From Gemmatimonadota bacterium (GTDB lineage: Bacteria > Gemmatimonadota > Gemmatimonadetes > Gemmatimonadales > GWC2-71-9), in the NCBI GenBank assembly GCA_003222155.1, contig QHUU01000061.1, positions 1 through 64,000 on the forward strand: DNA of 64,000 nucleotides, written 5' to 3'. Position 1 is the first letter of the stretch. The number at the start of each line of letters is the position of its first letter. The position numbers were made by a program, and so were the translations under genes. The notes beneath the pieces are model-generated. The model was given only the letters and a program-made list of their open reading frames with translations. It was not told where the DNA came from and did not search any database. Below, piece by piece: positions 1-64,000 of the stretch.

Positions 1-297
1 AAGGCGCTCGAGGAGGCCGGGGCCTTCGCCATGGTGCTCGAGCTCATTCCCGCGCCGCTCGCGTCGCAGATCACCAAGGCGCTCACCATTCCCACGATCG
101 GCATCGGCGCGGGACCCGCCTGCGACGGTCAGGTCCTGGTTCTCCCCGACATGCTCGGCTTGAACGACCGGTTCACCGCCAAGTTCGTCAAGCGGTACGC
201 CGCGCTCGCGGAGGACGTCCGCGAAGCGGTGCGGCTGTACGCCGCCGAGGTCCGCGAGGGCCGGTATCCCGGTCCGGAGCACTCGTTTCCGAAGTGA
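1..297 (+). CDS. panB: 3-methyl-2-oxobutanoate hydroxymethyltransferase, C-terminal part
   Basis: This is the last 98 codons of ketopantoate hydroxymethyltransferase; the gene is cut by the window edge. The enzyme adds a hydroxymethyl group from methylene-tetrahydrofolate to 2-oxoisovalerate, the first committed step of pantothenate and CoA synthesis. The visible part contains the family signature [20 protein letters not shown] and the DMLGL segment that follows it, then the C-terminal helical tail ending EHSFPK. The reading frame is open from base 1 ([15 protein letters not shown]). The TGA stop overlaps the GTG start of the next gene. panC lies one gene downstream, which supports a pan operon. 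Confidence 0.93.
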
Positions 298-1559
298 ATG
301 ACTGGACGCGGCGGGACGTGCTCGCGATGCTGGGGGCGGCCGCGGTGACGCCGCTCGCCCGCTCCGCATGGCGTGGGCCGGGGCGCGACCCCGCCGGCCC
401 GGGCTTCCGCATTCGCACCATTACCGCCGGCACGACGTTGCGCGGCCCCGCCGACGCGGAGCCGCTGCACGCCGCGCTCGCTTTCCTCAAGAGCGCGAAG
501 CGGGCCGTCGCCGAGGCGGGGTACGAGGTACAGACGCTGCGTATCGCGACCCAGCCCTTCCTGGAAGACGCCGCAAGCCGCGCGCGCGCGGACGCCCTGC
601 CCGCCCTGCAGGCGCTCGACCGGGCCGTGGCCGCGGAGGGCGTGCTGGTGAGCATCGGGCCGGTGCTCGCGCCCGACGGCGACGATCCCGATTTCCCCGC
701 GTGGGCCGCCGAGCTCGCCCGTACGACGCACAACACGAGTTTCACCGCCCGGGTGGCCTCGCCCGAGCGCGGCGCCTCGCCGCGGGGAGTGACGGCCGCG
801 GGCGAAGCGATGGTAGCGATCGCGCGCGCCACCGCCGGAGGCATCGGCAACTTCCGCTTCGCTGCCGCCGCCAACGTTGCCGCGGGCACTCCCTTCTTTC
901 CCGTCGCCTACCACAGCGGCTCCGACGCCGTGGCGATCGGTCTCGAATCGCCGCCGCTCTTGTCCGCGGCGTTCGCCGGAGCGAACACCCTGGCGGACGC
1001 CAAGCAGCGTCTCACGCAGTCGCTCGAGTCCCGGCTGGGGCCGCTGGAGCGCCTCATGCGGAGCGTCGCCCACCAGGACGAGCGGGCCTATCTCGGCATC
1101 GACGTCTCCCCCGCGCCCGGCAAGGACGCGAGCATCGGCGAGGCCATCGAGGTGTTGACGGGAGTCCCGTTCGGGAGCGCATCGACGCTCGCCGGGTGCG
1201 CCGCGATCACCGACGTCCTCAAGAGCCTGCGCCTCAAAACGTGCGGGTACTCCGGGCTCATGCTGCCCGTCCTGGAAGATCCGGTGCTGGCGCAGCGCGC
1301 GACCGAGGGTCGGTTCAGCGTGCGCGAGCTGCTCCTCTATTCCAGCGTGTGCGGCACGGGGCTCGACGTCGTGCCGCTCCCGGGCGACACGCCGGCCGAT
1401 CGGCTGGCGGGACTCATCGTCGATGTCGCCGCGCTCTCCACCAAGCTGCGCAAGCCGCTCGCGGCGCGGCTGTTTCCGGTGCCGGGGAAGGCCGCCGGCG
1501 ACCTCGTCCACTACGACGATCCCTATCTGACCGATTGCGCAGTGATGAAGCTGGAGTAG
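294..1559 (+). CDS. DUF711 (UPF0210) family protein with Tat-type signal
   Basis: This 421-residue protein belongs to the DUF711/UPF0210 family, whose biochemical role is not established. The GTG start overlaps the panB stop, so the two are translationally coupled. The N-terminus reads [21 protein letters not shown], a twin-arginine motif followed by a hydrophobic stretch, which suggests export by the Tat system; family members I know of are usually cytoplasmic. Family-like segments include the glycine-rich [15 protein letters not shown] near residue 185 and the C-terminal [16 protein letters not shown]. It lies between panB and panC with 6 bases to panC. A role in pantothenate metabolism is possible from context only; no catalytic motif is recognised. 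Confidence 0.8.
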
Positions 1560-1565
1560 GGCGCC

Positions 1566-2435
1566 ATGCACGTGCTCGCGGACCCGAGCCAGATGCGCGC
1601 CTGGTCGCGCGCCGAGCGCGCCCGCGGGCGCCGTATCGGATTCGTCCCCACGATGGGATTCCTGCACGAGGGACATCTGCGCCTCGTCGACCGCGCCCGC
1701 GAGCGCGCCGATCGGGTGGTGATGAGCATTTTCGTGAATCCCCTCCAGTTCGGTGCGGGCGAGGACTTCGCCACCTATCCGCGCGACGTCGACCGGGACA
1801 AGCAGCTCGCCTCCGGGCGCGGCGTGGATGGCCTGTTCCTTCCCGACGCGAAGGCGATGTATCCCGCCGATCCGCTGGTGCGCGTCCTCCCCGGGCCCAT
1901 GGCCGATGGGCTCGAGGGCGCGGCCCGCCCCGGGCACTTCGCCGGCGTGCTGACCGTCGTGGCCAAGCTATTCCACCTGGTGGAGCCCGACATCGCCGTG
2001 TTCGGCCGGAAGGATTTTCAGCAGGCGATGCTCGTCCGGCGCATGGTCGACGACCTGAACTTCGGGCTGGAGGTCGACATCGCGCCCACGGTGCGCGAGC
2101 TCGATGGCCTCGCCCTGTCGTCGCGCAACGCCTATCTGCACGGCGACGAGCGCCGGGCCGCGCTCGCCCTGTCGCGCGCGCTGCGCGCGGTGGAGCAGGC
2201 GTGGCGGAGCGGGGAGGCCGACCCCGGCCCGCTCGCGCGCCGCGGCCTCGACGTCCTGCGGGCGCCCGGCGTCGCGCCCGAATACCTGGCCCTCGTGGAC
2301 GAGCAGATGCGTCCCGTGCAGCGGGTCGACGCCCGCACCGTGGTGCTGGTCGCCGCGAAGGTCGGCCAGACGCGACTGATCGACAACGTCGTGCTGGGGG
2401 AGGGCGTGGCGAGTGATGTCTCGGTGCGGGCGTGA
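1566..2435 (+). CDS. panC: pantoate-beta-alanine ligase
   Basis: This 289-residue pantothenate synthetase joins pantoate and beta-alanine using ATP through a pantoyl-adenylate intermediate. The nucleotidyl-transferase HIGH-like motif is seen as FVPTMGFLHEGHLRL near residue 25. Further family signatures are SIFVNPLQFGAGEDFATYPR, PGHFAGVLTVVAKLF, FGRKDFQQ and the pantoate-binding ALSSRNAYL. Length is normal for the family. The stop overlaps the start of the next gene by four bases (GTGA). With the panB fragment upstream it makes up most of a pantothenate branch; panD is not in the window. Confidence 0.97.
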   Translation: MHVLADPSQMRAWSRAERARGRRIGFVPTMGFLHEGHLRLVDRARERADRVVMSIFVNPLQFGAGEDFATYPRDVDRDKQLASGRGVDGLFLPDAKAMYPADPLVRVLPGPMADGLEGAARPGHFAGVLTVVAKLFHLVEPDIAVFGRKDFQQAMLVRRMVDDLNFGLEVDIAPTVRELDGLALSSRNAYLHGDERRAALALSRALRAVEQAWRSGEADPGPLARRGLDVLRAPGVAPEYLALVDEQMRPVQRVDARTVVLVAAKVGQTRLIDNVVLGEGVASDVSVRA

Positions 2436-2938
2436 CACCCGTGACCCTCCCGCCATGGGCGGTCGTCACTCCCGAGCGTCGGGCACACATCGAGCGCGTC
2501 GTGGCCCTGCTCGCGGCCTGGGCGGTGGCGCGCCGCGCCCCCGACGGAGAGCGGGCCCGCTGGCTCAAAGCGGCGTGGCTGCACGACGCGCTCCGCGACG
2601 CGCCCGCGGCAAACGAGCTGGCGCACGGACCCATGGCGGCCGAGCGCGCGGCACGCGAAGGGGAGACCGACCGCGGCGTGCTCGACGCGGTGCGCTACCA
2701 TTCGCTCGGCTACGCCGGCTGGGACGACGTCGGCAAGATGCTCTACCTGGCGGATTACCTGGAACCGGGCCGCGCATTCGACCGCGAGCTGCGCGCCGCG
2801 CTCGCGGCCCGGGTCCCGCAAGACCGGGACGGCGTGCTGCAGCAGGTCGCCGCGCGTCGCATCGCGCGCGTGATCGACGGCCGCTGGCCGCTGATCCGCG
2901 AAACGGTGGACTTCTGGAACTCGCTCCTCGGCTCCTGA
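2432..2938 (+). CDS. YqeK-like HD-domain phosphohydrolase
   Basis: This 168-residue single-domain HD protein resembles the YqeK family, which in Firmicutes hydrolyses diadenosine tetraphosphate symmetrically. Visible metal ligands are His19 (RRAHIERV), His51-Asp52 (AAWLHDALRD), then a later His in LAHGP and the pair RYHSLGY and YLADYLEPGR, in the order expected for the family. The GTG start overlaps the panC stop. In many bacteria yqeK sits with nadD, rsfS and a LytR_C protein; here the LytR_C-type gene follows directly. The substrate assignment comes from the family, not from the sequence alone. Confidence 0.78.
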   Translation: MTPVTLPPWAVVTPERRAHIERVVALLAAWAVARRAPDGERARWLKAAWLHDALRDAPAANELAHGPMAAERAAREGETDRGVLDAVRYHSLGYAGWDDVGKMLYLADYLEPGRAFDRELRAALAARVPQDRDGVLQQVAARRIARVIDGRWPLIRETVDFWNSLLGS

Positions 2939-3318
2939 TACTGGGCGCGGTCGCCCTCGCCGCCTGCCGCGGCGACCGCGCAGGCGCGTCCGGTCTGCGG
3001 ATCCCGGGCGAGAGCGGGCCGCACATCACGGTCGAGGTGTTGAACGCGAGCGGCAAGCCCGGGCTCGCGAAGGTCGCCACCCGCCTGCTGCGGCGCGCGG
3101 GGATCGACGTCGTGGCATTCGGCAATGCGCCGGAGAGCCTGGGCACACTCGATTCGACCCGCATCGCCGTCCGGCGCGGCAGCACCGACGTCGGGGAGCG
3201 CGTGCGCAAGCCGTTGGGCGTGGGCCGGGTGAGCGTGCAGCCCGACACCACCCGGCTACTCGACGCGAGCGTGTTCCTCGGCGCGGACTTTGCGCCCCGC
3301 CTCGAGTTCCACCCGTAG
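2914..3318 (+). CDS. LytR_C domain lipoprotein with a non-canonical (CTG) start
   Basis: A small protein carrying a LytR/CpsA C-terminal (LytR_C) domain: VEVLNASGKPGLAKVATRLL, then AGIDVVAFGN and VGRVSVQPDTTRLLDASVFLG. It is preceded by a lipoprotein-type signal ending LGAVALAAC. No ATG, GTG or TTG in frame exists between the far upstream YqeK-coding region and the signal peptide, so a CTG must serve. The choices are CTG at 2914, with GGTGG a few bases upstream and an Arg-containing n-region, or CTG at 2935, which overlaps the YqeK stop as C-TGA. I prefer 2914. The 3' end overlaps the end of rlmN (opposite strand) by about 60 bases. Confidence 0.65.
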   Translation: MELAPRLLILGAVALAACRGDRAGASGLRIPGESGPHITVEVLNASGKPGLAKVATRLLRRAGIDVVAFGNAPESLGTLDSTRIAVRRGSTDVGERVRKPLGVGRVSVQPDTTRLLDASVFLGADFAPRLEFHP

Positions 3319-4320
3319 CTGGCCGCACGCGGCGCTGATGTCGAGCCCGCGGCTGCGGCGCAGCACGGCTTCCACCCCGTGCCGCTTGAGCCGGCGCTCG
3401 AACGCGACCATCTGCACGCGGGTGCTGGGCGTGAGACCGGGCGCCCCGCCGGGATGGAGCGGCAGCAGATTCACCAGCGCGCCGAGCGGCCGGGCCAGCT
3501 GCGCCAGTCGATCGGCGTGCTCGAGCGCATCGTTTTTGCCGCCGATCAGCACGTACTCGAGCGTCACGCGCCGCCGGAACTGGCCGAGCGCGGCGAGCAC
3601 CTCGGCAAGCCGGTATTTCTTTTCGATCGGCATCAGCTCGTGCCGCAGCTCCGGGGTGGGCGCGTGCAGCGAGACGGCCAGGCGGAATTGCTCGGGACGC
3701 CGCGCGAGCCGCGCCAGGCCCGGCAGGATGCCCACGGTCGAGACGGTGATGTGCCGGGCTCCGATGCCCAGCCCCTCCGGGTGATTGAGAATGGTGAGCG
3801 CGGCGTCGACCGCGTCCCAGTTGAGCAGCGGCTCTCCCATACCCATGAACACCACGTTGCTGGGCGTGAGCAGCGGATCCAGCAGGATCACCTCGCGCAC
3901 CTGGGCGGCGATCTCGGCCGCCGTGAGGTTGCGTCGAAACCCCATCTGTCCCGTGGCACAGAAGACGCACCCCAACGCGCATCCCACCTGCGACGAGATG
4001 CACAGCGTGCGCCGCTTCCCCTCGGGGATCAGCACCGATTCGATCGCTTCGCCGTCGCCCAGATCCCACAGGTACTTCTCGGTGCCGTCACTGGAGCGCT
4101 GTCGCGCACTGAGCCCCAGCCGGCGCAGCGGAAACGCCCCGGCCAGCGCGCCGCGCAGCTCCGCCGGCAGGTCGGTCGCCTGATCCCAGGTAGACACGGG
4201 GCGTTGCCACAGGCGAGGGACGATCTGGGTCGTGCGGTAGGCCGGCTCGGCACGCTGCGCGAGCCACTCGGCCACGCGCAGGCGCGCGGTCTCGGGTGGG
4301 ACGCTCAGCAGGTCGAGCAC
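3256..4320 (-). CDS. rlmN: dual-specificity RNA methyltransferase RlmN
   Basis: This 354-residue radical SAM enzyme methylates C2 of A2503 in 23S rRNA and A37 of some tRNAs. The 4Fe-4S ligands are Cys114, Cys118 and Cys121 in CALGCVFCATGQMGF. The C-terminal methyl-carrying cysteine is in GLDISAACGQLRVELE. The N-terminal accessory domain (residues 1-90) and the GMGEPLLNWD and STVGILPGL segments are typical. It is transcribed against the pan/yqeK genes, and its 3' end overlaps the LytR_C gene, so the two transcripts are antisense to each other there. A 78-base region separates its start from the divergent PTS-IIA gene. Confidence 0.97.
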   Translation of the reverse strand: MLDLLSVPPETARLRVAEWLAQRAEPAYRTTQIVPRLWQRPVSTWDQATDLPAELRGALAGAFPLRRLGLSARQRSSDGTEKYLWDLGDGEAIESVLIPEGKRRTLCISSQVGCALGCVFCATGQMGFRRNLTAAEIAAQVREVILLDPLLTPSNVVFMGMGEPLLNWDAVDAALTILNHPEGLGIGARHITVSTVGILPGLARLARRPEQFRLAVSLHAPTPELRHELMPIEKKYRLAEVLAALGQFRRRVTLEYVLIGGKNDALEHADRLAQLARPLGALVNLLPLHPGGAPGLTPSTRVQMVAFERRLKRHGVEAVLRRSRGLDISAACGQLRVELEAGRKVRAEEHARVE

Positions 4321-4398
4321 GTAAGTGCCACTCCGGGAATGCGTTGCATCTCCACCCTAACTTAACTATCTTCAAGCGTTTAGGACACTTGAGACACG

Positions 4399-4854
4399 GT
4401 GCGCCTGTCTGACCTTCTGACGCCCACCCGTATTCGGGTCCCCCTGCACGCCACTGACAAAGCCGGGGTGCTCCGGGAGTTGGTGGATCTCGCGGCGGTG
4501 GGAAACGGCGGCCCGTCCGACGAGGTCCTGGGCGCTATCCTCGAGCGCGAGAAGCAGTTCCCGACCGGAATCGGGTACGGCGTGGCGGTGCCGCACGGCA
4601 AGACGCCCGTGCTCGGGGCACTGATCATCGTGGCCGGCACGACGCCGACCCCCGTCCCATATGAAACGATTGACGGGGAGCCGGTGCGGCTGTTTTTCCT
4701 GCTCGCCGGCCCCGAATCGGCGGCCGGGGCCCACGTGAAGGCGCTGAGCCGCATCTCCCGACTGGTGCGGCGGGAGCCGGTGCGGGGCAAGCTGTTGAGC
4801 GCCCGCACGCCCGAAGAATTCTACCGCGCGCTGTGCGAGGCGGAGGTCCCATAG
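4399..4854 (+). CDS. PTS EIIA type-2 (PtsN-like) domain protein
   Basis: This 151-residue single-domain protein is of the fructose/nitrogen-type phosphotransferase EIIA family. The phosphorylatable histidine is His66 in GYGVAVPHGKTP. The first two thirds follow the family pattern (LSDLLTPTRI, AILEREKQFPTGIG, VRLFFLLAGPES). No sugar permease or HPr gene lies nearby, so a regulatory role like that of PtsN is more likely than sugar uptake. The start is a GTG at 4399. It is divergent from rlmN and directly upstream of aspS, with which it may be cotranscribed. Confidence 0.88.
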   Translation: MRLSDLLTPTRIRVPLHATDKAGVLRELVDLAAVGNGGPSDEVLGAILEREKQFPTGIGYGVAVPHGKTPVLGALIIVAGTTPTPVPYETIDGEPVRLFFLLAGPESAAGAHVKALSRISRLVRREPVRGKLLSARTPEEFYRALCEAEVP

Positions 4855-4859
4855 CCAGC

Positions 4860-6623
4860 GTGAGCGGCACCTCCCGGCGCACGCTTCGCTGCGGCGAGCT
4901 GCGCGCGCAGCATGTCGGGCAGCGCGTGCGGCTGGGTGGCTGGGTCCACCGGCGGCGCGATCTCGGCGGCATCGTCTTCATCGACCTGCGCGACCGCGCG
5001 GGTCTCGTGCAGGTCGCCGTGGGCCCCGGGGCGCCGGACGAGGTACGGCGCGTGGCGGCCGGGCTCGCCAGTGAGACGGTGATCGACGTCGAAGGCGACG
5101 TCACCGCGCGCCCGGCCAACATGAAGAATCCGGAGCTTGCGACCGGGGACGTCGAGGTACAGGCCACCCGGCTCACGATGCTGGGGACGGCTGTCACCCC
5201 ACCGATCCCGGTGGCACGCGGCAAGGGTGAAGAGCTCCCGGCGGAAGAGCTGCGGCTCAAATACCGGCATCTCGATCTTCGCCGGCCCGAGATGCAGGGC
5301 AACCTGATGCTGCGGCACCGGCTGCTGCAGCGTGCCCGCAAGACGCTCGCCGACCTCGAGTTTCTCGAGATCGAGACGCCGATCCTCACCAAGCCCACGC
5401 CGGAAGGCGCGCGCGACTATCTCGTCCCGTCGCGCGTGCACCCGGGGGAATTCTACGCGCTGCCGCAATCGCCGCAGATCTACAAGCAGCTGCTGATGGT
5501 GGCGGGGTTCGACCGCTACTTTCAGATCGCCCGCTGCTTTCGGGACGAGGACCTGCGCAACGACCGCCAGCCGGAGTTCACGCAGGTCGACCTCGAGGCA
5601 TCGTTCGTGGGCGTCGAGGACGTGATCGGCTACGTCGAGCAGGTGCTGGTGGCGCTGTGGGACGAGGCGGGACATGCGGTGGCGCGCCCGTTCCCGCGGC
5701 TCACCTGGCGCGATGCGACGGAGCGGTACGGCACCGACAAGCCCGACGTGCGCTTCGACTTTCCGATCGCCGACTGGACGGCGCAGGTCAAGCCGCTCGG
5801 CGTGCCCTTCTTCCAACCGGCGCTCAAGGACGGCGCGCGCGTCCGCGGCCTCGCCGTCAAGGGCGGGGGCGCGCTGTCGCGCAAGGATGTGGACCAACTC
5901 GCCGAGGCGGCGAAGCAGCTGGGCGCCGCCGGACTCGCCTGGGTGAAGCGGCAGGGTGAGCAGGTCTCGGGCTCCGTGGGCAAGCACTTCACGCCCGAGG
6001 TGCTCGGCGCGCTCGGCGTGGGTGACGGGGACGCGGCGCTCATGACCGTGGGGCCCGACCGCGTCACCTCGCCGGTGCTCGATCGCGTGCGGCAGGAAAT
6101 CATCCACCGGCTGGCGCCCGCTCCCCAGACGGCCCACGCGTTCTGTTGGGTGGTGGACTTTCCCCTGTTCGAGCCCGATGCCGAGACGGGACGGCCGGTG
6201 TTCGCCCATCATCCGTTCACGGCCCCCCATCCCGACGACGTGGCCCGGCTCGACAGCGATCCGTTCGCGTGTCGCGCCCTGCACTACGACGCGGTCTACA
6301 ACGGCAACGAGCTGGGGTCGGGTTCGATCCGGATCACGGATGCGGCCGTGCAACGCCGTGTCTTCGCTCATCTGGGGATGACGCCGGCGGAGGCCGAGGC
6401 GCGGTTCGGCTTCCTGCTGAGCGCCCTGCAGGCAGGGGCGCCGCCCCACGGCGGATTCGCGATCGGGTTCGACCGCGTCGTGATGGCCCTCGCCGGGGCG
6501 GAGAGCATGCGCGACGTGATCGCGTTCCCCAAGACGACGGCGGCGCGGGCCCTGTTCGAAGGCGCGCCCGCGCCCGCCAATCCGGCGGACCTGGCCGCGC
6601 TCCACATCGAGGTCAAGCGATGA
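4860..6623 (+). CDS. aspS: aspartate-tRNA ligase
   Basis: Class II aspartyl-tRNA synthetase of the bacterial type, charging tRNA-Asp. From the GTG at 4860 it has 587 residues. This start is favoured by GGAGGT at 4842-4847 and by beginning just before the conserved SRRTLRCGELRAQHVG; a GTG at 4833 would add nine atypical residues. Domains in order are an OB-fold anticodon-binding domain (LGGWVHRRRDLGGIVFIDLRD), class II motif 1, motif 2 (FRDEDLRNDRQPEFTQVD), a GAD insertion (about residues 280-410), and motif 3 (GFAIGFDRVVMALAG). Its stop overlaps the phoH start (GATGA). Whether it also charges tRNA-Asn cannot be decided here. Confidence 0.97.
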   Translation: MSGTSRRTLRCGELRAQHVGQRVRLGGWVHRRRDLGGIVFIDLRDRAGLVQVAVGPGAPDEVRRVAAGLASETVIDVEGDVTARPANMKNPELATGDVEVQATRLTMLGTAVTPPIPVARGKGEELPAEELRLKYRHLDLRRPEMQGNLMLRHRLLQRARKTLADLEFLEIETPILTKPTPEGARDYLVPSRVHPGEFYALPQSPQIYKQLLMVAGFDRYFQIARCFRDEDLRNDRQPEFTQVDLEASFVGVEDVIGYVEQVLVALWDEAGHAVARPFPRLTWRDATERYGTDKPDVRFDFPIADWTAQVKPLGVPFFQPALKDGARVRGLAVKGGGALSRKDVDQLAEAAKQLGAAGLAWVKRQGEQVSGSVGKHFTPEVLGALGVGDGDAALMTVGPDRVTSPVLDRVRQEIIHRLAPAPQTAHAFCWVVDFPLFEPDAETGRPVFAHHPFTAPHPDDVARLDSDPFACRALHYDAVYNGNELGSGSIRITDAAVQRRVFAHLGMTPAEAEARFGFLLSALQAGAPPHGGFAIGFDRVVMALAGAESMRDVIAFPKTTAARALFEGAPAPANPADLAALHIEVKR

Positions 6624-7576
6624 GCGACGAGATCACGCACCGACTCTCTACCGAGGGCGTGGATCCGCTGGCCCTGGCCGGCGTGAACGACGGCAACCTG
6701 GTGGAGCTGGCCCGTCGCCTGGGGGTGCGGGTATCGCTGCGGGGCGACATGCTGATGCTGCAGGGCGCCTTGCCCGCGGTGGAGCGGGCGGCCCAGGTGG
6801 CCCAGGCGCTGGTCGAGCTGGCGCGGATGGGCGAGACGCTGGAGGTGGCCGACGTCGATCGCATCGTGAGCGACGAAGCCCAGGGCTCGCTCGGACGACC
6901 AGCGGAGGGAGAGTACAAGATCATCCTGCCCGGCCTGCGCCGGGTGATTCAGCCCAAGACGGCGGGGCAGCGCGAGTATCTCCAGGCGATCGTGCAGCAC
7001 GACATCGTGATCGGGATCGGGCCAGCCGGGACGGGTAAGACCTACCTCGCGGTGGCCGCCGCGGTGGACGCCCTGGCGCGCAAGCGGGTGCGCCGCATCG
7101 TGCTCGCCCGCCCGGCCGTGGAGGCGGGGGAGAGTCTCGGGTTTCTGCCCGGCGACCTGCACGACAAGGTCGATCCCTATCTCCGGCCGCTGTACGACGC
7201 ACTCGAAGACATGATGCCACGCGACCGCGTCCAGAAGGCGATCGAGAACCGCACGATCGAGATCGCACCGCTGGCCTACATGCGAGGCCGCACCTTGGCC
7301 GACGCGTTCGTCATCCTGGACGAGGCGCAGAATGCCACCGGCATGCAGATGAAGATGTTCCTCACCCGTCTCGGCGTGAATTCGCGGGCGGTGATCACGG
7401 GGGACAAGACTCAAATCGACCTCGCCAACCGCGAGGACTCGGGCCTCTTGCAGGTGGAGCGCATCCTCCCCGGGATCGAAGGGATCGGGTTCTGCTATCT
7501 CGCGGACACGGACGTGGTCCGCCACCGCCTGGTGCGCGACATCATCCGCGCCTACGCGGAGGACGCGCAGGGCTGA
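6620..7576 (+). CDS. phoH: PhoH-like P-loop ATPase
   Basis: This 318-residue PhoH family protein is a cytoplasmic nucleotide-binding protein linked to RNA metabolism and ribosome maturation. The N-terminal 80 residues form the small KH-like region typical of this type (VELARRLGVRVSLRGDMLMLQG). The P-loop is GIGPAGTGKT near residue 134 and the Walker B motif is AFVILDEAQNAT. The ATG start overlaps the aspS stop. The order phoH, 7TM-HD protein, ybeY, CNNM protein is a widely conserved bacterial neighbourhood, which strengthens all four calls. One base separates it from the next gene. Confidence 0.95.
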   Translation: MSDEITHRLSTEGVDPLALAGVNDGNLVELARRLGVRVSLRGDMLMLQGALPAVERAAQVAQALVELARMGETLEVADVDRIVSDEAQGSLGRPAEGEYKIILPGLRRVIQPKTAGQREYLQAIVQHDIVIGIGPAGTGKTYLAVAAAVDALARKRVRRIVLARPAVEAGESLGFLPGDLHDKVDPYLRPLYDALEDMMPRDRVQKAIENRTIEIAPLAYMRGRTLADAFVILDEAQNATGMQMKMFLTRLGVNSRAVITGDKTQIDLANREDSGLLQVERILPGIEGIGFCYLADTDVVRHRLVRDIIRAYAEDAQG

Positions 7577-7577
7577 C

Positions 7578-9752
7578 ATGCGGCTCCCCACACAAGAGCA
7601 GGTGCGCTATCACGGCAGCCGCTGGTGCTGGGTGGTCTTCCTGGCGGTGCTCGCCTACCTGGCATTCCCCTCGAGCGCAACCAACGTGGGTCCGATGACG
7701 GTCGGGAAGCCCGCTGACCGCGACGTCGTGGCGCCGTTCACCTTCCCCGTGAACAAGTCCGACGAGGAGCTGGCGCGCGAAGCCGAGGAGCTGGCGGCCA
7801 CGGTGAAGCCGATCTACCAGTTTCAGGAGCGGGCGGTCGACAGTGCCAACATCGCGATGCACGCCCTGTTCTCGAGCCTCGAGTCGGCGGCGGACCAGGG
7901 CGGGGCGGCGGCGATCCAGCAGGCCGCGAAGGCCCAGGGACTGGCGCTCTCGCCGCCGGAAGCGGCGTACTTGAACAAGGGCGGCAAGCGGCACGGCCTC
8001 GAGCGGGCCCTGAGCGAGCTGTTCGAGCGCACGCTCGCACTCGGCGTCACCGGGCCCGGCGTGCTCCAGGTCGAGCAGGCGCCCGAGCTCATCGTGCGGC
8101 GTCGCACCGGTGAGCAGGCGGTGGCGCGTGACCAGGTGTTGTCGTATGCCCAATACCTGCAGCGCGCGCGTGCCGTCCACCCCGACAGGAGCTCGAGCGT
8201 GGGCGACGAGCTCTACGTCCGACTCGACGGGCACTTCTTCCGCCCGACCCTCGTGCCCGATACGCTGCAGACCGAGCGGCGCCGCGACGATCTGCGTCGC
8301 AGCGTCGATCCGAGCAAGTATATCGTGCGCGGTGGGGATCGCATCGTGGGCGCGCACGAAGTCGTGACCAGTGAGGAGCACGAGAAACTCGTCGCGCTGC
8401 ACAATGAGCTGGTGCGGCGCGGCGCGGCCACCAGCCGTTCACTGGGGGGGGCGCTCGGCCCCATCCTGCGCGACTCGCTGATTCTCGCCATTTTCTGGGT
8501 ACTGCTGGTGTTCTACCGCCGCGAGACCTACCGCGAGTGGCGTCAGGTCGCGCTGGTCGGGGGTTTGTTCGCGCTGGTGCTGCTGCAGGCAGCCGCGGTC
8601 GCGCACTTCTTCCCGCAACATCCCGAGATCGTGATCCTCCCGTTCATGGCGATGATGCTCACCGTGCTCCTCAACGGGCGCGTCTCCATGATCGCCGCCA
8701 TGATCCTGTCGATCGTAATCGGCCTGCAGCCGGTGTCCCACGACATCCCCGCGCTGTTCTTCTGCGTCATCGGGGGGGTGACGGCGGCCCTGAGCGTGCG
8801 GGTGCTTCGCCGCCGCAGCAACTTCTACCTGCCGGTCCTGATCATTGCGGTCGGGTATCTCGCCGCCGCACTGGCCCTCGGCCTCACGGGCGGCTGGAGC
8901 GTCGCCGAGGTCGGCGTGCGCGGCGTCTGGGGCGCCGCGAACGCCCTCGTCTCCGCGGGGCTCACCTTCTTCCTGTTGCCGGTGGCGGAATCGATCACCG
9001 GCATCACCACGGACCTGACGCTGCTCGAGCTGTCCGATCCCAGCCGGCCGCTGCTGCGGCGCCTGTCGCTCGAGGCCCCGGGGACGTACGCGCATTCGGT
9101 CGCGATGGCCAACCTGGTCGAGGCCGCATGTAACCGCATCGGGGCCGACGGGTTGCTCGGGCGCGTGGGGTGCTACTATCACGACATCGGCAAGATCAAG
9201 AACCCGCAGTACTTCGTCGAGAACCAGACGCGCGGCAACAACCCGCACGACCGGCTCAAGGCCTACCAGTCGGCGCAGATCATCAAGGCCCACGTCGCGG
9301 ACGGCCTCGTGCTCGCGCACGAGGCGAGGCTCCCCCGCGCCGTGGCCGCGTTCATTCCGGAGCACCACGGGACTACCGAGATCACGTATTTCCTCGACCG
9401 CGCCAAGAAGAGCGGTGACGGCGGGTCGCCCAAGGCGACCGACTACACCTATCCCGGGCCCAAACCGCACTCGAGCGAGACGGCGATCACGATGCTCGCC
9501 GACTCGGTCGAGGCCGCCCTGCGCGTGCTCGAGGACCTGACGCCGCGGAAAATCGAAGAAGTCATCGACCATATCGTGCGCACCAAGCTCAACGCCGGCC
9601 AGCTGGACGAGGCGCCGATGACGCTGCAGCAGATCGATCAGGTGAAGCGGGAGTTCGTGCGCATCATCAGCGGGATGTATCACAATCGCATCGACTACCC
9701 GGAGTCCAGTGGCGGCATCACGGCGACCTGGCAGCCCGCGGCCAAGGCTTGA
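7578..9752 (+). CDS. 7TM-HD (PgpH-type) cyclic-di-AMP phosphodiesterase
   Basis: This 724-residue membrane protein has an N-terminal transmembrane anchor (about residues 16-33), a large extracytoplasmic 7TMR-HDED domain, seven membrane helices (about 300-480) and a cytoplasmic HD domain. The HD pair is His535-Asp536 in CYYHDIGKIKNPQYFVENQ; further histidines follow in KAHVADGLVLAHEARLP and IPEHHGTTEI. Family members such as Listeria PgpH hydrolyse c-di-AMP to pApA. It sits between phoH and ybeY as usual. Its last 44 bases overlap ybeY. Function rests on family; no diadenylate cyclase gene is in the window. Confidence 0.92.
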   Translation: MRLPTQEQVRYHGSRWCWVVFLAVLAYLAFPSSATNVGPMTVGKPADRDVVAPFTFPVNKSDEELAREAEELAATVKPIYQFQERAVDSANIAMHALFSSLESAADQGGAAAIQQAAKAQGLALSPPEAAYLNKGGKRHGLERALSELFERTLALGVTGPGVLQVEQAPELIVRRRTGEQAVARDQVLSYAQYLQRARAVHPDRSSSVGDELYVRLDGHFFRPTLVPDTLQTERRRDDLRRSVDPSKYIVRGGDRIVGAHEVVTSEEHEKLVALHNELVRRGAATSRSLGGALGPILRDSLILAIFWVLLVFYRRETYREWRQVALVGGLFALVLLQAAAVAHFFPQHPEIVILPFMAMMLTVLLNGRVSMIAAMILSIVIGLQPVSHDIPALFFCVIGGVTAALSVRVLRRRSNFYLPVLIIAVGYLAAALALGLTGGWSVAEVGVRGVWGAANALVSAGLTFFLLPVAESITGITTDLTLLELSDPSRPLLRRLSLEAPGTYAHSVAMANLVEAACNRIGADGLLGRVGCYYHDIGKIKNPQYFVENQTRGNNPHDRLKAYQSAQIIKAHVADGLVLAHEARLPRAVAAFIPEHHGTTEITYFLDRAKKSGDGGSPKATDYTYPGPKPHSSETAITMLADSVEAALRVLEDLTPRKIEEVIDHIVRTKLNAGQLDEAPMTLQQIDQVKREFVRIISGMYHNRIDYPESSGGITATWQPAAKA

Positions 9753-10146
9753 GCGCGCCGCGCGGCGGGTCCTGGCGTGGGAGGGCGCCCGCGGGGCGCG
9801 GGTGGAGCTCACACTGCTCGACGCCCACGCCATGCGCCGGCTCAACCGCCGCGTCACCGGCCGACGCGGGCTCACCGACGTACTGGCCTTCGCGCTGCCG
9901 CAGCCGGACGGCCGCGTGCTCGGCGATGTCTACATCTGTCCCGCGGCCGCGCAGCGCTGGGTGAACAACGGGGGACGAGGGACGAGGGACGAGGGACGGG
10001 TGGAGGAGGAGCTCATCCGGCTCGCCGTGCACGGGACACTGCACGTGCTGGGGTACGACCACCCGGACGGCCCCGGACGCACGCGCTCGCCCATGTGGCG
10101 GCGGCAGGAGCGCTACGTGCGCCGCCTGCTCGGGCGTCGGCCGTGA
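9709..10146 (+). CDS. ybeY: endoribonuclease YbeY, with internal 7-bp repeats
   Basis: This 145-residue YbeY-type metalloprotein acts in 16S rRNA maturation and ribosome quality control. The zinc site is seen as HGTLHVLGYDH (three histidines). The RGLTDVLAFALP and LGDVYICPAAA segments are also family-typical. The GTG start at 9709 overlaps the upstream gene by 44 bases; no later standard start keeps the N-terminal helix. Between the central strand and the zinc helix lies NNGGRGTRDEGRVEEE, which is encoded by four copies of GGGACGA and is not expected in the family. Because that unit is 7 bases, a copy gain or loss would shift the frame before the zinc motif. Confidence 0.9.
   Translation: MAASRRPGSPRPRLERAARRVLAWEGARGARVELTLLDAHAMRRLNRRVTGRRGLTDVLAFALPQPDGRVLGDVYICPAAAQRWVNNGGRGTRDEGRVEEELIRLAVHGTLHVLGYDHPDGPGRTRSPMWRRQERYVRRLLGRRP
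9972..9999 (+). repeat. four tandem copies of a 7-bp unit inside ybeY
   Basis: GGGACGA is repeated three times exactly (9972-9992) and a fourth time with one change (9993-9999). It lies inside the ybeY coding frame upstream of the zinc-binding motif. The unit length is not a multiple of three. Confidence 0.95.
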
Positions 10147-11336
10147 CGCTCGCCGGCACGGCGGTCACGCTCGTCGGCGCCGCGGTGGCCGGGGCGGCGG
10201 CGCTCTGGTCCGGGCTGCTCGCGCTCGGCGAGGAAGCCGCCGTGGGCGAGGCCCTCCACACGCTGGGCGACGCACCGCCGGTCGCCGTCGGCGGCCACGT
10301 GCCGTTGCATCGCGCCCTCCACGTGACACGGCTCACTCTGTTGGTGCTCGGCGCCGTGGCGGCGGGCGAGGCGGTCGATTGGTGGGACCGGCCCTGGGCC
10401 GCGGCCCTCGGCGCCTGGGGCGTGGCCGTGGGGTTTCTGTTCATCCTCGGCGACGCGCTGCCGCGCAGCGTGGCCCGCCTCGCTCCCGAGCTCGCCGGCG
10501 CCGCCCTGCCGCTGGCGCGCCGCACCCTCGCTCCCTTCGGATTGCTGCTGTGGCTGCTCGCCTGGTTCGACCGGGGTCTGCACGCCCTCGTCGCGACCCC
10601 GCGGCCGCTCGAGCCCGACCTGGGCGTCGCGCAACGCGACATGCTGCTCGGCGTGTTCACCCTCGCCGACACCCGCGTGGACGAGGTCATGACGCCGCGC
10701 CTCGACATGGTGGCGGTCGACGTCGCCGCGTCCACCGACGACGTGATCGAGGCCGTTCGTCAGAGCGAGCACTCCCGCGTTCCCGTGTACGACGGCACGC
10801 ACGACAACATCGTCGGCATCGTGTTCGCGAAAGATCTGGTGCCCATGGCCATGGGCCTCGGGGAAGGGGACCAGGCGCCTCGGGTCCGCTGGCAGGATCT
10901 CATCCGGCCGGCGGCATACGTGCCGGAGACCAAGACGCTCGACAGCCAGCTGCGCGACTTCCAGCGCGCGCCCGCGCACTTGGCGATCGTGGTGGACGAG
11001 TTCGGCGGCACCTCGGGACTCATCACGCTGGAAGACATCCTGGAGGAGATCGTCGGCGAGATTCACGATGAGCACGATGTGGGAGAGCCACCCGCGATCC
11101 GGCAGGACGGCGACCGCTACTGGGTGGACGGGCGGGTCACATTGGACGACCTGTCGCAGGCACTCGGCCGCCCGTTCGAGCATCCCGAGGTCTCGACCGT
11201 GGGAGGCCTGGTGTATTTCGTGCTGGGCCGGGTGCCCCGTGCCGGCGACGAGCTGACCCTCGACGGATACAAGGTGGTGGTGGAGCGCGTCGACCGGCGC
11301 CGCGTCACTCGCGTCGTGCTCCAGAGGCAGCGGTGA
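10143..11336 (+). CDS. CNNM/CorC-type transporter-associated protein, first copy
   Basis: This 397-residue protein has a CNNM (DUF21) transmembrane domain (residues 1-150, four hydrophobic segments), a pair of CBS domains (TLADTRVDEVMTPRLDMVAV through residue about 300) and a C-terminal CorC/HlyC domain (GDRYWVDGRVTLDDLSQALG). Family members are linked to magnesium or cobalt efflux and are often misnamed hemolysins. The transmembrane part is divergent and alanine-rich. The GTG start overlaps the ybeY stop, and its own stop overlaps the start of a second homologous gene (GTGA). Confidence 0.88.
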   Translation: MTLAGTAVTLVGAAVAGAAALWSGLLALGEEAAVGEALHTLGDAPPVAVGGHVPLHRALHVTRLTLLVLGAVAAGEAVDWWDRPWAAALGAWGVAVGFLFILGDALPRSVARLAPELAGAALPLARRTLAPFGLLLWLLAWFDRGLHALVATPRPLEPDLGVAQRDMLLGVFTLADTRVDEVMTPRLDMVAVDVAASTDDVIEAVRQSEHSRVPVYDGTHDNIVGIVFAKDLVPMAMGLGEGDQAPRVRWQDLIRPAAYVPETKTLDSQLRDFQRAPAHLAIVVDEFGGTSGLITLEDILEEIVGEIHDEHDVGEPPAIRQDGDRYWVDGRVTLDDLSQALGRPFEHPEVSTVGGLVYFVLGRVPRAGDELTLDGYKVVVERVDRRRVTRVVLQRQR

Positions 11337-12532
11337 CCCTGCCCGTGCTGGTGCTGCTCGGTGGGCTGCTGCTCGCGGCCTTGTCGGCGGCGGTGGGCGT
11401 GGCCGCCGCGGCGGTGAGCCAGCTGGAGCTGACGCGCTGGGTGTCGTACAAGCTGCGCGGGGCGAGCGGCGCCGCGGGCGTGCTCGAGAATCCGGGGCGC
11501 GTGCTGGCGACCGCGAACGCGCTCACGACCATCGGCACGATCTGCGCCGCGGCGGCGATCCCCGCGCTGCTGGCGCGTACCACGCCCACCGTGCTCGGCA
11601 TCGTCACCGTGGCCCTGGGCGTCCCGCTGCTCGTGAGCGCGGCCTACCTGGTCCCGCGCGTCGTGGGGCGGCGCTGGGCCGAGCCCATCGTGGCGCATGC
11701 GGTGCCCCGGCTGCAACAGCTCGGAACCGTGCTCGCGCCGTTCGTGGCGTGGCGCGACCAGTCGAAGCGCACGGCGCTCGCCGCCGTGCTCTCCAACGCC
11801 GACACCGAGGCGCTCGCCTCCGCCGACGAGATGGCGGTCGTCTCGGGCGTGCTCGCGTTCGCGGACCGTCCCGTCAAGGAGTTGATGACACCGCGCACGG
11901 CCATCGTCGCGATCCCCGAGGGGCTGCTCGCCGCGGAGGCCGCCCACGTGTGCATGCAGTCGGGCTACAGCCGGTATCCCGTGTACCGCACGTCGCTCGA
12001 CGAGGTGGTGGGGGTCGCGCATGCCTTCGACCTGCTTCGCCTGGCGGCCGATGCGCCGGTACCCGTCCGGCCCACGCTGGTCGTGCCCGGCACGACTCGT
12101 GCGGCGGATCTCATGCTGGAGATGCAGCGCGGCCGGGGGCACCTCGCCGTGGTGCTGGACGAATTCGGAGGCACGGCGGGACTCGTGACGTTCGAGGATC
12201 TGTTGCGGGACCTGGTGTCGGAGATCTTCGAGCCGGGAGCGCCGCCTGCGACCAGCGAGGCGCCGGCGCGGATCGTCGAACTCGACGGCAACGCCCCCGC
12301 GAGCCGACTCGAGGAGGGCCTGGGTATCGCGCTCGAGCCGCGGGGCGCGCAAACCGTCGGCGGCTTGCTGCTCCAGGCGCTGGGACGCATTCCGCGCGCG
12401 GGCGAGCGCTTCATGCTGCAGGGACTGGAATTCGACATCCTCGCCGCCACCCCCACGCGGGTGGAGCGCGTCGCGGTGCGGCCGGGCCCGGTGCGGGCCG
12501 TGCCGCTCGACCGCGTGGAGGAGCGGACGTGA
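11333..12532 (+). CDS. CNNM/CorC-type transporter-associated protein, second copy
   Basis: This is a 399-residue paralogue of the preceding gene with the same architecture: a divergent CNNM transmembrane domain (residues 1-150), a CBS pair (FADRPVKELMTPRTAIVAIP, then HLAVVLDEFGGTAGLVTFED) and a short CorC/HlyC domain ending near residue 385. The GTG start overlaps the upstream stop. Two such genes in tandem, overlapping each other, suggest they may work as a hetero-oligomer; this is inference. The stop is followed by 28 bases before meaB. Confidence 0.87.
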   Translation: MTLPVLVLLGGLLLAALSAAVGVAAAAVSQLELTRWVSYKLRGASGAAGVLENPGRVLATANALTTIGTICAAAAIPALLARTTPTVLGIVTVALGVPLLVSAAYLVPRVVGRRWAEPIVAHAVPRLQQLGTVLAPFVAWRDQSKRTALAAVLSNADTEALASADEMAVVSGVLAFADRPVKELMTPRTAIVAIPEGLLAAEAAHVCMQSGYSRYPVYRTSLDEVVGVAHAFDLLRLAADAPVPVRPTLVVPGTTRAADLMLEMQRGRGHLAVVLDEFGGTAGLVTFEDLLRDLVSEIFEPGAPPATSEAPARIVELDGNAPASRLEEGLGIALEPRGAQTVGGLLLQALGRIPRAGERFMLQGLEFDILAATPTRVERVAVRPGPVRAVPLDRVEERT

Positions 12533-12560
12533 AGGCGCCCCATGCATCTGGTTACCTTGC

Positions 12561-13619
12561 ATGAGCGTGGAGCGCCTCCTCGAGGGACTCGACCGGCACG
12601 AGCCCGCGGCTCTGGCCCGCGCGATCACGCTCGTCGAGAACCAGCGCGACGGCTTCGAGCAAGTGCTGAGCCATGCGCACTCGCGGCTGGCGCGGGGCGG
12701 GGCGCGGCGCGTCGGCATCACGGGACCCCCCGGCGCCGGAAAGAGCACGCTCACCGAGCGGTTCATCCAGCACTACCGCGCGGCGGGACTCTCGGTCGGT
12801 GTCGTGGCGGTCGACCCCACGAGCCCGTTCACGGGCGGCGCCCTGCTGGGGGACCGCATCCGGATGGAATCAGCGAGCCTCGATCCGCACGTGTTCATCC
12901 GCTCGATGGCGACACGGGGTGCGCACGGCGGCCTGGCCACGACCACCGAAGAAGTCGCCGATCTGCTCGAGGCGTTCGGGTTCGCCCGCATCCTGGTGGA
13001 AACGGTGGGCGTCGGCCAGACGGAGCTCGACATCGCCCGCAGCGCCGAGACGACGGTGCTCGTGCTGGTGCCCGAGTCGGGCGACGGCATCCAGACGCTC
13101 AAGGCCGGCGTGATGGAAATCGCGGACGTGTACGTCGTCAACAAGAGCGATCGTCCCGGCGCGGACAAGTTGCGCCAGGAGGTCGAGGTGATGCTCGGGA
13201 TCCGTCGCGGGAACGCGTTTCGGCACGTCTCGCCCCACCACACCACCCAGCCCCGGATGGAGGAGGACGGGGGAGGACGGGAGAGGGCGGGGCCGGTCGG
13301 CGCCATTGGCGAGTGGGAGCCGCCGGTGCTCGCGACGGTCGCGTCGCGCGGTGAGGGAGTCGCGGAGCTCGCGGCTGCCCTTGATCGCCACTACGCCTAT
13401 CTTGAGGCAAGCGGTCGGTTGGCCGAGCGGCGGCGCCAGCGCCTGGCCGCGCGCACGCGCGCCGTGTTGGAGCGCGCGGTGCGACGCTGGCTGGTCGAAG
13501 CCACCCGGGCCGAGGAGCTGCTGGCCCAGCGGCTCGACGAGGTAGTGGAGGGCCGCCGCAGCCCGTACGACGTCGCGGCGGAGATCCTGGATCAAATAAA
13601 GGCGGGAGCAGCCCGATGA
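12561..13619 (+). CDS. meaB: MeaB-family GTPase, chaperone of a B12-dependent acyl-CoA mutase
   Basis: This 352-residue G3E P-loop GTPase protects and reactivates cobalamin-dependent acyl-CoA mutases. The P-loop is GPPGAGKS at residues 55-62. The switch/Walker B segment [16 protein letters not shown] and the base-specificity motif [11 protein letters not shown] are present. It overlaps the mutase large-subunit gene by four bases, the expected arrangement. Between NKSD and the C-terminal dimerisation helices is an extra stretch ([19 protein letters not shown]), encoded by roughly three imperfect 10-bp GGGAGGACGG units near 13259-13291. This looks like a repeat insertion that keeps the frame. 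Confidence 0.95.
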
Positions 13620-15178
13620 GCAGCAGCAGGAAACCGATGTACGGCCCGGCCGACCTGAACGGCTTCGATCCCCGCAAGCGGCTCGGAGCCCCGGGGGACT
13701 TCCCGTTCACCCGCGGCATTCACCCGACGATGTACCGGGGGAAGCTGTGGACGATGCGGCAGTTCGCCGGGTTCGGTAGCGCCGAGGACACGAACCGCCG
13801 CTACCACTTTCTGCTGGAACACGGGCAAACGGGCCTGTCGGTGGCATTCGACTTCCCGACGCTGATGGGCTACGACTCCGATCACCCGCGCGCCGAGGGA
13901 GAAGTCGGGCGCTGCGGCGTCGCCATCTCGTCGCTCGCCGACATGGAGGATCTGTTCCGCGGCATCCCGCTCGATCAGGTGTCGACGTCGATGACGATCA
14001 ACGGTCCGGCGGCGATCCTGTTCTGCTTCTACGTCGCCGCGGCCGAGCGCCAGGGCGTGTCGAGCGACAAGCTGCGGGGCACGGTGCAGAACGACATCCT
14101 CAAGGAGTACATGGCGCAGCATGCCTGGGTGTACCCCGTGGAGCCGGCCCTCAAGATCATCGTGGACATGTTCGAGTGGTGCACCGAGCACGCGCCCCTC
14201 TGGAACACGATCTCGATCTCGGGCTATCACATCCGCGAGGCCGGAGCGACCGCGGCGCAGGAGCTGGCGTTCACGCTCGCCAACGGGTTCACGTACGTGG
14301 AGCGCGGGGTGGCCCGAGGGCTCGACGTCGACGCGTTCGCGCCGCGCCTGTCGTTCTTCTGGGACATTCACAACGACTTCTTCGAGGAGATCGCCAAGCT
14401 GCGGGCGGCGCGGCGCATCTGGGCGCGGCACCTGCGGGAGCGCTTCCGGGCCGGCACCCCCCGGTCGTGGATGATGCGGTTCCACTCGCAAACCGCCGGC
14501 GTCACCCTCACCGCGCAACAGCCGATGAACAACGTCGTGCGGGTGGCCTACCAGGCGCTGGCGGCGGTGCTCGGGGGCACGCAGTCGCTGCATACCAACT
14601 CGCTCGACGAGACGCTCGCGCTCCCCACGGAAGAGGCGGTGCGGCTGGCGCTGCGCACCCAGCAGATCGTCGCTCACGAGACCGGCGTGGCGGACGTGAT
14701 CGACCCGCTGGGGGGCTCGTATTACGTCGAGTCGCTCACCGAGCAGCTCGAGCGCGAAGCCGAAGCGCTGTTCGCGGAAATCCAGTCCGTGGGCGGCGTC
14801 GTGAAGGGGATCGAAAGCGGCTGGTTCCAGCGCCAGATCGCCCGCTCGGCGGCGGAGTTCCAGCGCGACGTCGAAGCGGGCCGCCGCGTGATCGTGGGCA
14901 TGAACGATTACGTCAGCGAGGACGACCACCCGGTCGAGATCCTCAAGGTGTCGACCGACGCCGAGGCTCTCCAGCGCCGGCGCCTGGCGCGGCTGCGCGC
15001 CGAGCGCGACGAAGCGCTGGTGGGCGAGCGCCTCGAAGCACTGCGCCAGGCGGCGCTCGAGGAGCGCAACGTGATCGGACCGATGCTGGACTGTGCCCGC
15101 GCCTACTGCACCCTGTACGAGATCCGGCACGCCCTGGAGCGGGTGTACGGCGCCTACCGCGAGCCGGTGTTCTTCTAG
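13616..15178 (+). CDS. B12-dependent acyl-CoA mutase large subunit, isobutyryl-CoA mutase type
   Basis: This 520-residue catalytic (TIM-barrel) subunit of a two-subunit adenosylcobalamin mutase rearranges the carbon skeleton of an acyl-CoA. Family segments are [54 protein letters not shown] and [12 protein letters not shown]. In methylmalonyl-CoA mutase, Tyr89 and Arg207 hold the substrate carboxylate; the aligned residues here are Phe50 (TMRQF) and Gln168 ([10 protein letters not shown]). The spacing of 118 is the same, and these are the residues of isobutyryl-CoA mutase. It would therefore interconvert isobutyryl-CoA and n-butyryl-CoA. Alignment was done from memory. The cobalamin domain is encoded separately at 16294. 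Confidence 0.9.
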
Positions 15179-15181
15179 ACC

Positions 15182-16294
15182 ATGACCGCCCTGCCCGTGT
15201 CCGCCAGCGAGAGCGCCGTGCGCGGGGCCGTCGAGCGCCTCGCAGGCCTGCAGCCCGGTCCGTTCCAGGTCGTCTCCTGCTACTTGAAGCTCGAGCCGCG
15301 CGACAAGGCGCGGGCCAAATACCTCATCAAGATCAAGAACCGCATCAAGCAGGTCGCGTCCGACCTCGGGCGCCGCCCGCTGGATCACGCGCAGCGGGAG
15401 AGCGTCGCGGCCGATCTGGACCGCCTGCGGCGCTACTTCGAGGAGCCGAGCCGCTTGCCGTCGGCCCGCGGGATCGCGCTGTTCGCGTGCGGCGCCCTCG
15501 ACCTGTTCGAGGTGCTCCCGCTGCCCCAGGTGCACCGCTCGCGCCTGGCGGTCGCCCCCGTCCCCCTGGTGCGCGAGCTGGTCGCCCTCGAAGAAGAGTT
15601 CGGCACCATTCTCGTGGTCGCGTGCGACCGCACGAGCGCGCGCTTGTTCGCGGTGACGGCCTACGACGTCGCCGAGCTCCCCAGCCTCACGGCGCTGGCC
15701 ACGCGCTCCGGGAAGTTCCACGGCGAGCGGCAAGCCAGGAAGGGCAGCGTGCTCGCGGGCGGATTCGGCGAGCACAGTCATCACATGCGCATTCGGGAGG
15801 AGAAGCAGCGCCACTACGCGCAGGTGGCCGACCTGATCTTCCAGATCCACACGCAGCGCCCCCTCGCGGGGCTGGTCGCCGCGGGTATCGGCGTGGACGC
15901 GGCGGCGCTGCTGCCGCACCTGCACACCTACCTTCACGACCTCGTGCTCGGCGTGGTGCGTCTGAATCCCAAGCGCGTGGCCGCCGCCGAGGTGCGGGAG
16001 GCGGCCCTGGCGCTGCGTGAAGAGCGCGAGCGGGCCTGGGAGCGCGCGCACGCGGAGGCGGTGCGCGACGGCGTCGGCAGCGGCTGGGCCGTGAACGGCA
16101 TCGACGCGACGCTCAAGGCGCTCGAGCGCGGCCAGGTGCGCACCCTGGTCGCGGACGGCCGGGACGACGACCTGCGCATCGACGATGCCATCGAGGAAGC
16201 ACTCGCCCAGCGCGTCCAGGTGGATGTCGTCTACGACGAGCGGGCGCGCCGTGTCGTGGACGGGCTCGCCGGCCTGCTGCGGTTCCGCCGCTGA
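15182..16294 (+). CDS. bacterial eRF1-like (baeRF) family protein
   Basis: This 370-residue protein resembles the bacterial archaeo-eukaryotic release-factor-like (baeRF) families, which share the eRF1/Pelota/Vms1 peptidyl-tRNA hydrolase-like core. Recognisable parts are the N-terminal [19 protein letters not shown], the core [20 protein letters not shown], the basic loop [20 protein letters not shown] and the C-terminal L7Ae-like region [20 protein letters not shown]. No GGQ motif is seen. It lies between the two mutase subunit genes, 3 bases after the first and overlapping the second by one base, so it is in the same operon. A ribosome-rescue or hibernation-like role is proposed for the family but unproven. 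Confidence 0.75.
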
Positions 16295-16710
16295 TGGCAA
16301 GCGCGCGGCGCCCGATCCGGGTACTGGTGGCAAAGCCCGGGTTGGACGGGCACGACCGCGGCGCGAAGGTCGTGGCCGCCGCGCTGCGCGACGCCGGCAT
16401 GGAGGTCATTTACACGGGCCTGCACCAGACGCCCGAAATGATCGTGCAGGCGGCCGTGCAGGAAGACGTAGACGTGGTGGGCCTCTCGATCCTCTCGGGC
16501 GCGCATCTGACCCTGTTTCCGCGCGTGAAGCAGCTGCTCCTCAAGGCCGGGCGCGACGACGTCCTCGTGACCGGTGGCGGAATCATTCCTCCGGAGGACA
16601 TGGAGGCGCTGCGCCAGCAGGGGATTGGCCGATTGTTCGGACCCGGCACGTCAACGTCCGAGCTGGTGAAGTACATCGACGAGTGGGCGGCGGAACATGT
16701 CTCAGCCTGA
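16294..16710 (+). CDS. B12-binding small subunit of acyl-CoA mutase
   Basis: This 138-residue cobalamin-binding domain is the partner of the large subunit at 13616. The base-off/His-on motif is [10 protein letters not shown] with His20 as the cobalt ligand, followed by the family's [23 protein letters not shown] and [10 protein letters not shown] segments that wrap the nucleotide tail. Its length equals the stand-alone small subunit of isobutyryl-CoA mutase and of archaeal-type methylmalonyl-CoA mutase. The ATG overlaps the upstream stop (TGATG). Confidence 0.95.
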
Positions 16711-16719
16711 CAAGCGCCC

Positions 16720-18284
<1,565 letters not shown>

Positions 18285-18288
<4 letters not shown>

Positions 18289-21113
18289 CCCGCAATCGCT
18301 GCAGCATCGCCCTGGCCGCTCTGGTCGCCGCCTGCGGCGGCACCGCGGCTCGCCCCGCCACCACCGCCGTCCCGGCAGAGCGGCCCCCCGCCGCGACCGC
18401 TGCACCGCCGGCGGCGGCCGACGCCACCGCCGTGCCCGCGCGGGAGCCCGCCCTGCCCCCCGCGATCGCGTTCATGACCGGGCTCATGCCGCTCAAGGAC
18501 ACGGGCGTCGATCAGTTCCGCGTCCAGCATCCTACCTACGACGGGCGTGGAGTCCTGATCGCGATCCTCGACACCGGCGTCGACCCGGGCGTGGACGGCC
18601 TGATCACCACCAGCACCGGGGCGCCCAAGATCGTCGAGCTGCGCGACTTTTCGGGTGAGGGTCGCGTCGCCCTCGCCCCCGTGACGCCCGCCAGCGACGG
18701 CACCGTCGCCGTCGGCGGGCACACGCTGGCGGGCGCACACCGCATCGGACGCCTCACCACGGCCACGACGTGGTACGCCGGGATGCTGCGGGAGCTGCCC
18801 CTCGGCAAGGTGCCCGCCGGCGACTTGAACGGCAACGGAGCCAACACGGACACGTTTCCCGTCATCGTGGTCAAGGCGAGCGACGGCTGGGTGGCGTTCC
18901 TCGACTCGAACTTGAACGGCTCGTTCGAGGACGAGATGCCGCTGCACGACTACCGTGATGGGCGCGAGACCATCGCCCTCGGGTCCAAGCCGATCACCCT
19001 CGCCGCCAATTTCAGCCAAGCCGACGGTGCGCCGCTGCTCGACCTGTTCTTCGACAACGGCGGGCACGGCACCCACGTGGCCGGCATCGCCGCGGGGCAC
19101 AGCCTGTTCAACGTGTCCGGGTTCGACGGCGTGGCCCCGGGCGCGCAGCTCCTGGGCCTGAAGATCGCGAACGCTGCCCGTGGCGGCATCTCGGTCACCG
19201 GCAGCATGCAGCGCGCCATGGGCTACGCGGCCCGCTACGCCGAGCAGCGCGGCCTGCCGCTGGTGCTGAACCTGAGCTTCGGCGTGGGGAACGAGCGCGA
19301 GGGACACGCGGTCATTGACTCCCTCGTGAACGCGTTCCTCGTGGCCCATCCCGCGGTGGTGTTCACGATCAGCGCGGGCAACGACGGCCCCGGACTCTCG
19401 ACGCTCGGGTTCCCCGGCTCGGCGGATCTCGCGCTGTCGGTGGGCGCATCCTACCCCGGAGCCTTCGCCCGCCCGGTACAGCCGGGGACCGCACCGGCGC
19501 CCGACGTGATGGGGTGGTGGAGCTCGCGCGGCGGCGAGGTCGCGAAACCGGACCTGGTGGCGCCGGGTGTGGCGTTCTCGTCGGTCCCGCGCTGGAACAC
19601 GGGCGACGAGATCAAGGGCGGGACGAGCATGGCCGCGCCGCACGCCGCCGGCCTCGCGGCATGTCTCCTGTCCGCCATGGCGCAGGAAGGGCGCAAGGTG
19701 AGCGCGACGGAGATCACGCAGGCGCTGCGTGCCACGGCGGTCCCCTTCCGGGGCGAAAGCCCGATCGACGATGGCGCAGGTCAGCCGCGACTCGACTTGG
19801 CATACCGCTGGCTGTTGGGCGGACATCAGGGCTCGGCGTACGTGGTGCGCGTGCCCGCCGGCGTCTCGGCGGCGTTCCACCGGGACGGTCTCGGCGACCC
19901 CGGTGACACCCTGCAATCGTTCCAGGTACGCCACGTCGCCGGGCTGCGGGCCGCGCAGTTCCTGCTCAGGAGCAGCGTCCCCTGGCTCGCGGTGCCCACC
20001 ACCGTCGCTGCGGGGGCGCGGGAAACGGAGATCCCCGTCGTCTACCAGCGGTCGGCCTTTGGCGCGCCCGGCGTCTACATCGGCACGGTGAGCGCCTGGA
20101 ATCCGAGCGATACGCTCGCCGGGGCGCTCTTCACCCTCCCCAATACGGTCGTGGTGCCGTATGACCTGGCCGCGAAGCCGCTGTTCGACGAGCGGCGCGC
20201 CATCGGCCCGGCGCGTGTGCAACGCTACTTCCTGAAGGCCGCCACGTCGGGCGCGACGCTCTCCGCCGCCGTCACGCTGCCCGATTCCGCGGTGCAAACG
20301 GCAACCGCTTACCTGTTCGAGCCGAACGGCGCGCCGTTCCGCGGCGTCGGTCACGACTCCGTCGTCTCGCTCGGTGGTACGCTGCCCGGCACGGCCCGCT
20401 TTGTCGTGTCCGCGGAAGACCTCGTGCCCGGTGTATACGAGCTCGACCTGGTCGCGCCACCCCTCTCGGGTGTCACGGTCACCGTACGCGCCGCCCTGGC
20501 GCCCTGGGTGATCGGCGCGGCGACGCCGGGCATCGAAGCCTCCACGACGGGCCCCGAAACGGCCGCCGGACGCGCGACCACGACGCTCATCGGTGCCGAG
20601 CGGTCCTCCGCCGTCACCGGCCGCGGCGCACCAGCCGAGAGCGTGACGGTGCGGGTCCCCGACTGGGCGGGCCAGGCGACCGTGGACGTGGAGATGGCGC
20701 GCGAGCAGTGGGACGACTTCACCGATTTCGGCGTCACCGACTTCGACTCGACCGGGCAACAGGTCGGGCAGGGCGCGCTCAACTATGCCTTCGGGCGGCA
20801 CGCCGTCGATGCGCGGGCGCTGGCCGCCCTCAAGGGGCACCCGCTCATCGTGGAGCTGTTCCCCGCGTTCGCGCGCTACAACGGTGCCCACCCCTGGCAC
20901 GCGACGGTGCGCGTACGCTTCCTGCTCGCCCAGCCGCGGTCCTCGGGCGGCGGTACGGACGTGCGCGTGGTCGCGGGCGGACGCGCGGTGGTCCCCCTCG
21001 CCCGGCCGCCGGAGCTCATCCTTCCCGACGGATTCGCGCCGCTCATCGAGGTGCGCATCCACGCATCCGACGGTATCGGCTCGGACGCAGTCCGGCGGCT
21101 GCCGCTGCCATGA
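18285..21113 (+). CDS. S8 peptidase, tripeptidyl-peptidase II-like lipoprotein
   Basis: This 942-residue subtilisin-family protease has a lipoprotein signal ([10 protein letters not shown], Cys17) and a Pro/Ala-rich linker to about residue 58, placing it in the periplasm or outer membrane. The catalytic triad is Asp96 (ILDTGVD), His261 ([10 protein letters not shown]) and Ser448 ([10 protein letters not shown]). The roughly 160-residue spacing between Asp and His is much longer than in subtilisin and is the hallmark of tripeptidyl-peptidase II. The C-terminal 420 residues contain beta-sandwich-like repeats. The ATG overlaps the carboxylase stop, so it is cotranscribed with acyl-CoA genes although its function seems unrelated. 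Confidence 0.92.
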
Positions 21114-22465
21114 CGCCGGGCCAGGGGTTTTGGGGCGATTGGCTCGAGGCGCCGCACCGCCAGGTGACGGGCGGGCCCGTCGACTACCTGATGATGGACT
21201 ACCTGGCCGAAGTGACCATGTCCATCCTGCAGAAGCAGAAATCGCGCGACCCGTCGCTCGGGTACGCCAAGGACTTCGTGCCGTCGATGGAGCGCATCCT
21301 CCCGATCGTCGCCGAGCGGGGCATCAAGGTCACCGCCAACGCCGGTGGCGTGAACCCGCGGGCCTGCGCGCAGGCCGTCGCCGATGTCGCGCGCCGGCTC
21401 GGGCTCGGAGGCAAGCTGCGCATCGGCATCGTGACGGGAGACGATCTGCTGGGCCGCCTGGAGGGGCTTCTGGCCCGCGGGCACGAGCTCAGGAACCTCG
21501 ACACGGGCCGGCCGCTCTCCGACGTGCGCGATCGGGTGCTCGCGGCGAACGCCTACCTCGGTGCCCGGCCCATCGTGGAGGCGCTGCGTCAGGGGGCGGA
21601 CGTCGTGATCACGGGCCGCGTCACCGATACCGGCCTCACACTCGCGCCCATGATCCATGCCTTCGACTGGCCGGCCGACGCCTGGGACCTGCTCGCCGCC
21701 GGCACCGTCGCGGGCCATACGATCGAGTGTGGCGCGCAATGCAGCGGGGGCAACTGTCTCGTGGACTGGAAGCGGATCCCCGATCTCGCCAACGTGGGGT
21801 ATCCGATCGTCGAGGCCCGTCCCGATGGCACGTTCGAGATCACCAAGCATCGCGGCACGGGCGGGCGTATCAGCGTCGCCGGCGTGACCGAGCAGCTCGT
21901 GTACGAGATGGGCGACCCTGCGGCGTACATCACGCCGGACTGCATCGCGGACTTCACCACCATCCGGCTCGAGCAAGCGGGGAGAGACAGGGTCCGGGTG
22001 TCGGGGGTCAGGGGAAGACCGGCGACCGAGAAACTCAAGGTGTCGGTCGCCTACTTCTACGGATACAAGGCCGTCGGTACGCTGGTGTACGCCTGGCCCG
22101 ATGCGTACGAGAAGGCCCGGGCCGCCGACCGCGTGCTGCGCCGACGCCTCGAGAGCCTGGGACTCCGGTTCGAGGCGATCCACACCGAGCTCCTGGGAGC
22201 CGACGCGACGCACGGCCGCCTCGCGCTCGAGGACCTGGCGGTGGAAGGCCTCCCCGAAGTACAGCTGCGGATCGGCGTGCGCTCGCCCGACCGGGCCGCG
22301 GTGGAGCGATTCACCCGTGAGCTCGCTCCACTGATCCTGAACGGTCCTCCCAGCGTCACCGGATTCGCCGGGGGGCGTCCCAAGCCGGAAGAGATCGTGG
22401 CCTACTGGCCCGCGCTGCTCGACAAGAGCATGGTGGAGCCGTGCGTGGAGATCGTCGAGGTATGA
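21110..22465 (+). CDS. AtuA/DUF1446 family acyl-CoA metabolism protein
   Basis: This 451-residue protein of the acyclic terpene utilisation AtuA (DUF1446) family is required for citronellol/geraniol breakdown in Pseudomonas, but its reaction is not established. Family segments are [11 protein letters not shown] near the start, [59 protein letters not shown] and the C-terminal [13 protein letters not shown]. The ATG overlaps the S8 peptidase stop and the stop overlaps the small partner gene. Context (carboxylase before, hydratase after) agrees with the atu/liu gene order. Confidence 0.88.
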
Positions 22466-22800
22466 GAGGGCGGTCGAGGAAACGACGAGTGCAGCTCGTG
22501 GAATTGGCGCATGCACGATCGGGCGACAAGGGAGACACGGCCAACGTCGGGTTGATAGCGCTGAGGCCCGAGTACTACCCCACCCTGGTCAAGCAGGTGA
22601 CCGCCGCCAGGGTGGCCCGGCACTTCAAGGGCATGATCACGGGCCCGGTCGAGCGCTTCGAGCTGCCCAATTTGCATGCGTTGAATTTCCTGCTCCACGG
22701 CGCTCTGGACGGCGGTGGGACCATCTCCCTCAAGACCGACGCCCAGGGCAAGGTGCTTTCGACCGCGCTGCTGCGCCTCGTGGTGGAGCTGCCGCGGTGA
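22462..22800 (+). CDS. AtuA-associated small ferredoxin-fold domain protein
   Basis: This 112-residue protein corresponds to the C-terminal domain fused to AtuA in other bacteria, here encoded separately. The characteristic N-terminal segment is [20 protein letters not shown], followed by [20 protein letters not shown] and [20 protein letters not shown] choose the ATG at 22462, which overlaps the AtuA stop; a GTG at 22489 would remove a basic leader of nine residues. It probably forms a complex with the upstream AtuA protein. Its stop overlaps the following hydratase start. Confidence 0.82.
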
Positions 22801-23555
22801 CGGATCGCGTGCTCGCGACGGTCGACTCCGGGATCCTCACCGTCACGCTCAACCGCGCGGAGAAGAAGAACGCGATCGATGCACCCATGATCGACGCGCT
22901 GCTGGCCGTGCTCGAGCGCGCCGACTTGGACGCCGCTGTGCGCGTGGTGGCGGTGCGGGGCGCGGGCGAGGATTTCTGCGCCGGGATGGACCTCCACGAG
23001 CTGCTCGCCTCCGCGGACAAGAGCGCGGACGAGAACCGACAGGCTGCGCTCCGGTTCGGCGAAATCTTCCTGAGCATGCGACGCCTCCCCAAGCCGGTCG
23101 TCGCCCTGGTCCGGGGGCGGGCCCTCGCCGGGGGCTGCGGGCTCGCCACGGCGTGCGACCTGGTGCTGGCGGCGGAGTCCGCCCGGTTCGGGTATCCGGA
23201 GGTGCAGCGCGGCTTCGTGCCGGCGATCGTCATGACGCTGCTCAAGCGCACGACGGGGGAGAAAGTCGCGTTCGATCTGGCGGCGACGGGGCGCGTCCTC
23301 GGCGCCCCCGAGGCGGCCGGACTGGGACTGGTGTCGCGCGTATACGAGGACTCGGATTTCGACGATCAGGTGGGTGAGGTGCTGCGCGCGCTCGCCGCCG
23401 CGAGCCCGTCCGCGCTGGCGCTGACCAAGCAGCAATTCTACCAGCTCGACGGGATGCGATTCGAAGAGGGCGTGCGCCTGGGCGCGGATGTGAACGCGGT
23501 GAGTCGGACGACGCCCGACTTCCGGACCGCGTTGCAGGCGTTCCTCAAGAAGTGA
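22797..23555 (+). CDS. enoyl-CoA hydratase/isomerase family protein, methylglutaconyl-CoA hydratase-like
   Basis: This 252-residue crotonase-fold enzyme has oxyanion-hole segments AVRGAGEDFCAGMDLHEL and VRGRALAGGCGLATACDLVLA, and the second catalytic region FGYPEVQRGFVPAIV carries one glutamate. Its position after a methylcrotonyl/geranyl-type carboxyltransferase and AtuA suggests 3-methylglutaconyl-CoA hydratase (LiuC/AtuE) as the role; this is a context inference. The start is a GTG overlapping the previous stop. Only three bases separate its stop from the convergent FMN reductase stop. Confidence 0.85.
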   Translation: MTDRVLATVDSGILTVTLNRAEKKNAIDAPMIDALLAVLERADLDAAVRVVAVRGAGEDFCAGMDLHELLASADKSADENRQAALRFGEIFLSMRRLPKPVVALVRGRALAGGCGLATACDLVLAAESARFGYPEVQRGFVPAIVMTLLKRTTGEKVAFDLAATGRVLGAPEAAGLGLVSRVYEDSDFDDQVGEVLRALAAASPSALALTKQQFYQLDGMRFEEGVRLGADVNAVSRTTPDFRTALQAFLKK

Positions 23556-23558
23556 CGT

Positions 23559-24134
23559 CTAGTCCGGTAGCTCGCGCCGCAGCAGCAGCGTCCACCGCAC
23601 CAGCGCCTCGAGCATCTGCCGGATCCGCTCGCGCGTGGGATCGTGGATGAGGTTGCCGTTCGGGTCGAACTTTTCCTGTGCATCGCCGATCAGCACCTCG
23701 GGCTGGGCGAGCGCGGGCATGTTGAGAAACACCAGCATCTGGCGGAGGTGGTATTGGGCCCGGGCCGTCGCGATCGGGCCGCCCGACGCACCCATGATCG
23801 CCGCGGGCTTTCCGTCCCAGGCGCTGTCCCCGTAGGGGCGCGACGCCCAGTCGATCGCGTTCTTCAGCACGCCCGGAACCGAATAGTTGTATTCGGGCGT
23901 GACGAACAGCACTGCGTCCGCGCCGCGGATGCGACGCTTGAAGTCGGCGACCGTGCCCGGGGGGTCGGTCTCGAGGTCCTGATTGTACAGCGGCAGCTGG
24001 CCGATCTCGGCGACCTCGAGCCTCGCGCCCGATGGCACGAGCTGCTGCGCCACACGCAGCGCGGAGCGGTTGTAGGAGCCCCGTCGCAAGCTGCCCGGGA
24101 CGCCGAGAATGGTGATGGGGGTATGCGTAGTCAC
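23559..24134 (-). CDS. NADPH-dependent FMN reductase family flavoprotein
   Basis: This 191-residue flavodoxin-like reductase has a phosphate-binding loop ILGVPGSLRRGSYNRSAL at the N-terminus and flavin-contact segments TPEYNYSVPGVLKNAIDW and AAIMGASGGPIATARAQ. It belongs to the group of quinone/azo/chromate reductases with FMN. I choose the GTG at 24134 because GAGG lies 5-8 bases upstream and the protein then begins just before the loop as in relatives; an ATG at 24170 would overlap the divergent radical SAM start codon. The divergent arrangement with the selenoprotein gene, 34 bases apart, may mean shared control. Confidence 0.9.
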   Translation of the reverse strand: MTTHTPITILGVPGSLRRGSYNRSALRVAQQLVPSGARLEVAEIGQLPLYNQDLETDPPGTVADFKRRIRGADAVLFVTPEYNYSVPGVLKNAIDWASRPYGDSAWDGKPAAIMGASGGPIATARAQYHLRQMLVFLNMPALAQPEVLIGDAQEKFDPNGNLIHDPTRERIRQMLEALVRWTLLLRRELPD

Positions 24135-24168
24135 GTGGACCTCGGTGTAGTTTGCTTGTACGAACATC

Positions 24169-25626
24169 ATGCCTGAATCGCCGGTTCCTGTCGTCGCCGC
24201 GCTGCGCGCGCCGGGAGCGATCCTCGTCGTGTCCTGTTACGAGCTCGGTCACCAGCCGCTCGGCCTCGGGTGGCCGATGGCGTTTCTCGAGCGCGCGGGA
24301 TACGCTCCGCGGGCGCTCGACCTCGCGCTCGAACCCCTGGACGACGTGGCGGTGCGCCGGGCACGCCTCGCCGCCATCATGGCCCCGATGCACACGGCCC
24401 TGCGCCTCGGCGTACCGGCGGCCCAGCGCCTCCGGCGCCTCAACCCGAGCTGCCGGATCGTGTTTTGCGGCTTGTACGCACTGCTGTGCGCCGAGTTCCT
24501 GCTCGATGGCGTCGCGGATGACGTGATGGGTGGGGAATTCGAGGGCGAGCTCGTGGCGCTGGCGCAGCGTCTCGAGGCCGGAGCGGAGCGCGGGCGCCGC
24601 ATTGCGACGCTCGAGCGGCTCGCGTTCCCGCTGCCGAGCCGCGAGTCGCTTCCGCCGCTGGCGCGATACGTGCGGCTCGCGCGCGAAGGCCGCTCCGTGC
24701 CGGCCGGATACGTCGAGGCGAGTCGCGGTTGCCTGCATACGTGCCTCCATTGCCCCATCCCGCCGGTCTACAACGGGCGTTTCTTCGCGGTGCCGCGCGC
24801 CGTGGTGCTGGAGGACGTGCGTCGACTGGTCGCCGCCGGGGCGGGGCACATCACGTTCGGCGATCCAGACTTCCTGAACGGCCCGGGACACGCGCTCAAG
24901 CTGGTACGGGACCTGCACGCCGAGTTTCCCGGCGTGAGCTACGACTTCACCAGCAAGATCGAGCACGTGCTGCGTCACCGGGAGCTGTTCCCCGAGTTCG
25001 GCGCCACCGGGTGCGCCTTCGTCGTGTCGGCGGTGGAGGCGCTTTCGGATGTCGTGCTCGCCAATCTCGAGAAGGGGCACACCAAGGCCGATGTGCCCGG
25101 GGCGATCGACGTGCTGCGCCGCGCCGGCATCGCCCCTCGCCCGACCTTCGTACCGTTCACGCCGTGGAGCACGCTGGACGACTACATCGAGTTGTTGGAC
25201 TTCCTCGAGGCGCAGGACCTCGTGGATCACGTCGACCCGGTTCAGCTCACCATCCGGCTGCTGGTGCCCCCGGGCTCGCTGTTGCTCACCCGGCCCGCGC
25301 TCCGTCTCGCGCTCGGCCGGCTCGACGCGCCCGGCCTCAGCTATCGCTGGACCCATCCGGACCCGCGGATGGACGAGCTGCAGCGCGACGCCAGCGCCCT
25401 CGTGGCCGACGCGGCGCGTGCCGAGGAAGATCCCGGGGTCACGTTCTACCGTATCCGCGAGCTCGCCGACCGGCGCGCCGGCCGCCCGACGCCCCTGGCG
25501 CCGTTCCGGCGGCCGCCGCCCGAGCGACCTGTCGCGCCACGCCTCACCGAGCCGTGGTTTTGCTGAGCGGAGCCGACCGAGAGCCAGTTGGGCTCTGTGG
25601 AGCGCGCGGCGGGCGGATGGGGCTGA
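24169..25626 (+). CDS. radical SAM selenoprotein with Cys-Sec-Ala-Glu-Pro tail
   Basis: This is a radical SAM enzyme of 485 residues if the TGA at 25564 is read as selenocysteine (Sec466); it ends at residue 465 if TGA is taken as a stop. The N-terminal 150 residues resemble a cobalamin-binding (Rossmann) fold without the B12 histidine motif. The 4Fe-4S motif is CLHTCLHC near residue 190. At the 3' end the codons TGC TGA GCG GAG CCG give C-U-A-E-P, and the frame stays open for 19 codons after Sec. A hairpin at 25580-25596 has the position and loop of a bacterial SECIS. I recall an annotated family of CUAEP/CCAEP-tail radical SAM (seleno)proteins; its substrate is unknown to me. Confidence 0.85.
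25580..25596 (+). promoter_or_regulatory. putative bacterial SECIS hairpin
   Basis: AGAGCC (25580-25585) pairs perfectly with GGCTCT (25591-25596) around the loop AGTTG. The loop begins 22 bases after the T of the UGA, and G is its second base, followed by T. This matches the spacing and the loop guanine required for SelB binding in bacterial SECIS elements. Confidence 0.75.
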
Positions 25627-25677
25627 CCGTGTCAGCTTCCTGACAGGTTCGACCAGTAGGTTTCCCCGCACGATACC

Positions 25678-26886
25678 ATGGCTCTTCGAGCGTCTCTTCC
25701 GCTCTGCGTCGCCTTGTGCGGCGCGGCTGGAGCCCCTCCTCTCCTCGCGCAACAAGCGGTCACGCGCGCCCAGGCGGTGGAGGCGGCCCTGGCGCGCGGC
25801 GCTCGCGCCGCGTTCGGCCGCGCGGACACGGCCCTGGCTGCGGGGGTGCTGCGGGCGGCTCGCGCGTTTCCCAACCCGTCGCTCGCGGCGACCTACACGA
25901 AAGACGTTCCGCATTATCACTACATCGCCGACCTCGCGCTCGACCTGCCGTGGCTGCGCTCCGCACGGATCGGCGCCGCCGCGTCCGCGCGCGAAGCGGC
26001 GCGTTACGGGTTCGCGTTCGAACGCGCCGCCATACGGTTCGACGTGGACACCACCTATACCCGTGCGCTCGCCGCACTCGCGCACGCGCGCCTGTCGCGC
26101 CGCACCGCGCGCGACGCCGACAGCTTGCTGGCGATGGCGCGGTTGCGCCGAGAGGTCGGCGACGTGAGCGAGCTGGACGTGCGGCTCGCCGAGGTGAACG
26201 CGGGCCAACTCGAGATCATCGCGGTGGACGACTCGCTTGCCGCGCTGGACGCGCTGCTCGGCGTCCAACTCGCCATGGGGTTGCCGGCCGATGCGCCGGG
26301 GATCACGCTCGTCGACTCGCTCGCGCCGCCCGCCGACAGCGTGCCGGGCGACCCCGGCGAGCCGCTGCGGGTCACGGCGGCCGACGCGACCCTCCGCGCC
26401 GCGCAGCGCGCGCTCACGTTCGCTCATCGCAGCGTCTTCGCGGCGCCCAGTCTCCAGGCGGGTATCGAGCGGGGTGACCCGACCGCGCCAGCCGGGACCG
26501 TGCTGCCGACGGTCGGGGTGTCGTTACCGTTCCCGCTCTTCAACTGGAATGGGGGCGAGATCCGTCAGGCACAGGCGGCTCGCGACCGGGCGCAGGCACA
26601 GCTCGATGTGACGCGCCGGGAATCCGCCGCCGACATGAGCCGCGCTCGTCGCGTCCTCGCGGCGGCACTGGATCGCGTGGCGCGCGGCCGTCGCCTGCTG
26701 GCGAGCGCGGACGGTGTGGCGGCGATGTCGCTGCGAGCGTACGCCGAAGGCGCCATTCCCCTCGCCAACGTGCTCGAGGCGCAACGCAACGCCCGCGAAG
26801 CGCTCGCCCGCTACATCGACGACGTCGCCGCGGCAAACAACGCCGCGGGAGCGGTGCGCCTGTTCACCGCACCCGAGCCGTCGTGA
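25678..26886 (+). CDS. TolC/CusC-type outer-membrane efflux protein
   Basis: This 402-residue outer-membrane channel component has a signal peptide (residues 1-24, ending PLLAQQ) and two helical OEP repeats. Each has the pattern of alpha-barrel helices plus a beta-barrel strand pair (FPNPSLAATYTKDVPHYHY in the first, TVLPTVGVSLPFPLFNWNGGE in the second). It is the first gene of a three-gene pump operon, overlapping the membrane-fusion gene by four bases. The small hairpin TGTCAG-CTTC-CTGACA (25630-25645) lies just upstream and could be an operator; no clear promoter was found. It is shorter than E. coli TolC, like CusC-type members. Confidence 0.88.
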   Translation: MALRASLPLCVALCGAAGAPPLLAQQAVTRAQAVEAALARGARAAFGRADTALAAGVLRAARAFPNPSLAATYTKDVPHYHYIADLALDLPWLRSARIGAAASAREAARYGFAFERAAIRFDVDTTYTRALAALAHARLSRRTARDADSLLAMARLRREVGDVSELDVRLAEVNAGQLEIIAVDDSLAALDALLGVQLAMGLPADAPGITLVDSLAPPADSVPGDPGEPLRVTAADATLRAAQRALTFAHRSVFAAPSLQAGIERGDPTAPAGTVLPTVGVSLPFPLFNWNGGEIRQAQAARDRAQAQLDVTRRESAADMSRARRVLAAALDRVARGRRLLASADGVAAMSLRAYAEGAIPLANVLEAQRNAREALARYIDDVAAANNAAGAVRLFTAPEPS

Positions 26887-27953
26887 CGCGCGCTCTGGCC
26901 CTCCTCCTCACCACCGTGGCGGCGCTCGCGGGGTGTCGCGGCGAGCGTGAGGGAAGCGCGGCGGCCGAGCCGCCCGCCGACCAGGGCGGCGCCCGGGTCG
27001 GGACGGCGCAGGTCGCGACGCAAGCGTTCTCACAGGTCGTGACCGCGATCGGGACCGTGACCCCGCGGCCCGGTCACTTCGCGGAGCTGGCCGCGCCGGC
27101 GCCCACCCGTGTGGCGCGCATCCGCGTCGCCGTGGGCGACCGCGTGGCGCAAGGAGACACCCTGCTCGAGTTCGAGCGCGAGCCCTTCGACGCGGCGGCG
27201 CAGAGTGCGGCGACGGCGCTCGAGAATGCTCAGCACGCCTACGCCCGTGCGGTGCGCCTGGTGCAGGCCGGCATCCTGCCCCAGAAGGACTCGGACCAGG
27301 CGGCCGCCGATCTCGCCCAGGCCCAGCTGGCCGCCGTGACGGCCCGGCGCGCCCAGCAGCTCGCCACGCTACGGACTCCGATCGCCGGGGTCGTCACCCG
27401 CATGAGCGCCGTGCTCGGCGCCTCCGCCGATCAGAACCAGCCGCTGGTCGAGGTGGCCGACCCGACGGCGCTGGACATTCTGTTCGGCGTGTCTCCCGCC
27501 GACGCGGCGCAGATTCGCGACGGCGACACCGTGGCCGTGGCGGGGGGCGGGGGGGGCGGCGGGGACGCGCAACTGGGGCAGGGGCGCGTGACGGGCGTCG
27601 CGGCCGCGCTCGATTCCGCGTCCCGCGCGGTGACGGTCCGCGCCGAGCTGCGCCGCCCCAGCCGTCCGCTCCGAATCGGCGAATCGGTCGTCGGCCGGAT
27701 CGTGACGGCGGTGCACGCGCAGGCCGTCACGGTGCCGCTCGCCGCCCTGGTTCCGAACGGGGACGCGTTCCAGGTCTTCGTCGTGGACTCGAGCGGCGTG
27801 GCCCACTCGCGCCCCGTGAGGATCGGCGCCCGGAGCGACTCCGTGGCCGAGATCGCGTCGGGCCTCGCGCCCGGCGAGACCGTCGTGACCGCCGGGGCCT
27901 ACGGCATCCAGGACGGCGCCAAGATCTCGCGGACCGTGCGGACGCCGGAGTGA
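26883..27953 (+). CDS. RND efflux periplasmic adaptor lipoprotein
   Basis: This 356-residue membrane-fusion protein has a lipobox at AALAGC (Cys18). In order it has a barrel-sandwich/lipoyl half (ELAAPAPTRVARIRVAVGDR), a short helical hairpin (YARAVRLVQAGILPQKDSDQ), the second lipoyl half (LRTPIAGVVTRMSAVLGASA), and beta-barrel and membrane-proximal domains. It links the TolC-type channel to the RND pump. A run of about eight glycines near residue 225 is encoded by G-tracts (one of eight Gs at 27549-27556) and is unlike the rest of the protein. GTG start; the gene overlaps both neighbours by four bases. Confidence 0.92.
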   Translation: MTRALALLLTTVAALAGCRGEREGSAAAEPPADQGGARVGTAQVATQAFSQVVTAIGTVTPRPGHFAELAAPAPTRVARIRVAVGDRVAQGDTLLEFEREPFDAAAQSAATALENAQHAYARAVRLVQAGILPQKDSDQAAADLAQAQLAAVTARRAQQLATLRTPIAGVVTRMSAVLGASADQNQPLVEVADPTALDILFGVSPADAAQIRDGDTVAVAGGGGGGGDAQLGQGRVTGVAAALDSASRAVTVRAELRRPSRPLRIGESVVGRIVTAVHAQAVTVPLAALVPNGDAFQVFVVDSSGVAHSRPVRIGARSDSVAEIASGLAPGETVVTAGAYGIQDGAKISRTVRTPE

Positions 27954-30900
27954 CGCTGTTCGACGTCGTCAGTCGCCAGCGGCGGCTGGTGCTGCTGCTG
28001 GTGGGCCTCGTAAGCGTCGCCGGGATCTGGGCCGGCTTCCAGCTGCCGTCCGCCATCTATCCCGAACTGAACTTCTCACGCATCAAGATCGTCGCCCAGG
28101 GATCGAGCCTGGGCGCCCGGCAGATCGTGTTCAGCGTGACGCGCCCGCTGGAAGAAGCGGTCAGCGTGGTGCCGGGCGTGACGCGCGTCCAGTCGCATTC
28201 CATCAGAGGTGCGAGCGAGCTATCGATCAACTTCTCGCCCACCACGGACATGGCGTACGCGCTGCAGCTGGTGCGCGCCCGCGTGAACCAGATTCAGGGC
28301 TCGCTCCCCCCCGACCTGGACATGGAGATCGAGCGGCTCACGCCCTCGCTCTTTCCCATCCTCTCGTACAACCTGCAGGGCGGCGACCCCGCCACGCTGT
28401 ATGACATCGCGCGCTACGAGATCAAGCCGCTGCTCTCCCGCGTCCCGGGAGTCGGCCGTGTGGAGGTGCAGGGGTCCGACGTGCGGGAGATCGAAGTCAT
28501 GGTGGATCCCGCGCGGCTCGCCGCCGTGGGCATCTCCTATGCGGATCTGGCCGACGCCATCCGGCGGGCCGTGACCGTGCAGGCCGTGGGGCGCGTGGCC
28601 CAGAACTATCGCCAGTACCTCATCGTGACCGATCAGGAAGCCCACAGCGCCGACGACGTCGGCGCCGTGGTGCTGGGGAGCGGCCTGCACGTGCGGGACG
28701 TGGCGACGGTGCAGGTGGGCACCGAGGATCACGTGCGGATCGTGGCGGGCGATGGCAAGCCCGCGGCGCTCATCAACATCGCCCGCCAGATCGGCGGCAA
28801 CACCGTGGCGATCGCGGACAGCGTGGCCGGCGTCATGACGGGCCTCACCAAGAGCCTGCCGCCGGGTGTGCGCCTCAAGCCGGTGTACGACCAGGCGGCG
28901 CTGGTGCGCGACGCGGTCCGCTCGGTGCGCGACGCGATGCTGGTCGGCGCCGCGCTCGCGGTGGTCGTCCTGCTCGTGTTTCTGCGGCACGGCCGCATCA
29001 CGGCCGTCAGCGCCACGTCGATCCCGGTCACCCTCGCGGTGACCATCTTCGTCATGAGCGTGATCGGCCAGACGTTCAACCTGATGACCCTGGGCGCGAT
29101 GGCGATCGCGATCGGGTTGGTGATCGATGACGCGGTCGTCATCACGGAAAACATCGCGCGGCACCTCCTGCTCGGCGGCGGGCGAGTCCAGGCGATCCGC
29201 GCCGCGGTTCAGGAGCTGATCTGGCCGGTGACCACCTCGACCATCACCACCGTGGTCGTCTTCCTCCCGCTCGGCCTGCTCCAGGGCGTGGTCGGGCAGT
29301 TCTTCGCCGCGCTCGCCACGACCCTCACCGTCGCCGTGCTGGTGTCGCTCGCGCTCGCCCTCACGCTCATTCCGCTCCTCGCCGAGCAGTTCGTCACCGC
29401 GCACGAGGTGGACGCGAGCGTCACGGGCATCCTGGCCCGGGTGCAGCACGCGCTCGAGGAGCTGGGACCGCGCTACGAGCGCGCACTGGCGGGAGCCCTG
29501 GATCATCCCCGGAGGCTCGGCGCGGCGCTGCTTGTCCTCGCCGCCGCCGGCTTCGGCCTGTGGCAACTCGTGGGCACCGGGTTCCTGCCGGAAATCGACG
29601 AGGGGGCGTTCGTGCTCGATTACTTCACGCCCGGCGGCACCGCGCTGGCGGAAACGGACCGCGAGGTCGGCATTGCGGAAAGTATTCTCGCCGCGACACC
29701 GGAAATCACAGGGACTTCACGGCGGACCGGCGCCGAGCTGGGGTTTTTCGCGACGGCCCAGAACTCCGGCGACATCGTGGCGCGGCTCATGCCCCGGAGC
29801 CGGCGCTCCCGCGACGTCTTCGCCGTCATGGACCACGTCCGGGACGAGGCCACGACCGCCATCCCGCGCCTGCACATCGAGTTCATGCAGATCCTGGCGG
29901 ACGTGATCAACGACCTCGCCGGCGCGGCGCGCCCGGTCGAGGTGAAGCTGTTCGGCGAGTCGCTCGACACCCTCGAAGCTTATGCGCGGCGGCTGGCCCC
30001 GAACCTGGAGCAGGTCGGCGGGCTCGAGGACCTGTACAACGGCGTGAGTGAGCCGTCGGCGGAGCTGCTGATGCGGGTGAACGAGGCGGAAGCCGGCCGG
30101 ATCGGCATGACCCCGGTGGACGTGGGGAGCGCGGTGAGCGCCGCCCTGCTCGGCATGCCCGCCGGCGAGATCCGCACCGGGGATCGACCCGTCGCCGTGC
30201 GCGTGCGGGCACCCGACTCGGTGCGCTTCGATCCGCTGCGCCTGCGCGCCCTCCCGCTCTTGGGCGGCCCGGCGCGCCGCGTGACCCCGCTCGGCAGCCT
30301 GGCGACGTTCGAGCCGACCGAGTCGCGGCTGAGCCTCGAGCGGGAGAATCAGCAGCAGATGATCGTGCTGACGGCGGACGTGAGCGGGCGATCGCTGGGC
30401 GGCGTCATGACGGACGTGCGGCGCGTGCTGGCGGCGCATCCCGCGCCGCCGGGCGTGCGGGTGGCGCTCGGGGGCCAGTACGCCGGCCAGCAGGAAGCGT
30501 TCCGGGCGTTGCTGCTGGTGCTCGGGCTCGCCGCCGTCAGCGTCTGCGCGGTGATGGTGGTGCAGTTCGAGTCGTTCGTCGAGCCCCTTGTCGTCTTGCT
30601 CGTCGCGCCCGTCTCGTTCGTCGGGGCCCTCGCGCTGCTGTTCCTCACGGGCACCCCGCTCAACGTCTCGTCGTTCATGGGGCTGATTCTGCTGGTGGGG
30701 CTGATCGTGAAGAACGGCATCATCCTGCTCGACTTCACCAAGTTGAGGATGCAGAGCGAGGGCGCGACGCTCGAGGCCGCGATCCGCGAAGCCGCCCGGG
30801 TCCGGCTCCGCCCCATTCTGATGACGACGCTGTGCACCCTGTTCGGCCTGCTGCCGCTCGCGCTCGGGATCGGGGCCGGGAGCGAGATGCAGCGTCCGCT

Positions 30901-31018
30901 CGCCCTCGCCGTCATCGGAGGGTTGGCGCTGTCGACTCCCATCACCCTGTTCGCGGTCCCGATCCTGCTCGTGGCGATCCGGGGCCGGACGTTCACGCTG
31001 CCGCGAGCGGGAAGGTGA
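27950..31018 (+). CDS. RND-family efflux pump permease
   Basis: This 1022-residue inner-membrane proton-driven exporter has twelve predicted membrane helices and two large periplasmic loops. The first helix is RLVLLLVGLVSVAGIWAGFQ; the helix-4 region carries GLVIDDAVVITENIARHL with the paired aspartates expected for proton relay. Helices 8-12 follow from about residue 850 (VVLLVAPVSFVGALALLFL, LLVGLIVKNGIILLDFTKL). The sequence groups with the heavy-metal/hydrophobe RND pumps, and the substrate cannot be fixed from the sequence. The last 26 bases overlap the end of the convergent sensor kinase gene. Confidence 0.94.
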   Translation: MTLFDVVSRQRRLVLLLVGLVSVAGIWAGFQLPSAIYPELNFSRIKIVAQGSSLGARQIVFSVTRPLEEAVSVVPGVTRVQSHSIRGASELSINFSPTTDMAYALQLVRARVNQIQGSLPPDLDMEIERLTPSLFPILSYNLQGGDPATLYDIARYEIKPLLSRVPGVGRVEVQGSDVREIEVMVDPARLAAVGISYADLADAIRRAVTVQAVGRVAQNYRQYLIVTDQEAHSADDVGAVVLGSGLHVRDVATVQVGTEDHVRIVAGDGKPAALINIARQIGGNTVAIADSVAGVMTGLTKSLPPGVRLKPVYDQAALVRDAVRSVRDAMLVGAALAVVVLLVFLRHGRITAVSATSIPVTLAVTIFVMSVIGQTFNLMTLGAMAIAIGLVIDDAVVITENIARHLLLGGGRVQAIRAAVQELIWPVTTSTITTVVVFLPLGLLQGVVGQFFAALATTLTVAVLVSLALALTLIPLLAEQFVTAHEVDASVTGILARVQHALEELGPRYERALAGALDHPRRLGAALLVLAAAGFGLWQLVGTGFLPEIDEGAFVLDYFTPGGTALAETDREVGIAESILAATPEITGTSRRTGAELGFFATAQNSGDIVARLMPRSRRSRDVFAVMDHVRDEATTAIPRLHIEFMQILADVINDLAGAARPVEVKLFGESLDTLEAYARRLAPNLEQVGGLEDLYNGVSEPSAELLMRVNEAEAGRIGMTPVDVGSAVSAALLGMPAGEIRTGDRPVAVRVRAPDSVRFDPLRLRALPLLGGPARRVTPLGSLATFEPTESRLSLERENQQQMIVLTADVSGRSLGGVMTDVRRVLAAHPAPPGVRVALGGQYAGQQEAFRALLLVLGLAAVSVCAVMVVQFESFVEPLVVLLVAPVSFVGALALLFLTGTPLNVSSFMGLILLVGLIVKNGIILLDFTKLRMQSEGATLEAAIREAARVRLRPILMTTLCTLFGLLPLALGIGAGSEMQRPLALAVIGGLALSTPITLFAVPILLVAIRGRTFTLPRAGR

Positions 31019-32258
31019 TCGCGACGCGCGTGCCACCCTCCGGCGGGGACGCGATCTCGATAGCGGCGCCGTGCACGTCGGCGATCCACCGGGCGATGGC
31101 GAGGCCCAGCCCGGCCCCCTCCGCCTCGTGGCGCGCGCGCTCACCCCGGTAGAACCGCTCGAACACATGGGGGAGCTGCTCGGCCGGAATGCCCATGCCG
31201 GTGTCGGTCACGACGACCGCCGCGCGCCCGTTCCGGGCGGACACGTCGAGCCGCACCCGACCGCCCGCCGGCGTGAACTTGAGCGCATTGTCGAGCACGA
31301 TGAGCAGCAGCTGGCGTACCAGCGCCGCATCGCCGGTGATCCTCGCTTCCTCGAACGCCCCGACCTCCACGAACACCTGTCGCTGGCCGGCGCGGGCGCG
31401 TGCCGCATCCACGGCACCGGCGACGGCGTCGTCGAGGTACAGCGTCTCCCGCACGACCGGCCACTCGCCGGCGTCGGCACGCGCCAGCGTGAGCAGCTCC
31501 CCCGTGATCTCGCCGAGGCGCGCCGCCTCGCGCTCGATCGCCTGAAAGGCGGCGGCGTCGCGGGACGGCTCCCGCCCCTGGCCCGCCGCGACCTCGGCGC
31601 GGGTCCGCAGCAGGGTGATCGGCGTGCGCAGCTCGTGCGCCGCGTCGGCCATGAAGCGGCGCATCTGCTCCATCGAGCGCTGCACCGGGGCGGTCGACTT
31701 GCGCACCAGCAGCGACCCGCCGCCCGCCACCAGCAGCATCGCCGCCAGCGCCGCCGCGGCGAAGGCCTCGATCAGCGACGCGTACTCGTCCTCCAGCTCC
31801 AGCCGGTCCGCCACCACCGCCGCCACGTACGGCGTGCCGGTGGTGCCGGTGAACCGCTCCACGTACAGGCGCAGCCCGTGCCCGTCCGGGGCATCGAGGT
31901 CGCGGTACCCGTGCTTCGCCCGGGCGGCGTGACGGAACGCGTCCCGGGTCCAATCGGGGACCACCGCCGGCTTGATCGGATGGAAGTCGTCGTCGAGCAG
32001 ATAGAGCGCCCGGTCGGGGATGTGGAGCTCGTCGACGGCGTCCACTACGGCCCCTCGCGCGCCGGCGCGCTCGCTCTCGCGGATCCGCGCCGCCTGCTCC
32101 AGCGCCGCGGCCGCGGCCCGCAGCGACACGTCCAGGTGCCGCGACATCTGGCGCCGCACCGTCAGGAACAGACCGCTCCCCAGGACCACGAGCACGAGCA
32201 CCAGCACACCGGCGTACCAGGCCGTCAACTGGAGCCGGAGACGGGCGAGCGGATCCAT
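30993..32258 (-). CDS. two-component sensor histidine kinase
   Basis: This 421-residue membrane sensor has TM1 (residues 13-34), a periplasmic sensing domain of about 130 residues, and TM2 (about 163-185). An HisKA domain follows with the phosphorylated His208 in FMADAAHELRTPITLL, then an HATPase domain with the N-box (LIVLDNALKFTPAGG), G1 (VTDTGMGI) and G2 (GAGLGLAIARWI) motifs. Ten bases separate it from the response regulator gene upstream. It is convergent with the RND pump, so it likely controls that pump; this is inference. It resembles CusS/QseC-type kinases in layout. Confidence 0.95.
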   Translation of the reverse strand: MDPLARLRLQLTAWYAGVLVLVLVVLGSGLFLTVRRQMSRHLDVSLRAAAAALEQAARIRESERAGARGAVVDAVDELHIPDRALYLLDDDFHPIKPAVVPDWTRDAFRHAARAKHGYRDLDAPDGHGLRLYVERFTGTTGTPYVAAVVADRLELEDEYASLIEAFAAAALAAMLLVAGGGSLLVRKSTAPVQRSMEQMRRFMADAAHELRTPITLLRTRAEVAAGQGREPSRDAAAFQAIEREAARLGEITGELLTLARADAGEWPVVRETLYLDDAVAGAVDAARARAGQRQVFVEVGAFEEARITGDAALVRQLLLIVLDNALKFTPAGGRVRLDVSARNGRAAVVVTDTGMGIPAEQLPHVFERFYRGERARHEAEGAGLGLAIARWIADVHGAAIEIASPPEGGTRVAITFPLAAA

Positions 32259-32268
32259 CAGCGGTGGC

Positions 32269-32937
32269 TCACGGACCGAACCGGTAGCCCGCGCCCCGCA
32301 GCGTCGTGATCAGCTTGGGCTCGAACCCGTCGTCGATCTTGCGCCGCAGGCGCCGCACCAGCACCTCCAGCACGTTGGTGAAGGGATCGTGATTGTCGTC
32401 CCACACGTGCGCCGTGATCGTGGCGCGGTCGAGCACCTGTCCCGGATGGGTGACGAACAGCTCCAGCAAGGCGAACTCCTTCGCGCTGAGCGTGAGGAGG
32501 CTGTCGCCGCGGCGCACCCGGCGGGCGGCGAGATCGACCTCCAGGTCCGCGATGCGATGCACGGCCGGCGTGAGCGCGGGACGCCGTCGTGCCAGCGCCT
32601 TGAGGCGCGCGAGCAGCTCGCGGAACGCGAACGGCTTGGTGAGGTAGTCGTCCGCGCCGACCTCGAGCCCCCGGACCCGGTCGTCCACGGCATCGAGCGC
32701 CGTCAGCATGAGCACCGCCGTGGTCACGCCCTGACGCCGCAGCTCGCCGCACAGCTCGAACCCGTTGCCGCCGGGGAGGCGCACGTCGAGAATGATGACG
32801 TCGTACGTGGCCAGCCCGGCCTGCTCCCGTCCCTCGGCGAACGTCGTGGCCAGCGTCGGGTCGATGCGCTGCGCGCGCAGGCCGTCGCGCAGCAGCGCGG
32901 CGAGCTCGGGATCGTCCTCGACGATCAACACCCGCAT
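32269..32937 (-). CDS. OmpR/PhoB-family response regulator
   Basis: This 222-residue regulator has a receiver domain (residues 1-115) with the phosphoacceptor Asp51 in VIILDVRLPGG, acidic Glu7-Asp8-Asp9 and Lys101 (LTKPF). A winged-helix DNA-binding domain follows (ARRVRRGDSLLTLSAKEFAL, NVLEVLVRRLRRKID, ITTLRGAGYRF). I chose the ATG at 32937, where the receiver begins MRVLIVEDD; upstream in-frame sequence is low-complexity and not conserved. It is the first gene of the two-component operon and is divergent from the bacilliredoxin gene. Confidence 0.96.
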   Translation of the reverse strand: MRVLIVEDDPELAALLRDGLRAQRIDPTLATTFAEGREQAGLATYDVIILDVRLPGGNGFELCGELRRQGVTTAVLMLTALDAVDDRVRGLEVGADDYLTKPFAFRELLARLKALARRRPALTPAVHRIADLEVDLAARRVRRGDSLLTLSAKEFALLELFVTHPGQVLDRATITAHVWDDNHDPFTNVLEVLVRRLRRKIDDGFEPKLITTLRGAGYRFGP

Positions 32938-32988
32938 AGGCGACGCTCCGAATCGAGACGGGAGGGGAGGCGGTCTCCGCTCCACCCA

Positions 32989-32996
32989 ATTATGAT
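32989..32996. promoter_or_regulatory. overlapping divergent -10-like elements
   Basis: In the 92-base gap between the response regulator and the bacilliredoxin gene, TATGAT (plus strand, 32991-32996) overlaps CATAAT (minus strand, 32989-32994). Either could be a -10 box; matching -35 boxes are weak. Overlap would make the two promoters mutually exclusive. Confidence 0.3.
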
Positions 32997-33029
32997 TCAC
33001 GGGAAGACACTTTGCGATTCGAGGAGCCC

Positions 33030-33467
33030 ATGACCAGCCTGAACGTCCCCCTCTACGACCCCCGCCTCGTGCAGCCGATGCGCGAGGAGCTGACGCGGAT
33101 CGGATTCCAGGAGCTGCGCACGGCCGCCGACGTGGACGCAGCACTCGAGACCGCGCAGGATACCACCCTCGTCGTCGTGAACTCGGTGTGCGGCTGCGCC
33201 GCCCGGAACGCCCGCCCCGCCGCGACGCTGGCCATCCGGCACGGGAACCGCCCGCGACGGCTGTTGACCGTGTTCGCCGGCCAGGACGCCGATGCCACGG
33301 CGCGAGCGCGCAGCTACTTCACCGGCTATCCCCCGTCGTCGCCGCAGATGGCGCTGTTCAAGGATGGCAAGCTCGTCTTCATGCTCGAGCGGAAGAACAT
33401 CGAGGGACGGCCGGCGCAGGACATCGCGGCCGACCTGACGGCGGCCTTCGAGCGATACTGCGACTAA
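33030..33467 (+). CDS. BrxA/BrxB (YphP/YqiW) family bacilliredoxin-like protein
   Basis: This 145-residue thioredoxin-fold protein of the YphP/YqiW (DUF1094) family reduces protein-bacillithiol mixed disulfides in Firmicutes. The family's CGC active site is Cys54-Gly-Cys56 in VNSVCGCAARNARPA. The ATG at 33030 is chosen because GAGGAG lies three bases upstream (33021-33026); a TTG at 33012 has no such site. Whether this organism makes bacillithiol or another low-molecular-weight thiol is not visible here. It is monocistronic, with a large hairpin directly after its stop. Confidence 0.9.
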   Translation: MTSLNVPLYDPRLVQPMREELTRIGFQELRTAADVDAALETAQDTTLVVVNSVCGCAARNARPAATLAIRHGNRPRRLLTVFAGQDADATARARSYFTGYPPSSPQMALFKDGKLVFMLERKNIEGRPAQDIAADLTAAFERYCD

Positions 33468-33468
33468 A

Positions 33469-33565
33469 GGAGGTTGGGGAGGTTAGGGAAGGTTAGGGGA
33501 GGCTGCGGAGGCGAGTGGACAAGCTGTCGCAACCTCCTCCAACCTCCCGAACCTCCCCAACTTCC
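33469..33565. repeat. long imperfect hairpin made of AGGTTNGGG-like units
   Basis: The left arm (33469-33507) contains repeats of GGAGGTTNGGG and the right arm (33528-33565) contains their complements (CCTCCAACCTCCC). The arms pair over roughly 37 positions with a few mismatches and a 20-base loop. It fills the space between two convergent genes and may act as a bidirectional terminator or mRNA 3' end structure. Confidence 0.85.
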
Positions 33566-33576
33566 CCCGTCCTGCT

Positions 33577-34332
33577 TTAGAGCACTCGCTCCCGCCGCAC
33601 CCGCACGTCCACCACGTTCTGCACCCACGACCACAGCGAATCCTGCCGCTCGATCGCCGCGCCGTTGACTATGTGGCGCCGCCATCCTTTCATCACTTCC
33701 GAGTCCTGCGTCCACAGGCGCACCCGCTTGCGCGGCACCTTGTTCTCCCACAACTGGGCGATGGGCGGGTCGGCGTACAGCAGCCGCACGGTCACGCTGC
33801 GTGACAGGTACTCGAGCGGGCTCATGTCCACCCGTTTGTACTTGTCCTCCATGGACAGCCGGCCTGCCCCCGGATAGTCCGGCTCGCCGTCGGAGAACAT
33901 CACGACGTTGAGAGGAGCGAGCACCAGATTGTTGCGTTTCACGTGCAGGGCGGCGCGCTGGAAGAACGCGTTGAAGTCGGTGATCGGATCCTCTTGCGGG
34001 AACCACGACCGCAGGTCCGACGCGATCTGAGCGGGCGACTTGCCGGAGAGATCCTGGATCGGGTGGAACACCTTGGCCTGCCCGGTACGCTCGCCGCCCA
34101 GCTCCCCCACGAAGATCGCCGTGTTCGGCTGCAGTCCGCCGATCCCGTTCAGATGACCGTAGATGTAGAGCGACGCGAACTCGATCGCCCCATTGAAACT
34201 GGGATTGCGCCGGAACGAGCCGCTGATGTCCAACCCGATCACCAGCGTCGACCGGGCCGTCTGCGCCTTTTCCGACGGCGAGCACGCGATGACGCCGAGC
34301 GCCAGGACCAGTGCCGTTACGCGACCCCTCAT
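33577..34332 (-). CDS. von Willebrand factor A-like lipoprotein of unknown function
   Basis: This 251-residue protein has a lipoprotein signal (ALGVIAC, Cys17). Directly after it comes a VWA-type domain whose MIDAS motif is Asp35-Ile-Ser37-Gly-Ser39 in VIGLDISGSFRRN. A second metal-site region (FSDGEPDYPG) lies near residue 148. Such domains bind protein partners through a divalent metal. It overlaps the polytopic membrane protein gene by four bases (ATGA), so the two should be made together and probably form a complex at the inner membrane. I do not recognise a named family. Confidence 0.8.
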   Translation of the reverse strand: MRGRVTALVLALGVIACSPSEKAQTARSTLVIGLDISGSFRRNPSFNGAIEFASLYIYGHLNGIGGLQPNTAIFVGELGGERTGQAKVFHPIQDLSGKSPAQIASDLRSWFPQEDPITDFNAFFQRAALHVKRNNLVLAPLNVVMFSDGEPDYPGAGRLSMEDKYKRVDMSPLEYLSRSVTVRLLYADPPIAQLWENKVPRKRVRLWTQDSEVMKGWRRHIVNGAAIERQDSLWSWVQNVVDVRVRRERVL

Positions 34333-35558
34333 GAGGCACCTCCCTCGACCGTGCTGGTCTTGCCGGTCTGGAAGATCGGCGTGCTATGAAGCACCTGGTC
34401 CAGCGACCGGAACGGCAGGTTGAAGTGTGGCTTGCCCATGATGACGACGACCAGGAAGTTGAACCCGCTCGCGACCAGCTGCAGCACCGGCAGGGTGAGC
34501 AGCTCCATGAGGTGCTGGGCCTCCTTCTTGAACCACTCGTGCTCGGCCTTGAGCGCGTTGATCGGCCCGCGCCAGAACTCCACGTCCGCGGTCGCGGCCG
34601 CCCGCACGGCGCCTAAGCCTTCCATCGCCTTCCGGCCCAGGATGGCGAGCAGCGCCGGCGTACCGAATCGTCCGAACAGGAACCAGGTCATGCCCCGTAC
34701 GCCCACCCACCCCAGCAGGGCCAGCAGCAGGGTCCAGACGATCCCCAACTGGAAGCCCTGCTGGGCCAGCCACGGCGTGATGGCGTCGATCAGCTCGCGG
34801 TACAAGAAGAGCACCTCGAACAGCGCAACCGCCAACTCGATCAGCACCATCGAGACGATCTGCCCCACGGCGCGAGTCTGGATCGCCTCGTTCAGCACCT
34901 GGATGCAGGCGAAGCTGCCCCCGATGATCATGAACAGAAAGAACCACAGGAGCACGACGAGGGCCAGCGGGTTCACCTGGTAGCCCGTCAAGTCCGAGAG
35001 CATCTCGCTCATCGTCGGACGCAGCGTGAAGGTGAAGATCGTGGCCTCGATGACAGACCAGAACAGCAGCAGGACGAACGCGATCCACGGCACCCCCGGC
35101 TCGCGCGAGCTCGAGTCGAGCATCGCGAAGGGCGACGTGACCAGATTCTTCAGGGTTCTCCAGAACAGCCCGACGCCGAGGCGGAGCAGTCCCCAGATCC
35201 ATCCGACGAATACCAGGAGGAAGCGCGCCAGGCCGAACCAGTAGAACCACGCCATGCGGACGGCGTCCCACCAGGACATGAGCAGGGCCGCCAGAAAGCG
35301 GCCGCGGCCGGACCGGAACGGAATCGTGTAGAGCGAGACCATCGTGCCCCACACGCCCGCGACGAGCACCATCGCCGGGAAGAAGAGCAACAAAAACTTC
35401 CCGACGACCTGCCAGAAAGAATCACCGAACAGCACCGATCGGAACACGAGCGCCTGCCAATCCACGATCCAGGACAGGCCACCCCAGACCCACCCCCAGA
35501 CGGTCTGGAGGATCCAGCTCCATTGCTCGGTCTGGGCGGTGCCTAGTGGGCCTTGCAT
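34329..35558 (-). CDS. polytopic membrane protein of unknown function
   Basis: This 409-residue protein is rich in Trp, Phe and Leu. Hydrophobic segments suggest about seven membrane helices: VVGKFLLLFFPAMVLVAGVW, MAWFYWFGLARFLLVFVGWI, VPWIAFVLLLFWSVIEATIF, NPLALVVLLWFFLFMIIGGS, SMVLIELAVALFEVLFLY, GIVWTLLLALLGWVGVRG, and a C-terminal VLQLVASGFNFLVVVIMG. A charged segment (ALKAEHEWFKKEAQHL) lies before the last one. No transporter or enzyme motif is visible. It is the first gene of a two-gene operon with the VWA lipoprotein and has a clear promoter upstream. Function unknown. Confidence 0.8.
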   Translation of the reverse strand: MQGPLGTAQTEQWSWILQTVWGWVWGGLSWIVDWQALVFRSVLFGDSFWQVVGKFLLLFFPAMVLVAGVWGTMVSLYTIPFRSGRGRFLAALLMSWWDAVRMAWFYWFGLARFLLVFVGWIWGLLRLGVGLFWRTLKNLVTSPFAMLDSSSREPGVPWIAFVLLLFWSVIEATIFTFTLRPTMSEMLSDLTGYQVNPLALVVLLWFFLFMIIGGSFACIQVLNEAIQTRAVGQIVSMVLIELAVALFEVLFLYRELIDAITPWLAQQGFQLGIVWTLLLALLGWVGVRGMTWFLFGRFGTPALLAILGRKAMEGLGAVRAAATADVEFWRGPINALKAEHEWFKKEAQHLMELLTLPVLQLVASGFNFLVVVIMGKPHFNLPFRSLDQVLHSTPIFQTGKTSTVEGGAS

Positions 35559-35667
35559 GGCTGTGTCCCCTCACTGGGATGCGGAGTCGGAAGTGCGGTC
35601 GCCGACGGGTGGCGCCGCCGTACGTGGCGCCGCGGCGACGCCGCGGCAGGAGCAATACAGGCGCGCA

Positions 35668-35695
35668 TTAATAGTGCGGCGCCCTGTCCTGTCAA
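35668..35695 (-). promoter_or_regulatory. sigma70-type promoter of the membrane protein/VWA operon
   Basis: On the minus strand a perfect -35 box TTGACA (35695-35690) is followed after 16 bases by TATTAA (35673-35668). Transcription would start near 35661, leaving a leader of about 100 bases. The leader contains a GC-rich hairpin: GCCGCGGC at 35629-35636 and at 35640-35647 around GAC. Confidence 0.6.
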
Positions 35696-35703
35696 GCGGT
35701 GCG

Positions 35704-35719
35704 CGTGATCCACATCACG
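35704..35719. promoter_or_regulatory. CRP/FNR-type palindrome
   Basis: CGTGATCCACATCACG is a perfect 6-bp inverted repeat with GTGA-N6-TCAC spacing, as in CRP-family sites. Its centre lies about 50 bases upstream of the predicted start of the minus-strand operon and about 80 bases before the GroES-like gene. The binding protein is unknown. Confidence 0.45.
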
Positions 35720-35778
35720 TTTCCCCTACGTGACCCCGAGAGCGCCGTCGTCGGGGGTCCCCGGCCGGCCCGGGGAAG

Positions 35779-35787
35779 TGGTATACT
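35779..35787 (+). promoter_or_regulatory. extended -10 promoter element before the GroES-like gene
   Basis: TGGTATACT fits the extended -10 pattern TGnTATAAT. It ends seven bases before the ATG at 35795, so the transcript would begin at or next to the start codon, predicting a leaderless mRNA. No -35 box is visible. Confidence 0.4.
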
Positions 35788-35794
35788 CAGCGCC

Positions 35795-36175
35795 ATGCCG
35801 GACAAGGCGCCGAAGCGCTTGATCGTCGTCGGGGATCGCGTCCTGATCGCCCCCGAGGAAGGGGAGGAGCGCACCAACGTCGGCCTGTATCTGCCGCCCA
35901 CGGCGGTCGAGTCCCGCCAGGTGCAGGGGGGTCGCATCCTCGCCACCGGGCCCGGCACACCCATGACCGAGCCGGCCAGCATGGACGACGAGCCGTGGAA
36001 GATTCACGGGCCCGACGTCAAGTACCTGCCGATGCAGGCCCGCGTGGGCGACTACGCGCTCTTCTTCCGGAAGGCGGCGGTCGAAATCACGTTCGAGGGA
36101 TCCAAGTATCTGGTTGTCCCGCAGGCGGCAATCCTCGTGCTCGTGCGGGACCGGACGACCGAGGAACAGGAGTGA
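35795..36175 (+). CDS. GroES-family co-chaperonin-like protein
   Basis: This 126-residue Cpn10-fold protein has the N-terminal strand LIVVGDRVLIAPEEGEERTN, then the mobile-loop region NVGLYLPPTAVESRQVQGGR in place of the usual loop, and VGDYALFFRKAAVEITFEGS. It is about 30 residues longer than standard GroES, owing to a central insertion (MTEPASMDDEPWKIHGPDVK) and a C-terminal tail. No groEL gene adjoins it, so it may be a divergent second copy or a specialised Cpn10. A zinc-ribbon gene follows five bases downstream. Confidence 0.82.
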   Translation: MPDKAPKRLIVVGDRVLIAPEEGEERTNVGLYLPPTAVESRQVQGGRILATGPGTPMTEPASMDDEPWKIHGPDVKYLPMQARVGDYALFFRKAAVEITFEGSKYLVVPQAAILVLVRDRTTEEQE

Positions 36176-36180
36176 CAGGC

Positions 36181-36498
36181 ATGGGCGACATGGGGTGGGC
36201 TCGCAGCCGAGGAGATCGTGCGGAAAAAGAAGGCCTGCGGCGGGGAGCGTGGTACCGCGTCGTCGAGCAGCCCGGCCAGCCCTGGGTGGTGCTCGATGTC
36301 AACCGCGTCGAGATCCGCGTGCCGAAGGATACTCTGGAAATCCGCAACGACCGACCCAAGGCATGGAGCGTGGTGCATGAGCCCCATCTCGTGTGCCCGG
36401 GGTGTCACAAGCGCCAGCACGTTTCGGGGCGTCCCGGCGAGGTGGCGTGTCAGGAGTGCGGCCACAGCTACGGCGTCGATTGGAGCGACAAGGCCTGA
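36181..36498 (+). CDS. small zinc-ribbon protein of unknown function
   Basis: This 105-residue protein has an N-terminal beta-rich part (RRGAWYRVVEQPGQPWVVLD, then VEIRVPKDTLEIRNDRP) and a C-terminal zinc ribbon with four cysteines (CPGCHKRQHV and CQECGHSYGVDW). The start is the ATG at 36181, five bases after the GroES-like stop; a second ATG at 36190 is possible. It probably shares a transcript with the GroES-like gene. The ribbon resembles RNA- or DNA-binding or ribosome-associated ribbons, but no family was recognised. Confidence 0.72.
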   Translation: MGDMGWARSRGDRAEKEGLRRGAWYRVVEQPGQPWVVLDVNRVEIRVPKDTLEIRNDRPKAWSVVHEPHLVCPGCHKRQHVSGRPGEVACQECGHSYGVDWSDKA

Positions 36499-36583
36499 GC
36501 GCCGCCTCCGCCGCGTAGCTTCGCCACTGCTCGCATGGTTCGGGCCTCGCACGTTGATCGAGGCCCGCTTTACTTGGTGGCCC

Positions 36584-37780
36584 ATGTCTCCGGGGGCGTC
36601 TCCGTTTTGGGGCGGACTGGCTACGGCCCGACTGCTCCTGCGCGAGCGGTTCGGCCATCCGGCGTTCCGAGTCCACCAGCTGAAAGTGCTGGGCCCGCTG
36701 CTCGCGGGGCGGAGCGTCCTGGCCGTGCTCCCCACGGGGGCGGGGAAGTCGCTCTGCTTCCAGCTCCCCGCGCTCATGGCTGCCGGGTTGACGCTCGTCG
36801 TGTCGCCGCTCATCTCCTTGATGCAGGATCAGGTGGGGGCACTGCGCCGCCGCGGCATCGCGGCGGCCTACTTGAACAGCCTGCTCACGCGCGATCAGCG
36901 GCGTCTGATCCTGGACCGTGCCGTGGCCGGCCACTTGAGCATCCTCTATTGTGCCCCCGAGCGCCTCGCGGCTCTGCTGCGGCCGCTGTCGCGCGCCGGC
37001 CGCGAGGTGGCGCTCCTGGCCGTCGATGAGGCTCATTGCATCGTCGAATGGGGCAATGAGTTTCGGCCGGTGTACCGTCGCCTCGATCGCTTTCGCTACC
37101 TGCTCGGCGACCCCGTGACGATCGCGCTCACCGGCAGCGCCACGCCGGCGACGCGCGCGGAGATCCTGCGGGTGCTGCGAATCCCGCAGGCCGAGACCGT
37201 GCTCACCTCGTTCGACCGGCCCAATCTCGCGTTCCGAGTCGAGCGCGTGCGAGACGATCGCGAGCGGTTCGCCCGGCTGCGCGATCTGGTGGGCAGCCCC
37301 GAGGGCTCGAGCATTGTGTACACCCCGACCCGCCGGCTCACCGAGCTGGTGACGCGGGCGCTGTTGCGCATGGGAGTCCGCGCGGCCCCGTATCACGCCG
37401 GCCTCACCGCAGGCATGCGCCGGCGCGTGCTGCGCTCGTTTCTGAGCGGTCAGGCACCGATCGTGGTCGCGACGAGCGCCTTCGGGATGGGGATCGACAA
37501 GCCGGACGTACGGCAGGTCGTTCATTGGGGGCCGCCGCGCACGCTGGAGGGCTACTATCAGGAAGCGGGGCGTGCCGGCCGGGACGGGCGCCCTTCCGAG
37601 TGCGTGCTGGTGTGGCAGCGGTCCGACTGGGAGCGGAGCGACGCCGCAGCGGCGGTGCGACGGTACGTGGAGGCGCCTCGCTGCCGCCGCGGCACGCTGC
37701 TCGCATATTTCGGAGAGCCCGCGGTGGCCTGCTCCGGCTGCGACATCTGCGGCGTAGGAGCTTACCGCCCCTTACCTTAG
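36584..37780 (+). CDS. recQ: RecQ-family DNA helicase, short form
   Basis: This 398-residue superfamily 2 helicase has both RecA-like domains and the RecQ zinc region but no winged-helix or HRDC domain. Motifs seen are 0 (HPAFRVHQLKVLGPLLAGR), I (PTGAGKSLCFQLPAL), II (LAVDEAHCIVEWG), III (ALTGSATP) and VI (YQEAGRAGRDGRP). The zinc site uses Cys residues in APRCRRGTL and CSGCDIC. Motif II's following loop reads IVEWGNEFRP instead of the usual ISQWGHDFRP. The ATG at 36584 begins just before the conserved N-terminal helix. A strong terminator follows 70 bases after the stop. Confidence 0.9.
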   Translation: MSPGASPFWGGLATARLLLRERFGHPAFRVHQLKVLGPLLAGRSVLAVLPTGAGKSLCFQLPALMAAGLTLVVSPLISLMQDQVGALRRRGIAAAYLNSLLTRDQRRLILDRAVAGHLSILYCAPERLAALLRPLSRAGREVALLAVDEAHCIVEWGNEFRPVYRRLDRFRYLLGDPVTIALTGSATPATRAEILRVLRIPQAETVLTSFDRPNLAFRVERVRDDRERFARLRDLVGSPEGSSIVYTPTRRLTELVTRALLRMGVRAAPYHAGLTAGMRRRVLRSFLSGQAPIVVATSAFGMGIDKPDVRQVVHWGPPRTLEGYYQEAGRAGRDGRPSECVLVWQRSDWERSDAAAAVRRYVEAPRCRRGTLLAYFGEPAVACSGCDICGVGAYRPLP

Positions 37781-37849
37781 GGGGTCCGATCCCTACCCAT
37801 CCGTGTGGTTGCGGTGCGGGGGTCGCCGCGTAGCTTAGCCGGATACGTG

Positions 37850-37881
37850 AAGCGAGAGCCGCCGGTTCTCGCTTTGTTTTT
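37850..37881 (+). terminator. rho-independent terminator between recQ and the serine-cycle operon
   Basis: AAGCGAGAGCC (37850-37860) pairs with GGTTCTCGCTT (37864-37874) as an 11-bp stem with one G-T pair and a 3-base loop, followed by TGTTTTTC. It ends 23 bases before the sga start codon. A weak promoter-like pair, TTGCGG (37809-37814) and TAGCTT (37831-37836), lies just upstream, so it could also act as an attenuator for the downstream operon. Confidence 0.8.
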
Positions 37882-37904
37882 CCCCTCTCGTCGAGGACGC
37901 CTTT

Positions 37905-39164
37905 ATGCCCGGCCGTAACTTCCTGTTCGTCCCAGGGCCGACCAACGTTCCCGAGCGCGTCCTGCGCGCGATGGATCGTGCGATGGAGGATCACCGCTCG
38001 TCGGCGTTCCCCGACCTGGCGACCGGACTGTTCCGCGACCTGAAGCAGGTGTTCCAGACGACCAGCGGCCAGCCGTTCATCTTTCCCGCGACCGGCACCG
38101 GCGGGTGGGAAGCGGCCCTGGTCAACACGCTCTCGCCGGGCGACCGGCTGCTCGCGCCCCGCTACGGACAATTCAGCCACTTGTGGATCGACCTGGCGCA
38201 GCGGCACGGGATGCGGGTGGACATCATCGACGTGGACTGGGGCGAGGGTGCGCCGGCCGACCGCATCGAGGCGATCCTGTCGCAGGACCGGCAGCACGAG
38301 ATCAAAGGCGTGTTGATCGTCCACAACGAGACTGCGACCGGCGTGACGAGCGACCTCGGTGCGGTACGCAAGGCCATCGACGCCGCCCAGCATCCCGCGC
38401 TGCTCTACGTCGACGGTGTCAGCTCCATCGGGTCGATCGATTTCCGGATGGACGAGTGGAAGGTCGACCTCGCCGTCACCGGCTCGCAGAAGGGCCTGAT
38501 GCTGCCGGCGGGTCTGGGAATCGTGTGCGCGAGCCCCAAGGCGCTCGCCGCCCGAGAGCAGGCCAAGTGCCCGCGCGTGTTCTTCGATTTCGGCGACATG
38601 ATCAAGGCGAACGCGACCGGATACTTCCCGTACACGCCGTCCATTCCGATGCTGTACGGCCTGCGCGAATCGCTCGGCATCATCTTGGAAGAGAGTCTCG
38701 AGGCGATCTTTGCGCGCCATCACCGGCTGGCCGAGGGCGTGCGCGCGGCGGTGCGCGCCTGGGGCCTGAAGCTCTGTGCCAAGGCGCCCAAGTGGTACTC
38801 GAACACGGTGAGCGCCATCATGGTGCCCGAGGGCAAGAACGCCGGGACGGTCATCGACGTGGCGTTCCGCCGCTACAACCTGGCTCTGGGCGCGGGGCTC
38901 GCTCGCCTGGGGGGGAAGCTGTTCCGTATCGGTCACCTGGGCGACCTGAACGAGCTGATGCTGCTGGGCGCAATCGCCGGTGCGGAGATGGCCATGCGCG
39001 ACGTCGGGATTCAGGTCACACCGGGCTCGGGCGTCGCAGCAGCCGCCGAATACTACCGCAGCACGGCCGCTCCGTTGGCGGAGCGCCCCGCAGCGCCGCC
39101 GGCATCCGACGCCGTTCCGGCGCCCTCAGGGAGGGCGTCGCCCCGGACCGCCGTGCGGGCATGA
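37905..39164 (+). CDS. sga: serine-glyoxylate aminotransferase
   Basis: This 419-residue class V PLP aminotransferase converts serine and glyoxylate to hydroxypyruvate and glycine. The N-terminal [18 protein letters not shown], the glycine-rich [16 protein letters not shown] and the PLP lysine Lys196 in [15 protein letters not shown] are characteristic of the serine-cycle enzyme. A Pro/Ala-rich tail of about 30 residues follows the fold. It is the first gene of a six-gene operon that encodes successive serine-cycle steps. The stop overlaps the next start (ATGA). A GAGGA sequence lies about ten bases upstream of the ATG. Confidence 0.94.
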
Positions 39165-40135
39165 GTCTCACCCGGCACGAGCCGGCCAATCCCCGGCTGC
39201 AGCGCAGCGAGCTCGCCGTCCCTGGCTCGCAGCCGGCGCTGTTCCAGAAGGCGCTCGACGGCGAGGCGGACTGCGTGTTTCTCGACCTCGAGGACGCGGT
39301 CGCTCCCGCCGACAAGGAGCAGGCCCGGAAACACGTGGTCGCGGGACTGCTCCAGCACGACTGGAAGGGGCGGGGCAAGGCCGTGTCCGTCCGCGTCAAC
39401 GGCATCGACACCCACTACATGTACCGCGACGTGGTGGACGTTGTGGAGCAGGCGGGGCACCGGCTCGACGTGGTGCTCGTCCCCAAGGTCGGCGTACCCG
39501 CCGACGTCTACCTGGTGGACGCGCTGCTGACGCAGATCGAGGCGGCCCGCAACATCCCGCATCGCATCGGGATCGAGGTCCTGATCGAGACGGCGCTGGG
39601 CCTCGCCAACGTGGAGGCGATCGCGCAGTCCAGCCGCCGGCTCGAGGCGATGCACTTCGGCGTCGCGGACCTCGCCGCGAGCCTGCGGGCCCGCACCGTG
39701 AGCATCGGCGGCCTGAACCCCGATTACCCGGGCGATCAATGGCACGCGGCGCTGGCGCGCATGGTGACCGCGTGCCGCGCCTACGGGCTGCGCGCGATCG
39801 ACGGACCGTATGGCGATTTCAAAGACCCCGAGGGATACCTCGCGGCGGCCCGGCGTGCGGCGGCGCTCGGCTTCGAGGGAAAGTGGGCGATTCACCCGTC
39901 GCAAATCGCGCTCGCCAACGACGTGTTCACGCCGCCCCCGCCCGAGGTCGAGCGCGCGCGCCGGATCTTGAGCGCCCTCGACGAGGCGGCGCGGGCGGGC
40001 CGGGGTGCCGCCCAGCTCGACGGCCGGATGATCGACGCCGCATCTGCCCGCATGGCTCGGAACGTCGTCGAGATCGCGGCCGCCATCGCCGCCCGCAAGG
40101 GGGCCGCGCCCTCCCTGGCCGCCACCCGGGCCTGA
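39161..40135 (+). CDS. mclA: L-malyl-CoA lyase
   Basis: This 324-residue HpcH/citrate-lyase-beta family enzyme cleaves malyl-CoA to glyoxylate and acetyl-CoA, the last step of the serine cycle. Length and motifs match the Methylorubrum enzyme as I recall it: [88 protein letters not shown] (metal-binding Glu), [20 protein letters not shown]. The ATG overlaps the sga stop. Its position between sga and malate-CoA ligase genes fixes the role more firmly than the family alone would. Confidence 0.94.
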
Positions 40136-40137
40136 CC

Positions 40138-41313
40138 GTGGACATCCACGAGTACCAGGCGAAGGAGCTGCTCTCGGGCTTCGGCGTGCCGGTGCCCAAG
40201 GGCGGCGTGGCGTACAGCGCGGAGCAAGCCGTGTACCGCACGACGGAAATCGGCGGCAGCCGCTGGGTCGTGAAGGCGCAGATACACTCCGGCGCCCGCG
40301 GCAAAGCGGGAGGGGTGCGGCTGTGCCCCACGGATGCCGATGTGCGGCAGGCGGCCAAGGACTTGCTCGGCAAGGTCCTGGTGACCCATCAGACCGGCCC
40401 CGAAGGACTGCCGGTGCATCGCGTGCTCGTGGAACAGGCGCTCCCGATCGAGCGCGAGCTGTATGTCGGTCTGGTACTCGACCGCAAGCACGAACGGATC
40501 GTCGTAGTGGCCCATCCGCACGGCGGCATGGAGATCGAGGAGATCGCGCAGCGGGAGCCCGCCGCCATCCTGCGCGAGGTGGTCGAGCCCGCGGTGGGTA
40601 TGCGCTCGTTCCAGGCCCGTGAGCTCGCGTTCGGCCTCGGCCTCGGGGCCCAACAGGTGAACGAGGCGATGGCCGCCGTGCTGGGCGCCTATCGGGCGTT
40701 CCGCGACCTGGACGCCACGATGGTGGAGTTCAATCCGCTCGTCGTCACCGAGGACGGCCATGTCCTCGCCCTCGACGTGAAGATGAGTTTCGACGACAAT
40801 GCGATGTTCCGGCGACCCAACGTGGCCGAGTTGCGGGACTACGCCCAGGAGGACCCCCGCGAGGCCGAAGCGGCGGAGCACGGGTTGAACTACGTCGCCC
40901 TGGACGGCGACATCGGGTGCATCATCAACGGGGCGGGTCTGGCCATGGCGACCATGGACATGATCCAGCACTCGGGCGGCGAGCCGGCCAATTTTCTCGA
41001 CATCGGCGGCGGGGCCAGTCCCGACCGGGTGGCGGCGGCGTTCCGGTTGGTGCTCTCGGACCGCAACGTGAAGGCGATCCTGGTGAACGTGTTCGCGGGC
41101 ATCAACCGCTGCGATTGGGTGGCCGAGGGCGTCCTCCAGGCCATCCGCGAGGTCCGAGTCCCGGTGCCACTGGTGGTCCGTCTCGCGGGCACGAACGAGG
41201 ACGAGGGCCGCCGCATCCTGCAGCAGAGCGGGCTGCCCATTCTCACCGCCGCCACCCTGTCCGAGGCCGCGGAGCGCGTGGTGGCGGCGCGCAACGCCGG
41301 AGCGGCCGCATGA
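40138..41313 (+). CDS. mtkA: malate-CoA ligase (malate thiokinase) beta subunit
   Basis: This 391-residue ATP-grasp subunit is homologous to SucC. It forms malyl-CoA from malate, CoA and ATP together with the next gene product. It starts with GTG at 40138 ([20 protein letters not shown]), two bases after the mclA stop. ATP-grasp segments include [19 protein letters not shown] and [20 protein letters not shown]; the CoA-ligase domain has [20 protein letters not shown] and [16 protein letters not shown]. The CDW segment and the internal sequence agree with methylotroph MtkA rather than typical SucC, and the neighbours are serine-cycle genes. Confidence 0.92.
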
Positions 41314-42224
41314 GCATCCTGCTCGACGAAACGACGCGCGTCGTGGTGCAGGGCTTCACCGGCGACAAGGGGACGTTTCACGCGAAGGAGATGATCGCCT
41401 ACGGCACCAACGTCGTGGGCGGCGTCACGCCGGGCAAGGGCGGCACCACCCATCTCGGTCGACCCGTCTTCCACACGGTGAAGGAAGCGGTGGCGAGCAC
41501 GGGAGCGGCCGCGAGCCTCATCCTCGTGCCCGCACCGTTTTGCGCCGACGCGATCATGGAAGCCGCCGACGCGAGTATCCGGCTCGTCGTCGCCATCACC
41601 GACGGCGTGCCCGCCCAGGACATGATGACCGTCAAGCGGTACCTGTGGCGCTACTCCAAGGAGCGGCGCACGCGCCTGATCGGGCCGAACTGCGCCGGGT
41701 TGATCAGCGCCGGCAAGGCGATGATGGGCATCATGCCGGGTCACATCTATGCGCGGGGCACGGTGGGCGTGGTGACCAGGTCGGGCACGCTCGGCTACGA
41801 GGCCGCCTCGCAGATGAAGGCGCTCGGCGTCGGCGTCACCACGAGCGTCGGCATCGGCGGCGATCCCATCAACGGCAGCTCCTTCGTCGACGTGCTCGCG
41901 CTGTTCGAGGAGGATCCCGAGACCGAGGCCGTCATGATGATCGGCGAGATCGGCGGCCCACAGGAAGCCGAGGCCGCCGTGTACGTGAAGGAGCACATGA
42001 CGAAACCGGTGATCGGATACGTCGCCGGTCTCACGGCGCCCAAAGGCCGTCGCATGGGCCACGCCGGCGCCATCATCTCGGCCTTCGGCGACACCGCCGC
42101 CGAGAAGGCGGAGATCATGCGCTCGGCGGGGCTCATCGTCGCGCCGAGCCCCGCGGAGCTCGGCGCCACGGCCGCGCGGGCGCTGGGGCGCAAGCCGTCG
42201 CGACAGGTCATGGTCCAGCAGTGA
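41310..42224 (+). CDS. mtkB: malate-CoA ligase (malate thiokinase) alpha subunit
   Basis: This 304-residue subunit is homologous to SucD. It binds CoA in its N-terminal Rossmann domain ([38 protein letters not shown]) and carries the transiently phosphorylated His251 in [16 protein letters not shown]. The loop [10 protein letters not shown] is also conserved. The ATG overlaps the mtkA stop. The pair is more likely malate than succinate specific because it stands between malyl-CoA lyase and hydroxypyruvate reductase genes; substrate choice was not deduced from residues. Confidence 0.92.
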
Positions 42225-43207
42225 GCGCGGCACGCGCGGGCCGGCCGAGCCTGGTCGTGACGCGGCGGCTCCCGGCGGCGGTCGAGCAGCAGCTCACCCG
42301 GGAATTCGACGCTCGCTTGAATCCCGACGACCGCGCGCTCAGCGCGGCCGAGCTGCAAGCCGCCCTCACGAGCGCCGACGCCCTGCTGCCGACCGTGACG
42401 GACCGCCTCACCGCCCAGGTGCTGCAGGTCGAGCCGCTGCGGACGAAGATCCTCGCCAACTTCGGCGTCGGATTCAATCACATCGACGTCGCCGCCGCCA
42501 AGGCGCGCGGCCTGGTGGTCACGAATACGCCCGACGTCCTCACCGACGACACGGCCGACGACGCGGTCATGCTGATGCTGATGGTGGCCCGCCGCGCCGG
42601 AGAGGGGGAACGGCACGTGCGCGCCGGTGCCTGGACCGGGTGGCGCCCGACCCACCTGCTCGGCACGAAGGTCACCGGCAAGACGCTCGGCCTCATCGGG
42701 ATCGGACGCATCGGACGGGCGGTGGCGCGCCGGGCGCACCACGGCTTCGGGATGCACGTGATCTTCCACGATCCCCACCCCCCGTCCCCCGAGGTCGTCG
42801 CCGAGCTCGGCGCCGAGGCGAAACGCACGGTCGAGGAGGTGTTGCGCGAAGCGGACTTCGTGTCGCTTCACTCGCCGGCGACACCCGAGACGCACCACCT
42901 GATCGACGCGTCGCGCCTCGCCCTCATGAAACCGTCGGCATTCCTGATCAACACCGCCCGGGGCGACATCGTCGACGAGGCGGCGCTCGTCGCGGCGCTC
43001 AAAGCCGGGCGCATCGCCGGGGCCGCCCTCGACGTGTTCGAGCGCGAGCCCCAGGTGTCGCCCGAGCTCCTCACCCTGGAAAACGTGGTGCTGCTCCCGC
43101 ATCTGGGCAGTGCCACACAGGAGACCCGCGTCGCCATGGGTCTGCGCGCGCTCGAGAACCTCAAGGCGTTCTTCTCAGGCGCCCCGCCGCGCGACCGGGT
43201 GGTGTGA
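42221..43207 (+). CDS. hprA: hydroxypyruvate reductase / glyoxylate reductase
   Basis: This 328-residue D-2-hydroxyacid dehydrogenase reduces hydroxypyruvate to D-glycerate in the serine cycle. The NAD(P)-binding motif is [17 protein letters not shown]. The catalytic Arg is in [12 protein letters not shown] (and an [10 protein letters not shown] substrate loop precedes it), Glu in DVFEREPQV, and His in [12 protein letters not shown]. The sequence resembles the glyoxylate reductase (GyaR) branch; the role as HprA is taken from the operon. GTG start overlapping the mtkB stop. Glycerate kinase, the next step, is not in the window. Confidence 0.88.
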
Positions 43208-45921
43208 GCCAGACGACCTCGGCGCCCGCCGCCGCGCCCGACTACCTGCACCAGACGGCGGGCCTGCTGTACGACTGCTTCCTCGACGTGATCCGGGCCC
43301 ACGAGCCCGACATCGAGCGCGTGCTCCGGGGCGAGCAGCTCCCGGCCGGAGCGCCCGCGGACCTCGTTGCCCGGGCCATCCAGGCACAGGGCACCTGGTT
43401 CCAGCTCCTCTCCATCGCCGAACAGAACGCCGCGATGCGCCAGCGGCGGCAGAGCGAGGTGGAGCGCGGCCCGGAGCAGGTGCGGGGCACGTTCGCCCAG
43501 GTGGTCACGGCCGCCGCCCGAGCCGGCGTGCCGGCGGAGGAGGTCCGCGCTCTGGTCGCCGGGCTGCGCGTCCGACCGGTGATCACCGCGCACCCCACCG
43601 AAGCCAAGCGCGTGACGGTGCTGGAAAAGCATCGCCGCATCTACCGGCGCCTGGTGGATCTGGAAGCGCCACGCTGGACACCCCGGGAGCGCAGCGCCCT
43701 GATCGACAACATCCGGGCCGAGATCGAGCTGCTGTGGCTCTCCGGCGAGCTGCGCCTCGAGAAGCCGACGGTCGAGCAGGAGCTCGCCTGGGGCTTGTAC
43801 TTCGTCAATGAGAACCTGTTCGGGATCGTCCCGGAGCTGGTCGACAGGCTCGCGCAGGCGCTGCGTCGTGCCTACCCCGACGCGGCGTTCGACGTGCCGC
43901 CGTTCTTCCAGTTCGGCTGCTGGATCGGCGGAGACCGGGACGGCAATCCGTTCGTCACGAACGACGCGACCCGGCGCACGCTGTGCGAAACCCGAGTCAC
44001 CAGCCTGCGCCGCTACCGCGCCCGGCTCGCCGAGCTGCTGCGCGCGTTGAGCATCACCGAGCGGGCGGCGGTGATCTCCCCGGCGTTCCGGGAGGCGCTC
44101 GCGCGCCAGCTCGAGCGAGCCGGCCAGGGCGACGCCGTTGCGCGCCGCAATCCGGGCGAGGTGTTTCGACAGTTCCTCGCCTGCGTGCTGCGCCGCCTCG
44201 ACGCCACGCTCGTCTGTGCCGAGCGGGGAGAGACGGCGCCCGAGGCCGCGGGCTATCCGACCGCCGACGAGCTCATCGCCGACTTGCGGACCCTAGAGGC
44301 GGGTCTCACGGAGGCGCAATGCGCGACATCCGCCGAGCTGTTCGTGGGCCCGGTACGCCGCGAGGTGGAAGCCTTCCGGTTCAGCACGTTCCGCCTCGAC
44401 ATCCGCGAGAACTCCACCCGCCTGAACGAGGGACTGCGCGCCCTGTGGCTGGCCCGCAGCCACGCCGAGCCGCCCGCGCCCGAGTCTCCGGAATGGCGCG
44501 CCTGGCTCCAGGCGGAGCTGGGGCGACCGCTCGGCGCCGACCCCGCGCCGCTCGAGCTGCCGACGGAGGGAGGAGCGGCCGAGACCGCGGGCATGTTTCG
44601 CCTGATCCGCGAGACGCGCGATCGGCTCGATCGCGAGGCTATCGGCAGCTTCGTGCTGAGCATGACGCACACCGTTGCCGACGTGCTCGGCGCCTACGTG
44701 TTCGCGAAGCAGGCCGGTCTCTTCGCCGACGCCGCCGGCACCGAGAGCTGCACGCTCCCCATCGTCCCCCTGTTCGAGTCCATCGACGACCTGCGGCGCG
44801 CCCCGGACATCGTGCGGGAGCTGCTGCAGGTCCCCCTGGTGCGGCGCAGCGTGCGGGGGCAGGGAGGCGTGTACGAGGTGATGATCGGCTATTCCGACTC
44901 CAACAAGGACGGCGGGTTTCTATCGTCCAACTGGGAGCTCACCAAGGCTCAGCTCAGGCTCACCCGGCTGGGCCGCGAGTGCGGCATCCCCGTCGCCTTC
45001 TTCCACGGCCGCGGCGGCTCGGTGAGCCGGGGTGGCGCCCCCACCGGCCGGGCGATCGCGGCGCAGCCGGCGGGCTCGATTCGCGGCCGACTCCGCATCA
45101 CCGAGCAGGGGGAGGTGGTGTCGTTCAAGTACGCGAACCGCGGCACGGCGGCGTATCAAACCGAGCTGCTTGCGGCCAGCGTGCTCGAGCACTCCCTCAA
45201 GTCGGAGCGCGAGCAGGCGCTCGTACCCACAAGGGAGTTCGACGAAGCGATGGAGGCGCTCTCGGGCGCGGCGCACGCCGCCTATCGCCGCCTCGTAGAC
45301 CATCCCGGTCTCGTGGCGTACTTCCAGGCGGCCAGTCCCCTGGAAGAGATTGCCCTCTTGAACATCGGGTCGCGGCCGGCCCGGCGCTTCGGTGCCCGGA
45401 CTCTGGCCGACCTGCGGGCCATCCCCTGGGTGTTCGCCTGGACGCAAAACCGCCACTTCATCCCGGGCTGGTATGGCGTGGGCACGGGGCTGGCGACGTT
45501 CCTCGAGGTCCGCGGCAGCCGGGGCGAGGCGCTGCTCAAGCGGATGTTCGACGATTGCCGTCTGTTCCGGCTGATCATCGACGAAGTGGAGAAGACCCTC
45601 GCGTACGTCGATTTGGACATCGCGCGCGAGTACGCCGCGCTGCTCGGGGACGACTGGGGGCGCGCCGAGATTTTCTCGCTCGTGGCCGACGAGTATCACC
45701 GCACCACGGACATGATCCGGCGGCTCGCGGGGTCCGGCGACCTCGCCCGGCGGTTCCCACAGTTCCGCCGGCGCCTCGAGAGCCGCCTGCCGATACTCAA
45801 TCAGGTGAGCCGGCAGCAGGTCGAGCTGCTGCGGGGTTATCGGGCCGGGCAGGAAGACACCCGGCCGGCGCTGCTCTTGTCGATCAACTGCATCGCGGCG
45901 GGGTTTGGGACCACCGGATAA
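43204..45921 (+). CDS. ppc: phosphoenolpyruvate carboxylase
   Basis: This 905-residue enzyme fixes bicarbonate onto PEP to give oxaloacetate; in the serine cycle it supplies the C4 acceptor. Signatures are the catalytic His in [29 protein letters not shown], the [18 protein letters not shown] motif and [20 protein letters not shown]. The C-terminus reads [12 protein letters not shown]; many regulated PEP carboxylases end in RNTG, so the lost Arg may mark different control or simply the serine-cycle subtype. The GTG start overlaps the hprA stop. It ends the operon and is followed by a hairpin. Confidence 0.95.
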
Positions 45922-45924
45922 CGC

Positions 45925-46000
45925 GTTACACGACGCCACGACGCCACGTTGCAGGAATCCGCAGCCCAGGCGCCGTGCGTGGAACTTGGCGTCGTGCAAC
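45925..46000. repeat. hairpin of ACGACGCC / TTGCACG units after ppc
   Basis: The left arm GTTACACGACGCCA and CCACG (from 45925) pairs with the complementary CGTGG and TGGCGTCGTGCAAC (ending 46000). The arms also contain short direct repeats (ACGACGCC twice, GTGCAAC twice). It fills the gap between ppc and the acyl-CoA dehydrogenase gene and may end the serine-cycle transcript. Confidence 0.7.
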
Positions 46001-46013
46001 GTGCAACTAGATT
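45986..46013 (+). promoter_or_regulatory. possible promoter of the acyl-CoA dehydrogenase gene
   Basis: TTGGCG (45986-45991) and TAGATT (46008-46013) are 16 bases apart. The -10-like box ends five bases before the ATG at 46019, so transcription would begin at about the start codon. The -35 box lies inside the right arm of the preceding hairpin. Confidence 0.35.
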
Positions 46014-46018
46014 ACAGC

Positions 46019-47239
46019 ATGCACGACTCCCTCTACTTCACCGACCACCACGTCCAGGTCCGCGACATGGTGCGCGACTTCGCGCAGCAGGTCGTGAAGC
46101 CGAGCGCGCCGCGGTACGACCGCGACAGCGCTTTCCCCTGGGACAATGTCCGCCGCATGGCGGACCTGGGGTTGTTCGGCATTCCCTGGCCTGAGGAGCT
46201 GGGCGGGTCGGGTATGGACTATCTCTCCTACATCCTCGTCATCCACGAGCTCGCCAAGGTCGACGCCAGTCACGCCATCACCGTCAGCGCCCATACGACG
46301 CTCGGCACATCGCCGATAGTGGATTTTGGGACCGACGAGCAGAAAATGAGGTTCGTGCCGCTGCTCGCGACCGGGAAGGTGTTGGGGGGCTTCGGCCTGA
46401 CGGAGCCCGGCGCCGGTTCGGATGCGGGCGGGACGCAGACGGTCGCGGTCGACAAGGGCGACCACTTCGTGTTGAACGGCTCCAAGATCTTCATCACACA
46501 CGCCGGCGTGGGCGAAATCTTCGTGGTGGCGGCGCGCACCGACCCGGCCGCCAAGAAGACGCACGGCATCAGCGCCTTCATCGTCACCAAGGACACGACC
46601 GACCTGGAGCAGGCCAAACGGGTCGGCATGGGCCACGACGCGTCGCTCCCCAAGTGCCCGGGGGTGCTCGCGGCCAAGAAGGAGGACAAGCTCGGCTGGC
46701 GCGCCTCCGATACGCGCGAGCTCGTCTTCCAGGACGCGATCGTCCCGAAGGAGAACGTGCTGGGCCCGCTGAACAACGGGTTCCGCCAGTTCCTGCACAC
46801 GCTGGACGGCGGTCGCGTCGGCCTGGGCGCGCTCTCGCTCGGCATCGCCGAGGGAGCGCTCGAAGAGTGCCTTCGCTATACCGGGACTCGCAAGCAGTTC
46901 GGCCGGCCGATCGCGAGTTTCCAGGGCGTGCATTTCGCACTCGCCGACATGGCCACGGAGATCGAGGCCGCGAAGCACCTGGTGTACCACGCCGCGTGGC
47001 TCAAGCAGAACCGACAGCCGTTCAAGCGCGAGGCGGCGATGGCCAAGCTGTACGCGTCCGAGCTCGCGATGCGCGCCACGACCAAGGCGGTCCAGCTGCA
47101 CGGCGGGTACGGCTACACCACGGACTATCCGGTCGAGCGGATGATGCGGGACGCCAAGATTTGCGAGATCGGTGAAGGCACGAGCGAGATCCAGCGCATC
47201 GTGATTGCCCGCCAGCTCCTGGGAGACCTCATCGATTAG
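46019..47239 (+). CDS. acyl-CoA dehydrogenase
   Basis: This 406-residue FAD-dependent acyl-CoA dehydrogenase has N-terminal helical, beta and C-terminal helical domains. Motifs seen are [72 protein letters not shown] and [20 protein letters not shown], where the Glu of EGTSEIQ marks the family's catalytic-base region. Compared with short-chain enzymes, about 18 extra residues ([20 protein letters not shown]) precede the GKKEDKLG-like turn. Chain length is not deducible. It stands alone between the serine-cycle operon and a convergent peptidase gene, six bases from that stop. Confidence 0.93.
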
Positions 47240-47245
47240 TCCCTG

Positions 47246-49402
47246 CTAGCGAAGCGTCATGCCCAGGTTGCGCACGAGAAACGCGAACCGGTCCGCCTGC
47301 TCCTCGATCACCTTGCTGGTCGGCTTGCCGGCGCCATGCCCCGCTTTCGTCTCGATCTCGATCAGCACCGGCTGCGGTCCCGCCTGCGCGGCCTGGAGCG
47401 CCGCGGTGAACTTGAACGAGTGCCCCGGCACCACGCGGTCGTCGTGGTCGGCGGTGGTCACGAGCGTGGACGGGTAGCGCGTCCCCGCCCGAATGTTGTG
47501 GAGCGGTGAGTACTTGAAGAGGTACGGAAACTGGGCCGCGCTGTCGGCGGAGCCGAAGTCGGTGACCCAGGCCCAGCCGATCGTGAACTTGTGGAAGCGG
47601 AGCATATCCATCACACCCACGGCGGGCAGCGCCGCGCCGAACAGCTCGGGCCGCTGCGTGATCGCGGCTCCGACCAGCAGCCCGCCGTTCGATCCGCCGG
47701 CGATGGCGAGCTTGGGCGACGACGTGTAGCCCTGCTTGATCAGATACTCCGCGGCCGCGATGAAGTCGTCGAACACGTTCTGCTTCTTGTCGTGCATCCC
47801 CGCCTGGTGCCACTCCTCGCCGTACTCGCCGCCACCCCGCAGGTTCGGCACGGCGTACACCCCGCCCATCTCGAGCCACACGAGTGTGGCGACCGAGAAG
47901 CTCGGCGTGAGGCTGATGTTGAACCCGCCGTAGCCGTACAAGTACGTCGGGTTCGAGCCGTCCAGCGCCAGTCCCTTCTTGTGCGTGATGAACATCGGCA
48001 CGCGCGTGCCGTCCTTGCTCGTGTAAAACACCTGCTTCGTCTCGTAGCCCGAGGGATCAAAGTCGATTTTCGGTGCCTTGAAGACGCTGGTCGCCCCACT
48101 CTTGAAGTCGTACCGGAAAATGGTGGTGGGATACAGGAACGACGTGAAGGCGTAGAACATCTCGGCGTCGTGCCGCTCGCCCGTGATGGACCCCACCGTG
48201 CCAAGCGCGGGCAACGCGAGATCCGAGAGGAGCCGGCCATCGAGCCCGTACAGGCCTAGCCGCGACGACGCGTCGTGCATGGCGCTCGTCACGAACACAT
48301 CGTGGATGATGTGCACCTCCTCCAGCACGTCCTCGCCCTGAGGAATCACCTCGCGCCAGCGGGCGCGCTCGGGATGCCGCGTGTCGACCGCGACGACGCG
48401 CTTGCGGGGCGCGTCCAGGTCGGTGAGGAAGTGGAATACGGGGCCGTCGTTGCCCACGAATGCGTAGCTCGCGTCGAAGTCGTCGAGCAGCCGCACCACG
48501 TCGCCCGTGACCCGGGGACGCTTCGGGTCCTTCAGATCGAAGTAGTAGACCCGGTTGCGCCGGTCGGTGCCGAGCCATATGTGCAGCACGGCATAACGAC
48601 CATCGTCCGTGACTTCGGCGTTCATGCCCCAATCGGGCTGGTCGAGTCGCTCGTACACGAGCACGTCCCGTGCCTGATCCGTTCCGAGTCGATGATAGTA
48701 GACTTTCTGGAAGCGGTTGACGTCGCTGAGCGCCTTGTCCCCGGGCTCGGGGTAGCGGCTGTAGAAAAAGCCGGCGCCGTCCTTGGTCCACGACGCGCCG
48801 GAAAACTTGATCCAGCGGAGGTAATCCGGCAGGTCGCGTCCGGTCGCTACGTCGCGCACCCGGAACTCCTCCCAGTCCGAGCCGCTCGCCGACGTCCCGT
48901 ACGCGACGAGCCGGCCGTCTTCGGACGCCGCCAGCGTCGACAGCGCGACCGTCCCGTCCGACGACAGGAGGTTCGGGTCCAGCAGCACGCTCGGGTCCCC
49001 CGTCAATGCCACCTGGGTGTAGAGCACCGACTGGTTCTGCAAGCCGTCGTTCTTGAAGTAGAAATAGCGGCCGGCCTTGTGAAACGGCGCGCCGTACTTG
49101 GGATAATCCCACAGCCGGCGCAGCCGCTCCCGGATCCGCTCGCGCGCCGGAATCCCCGCCAGATATGCCTCGGTCACGCGGTTTTCAGCTTCGATCCAGG
49201 CGCGCGTCGCGGGCGCGTCGGGATCTTCGAGCCAGCGATAGGGATCGGCGACCTTGGTACCGTGATAGTCGTCCACGATGTCGCCCTTCGGGGCGGGCGG
49301 ATACTGGACGGTCTGGGCAGCGGCGAGCGCGGGCAGAGCGCTGGTGACGAGGCCGGTCAGGAGCAACTCCCTGGCGAAGGACTGCGGCAGTGATCGTGGC
49401 AC
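47246..49402 (-). CDS. secreted prolyl oligopeptidase (S9A)
   Basis: This 718-residue S9 peptidase has a signal peptide (LLLTGLVTSALPALAAAQ), a seven-blade beta-propeller (about residues 80-430, starting DDYHGTKVADPYRWLEDPDA) and an alpha/beta-hydrolase domain. The triad is Ser in AIAGGSNGGLLVGAA, Asp in TTADHDDRVVPGHS and His in ETKAGHGAGKP. It cleaves short peptides after proline. I choose the GTG at 49402 because it gives a normal signal peptide and leaves the plus-strand promoter at 49424 outside the gene; an ATG at 49465 would add 21 atypical residues. Confidence 0.93.
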   Translation of the reverse strand: MPRSLPQSFARELLLTGLVTSALPALAAAQTVQYPPAPKGDIVDDYHGTKVADPYRWLEDPDAPATRAWIEAENRVTEAYLAGIPARERIRERLRRLWDYPKYGAPFHKAGRYFYFKNDGLQNQSVLYTQVALTGDPSVLLDPNLLSSDGTVALSTLAASEDGRLVAYGTSASGSDWEEFRVRDVATGRDLPDYLRWIKFSGASWTKDGAGFFYSRYPEPGDKALSDVNRFQKVYYHRLGTDQARDVLVYERLDQPDWGMNAEVTDDGRYAVLHIWLGTDRRNRVYYFDLKDPKRPRVTGDVVRLLDDFDASYAFVGNDGPVFHFLTDLDAPRKRVVAVDTRHPERARWREVIPQGEDVLEEVHIIHDVFVTSAMHDASSRLGLYGLDGRLLSDLALPALGTVGSITGERHDAEMFYAFTSFLYPTTIFRYDFKSGATSVFKAPKIDFDPSGYETKQVFYTSKDGTRVPMFITHKKGLALDGSNPTYLYGYGGFNISLTPSFSVATLVWLEMGGVYAVPNLRGGGEYGEEWHQAGMHDKKQNVFDDFIAAAEYLIKQGYTSSPKLAIAGGSNGGLLVGAAITQRPELFGAALPAVGVMDMLRFHKFTIGWAWVTDFGSADSAAQFPYLFKYSPLHNIRAGTRYPSTLVTTADHDDRVVPGHSFKFTAALQAAQAGPQPVLIEIETKAGHGAGKPTSKVIEEQADRFAFLVRNLGMTLR

Positions 49403-49423
49403 GGGCCAATAAGTTCGCCCCGG

Positions 49424-49452
49424 TTGACGTAAGTTGCAAGGGCGCTTATATT
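49424..49452 (+). promoter_or_regulatory. sigma70-type promoter of the RNase G/L21/L27 operon
   Basis: TTGACG (49424-49429) and TATATT (49447-49452) are separated by exactly 17 bases. Transcription would start near 49459, giving a leader of about 175 bases before the RNase G TTG codon. The leader includes a CGTCGCCCGGGCGACT hairpin near 49494-49511. Confidence 0.65.
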
Positions 49453-49634
49453 TACAGTTATGCATTGGACTCGAGGGTGGCTTTCGCTCCCTGGCGCCGT
49501 CGCAGCGTCGCCCGGGCGACTCTCGTCCAGTCGGTTCGACTCATCCGGGTCTGATCTCAGCGGCATGAGTTTCTGCTGGAACAATCGTAGGATCCCGACC
49601 GGCTGTTGGCCGAACGGGGTCGAGGGCACTTGCT

Positions 49635-51212
49635 TTGAAACGGGAAATTCTCATCAGCGGGACCGCGCGCGAGACTCGCGTGGCGATCCTGGAGGACGAC
49701 CGCCTTGTTGAGCTCCTGGTCGATCGTCCGGACGCCCGCCGCATGGTGGGCGATATCTACCTGGGCACGGTCGAGGCCGTGCTGCCGGGCATCCAGGCTG
49801 CGTTCGTCAACATCGGGGCGGAAAAGAGCGCCTTTCTCCACGCCTCCGACCTGATCGAGGCGGAGGAGGACGAAGAGCCCTCCGATCACGACGACGACGA
49901 CGACGACAACGGGGCCGGAAACGGCGGCGGGGGAGGGGGAGGGGGGGGCCGGTCCTCCCGGCGTCGTCTTCCCAACGTCGCCGACGAGCTGAAGCGCGGC
50001 GAAGCCAAGCTCGTCCAGGTCATCAAGGAGCCGATCGGGACCAAGGGACCGCGCGTCACCGCGCAGATCTCGCTGGCCGGTCGGTTCCTGGTGTACATGC
50101 CGTTCGCGTCCAAGGTCGGCGTCTCCCGCAAGATCGAGAATCGCGATCAGCGCGCCAAGCTGCGCGAGCTCGTCTCCAAGCTCGTCCCCAAGGATTCGGG
50201 CGGCTGGATCATCCGCACCGTCGCCGAAGACCTGACGGAGCAGAGCTGCAAGCACGAGATCGATCACCTGTACGGCCTGTGGAAGAAGATCAAGCGCAAG
50301 TCCGGCTCCGTCCGGTCGCCGGCGCTGCTGCAGCGCGAGACGTCGCTCACCCGAGGCATCATCCGCGACCTGTTCTCGGACAAAGTCGACTCGCTGCTCG
50401 TCGATTCCAAGATGCTGCACAACGAAGTCGTGCAGTATCTCAAGCAGATCGATCCCGACCTGATCGAGCGGGTGAAGCTGTACGAGGCCGAGACGCCGCT
50501 GTTCGACGAGTACGACGTCGAAGCCGAGATCCGGGCGCTCTTCAAGGCGCGCGTCGAGCTCCCCACCGGCGGATACCTGATCATTCAGCCGACCGAGGCG
50601 CTCACGTCGATCGACGTGAACACCGGCCGCTACACGGGCAAGAAGGACCCCGAGAGCACCATCGTGAAGACCAACCTCGAGGCGGCCCGGGAGGTGGCGC
50701 GCCAGCTGCGGCTGCGCGACATCGGCGGCATCATCGTCGTCGACTTCATCGACATGGAGTCGCGCGGGAATCGCGACAAGGTGCTACAGGAGCTGCGCGT
50801 TCATCTGGGTCGCGACCGGGCGCGTACCAAAGCGTTCGCCGTCTCCGAGCTCGGGTTGATCGAGATGACCCGCCAACGGGTGCGTCCCTCGCTGTGGCAC
50901 TCGATGACGGCCGAGTGCCCGACCTGCAACGGCACCGGGCGCGTGTTCCGGCCCGAGGTCGTGGTACGCCGCATGGAGCGCTCGCTCAAGCGCGCCGGGG
51001 CGGAGCACAAGGAGCGCCAGCTCGCGGTGCGGCTGCATCCCGATGTGGCGCTGTACCTCGTGGAGCAGGAGCCCAACTTCCTGCGTCAGCTCGAGAAGCA
51101 GACCGGCCTGGAGCTCGAGGTGCGCGACGACCCGATGATGCGGCTCGACGAGTTCCGGATGATGGCGAAGCCGGCGGGCCGCGACGTCACCGAGCAGTAT
51201 GCGGTAGCCTGA
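49635..51212 (+). CDS. rng: ribonuclease E/G family endoribonuclease
   Basis: This 525-residue Rne/Rng enzyme cleaves single-stranded A/U-rich RNA. It has an S1 RNA-binding domain (VGDIYLGTVEAVLPGIQAAF to about residue 155), RNase H-like and DNase I-like regions (IDVNTGRYTGKKDPESTIVK, GGIIVVDFIDMESRGNRDK) and a zinc-link CPTCNGTG. The S1 domain carries an Asp/Gly low-complexity insertion (residues about 84-110) encoded by GAC repeats and G-tracts. The gene starts with TTG at 49635, where the family's usual KREILIS begins. L21 and L27 genes follow, as in many bacteria. Confidence 0.94.
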   Translation: MKREILISGTARETRVAILEDDRLVELLVDRPDARRMVGDIYLGTVEAVLPGIQAAFVNIGAEKSAFLHASDLIEAEEDEEPSDHDDDDDDNGAGNGGGGGGGGGRSSRRRLPNVADELKRGEAKLVQVIKEPIGTKGPRVTAQISLAGRFLVYMPFASKVGVSRKIENRDQRAKLRELVSKLVPKDSGGWIIRTVAEDLTEQSCKHEIDHLYGLWKKIKRKSGSVRSPALLQRETSLTRGIIRDLFSDKVDSLLVDSKMLHNEVVQYLKQIDPDLIERVKLYEAETPLFDEYDVEAEIRALFKARVELPTGGYLIIQPTEALTSIDVNTGRYTGKKDPESTIVKTNLEAAREVARQLRLRDIGGIIVVDFIDMESRGNRDKVLQELRVHLGRDRARTKAFAVSELGLIEMTRQRVRPSLWHSMTAECPTCNGTGRVFRPEVVVRRMERSLKRAGAEHKERQLAVRLHPDVALYLVEQEPNFLRQLEKQTGLELEVRDDPMMRLDEFRMMAKPAGRDVTEQYAVA

Positions 51213-51213
51213 C

Positions 51214-51265
51214 GGTACGCGGTACGCAGTGCGCGGTTGCTACCGCGTACAGCGCACCGCGTACC
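51214..51265. repeat. 24-bp near-perfect hairpin between rng and rplU
   Basis: The left arm at 51214-51237 begins GGTACGCGGTACGCAG, and the right arm (51242-51265) pairs with it at 21 of 24 positions around a 4-base loop (TGCT). Each arm is itself built of TACGCGG-like repeats. There is no T-tract, so simple rho-independent termination is not indicated. Confidence 0.9.
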
Positions 51266-51305
51266 CCTTGAACAAACCTCAAGTCAGGATTAGCGTTCCG
51301 ACCTT

Positions 51306-51629
51306 ATGCCTTACGCCATTTTCTCCACCGGTGGGGCGCAATTCCGCGCCGAGCCCGGGGTCACCATCAAGGTCCCGTTGCTCGCGGCCGAGCCCGGGAG
51401 CAAGGTGACGTTCGACCAGGTCTTGCTCGCGAGCGATGGCAAGCAGGTGCACGCGGGAAAGCCGGTGGTGAAAGGAGCCAAGGTGACCGCCGAGATCGTG
51501 CGGCACGGCAAGGGCAAGAAGATCAAGATCTACCGCTTCGCCCGGCGCACCGGCTACCGCCGCCACGGCGGGCACCGGCAGCAGTTCACGGAAATCAAGA
51601 TCGCCGACGTCAAGCTCAAGGGCGACTGA
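51306..51629 (+). CDS. rplU: 50S ribosomal protein L21
   Basis: This 107-residue large-subunit protein binds 23S rRNA. The family pattern is complete: the N-terminal YAIFSTGGAQFRAEPG, then TFDQVLLASDGKQVHAGKPV, GKKIKIYRFARRTGYRRHGG and the C-terminal HRQQFTEIKIADVKL. It lies between RNase G and L27, the usual order. A hairpin precedes it, and TTGAAC near 51268 could be part of an internal promoter, but no convincing -10 box was found. Confidence 0.98.
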   Translation: MPYAIFSTGGAQFRAEPGVTIKVPLLAAEPGSKVTFDQVLLASDGKQVHAGKPVVKGAKVTAEIVRHGKGKKIKIYRFARRTGYRRHGGHRQQFTEIKIADVKLKGD

Positions 51630-51637
51630 GAGACTAA

Positions 51638-51901
51638 ATGGCACACAAGAAGGGTGTCGGATCCTCGCGCAACGGCCGCGATTCCGGACCGAAGTATCTC
51701 GGCGTGAAGCGCTTCGCCGGCGAGCTCGTCACGGCGGGCACGATCCTCGTGAAACAGCGGGGGACCAAGTTCCATCCCGGGTTGAACGTGCGCCGAGGCT
51801 CCGATGACACGCTGTTCACTGTCGTCGCCGGCCAGGTGCGGTTCGAGCACAAGAACAAGAAGCGGTACCGCGTGAGCGTGTATCCGGTGGCGAAAAACTA
51901 G
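51638..51901 (+). CDS. rpmA: 50S ribosomal protein L27
   Basis: This 87-residue protein sits at the peptidyl transferase centre. It begins directly with [20 protein letters not shown], so there is no cleavable N-terminal extension of the Firmicutes type. The conserved [18 protein letters not shown] and [13 protein letters not shown] segments are present. It follows rplU by eight bases. A rho-independent terminator built from 9-bp repeats lies about 50 bases after the stop. Confidence 0.98.
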
Positions 51902-51958
51902 GGCGGCAAGAAAAGGGCGGCGAAAAACTGGGGCGGCAAGGGCGGCAAGGGCGGCAAG
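51901..51958 (+). repeat. degenerate 9-bp GGGCGGCAA array after rpmA
   Basis: Copies of GGGCGGCAA or close variants start at the last base of rpmA and run to about 51958, with exact tandem copies at the end (from 51931). The same unit occurs in inverted orientation at 52397-52425 and inside the thiolase gene at 63958-63986. Confidence 0.9.
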
Positions 51959-51979
51959 GTCCAACGTTGCCGCCTTTTT
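51950..51979 (+). terminator. rho-independent terminator of the rng-rplU-rpmA operon
   Basis: GGCGGCAA (51950-51957) pairs perfectly with TTGCCGCC (51967-51974) around a 9-base loop, followed by five Ts. The left arm is the last copy of the 9-bp repeat array. Confidence 0.85.
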
Positions 51980-52042
51980 ATGTACCCGGTTGCGTGTTAG
52001 GGAGTGCGGAGTCCAGACCTGATCCGCGTAGTCTCCCTGCCC

Positions 52043-52393
52043 ATGGCCTCCTACGAGCGATTCGCAGCGTGGAAACTATCCTACGACCTGGCCCTCAAGG
52101 TCTACGATGCAACTGATTCGTTCCCGAGAAGCGAGCTATACGGATTGACGTCGCAAATCCGACGGGCTGCCTTCTCAGTGGCCGCAAACATCGCCGAAGG
52201 AGCGGCGAAGCGCGGGAGGCGTGAATTCAGGCGGTACCTCGACATCGCCCTCGGCTCCGTAACCGAACTCGAGGTCGCGTTGCGCCTGGCTCGCGATCGC
52301 CGATACCTCACTCATCAAGCTTGGGAGCAGCTCGAACGACTCCGAAACCACGCAGGGGCAGTGACCTGGCGGCTGTACGAGGCCGTGCGGTGA
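52043..52393 (+). CDS. four-helix-bundle protein (S23/IVS-protein family)
   Basis: This 116-residue protein belongs to the family first seen in 23S rRNA intervening sequences and later as a helper of diversity-generating retroelements (Avd fold). Typical segments are YERFAAWKLSYDLALKVYDA at the start, ELYGLTSQIRRAAFSVAANI, EGAAKRGRREFRRYLDIALG and SVTELEVALRLARDRRYL. The ATG at 52043 is chosen because it begins at the family's usual position; a GTG at 52004 has no support. No reverse transcriptase or rRNA gene is nearby. It is bracketed by inverted arrays of the 9-bp GGGCGGCAA repeat. Confidence 0.9.
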   Translation: MASYERFAAWKLSYDLALKVYDATDSFPRSELYGLTSQIRRAAFSVAANIAEGAAKRGRREFRRYLDIALGSVTELEVALRLARDRRYLTHQAWEQLERLRNHAGAVTWRLYEAVR

Positions 52394-52396
52394 CTG

Positions 52397-52425
52397 CCTT
52401 GCCGCCCTTGCCGCCCCTGCCGCCC
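52397..52425 (-). repeat. inverted 9-bp repeat array after the four-helix-bundle gene
   Basis: Three tandem units (TTGCCGCCC, TTGCCGCCC, CTGCCGCCC on the plus strand) form the reverse complement of the array at 51901-51958. Together the arrays flank the four-helix-bundle gene. This copy ends four bases before the convergent amidohydrolase stop. Confidence 0.9.
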
Positions 52426-52428
52426 TAT

Positions 52429-53637
52429 TTAGTAGGCCGGAGGGAGCTTCCGATACCTCTCCAAGAGCTCCGTCTGCCGGCTCTTCAGGGGAATCTCCTT
52501 CCCGCGGATCAGTACGTGCTCCACGGCAGTCGTGAACTCGAAAGGGTCGCCCGACCACACCACGACGTTGGCGACTTTCCCGGGCTCGAGCGAGCCGTAG
52601 CGATCGGCCACACCGAAGATCTCCGCCGGCGACAGCGTGACGGCGCGCAGCGCCTGCTCCCAGGTCATCCCGTAGGCGACCGCGTTCCCGGCCTCCTGGC
52701 GCAGGTTGCGGGCGTTGTGCGTGTCGGTCTCCATCAGGGCGACTTTCACGCCGGCCTTGGCGAGCAGCGCGGCGTTTTCATACCGCACGCCGAGCGCGTC
52801 GTACGACGGGATGTTGTCGAGCGGCTCGACCAGAGCAGGCACGCCCGCCCGGGCGATCTCGGCGGCGATCTGCCACGCCTCCTGCGCGCCAGCGAGCACC
52901 AGCCTCAGCTGGAACTCCCGCGCCAGCCGCAACGCGGTCTCGATGTCGCTCCGCCGGTTGGCGTACGCGATCAGCGGCTCCCGGCCGTGCAGCACCGGGA
53001 GTAACGCCTCCAGATCCGCCGCGGACGCCGAGAGCGGCCGTATCTGGGCCCGGTTGAAATCGGCCCGGCGCCGCTCGTACTCGAGCGCGTCCCGGAACAC
53101 ACGCCGCACGCGCTCGGCCAGCGCCGCCCGCGAGCCCCCCGCGTAATCCTTGCCCGTCTCCGAGTCGTTGAGGACCAGGCCGGCCGGCGATTTCACGAGC
53201 ATCTGCTCGATCGTGGCGCCGTCCAGATCGATCAGCACCGCCTGGCCGCTCAAGAGGTTCCCTGTGGGCGTGGCGAGCACAGTCGTGATGCCCTCGATCC
53301 GAGTCACGGGGATCAGCACCGACGCCGGATTGATTCCTTCCGCCACATTGAATGCGGCGGCGATCGTGTCGCCGCGCACCGCGCCCTCGCGCGTCCCCGC
53401 CACCGCGCCGATCTCGACCAGCCCGACCTGGCCCGCGCCGTCGATCAACCCGGGGGTCACCCATTTTCCCTGCGCATCGATGCGCGTGGCATCCGACGGC
53501 GTGGCCACGCCCGCTCCCACCGCGACGATCCTGCCGTCGCGGATCAGGACCGTGGCGTTCGTGAGCTTGGGACCCGAGACGGGGTACACCGTTCCGCCGG
53601 TGATGGCGATGGTTTGGGCCAGCAGAAACGCGATCAT
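52429..53637 (-). CDS. amidohydrolase-like protein lacking the metal HxH motif
   Basis: This 402-residue protein has the amidohydrolase composite fold: a signal-like N-terminus MIAFLLAQTIAITGGTVYPV, the small beta domain, TPGLIDGAG and the C-terminal YGSLEPGKVANVVVWSGDPF. At the metal site the usual HxH is replaced (Ala68 and Gln70 in LIDGAGQVG), and where a catalytic Asp follows a His-Ser in the partner (HSDSPSG) this protein has METDTHNAR. It is therefore probably not a normal metal hydrolase. The ATG overlaps the stop of the intact paralogue upstream by four bases, suggesting a paired enzyme/pseudoenzyme. Confidence 0.85.
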   Translation of the reverse strand: MIAFLLAQTIAITGGTVYPVSGPKLTNATVLIRDGRIVAVGAGVATPSDATRIDAQGKWVTPGLIDGAGQVGLVEIGAVAGTREGAVRGDTIAAAFNVAEGINPASVLIPVTRIEGITTVLATPTGNLLSGQAVLIDLDGATIEQMLVKSPAGLVLNDSETGKDYAGGSRAALAERVRRVFRDALEYERRRADFNRAQIRPLSASAADLEALLPVLHGREPLIAYANRRSDIETALRLAREFQLRLVLAGAQEAWQIAAEIARAGVPALVEPLDNIPSYDALGVRYENAALLAKAGVKVALMETDTHNARNLRQEAGNAVAYGMTWEQALRAVTLSPAEIFGVADRYGSLEPGKVANVVVWSGDPFEFTTAVEHVLIRGKEIPLKSRQTELLERYRKLPPAY

Positions 53638-55064
53638 CGGTCGCTCCCCGGCGACTGGACCTGGCCGAGCTCGAAATCGGTGCGCGGTTGGCGGGTGCCA
53701 TCGCCGCGGTCGTACACCAGCCACCCGTCGTTGTAGACCTGCACGGCCTTGGAGTACACCGAGAAGGGATCGCCCGACCACACGACGACGTCGGCCATCT
53801 TGCCGGGCTCGAGCGTGCCGATGAGCGAATCGAGGCCCAACGCCCAGGCGGGATTCGCCGTGATCCAGCGCAGCGCCTGATCGCGCGTGATCGGGATGCC
53901 GGCGCGGCTCCCGGCGGACATCGCCTTCGCCGCTTCCTGATTGAGTCGCTGAATCCCGCTGGGGCTGTCCGAGTGGATGTTCAGGCGTACGCCGGCCTGC
54001 TGCAGCAGGGCGGCATTTTCCTTGATCCCGTCCATCGCCTCTTCCTTGAATCCCCACCAGTCGGCCCACACCGCCGCCCCCGTGCCCGACGCCGCCAGGA
54101 GATCGCGGATCTTGTACGCCTCCACCGCATGGTGGAACGAGCGGATGGGAAAGCCGAACTCCCGGCCCAGGTCGAGCATCTGTGCCATCTCGTCCGCCCG
54201 GTAGCAATGGTTCTGCACGTAGATGTCGCCGCGCAGCACCTCGGCGAGCGTTTCCAGCTTGAGGTTGCGATCGGGGGGATCGCCCTGGTGATCGTGGTTC
54301 CACTTGTCCCACTTGCGACGGTACCCCTCGGCCTGGATGAACGCGCCGCGGTACCCGGCCATGCTGCCCATACGGGTCGACGGACCGCCTTTTTGCCCGT
54401 ACACCCGCTTGGGGTTCTCCCCGCAGGCCATCTTCAAGCCGTAGCGCGCCCCGGGAAACTTCATCTCCTGCACCGTGCGGGCCGGGATGAGCTTCAGGAT
54501 CGCGCTCCGGCCGCCGATCAGGTTGGCCGAGCCCGGAAGCGCCTGGATGGTCGTGATGCCGCCGGCGATGGCGAGCGGGATCTGCGGATCTTGCGGCCAG
54601 AACGAGTGCTCGGCCCACACTTCCGCGGTCACCGGATTCGTCGCCTCGTTGCCGTCGGACTCGGCGTCGGTCCCGGGGGCGGCGTACACGCCGAGGTGCG
54701 AATGCTCGTCGATCAGCCCGGGCGTCACGTACTTTCCCGTGCCGTCCACCACGACCGCTCCGGCGGGGGCATCGACCTTCGCCCCGACCGTGACGATGCG
54801 GCCGTCCTTGAGGACGATCGACCCGTTGGGAATCTCCTGGCCCGCCGCGGTCATGATCGTCGCGTTGCGGATCAGTACCGCCGGGTTGGGGTGGCGCTGG
54901 TAGGTGGAGGGATACTGCTGGCGATCGATGCTGGACTCGCCCGTCGAAGGCTTGGCCGGCGCCTGGACCGGCGCGGGAGCCGGGCCCGCCTCGCGAACCG
55001 GACGGGCCGCTCCGCTCGCACACCCGCCCGCGCAGGCAAGCAGCAGAAGCCACGCTTTTCGCAT
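53634..55064 (-). CDS. amidohydrolase, imidazolonepropionase-like, exported
   Basis: This 476-residue metal-dependent hydrolase has a lipoprotein-like N-terminus (WLLLLACAGGCASG; Cys15 or Cys11) and a Pro-rich linker to about residue 45. Metal ligands are His121 and His123 (LIDEHSHLG), His in YVQNHCYRAD, His in RSFHHAVEAYK and Asp in NIHSDSPSG, so the active site looks complete. The segment ADVVVWSGDPFSVYSKAVQV closes the beta domain. Natural substrates of this exported group are mostly unknown, with cyclic dipeptides or amides likely. It is cotranscribed with the degenerate paralogue downstream and lies 23 bases after an M16 peptidase gene. Confidence 0.9.
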   Translation of the reverse strand: MRKAWLLLLACAGGCASGAARPVREAGPAPAPVQAPAKPSTGESSIDRQQYPSTYQRHPNPAVLIRNATIMTAAGQEIPNGSIVLKDGRIVTVGAKVDAPAGAVVVDGTGKYVTPGLIDEHSHLGVYAAPGTDAESDGNEATNPVTAEVWAEHSFWPQDPQIPLAIAGGITTIQALPGSANLIGGRSAILKLIPARTVQEMKFPGARYGLKMACGENPKRVYGQKGGPSTRMGSMAGYRGAFIQAEGYRRKWDKWNHDHQGDPPDRNLKLETLAEVLRGDIYVQNHCYRADEMAQMLDLGREFGFPIRSFHHAVEAYKIRDLLAASGTGAAVWADWWGFKEEAMDGIKENAALLQQAGVRLNIHSDSPSGIQRLNQEAAKAMSAGSRAGIPITRDQALRWITANPAWALGLDSLIGTLEPGKMADVVVWSGDPFSVYSKAVQVYNDGWLVYDRGDGTRQPRTDFELGQVQSPGSDR

Positions 55065-55087
55065 GCTCGATGCCCTCCCTGTTCTCG

Positions 55088-57166
55088 CTACTTCACGAGC
55101 TCGATGACCGCCGGTTGCCCGACGAATTCCTGCTTCACGACGCGGTGGGGCGAGTCGACAGTCACGTACAGCACCAGCGGCACCCTCGGCCCGGTGACGT
55201 CGACCCGGTACGCCTGAAACGTGCCGGCGGGTACCACCACCGTTTCCGGCTGCCCCACCCTGAACGTGAGGACCTTCGTCGCGACCTCGCTGGGCGTGAA
55301 CACCGCGAGTCGGACCGTCTGGCCCGGGGCGAGCACCAGCGACGATCCAACGAGCGGCGCGACGTTCTCGTCCACGATCCCCGGAGGCACCGCCGTGTCC
55401 ACCGGAACTTGTTGCACGCTCCCGTCGGGCTGCGGCACCAAGTTGTTGCCTTTCACGCGCCCGCCAGCGTAGACCAGGTGGGCTTCCACCTTCGTCCCCT
55501 GGCGAATCATGACCTGGTCGAGCCGGCGCGCAGCGGCATCCGCCGCGGAAAACACCACCGTGGTCCGCTGGTCGAACATTCCGTTCCCCGCGCCTGCGTG
55601 CTCGGAGTACACCACCGAGTCGCCCACGTGGGTGATGTCCGCGACCGCGAACCCGCGCGCCGTCCCCTGGACAACCACCTGCGAGCTCTCGGTGCGGGAC
55701 TCGAGCTGACGCGGGTCGAGCGTGACGGTCGCCACCAGAGGATTGAGATCGCCGGGCGTGAGCGTCTTGCCGTCGACGTCCACGATGCGGACGGGACCGA
55801 TGGCCCTGAGCCGGTCGTACAGCCTGGCGCCGTCGCCCACGACCACTACGGTCAGAGCGCTGCGGCGAAACAGCCGCGCCGCAGCGGCCCGCGCCTGGAG
55901 CGCCGTGACGGCACTGAGGCGCTCGCGATACAGGCGCAGGTAGTCGTCCCCCAACCCGAGGAGCTTCGCGTTCGCCACCTGGCTCGCGATCTGGCTCGGC
56001 GTCTCGATGGTGAGAGGAAACGAGCCCACGAGAAAGCCCTTCGCCGCCGTGAGTTCCGAATCGGGAACCACGTCCGTCCGTATCCGGTCGATTTGATGCA
56101 GCAGCTCGACCAGCGCGCTGTCCGCCACGTCGGTGCGCACCTCGGCGGTCGCCTGCCAGTAGCCCAGGCCGCGGTGCCGGCGGAGCGCCGCGTACGCGCC
56201 GTACGTCCAGCTCTTCTGCTCGCGCAGGATGAGGAACAGCCGGGAGTCGGCGCCGCCCCCGAGCACCTGCGAAGCGACACGCCCGGGATAATAGATCGGG
56301 TCGGTGGGCAGGATGGTGGGGTTGCCGGCCACGATGTTCGCCTGTGCCGAGCCCTGCCGGTGCACCAGCAGGATCTCCGGCGCGAGGCGCGTGACGGGGG
56401 CGGGCAGGGCGGGGCCGGATGGCGGTGCGCCGCGCCAGCCCGCGAACGCTTTGGCCACGAGGTCCCGCACCTCGGCGTCGGCGACGTCGCCGGCGACCAC
56501 GAGGAGGGCGCCCGCCGGCCGCAGCCGCTCGTGCGCGAACTGCGTGACGTCTTCCACCGTGACGGCGCGGTAGCTGTCGCGCGTGGCGCTGCGCCCGTAC
56601 GGATTGCGACCGTAGATCTCGCTCGCGAAGAAGCGCTGCGCCACCGCACCGGGCTGCGACAGCTGGAGCGCGAGCGCCGATAGTGAGCGCGTACGGGCCA
56701 GGTCGAGCTCGCCCGTCGGGAACGTCGAGTGCAGCGTCACGTCCCCCAGCAGGTCGAACACGAGCTCGAGCTGGTCGCTCAGGGCGTCGGCCGAGATCGT
56801 GAGAAAATCCTCCGCCGAGCTCGCCGACAGGCGCCCGCCCACGCCTTCGATGGTCGAGGCGATCTGCTCCGCCGTGCGCGTCTCGGTCCCCTTGGAGAGG
56901 AGCTCGGCCGTGAGCTCGGAGAGTCCTTCCTTGCCGGCCGGGTCGTAGATGGCCCCCGCCCGGAACGAGAGGCTCACGGAAACGACGGGCTGCTCGTGGT
57001 GCTCGATCACGACGACGGCGAGCCCGTTGGGAAGCATGGCCTCCTTGAACGGTGGAAAGCGAACCGGCGCGAGCCGGGTGGGCTTGGGAGGGGTCGTGGG
57101 AAGGCCCTGCGCGGACAGCCCGAGGGCCGGCACGATGGCGAGGACCGCGAGTGCCGCCCGCCTCAC
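55088..57166 (-). CDS. M16 peptidase-like protein without zinc motif, fused to a DUF3108-like domain
   Basis: This 692-residue exported protein has a signal peptide (residues 1-19). The M16 fold covers residues 35-450 (PNGLAVVVIEHHEQPVVSVS), but where active members have HxxEH it reads GLSELTAELL, so it cannot bind zinc there; the Arg/Tyr region near SRLFLILREQKSWTYG is kept. Such inactive subunits pair with an active M16 partner, here the gene just upstream, which it overlaps by four bases. The C-terminal 200 residues (RLDQVMIRQGTKVEAHLVYA, VVVPAGTFQAYRVDVTGP) resemble the DUF3108-like protein encoded at 58569. Confidence 0.9.
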   Translation of the reverse strand: MRRAALAVLAIVPALGLSAQGLPTTPPKPTRLAPVRFPPFKEAMLPNGLAVVVIEHHEQPVVSVSLSFRAGAIYDPAGKEGLSELTAELLSKGTETRTAEQIASTIEGVGGRLSASSAEDFLTISADALSDQLELVFDLLGDVTLHSTFPTGELDLARTRSLSALALQLSQPGAVAQRFFASEIYGRNPYGRSATRDSYRAVTVEDVTQFAHERLRPAGALLVVAGDVADAEVRDLVAKAFAGWRGAPPSGPALPAPVTRLAPEILLVHRQGSAQANIVAGNPTILPTDPIYYPGRVASQVLGGGADSRLFLILREQKSWTYGAYAALRRHRGLGYWQATAEVRTDVADSALVELLHQIDRIRTDVVPDSELTAAKGFLVGSFPLTIETPSQIASQVANAKLLGLGDDYLRLYRERLSAVTALQARAAAARLFRRSALTVVVVGDGARLYDRLRAIGPVRIVDVDGKTLTPGDLNPLVATVTLDPRQLESRTESSQVVVQGTARGFAVADITHVGDSVVYSEHAGAGNGMFDQRTTVVFSAADAAARRLDQVMIRQGTKVEAHLVYAGGRVKGNNLVPQPDGSVQQVPVDTAVPPGIVDENVAPLVGSSLVLAPGQTVRLAVFTPSEVATKVLTFRVGQPETVVVPAGTFQAYRVDVTGPRVPLVLYVTVDSPHRVVKQEFVGQPAVIELVK

Positions 57167-58527
57167 TGCGCCGCCCCGCCCGCGGCGGGCTTCACGATGA
57201 TCACGAGGGCGTTCGCGGGGTCCAGATACTTGCCCGCCACGCGCCGGATGTCATCGGCGGTGACCGCCAGGAAGCGGTCAAGGTCGCCGTTGATCTCGGC
57301 CAGGGACGCGTGGAACATGTCGTAATGCTGCAGCTCCTCCGCCTTGCCGAGGGTCGTCTCGCGCCCGCGAATGAAGCCCGCGCGGAACGTGTTCTTCGCC
57401 TTCGTGAGCTCGTCGCCGGTGACGCCGGTCGCCCGTAGGCTGTCGAGCTGCGCCGAGACCAGCGTATCGAGCTTGAGAGGATCGACGCCCTGGTTGGCAA
57501 TGGCCAGCGCCAGGAGCACGCCGGGCCCGCGCCGCGAATCGAACGGGTTCATCGCCACCTGCGTGCCGAGCGCCGCCTTCTCCCGCCGCACGACCGTCAC
57601 GTTGAGCCGCGAGCTCTCGCCCTCTCCCAGGATCACGTTAAGCAGCTCGAGCGCCGGCGTGTCCGGATCGGCGTGCGGCGGCACGCGGTAGATGCGCATC
57701 ACCGCCGGGAGATTGGCGTGCGCGTCCGTGAGCTCGCGCCGCGCGGGGCCCGGCCCGAGCCGGCCGGCGCAGCTCACGGGGGGCGGGTCCGGGTGCCGGG
57801 GTATCTCGCTGAAGTACTGGTTCACGAACCGGCGCAGCTCGAGCGGCCGGAAGTCGCCGACCACGACCAGCGTGGCGTTGTTCGGGGCGTAATACGTGTC
57901 GAAGAACGCCTGGACGTCGGACAGCTGCGCGGCGTTCAGGTCGTCGATCGATCCGATGACGGTGTGGGCGTAGGCGAAGCACGTGGCGCTGTCGAACGGC
58001 CACGTCATGCCGTCGATGAACGCCGGCGCATACGGCTGGTTGTCGACCCGCAGCCGACGCTCTTCCTTCACGGTCTCCCGCTGGTTGTGGAAGTTCTCGT
58101 CCGTGATGGCGAGCGAGCGCATGCGGTCCGCCTCGAGCCAGAGCGCGAGGTTCAAGCGGTTCGAGGGAATCGTCTCGTAGTAGTTGGTACGGTCTTCCGC
58201 CGTGCTGCCGTTCTCCGAGCCGCCGGCGCGCGAAATCAGCTGGAAGTGCTCGCCCTTCTTCACGTGAGCGGAGCCTTCGAACATCATGTGCTCGAACAGG
58301 TGCGCGAAGCCGGAGCGACCGGGACGCTCGTTGCGCGAGCCGGTGTTGTACCACACGTCCACCGACACGATCGGCGCCGAATGATCTTCGGAGTACAGGA
58401 CGTGCAGGCCGTTGGGCAGCGTGAACGCCTCGTAGGAGATGCGGCCGGCCTGGGCCGCCAGCGCGGGAGCGAGCCACAGCAGCAATCCGCCCAGCACGCC
58501 CACACCACGCACACGGCCGCTACGCAT
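57163..58527 (-). CDS. M16 family zinc peptidase, active subunit
   Basis: This 454-residue exported peptidase has a signal peptide (GVLGGLLLWLAPALAAQAG). The inverted zinc motif is His76-Leu-Phe-Glu79-His80 in GFAHLFEHMMF, and the distal ligand is a Glu in RETVKEERRLRVD. The start ATG at 58527 is supported by GGGAGGT eight bases upstream; an upstream in-frame start at 58572 would overlap the preceding gene and spoil the signal peptide. With the zinc-less partner downstream it should form a heterodimeric chamber that degrades peptides in the periplasm. Confidence 0.94.
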   Translation of the reverse strand: MRSGRVRGVGVLGGLLLWLAPALAAQAGRISYEAFTLPNGLHVLYSEDHSAPIVSVDVWYNTGSRNERPGRSGFAHLFEHMMFEGSAHVKKGEHFQLISRAGGSENGSTAEDRTNYYETIPSNRLNLALWLEADRMRSLAITDENFHNQRETVKEERRLRVDNQPYAPAFIDGMTWPFDSATCFAYAHTVIGSIDDLNAAQLSDVQAFFDTYYAPNNATLVVVGDFRPLELRRFVNQYFSEIPRHPDPPPVSCAGRLGPGPARRELTDAHANLPAVMRIYRVPPHADPDTPALELLNVILGEGESSRLNVTVVRREKAALGTQVAMNPFDSRRGPGVLLALAIANQGVDPLKLDTLVSAQLDSLRATGVTGDELTKAKNTFRAGFIRGRETTLGKAEELQHYDMFHASLAEINGDLDRFLAVTADDIRRVAGKYLDPANALVIIVKPAAGGAAQ

Positions 58528-58568
58528 CGATCGCGACCTCCCTTGCAGGACGGAAACCGTGAACCCGG

Positions 58569-59318
58569 TCACTCAGGGGTGGGAACCACCGGCCCCGAGT
58601 GCACCAGCTCGAACGCGAACACCCCATCCAGCGTCTCGCCCTTCACCACGCGCCGCGGCGCGGTCCGGGTCGCGAAGATCCGGAAGTTGCCGCTCTTGAG
58701 CGGCTGGACGTCGAACCGCCCCGCCGGGACCCGGATGGTGGTGGGCGATTCGGCCACGAAGCTCAGGGTCGTGAGCGAATCGGCGAACTCCTTGTACGCC
58801 GGGACGCCGAGCGAATCACCCGGCGCGACGTTGGTCACCGCACCGGCGATGAAGACGTAGTCTGCGAGCACCGTGCCCGGCGCGAACGGCCGGGTCACGG
58901 GGATGATCTTCACCTCGCCGCTCTTCGTGCCCACGCGGCGCCGTCCGGAGATCTCACCGTGCTTCACCTCGAGATCGTGCTCCACCATCACGGTGTCGCT
59001 CGTGGGCGAGAACAGGTCGATGTGGTGAAACGTGGAGATCGGCAGGCCCGTGAGCCGGTCGAGCACCACGCGCAGCCGCTCCTCCTCGACGGGCCGGAAT
59101 TCCGAGCGCGCGGTGTACACCAGCTGCTGGGTCGTCTCGAGCGGCCGGATCTCGAACTGCCACACGGCCCAGCCGCGCTCCTGGCCGCGGAAGTGGAACA
59201 CGAAGGAGTCCCGCGTCGCCGGGACGGCGGCGAGATCGAAGCGAAGGGACTGGGAAGCGGTGCCCTGAGCGGCGGCGGCCCCCGGACTAGCGAGCAGCAG
59301 GAAACAAAGCCAGCGCAT
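58569..59318 (-). CDS. DUF3108-like exported protein
   Basis: This 249-residue protein has a signal peptide (CFLLLASPGAAAAQG) and a beta-rich DUF3108-like fold. The typical C-terminal strand order is TTIRVPAGRFDVQPLKSGNF followed by RIFATRTAPRRVVKGE. The same pattern occurs at the end of the inactive M16 protein two genes downstream, so the two domains are probably related. The function is unknown; a periplasmic lipid-binding-like barrel is a guess. Its first 32 bases overlap the end of the upstream amidohydrolase gene. Confidence 0.8.
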   Translation of the reverse strand: MRWLCFLLLASPGAAAAQGTASQSLRFDLAAVPATRDSFVFHFRGQERGWAVWQFEIRPLETTQQLVYTARSEFRPVEEERLRVVLDRLTGLPISTFHHIDLFSPTSDTVMVEHDLEVKHGEISGRRRVGTKSGEVKIIPVTRPFAPGTVLADYVFIAGAVTNVAPGDSLGVPAYKEFADSLTTLSFVAESPTTIRVPAGRFDVQPLKSGNFRIFATRTAPRRVVKGETLDGVFAFELVHSGPVVPTPE

Positions 59319-60144
59319 TAGTTTCGAGAATGGCCTTCTTGTGCGGGTCGCTCAGGGGCAGCGCGAGAAACTGATCGATGTTCACGCGCATGTCCTTCAC
59401 CCCCGGGCTCGGCCAGTCCGTGCCCCACACGACCCGGTCGGCGAGCTCCGAGAGACGCGGAAAGTACTCCAACAGGCGCGCAGGCGGAATCCCGGACACG
59501 TCGAGCCACACGCGCGGGTGACGCCGCAGCACGAAGAACGCTTCTTCCATATACAGCGGGCGGCCGCCGTGGGCCATCACGATCGTGAGATCGGGAAAGT
59601 CGATCGCGACGTCGTCCAGCTCGAGCGGGTTGCCGTACTTGGAGCGCGCGCCCGGGAAGATGCTCGTGCCGGTGTGGACCATCACGGGCAGGCCGCGCTC
59701 TTCGCAGCGCCGATAGATCTCCCCCAGCGCTGTCAGGCCATCGGTGTAGGCGTTCGCGGGGAACCGCTGATGCGGCGGATGGACCTTCACGAGCCGGATC
59801 CCCAGGTCCACGAGGCGGTCCACGTCGCCCGCGGCATCCCGCGTGAAGCGCGGGTGCACGCCTCCGTATGGGAGCAGCCGCTCGGGATTGGCCGCGGCGT
59901 ACTTGGCGGAAAAGACGTTCGCCGCATCGGTGAAGCCCATCACGTCGGGCGAGGGGTAGTTGACGAGCCCCGCGCGCCACACGCCGGTACGGTCCATCTC
60001 GTCGAGCAGCGCCCGGGGATCCTCCATGACTTGGATCATGTGGTCGCGATCCACGTCCTTACCGCGCCACATGACCGCGAGCGCCGCGGGCTTGAGCTCG
60101 CGCCACGGCTGAACATGAATGTGGACGTCGGTGATCCGGGTCAG
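59287..60144 (-). CDS. TIM-barrel amidohydrolase (amidohydrolase_2 family) with a CTG start
   Basis: This metal-dependent hydrolase/decarboxylase of the ACMSD-like family has 285 residues. The N-terminal metal motif reads ITDVHIHVQPWRELKPAALA, then later VHPPHQRFP, MVHTGTSIFPGARSKYG, IVMAHGGRPLYMEEA and VVWGTDWPSPGVKD (catalytic Asp). The first ATG/GTG/TTG in frame (60072) lies after the metal HxH motif, so the start must be upstream. A CTG at 60144 overlaps the stop of the dehydrogenase gene as C-TGA, with GGAG close before it. Context suggests a step in aromatic or acyl-CoA catabolism. Confidence 0.85.
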   Translation of the reverse strand: MTRITDVHIHVQPWRELKPAALAVMWRGKDVDRDHMIQVMEDPRALLDEMDRTGVWRAGLVNYPSPDVMGFTDAANVFSAKYAAANPERLLPYGGVHPRFTRDAAGDVDRLVDLGIRLVKVHPPHQRFPANAYTDGLTALGEIYRRCEERGLPVMVHTGTSIFPGARSKYGNPLELDDVAIDFPDLTIVMAHGGRPLYMEEAFFVLRRHPRVWLDVSGIPPARLLEYFPRLSELADRVVWGTDWPSPGVKDMRVNIDQFLALPLSDPHKKAILETNALALFPAAR

Positions 60145-60998
60145 TCGCTCCAGCGGTAGAACCCCTTTCCCGTCTTCTTCCCCAACTCCCCCTTCGCCAC
60201 CTTGTCGCGCAAGATCGCGGGCGGCTCGAACTGCGGGTCCTCGAGCGTCCGGTGCAGGTATTCGGCGATGGCCAGGCGGACGTCTAGGCCGACGAGGTCG
60301 GTGAGCTTGAGCGGTCCCATCGGATGGTTGTAGCCGAGCTCCATGGCCTTGTCGATGTCTTCGACCGAGGCCACATCCTGCTCGAGCATGCGCATCGCCT
60401 CGAGGCCCAGCGCGACTCCCAGCCGGCTGGACACGAACCCGGGCGAATCGTTCACGACGATCGGCTCCTTCCCGAGCACCCGCGCGAACGCGACCGCACG
60501 CTCCACCGTCGCCGCGGCAGCACGCGGGTGCCGCACGATCTCCACCAGCTTCATCGCGTGGACCGGATTGAAGAAATGCAGCCCCACCACCCGACCCGGG
60601 TCACGTGCGGCGCCGGCGACGACCGCGACCGACAGCGACGACGTGTTGGTGGTGAGCAGCGCCCCCGCCGGAGCCGCCCGTTCAAGCTCCGCGAAGAGCC
60701 GTTGCTTCACCGCGAGATCCTCGACCACGGCCTCGATCACGACCTCTGCGTCGCGCACCGCTGCGGAGAGCTCCGGCGCCGCCCGCAGTCGCGCGGCGAC
60801 GGCGCTCAGGTCGGCCTGACTCAGTTTGCCACGCTGCACGCCACCCTGGAGCAGGTCCCCGATCTTCCGGATGGCCACGGGGATCGCCTCGGCGCGGCTG
60901 TCCGTGAGTCTGACCTCGAAGCCGGCGAGCGCCACGGCGTAGGCGATGCCGTGCCCCATCGTCCCCGCGCCCACGACCGCGACCGGTCCGGCGCTCAT
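60141..60998 (-). CDS. 3-hydroxyacyl-CoA dehydrogenase
   Basis: This 285-residue NAD-dependent dehydrogenase of the Hbd/PaaH type oxidises 3-hydroxyacyl-CoA to 3-oxoacyl-CoA. The NAD-binding motif is VAVVGAGTMGHGIAYAVALA. The catalytic region is LHFFNPVHAMKLVEIV (catalytic His in NPVHAMK) with Glu downstream, and the C-terminal domain has NDSPGFVSSRLGVALGLEAM and HPMGPLKLTDLVGLDV. It overlaps the upstream glycerophosphodiesterase gene by four bases. Together with the thiolase, hydratase and diiron oxygenase upstream it fits a phenylacetate-type pathway (PaaH role). Confidence 0.92.
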   Translation of the reverse strand: MSAGPVAVVGAGTMGHGIAYAVALAGFEVRLTDSRAEAIPVAIRKIGDLLQGGVQRGKLSQADLSAVAARLRAAPELSAAVRDAEVVIEAVVEDLAVKQRLFAELERAAPAGALLTTNTSSLSVAVVAGAARDPGRVVGLHFFNPVHAMKLVEIVRHPRAAAATVERAVAFARVLGKEPIVVNDSPGFVSSRLGVALGLEAMRMLEQDVASVEDIDKAMELGYNHPMGPLKLTDLVGLDVRLAIAEYLHRTLEDPQFEPPAILRDKVAKGELGKKTGKGFYRWSD

Positions 60999-61699
60999 GC
61001 CGCCGCCGCGTCCACCGTGCGGCGTCCCTCCTCCGGTCGATTGGTGCAGATCCCGTCCACCCCGATCTCGACGAGCTGCCGCATCTCGGCGACGTCATCG
61101 ACGGTCCAGACAATGAGCTGCATGCCCGCGTCGTGCAAGGCGTCCACCAGCGAACGATCGACGAGCGTATGCTCCTGCCAGAGGATCGTCGCACCGGCGT
61201 CGCGGAGCAGGGCAAGCGGTCTGACCGGGTATGATCCACTCAGCACCCCGCGACGCAAGGACGGGCACAGGGTGCCGAGCCGCAGGACCACCCGGTGGTC
61301 GAAGGCGTGCACCGCGTAGCCCGGTCGGTTCGGGCCGTTGCGCAGCACGCCGAGCAGGGTCTCGTCGAACTGCGGTGGCAGCGATTTCACTTCGACGAAC
61401 ACCTGCAGCACGGGGCCGAGCAGGCCGAGCACGTCGCCGAGGGTCGGCACCGGCTCCCCGTTCGCGAGCCGCAACGCCGTGAGCTGTTTTCCGGTCATGC
61501 GGGCGATGCGCTGACCGGCGATCGCCTCGTCGTGATGCACGACGATGACGCCGTCGGCCGTGGCGTGCACGTCCAGCTCCACCGCGTCGGCCCCCAGCGC
61601 CGCCGCGGCGCGGAACGCGGCGAGCGAGTTCTCCAATTCGCGACCCGACGCGCCGCGGTGCGCGATGACCAACGCCCCGGGGGGGCGAGGGGGGCTCAC
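60995..61699 (-). CDS. glycerophosphodiester phosphodiesterase
   Basis: This 234-residue GDPD TIM-barrel enzyme hydrolyses deacylated phospholipids to glycerol-3-phosphate and an alcohol. Motifs seen are VIAHRGASGRELENSLAAF (catalytic His and Arg), VELDVHATADGVIVVHHD (metal-binding Glu, Asp and second His) and VFVEVKSLPP. The C-terminal QLIVWTVDDVAEMRQLVEIG is typical. No signal peptide, so it is cytoplasmic. GTG start at 61699 overlapping the upstream stop. It sits in the middle of an acyl-CoA operon for no obvious reason. Confidence 0.92.
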   Translation of the reverse strand: MSPPRPPGALVIAHRGASGRELENSLAAFRAAAALGADAVELDVHATADGVIVVHHDEAIAGQRIARMTGKQLTALRLANGEPVPTLGDVLGLLGPVLQVFVEVKSLPPQFDETLLGVLRNGPNRPGYAVHAFDHRVVLRLGTLCPSLRRGVLSGSYPVRPLALLRDAGATILWQEHTLVDRSLVDALHDAGMQLIVWTVDDVAEMRQLVEIGVDGICTNRPEEGRRTVDAAAA

Positions 61700-62820
61700 T
61701 TGAGCAGGCTGTCCGCCTTCTTGGGCTCGATCCAGCCGGGCTCCTTTTCGATGTCGTGCACGATCTGGTAGTGCTCGGGCTGCGGCAGCACCGTCTTCAG
61801 GTACGCCTGGTACTTCGCCGCATCGTCGATCGGCTCGCCGTCCACCGTGTACTGCTGGTGGGCGTACACGCCGATCTTGCGGTTGAACTTCGTGTCGGGC
61901 ACACGCAGCCAGCGCTCGCGGTCGGGGATGAACATGTTGAGCCGCTCAACCAATTTTGTGATCTCTTGGCGGTACAAGTCCCGGCTGTACTCGTTGAGCT
62001 TGGCCTTGTCCGGCTCGCCCTGGTTGTCGCGCTCGTCGTAGCGGCCCTTCAAGCCCCACACGTAGGCCCAGTGGGCGGACGACGAATTATCGGTGCCGAA
62101 CAAGTCGAACGCCGTGGGGATCCACTTATAGAAGAACCGCTGCATCACGTCGGGCGGCATCACGCCGGCTTTGACGATGCGGATCAAGCCGTTGTTGCCC
62201 GTGCCCAAGTGGAACGACTCTTCCTTCAGCATCGGATTCATGGAGCGCGACAGCGGATCGAACGCCGAGGTGGAGAGCATCGTGAGCTGGAACTTGCCGT
62301 CTCGGTCGATGAACTGCGTGTAGGTGAAGAAGTCGAGCCAGTTGTCCACCAGCTCGTTGAACGATCCCAGCAGCCGCTCGCCTTCGTCGGCGCGCCGCTC
62401 CAGCAGCTTGGCCGCCTCGCGCTTCCCTTCGTCGCCGAAGTGGCTGCACAGGAGATACGACATCTGCCAGCCGTGCCGCATCTCCTCGGTCATCACCCGC
62501 ATCAGCGCCAGCAGATCGTAGTCCGACGGGGCGTGGGTGAGCAGATTGCGCTGCTGCTCCACCGAAGCGAACTCCGTGTCGCCCTGATACACGATCAGGT
62601 TCAGGAGCGCGTCGCGGATGCGCTGGTCGGGGATGTGCATCACGGTGGGCCACTTGCGCTGGCCTTTATAGTGCCCGAATTCGATGTGGGGCACGTCCTG
62701 CTCCCCGAACTTCGCCTCGAACTTGAAGCTGCGCAGGTCGCCCTGGGGCAGACCGATGCCGTCCTGCCAGTAGCGGAAATAGTCGATCCACTCGTCGAAG
62801 TTGTTCAGCTTGCGTACCAT
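61696..62820 (-). CDS. PaaA/BoxB-like ferritin-fold diiron oxygenase
   Basis: This 374-residue protein of the phenylacetic-acid catabolic (PaaA/PaaC/BoxB-like) family has a ferritin-type four-helix core with two ExxH motifs: Glu113-His116 in TEEMRHGWQM and Glu201-His204 in KEESFHLGTG. Additional carboxylates come from GDTEFASVEQQ (Glu83 or Glu88) and FNELVDNW (Glu156). In known members the diiron centre epoxidises the aromatic ring of phenylacetyl- or benzoyl-CoA. Its length lies between PaaA (about 310) and BoxB (about 475). The electron-transfer and other oxygenase subunits are not in the window. The ATG overlaps the hydratase stop by one base. Confidence 0.88.
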   Translation of the reverse strand: MVRKLNNFDEWIDYFRYWQDGIGLPQGDLRSFKFEAKFGEQDVPHIEFGHYKGQRKWPTVMHIPDQRIRDALLNLIVYQGDTEFASVEQQRNLLTHAPSDYDLLALMRVMTEEMRHGWQMSYLLCSHFGDEGKREAAKLLERRADEGERLLGSFNELVDNWLDFFTYTQFIDRDGKFQLTMLSTSAFDPLSRSMNPMLKEESFHLGTGNNGLIRIVKAGVMPPDVMQRFFYKWIPTAFDLFGTDNSSSAHWAYVWGLKGRYDERDNQGEPDKAKLNEYSRDLYRQEITKLVERLNMFIPDRERWLRVPDTKFNRKIGVYAHQQYTVDGEPIDDAAKYQAYLKTVLPQPEHYQIVHDIEKEPGWIEPKKADSLLK

Positions 62821-63586
62821 CAGTCGCTCCTCTTCGCGATTGACGCCCCGCCCGCGATGCGCGCGCGCACGTCGGGGGTGGCGAATAGTTCGTTCTGTTG
62901 CGTGATCTCGAGGTCGAGCACCGCTTCCAGGGCCCCCCCGCCCGCCTCGCTCCGGTACAGCGCCGCCTTGGCCCGGCGCACCGCACTCGGGGGCTGGGCC
63001 GCCCAGGCGGCAGCGAGCGCGCGGGCGTCGGACGCGAGCCGGGCGTGGGGCACCACGCGGTCGAACAGGCCCAGGTCGAGCGCCTCGGCGGCGGGCACCA
63101 TGCGCGCGCTCCACACCAGCTCGAGCGCCTTGGACGTGCCCACCAGACGGGGCAGGAAGAACGTCCCGCCCCAGTCGGGCACCAGCCCGAGCTTGTGGAA
63201 CACCTGCCCGATCGACGCCTGGTCCGACGCGATGCGGTAGTCGCACGCGAGGGCCAGATTGGCGCCCCCGCCCGCGGCGGCGCCGTTCACGACGGCGAGC
63301 ACGGGCTGCGGCGCGCGGCGCAGGGCGAGCGCCACGTCCTTGCCGGCGGCGACCAGCGCCGGCCCGTCCGACCCGAGCACGCCCAGATCGGCCCCGGCGC
63401 AGAACGCGCGTCCCGCGCCCGTCATCGCGATGACGCGTACGCCGTCGCTGCCGCTCAAGAGGCGCAGGGCCTCCAGCAGCTCGTCGCACATGGCGCGGTC
63501 GAACGCGTTCAGCTTCTCCGGACGGTTGAGCGTGACGCTCCCGATCCCAGCCGCGATCTCCACCAGCACGCGCTCGTATGCCGCCA

Positions 63587-63587
<1 letters not shown>
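62820..63587 (-). CDS. enoyl-CoA hydratase/isomerase, PaaG-like
   Basis: This 255-residue crotonase-fold protein has oxyanion segments GAGRAFCAGADLGVLG and VNGAAAGGGANLALACDYRI, and the PaaG-like IGQVFHKLGLVPDWGGTFFL region, where the Asp of PDWGG corresponds to the isomerase catalytic residue. PaaG isomerises the ring-epoxide of phenylacetyl-CoA to an oxepin. Position next to the diiron oxygenase supports that role. The ATG at 63587 overlaps the thiolase TAA by one base. Confidence 0.9.

Positions 63588-64000
<413 letters not shown>

Follow-up and report, generated by a model that had tools for sequence, protein, structure and literature searches.

The 64,000-nucleotide stretch of a Gemmatimonadota genome analysed here (the window) contains a gene for a radical SAM protein of the CUAEP-tail family. 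Comparison with related genes indicates that its internal TGA codon at 25564 is almost certainly decoded as selenocysteine (Sec) by means of a hairpin at 25580-25596. Profile searches identify the predicted selenoprotein as a full-length relative of ArsL, which is its only characterised close relative. Gene content across genomes further suggests that the CUAEP enzyme and an ATP-grasp L-amino-acid ligase are, in all likelihood, partners. The gene has the following parts.

24169..25626, + strand: gene for the CUAEP-tail radical SAM selenoprotein; 485 residues with Sec at 466; frame open when TGA is read as Sec
24223..24561, + strand: N-terminal B12-binding-like Rossmann domain, residues 19-131; PF02310 at 21.8 bits, below the cut-off of 32.1
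24730..24753, + strand: CX3CX2C radical SAM cluster motif, Cys188, Cys192 and Cys195; PF04055 at 36.9 bits, cut-off 29.5
25561..25563, + strand: TGC, Cys465, first residue of the Cys-Sec pair; invariant in alignments
25564..25566, + strand: TGA predicted to be read as selenocysteine, Sec466; TGA/Cys exchange in relatives, and selA, selB, selC and selD in the genome
25567..25587, + strand: conserved tail AEPTxxQ after Sec; residue tables from 67 TGA and 29 Cys genes
25580..25596, + strand: predicted bacterial SECIS hairpin; stem 25580-25585 with 25591-25596, loop AGTTG at 25586-25590; model fit and covariation

An ATG at 24169 opens the frame, and a TGA at 25624-25626 closes it. A sequence-only reading of this DNA had described codons 25561-25575 as TGC TGA GCG GAG CCG (Cys-Sec-Ala-Glu-Pro) with the frame running on to 25624, and the sequence agrees. 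It had also warned that ordinary gene calling would cut the protein at residue 465, which is where open reading frames called with the standard code do end it. The family of CUAEP/CCAEP-tail proteins that the reading named exists as the NCBIfam equivalog model NF040546 (rSAM_CUAEP). The window protein scores 667.5 bits against a cut-off of 500, and its match runs from profile position 1 to 467 of 468. The family therefore already has a catalogue entry and a name. That name was given from sequence, and no function has been proposed in the literature we searched. Our searches found no paper on CUAEP or CCAEP proteins, though an earlier description may still exist. NF040546 and CUAEP go unnamed in the main text of a 2026 inventory of prokaryotic selenoproteins (PMC13188914).

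We compared the window gene with the best 80 of 526 relatives from a scan of 84,980 species genomes. These 80 come mainly from uncultured bacteria of the Gemmatimonadota, Rokuibacteriota, Nitrospirota, Acidobacteriota, Poribacteria, Planctomycetota, Thermomicrobiota and other groups. The sequence-only reading had proposed that cysteine at the TGA position in relatives would support Sec. Among the best 80 of 526, the site is TGA in 49 of 78 genes and TGC or TGT in the other 29, a ratio that carries little meaning because the sample is biased to the query and one search pattern favoured Cys forms. The exchange itself is, as sequence evidence, decisive for Sec. On a tree with many poorly resolved deep forks, the Sec/Cys state changed at least four times. 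Closer to the window, 17 genomes of its taxonomic family, its own included, score above the NF040546 cut-off. An in-frame TGA is present in 16 of them; the 17th copy ends at a contig end before the tail and was left out of the count. Phylum-wide, every gene copy that reaches the tail has the TGA.

The residues after the TGA bear on the alternative that this codon is an ordinary stop and that the AEP-containing continuation arose by chance. Homologues that all end at this codon, with no AEP beyond it, had been named as the outcome that would count against Sec; AEP follows in 67 of 67 TGA genes and 29 of 29 Cys genes. The A, E, P and Q of AEPTxxQ are kept in both forms, while the residues between them are tied to the hairpin in the Sec forms only. 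Because A, E, P and the later Gln persist in the Cys forms, we conclude that the tail is kept for the sake of the protein. An ordinary stop would fit the unexceptional single-sequence fold of the region (z = -0.66) and the fact that a second TGA ends the window's frame. It does not explain a Cys codon at the same site in 29 of the best 80 of 526 relatives, all with AEP after it, a hairpin that covaries in TGA genes only, or a genome with the complete Sec machinery. We regard this alternative as vanishingly improbable.

The genome of the window is 95% complete at 3.45 Mb, and its closest named relatives are Gemmatimonadetes MAGs. A search for selA, selB, selC and selD, as the reading had advised, found all four. 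selB scored above its cut-off, selA reached 554 bits, selD 396 bits, and the tRNA-Sec 80.9 bits with anticodon TCA. selD (contig C93, 86883-87815) is itself the second selenoprotein gene of this genome, with an in-frame TGA in GAG-Sec-ACK and hairpins downstream. Across the phylum, selB is present in 22 of 27 genomes with the CUAEP gene and 261 of 368 without it (p = 0.17), a comparison that is uninformative because selB is common in the phylum.

The hairpin consists of AGAGCC, the loop AGTTG and GGCTCT. It had been placed 16 bases after the TGA, a figure that holds when counting starts at the T of that codon; the spacing is 13 nt from TGA to stem and 19 nt from TGA to loop. The bacterial SECIS model calls for a loop of 3-9 nt, a stem of 4-16 bp, a G in loop positions 1-2, a UGA-to-loop distance of 16-37 nt and a minimum free energy (MFE) of at most -7.5 (PMC13188914). 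The claimed match to this model holds throughout, with a loop of 5, a stem of 6, a distance of 19 nt and a G at loop position 2 followed by U. Its energy comes to -9.7 kcal/mol when folded and to -8.5 kcal/mol with only the stem counted. Taken alone, the sequence folds with no unusual energy (z = -0.66, as above), and we built the case for a SECIS on comparison.

The ≤ -7.5 threshold was reached by 52 of 68 TGA genes and 2 of 29 Cys genes (p = 2.7e-13, with relatives that are not independent). The best model-conforming hairpin averaged -9.1 kcal/mol in the 68 TGA genes and -2.0 in the 29 Cys genes. Nearly all TGA genes carry the hairpin at one fixed position. Of the 335 cells for its five inner pairs, 334 hold a standard pair, with exchanges between C-G and U-A and between G-C and A-U. 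The same columns in Cys genes are paired at about half of cells or less, and the hairpin is absent. In 26 diverse sequences, 96.2% of cells were paired, compared with 78.5% in shuffles and 14-55% in slid controls; the slid controls keep relatedness, which the shuffles lose. TGA genes showed 35 double-sided pair changes against 10.7 in shuffles, and none of 500 shuffles was as high. Some stem changes came with an amino-acid replacement (Glu to Gly in locus L027, Ser to Gly in L022), pointing to conservation of the RNA rather than the protein there.

Even for Thermomicrobium roseum DSM 5159 (NC_011961.1; locus L144, 11953-13460), a cultivated type strain, the CUAEP protein is truncated in public annotation. 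The RefSeq CDS TRD_RS12835 stops at WFC, and the DNA past WFC reads TGA-AEPLEDPSGPVASQ with the same kind of hairpin. After the annotated end, the locus carries TGA-AEPLEDPSGPVASQVRMVDQPLR with a SECIS-like hairpin. By its sequence, the T. roseum gene is a Sec form whose annotated protein is cut short at the Sec codon. As a cultivated bacterium with a Sec form, T. roseum DSM 5159 is therefore a usable experimental source.

We examined the protein for the parts expected of a radical SAM enzyme. It belongs to this superfamily by its CX3CX2C motif, its PF04055 score above cut-off and a confident predicted model. The motif is invariant in all of 40 relatives and in 4 ArsL-type proteins. The predicted structure has a mean pLDDT of 91.4, with a B12-domain-like N-terminus and a radical SAM barrel, and its nearest structures are AprD4, OxsB and MiaB. 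Confidence drops to a pLDDT of 65 in a linker at residues 441-450 and returns to 79-89 at 451-470, the C-terminal segment with the Cys-Sec pair. Cys23, Cys282 and Cys465 are additional near-invariant cysteines among the 40 relatives. We also considered a cobalamin-dependent enzyme. The DxHxxG motif was found in none of the 40 relatives and PF02310 falls below its cut-off, so cobalamin binding is not supported; DxHxxG is missing from some B12 enzymes as well.

The tie to ArsL comes from profile searches. The model for ArsL-type proteins with an RCCLKC tail (NF040542) matches residues 18-409 of the protein with 269 bits, while the matches of other radical SAM models are confined to the core and end by about residue 353. 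For all 40 relatives tested, ArsL was the sole other family at E ≤ 1e-30. The protein is not itself an ArsL: 269 bits is below the NF040542 cut-off of 450, the best NF040542 score genome-wide was 268, and the RCCLKC tail is absent, the vicinal pair alone being common to it and the WFC-Sec-AEP end of the window protein. Identity to ArsL-type proteins is only 29-35%, which leaves room for an altered reaction. In a joint alignment, the two families share no cysteines other than the cluster's three and the pair in the tail, where Cys465-Sec466 aligns with the Cys-Cys of RCCLKC. Ahead of the tail the two families have stretches of unequal length, so the tail alignment hangs on the shared pair and not on flanking identity. 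Cys23 and Cys282 have no counterparts in the ArsL-type proteins of the alignment. ArsL transfers a 3-amino-3-carboxypropyl group from SAM to As(III) and so makes AST-OH, the precursor of arsinothricin; this has been proposed to be a group transfer to bound arsenic (PMC8552651). A later paper also describes this ArsL chemistry and cites a 2024 mechanistic study (PMC12159101).

The Cys-Sec pair could be either a ligand for the acceptor atom or a redox device, and by analogy with ArsL we consider a ligand role somewhat more likely. The sequence-only reading had suggested a redox pair with a part in catalysis or in reduction of the modified product. The redox reading takes the pair, on the pattern of mammalian thioredoxin reductase, as a shuttle whose selenenylsulfide passes electrons to or from the active site during an ordinary 5'-deoxyadenosyl radical reaction. 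It would suit the predicted placing of adjacent Cys and Sec on a C-terminal segment behind a low-confidence linker, and redox enzymes make up most characterised selenoproteins (PMC13188914). The near-invariant Cys23 and Cys282 could relay electrons, and a flavin reductase gene adjoins the window gene. ArsL has the same vicinal pair, yet the reaction proposed for it is transfer to bound arsenic (PMC8552651). Moreover, no thioredoxin-like partner is prominent near the gene in the loci of the best 80 of 526 relatives. The adjacency of the flavin reductase is not conserved either, the nearest relative's gene overlapping an enoyl-CoA hydratase gene instead. We judge a redox shuttle rather unlikely, if less so than the sulfur-insertion reading taken up below.

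The flavin reductase gene (NADPH-dependent FMN reductase family, 23559-24170, - strand) lies between the enoyl-CoA hydratase and radical SAM genes of the window, and the latter two overlap by ATGA in the nearest relative (locus L081). As called, its start runs into the beginning of the radical SAM gene, and a later start near 24134 is likelier. We rejected both neighbours as functional partners. Against ArsH, whose cut-off is 292, the flavin reductase reaches 55 bits, and it is not the adjoining gene in relatives; the enoyl-CoA hydratase is upstream in close Gemmatimonadota kin only. Directly downstream, 25678-33144 encodes an efflux set (TolC, a periplasmic adaptor and an RND pump of CzcA or multidrug type) followed by an apparent two-component system.

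Gene neighbourhoods of relatives point to a different partner. In 76 loci from the best 80 of 526 relatives, the commonest neighbour family by far was an ATP-grasp protein of L-amino-acid ligase type. It lies within three genes in 36 of these 76 loci, with 17 Sec and 19 Cys forms from several phyla. Its domains are PF18130, PF13535 (114.5 bits) and PF18603 (65.9 bits), and its best solved match is the L-amino-acid ligase BL00235 (137 bits). The ATP-grasp core and the LAL C-terminal domain place it among L-amino-acid ligases. Plasmids of Alicyclobacillus, Priestia and Klebsiella carry RCCLKC-tail clusters that include a related ATP-grasp ligase. The ligase gene adjoins the CUAEP gene in many phyla outside the Gemmatimonadota, but in most Gemmatimonadota it does not. 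The window's genome has an ortholog (60% identity) on contig C103, where the order metE - Nfu (Nfu_N and NifU) - ligase (locus L154, 4919-9154) is unlinked to the CUAEP gene. metE adjoins the Nfu-ligase pair in several other Gemmatimonadota, and a link of the CUAEP-ligase pathway to methionine is possible.

Co-occurrence was also counted across the phylum. Among 395 genomes, the ligase is present in 25 of 27 with the CUAEP gene and 23 of 368 without it (p = 3.9e-24). Counted by genus, the figures are 12 of 13 and 11 of 125 (p = 2.7e-10); neither genomes nor genera are fully independent in these statistics. The ligase-Nfu pair also occurs in genomes without the CUAEP gene (23 genomes with the ligase), some of them 95-99% complete. 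The ligase thus also has an independent role, and the dependence is one-sided. DUF169 proteins occur mainly with the Cys forms of Nitrospirota (17 of 20 loci from the best 80 of 526 relatives). Several Nitrospirota loci (L084, L092, L099, L121 and others) have the order CCAEP radical SAM - DUF169 - ligase - an opposite-strand gene for a 144-residue protein that has no Pfam or NCBIfam match.

Nfu-type Fe-S carriers are the other recurrent neighbour. They lie within three genes of the CUAEP gene in 18 of the 76 loci from the best 80 of 526 relatives, and 18 of the 19 Nfu genes in all flanks of these loci are that close. In further loci of the same phylum, the ligase adjoins an Nfu gene in 14 of 17. 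This raises the alternative of sulfur or selenium insertion that consumes a cluster, as in lipoyl synthase, with Nfu restoring the auxiliary cluster and the tail serving as a ligand for that cluster or for sulfur delivery. Three kinds of Nfu genes adjoin the CUAEP gene or its ligase in many phyla, NFU1 is known to support catalysis by human lipoyl synthase (PMC9585516), and Cys23, Cys282 and Cys465 are extra near-invariant cysteines. Against this, Cys23 and Cys282 are missing from ArsL-type proteins, and Nfu may serve general Fe-S supply, other Fe-S assembly genes also being neighbours in Ignavibacteria. Insertion chemistry of this kind seems to us improbable.

We asked what the neighbourhoods say about arsenic as the acceptor. 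Neither arsQ nor arsM is beside the window gene. Among the loci of the best 80 of 526 relatives, arsM and arsR were near one only (L123), and a weaker ArsM-like match was near L104. L123 (6327-10380, from a Chloroflexota MAG) has the arsenite methyltransferase and ArsR genes near a Sec-form CUAEP gene and ligase. We rejected arsenic genes as a general neighbourhood of CUAEP genes. arsM is also no commoner in genomes with the CUAEP gene (20 of 27) than without it (272 of 368). With arsenic genes near one locus and arsM unenriched, the acceptor is probably not arsenic in general.

We propose a model in which a Sec-decoded, ArsL-like enzyme makes an unusual amino acid that the ligase builds into a dipeptide; taken whole, this account has a little under an even chance of being right. 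A [4Fe-4S] cluster on Cys188, Cys192 and Cys195 would reductively split SAM in the uncommon direction, giving a 3-amino-3-carboxypropyl group. Cys465-Sec466 would hold a soft acceptor atom, a metalloid or chalcogen, that receives this group, and the product would be a homocysteine- or methionine-like amino acid. By analogy with ArsL we infer this cleavage, acceptor ligand and product only tentatively. The ligase would then join the enzyme's amino acid to another, a step that is plausible though short of probable. Nfu beside the ligase may supply or repair Fe-S clusters. As a ligand, the pair would be softer, more acidic and faster with Sec than with Cys, but Cys can stand in for Sec, as in Nitrospirota and Ignavibacteria. 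A bolder and rather doubtful form of the model is that the Sec/Cys-tailed ArsL relative, Nfu and the ligase form an undescribed three-part pathway, shared among more than ten phyla of bacteria from soil and groundwater. One amino acid of its dipeptide would have a new bond from carbon to a metalloid or to selenium, made by Sec presenting the acceptor to an amino-carboxypropyl radical. If true, presentation of the acceptor atom by Sec would, as far as is known, be a catalytic function new for this residue among radical SAM enzymes. To the catalogued family this analysis adds a SECIS tested by covariation, the link of the gene to the ligase and Nfu, and the alignment of Cys-Sec with the ArsL tail; the link and the tail alignment are unreported in the literature we searched. 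With the ArsL tie and the ligase profile, an uncharacterised radical SAM selenoprotein becomes part of a concrete pathway of two enzymes, for which a first assay fits in one tube.

We compared the CUAEP system to known families. The window gene is like NF040546 in its CX3CX2C motif, its WFC-[Sec/Cys]-AEP tail and the TGA or Cys at the site, with no difference between them. Radical SAM selenoproteins of the 2026 inventory (the TIGR04167 GxxU type and TrsS, NF045646) also have an in-frame Sec-UGA, but they belong to other families (PMC13188914). The partner ligase resembles the ATP-grasp dipeptide synthetases BL00235/BacD in its domains and scores far below the BacD and DdaF cut-offs. Mammalian thioredoxin reductase ends in a Gly-Cys-Sec-Gly tail. 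Its adjacent Cys-Sec near the C-terminus is alike without homology, whereas the window protein has 19 residues after Sec and a metalloid-enzyme relative with Cys-Cys. The likeness to ArsL comprises homology over residues 18-409, the radical SAM motif, a C-terminal vicinal Cys pair and an ATP-grasp amino-acid ligase in RCCLKC clusters. Beyond the score below the ArsL cut-off, the two differ in further ways. CUAEP genes are generally without arsQ or arsM neighbours, the window protein has a longer stretch between core and tail, and where ArsL has RCCLKC with a third Cys, the window protein has WFC-Sec-AEPTxxQ, with Sec for the second Cys.
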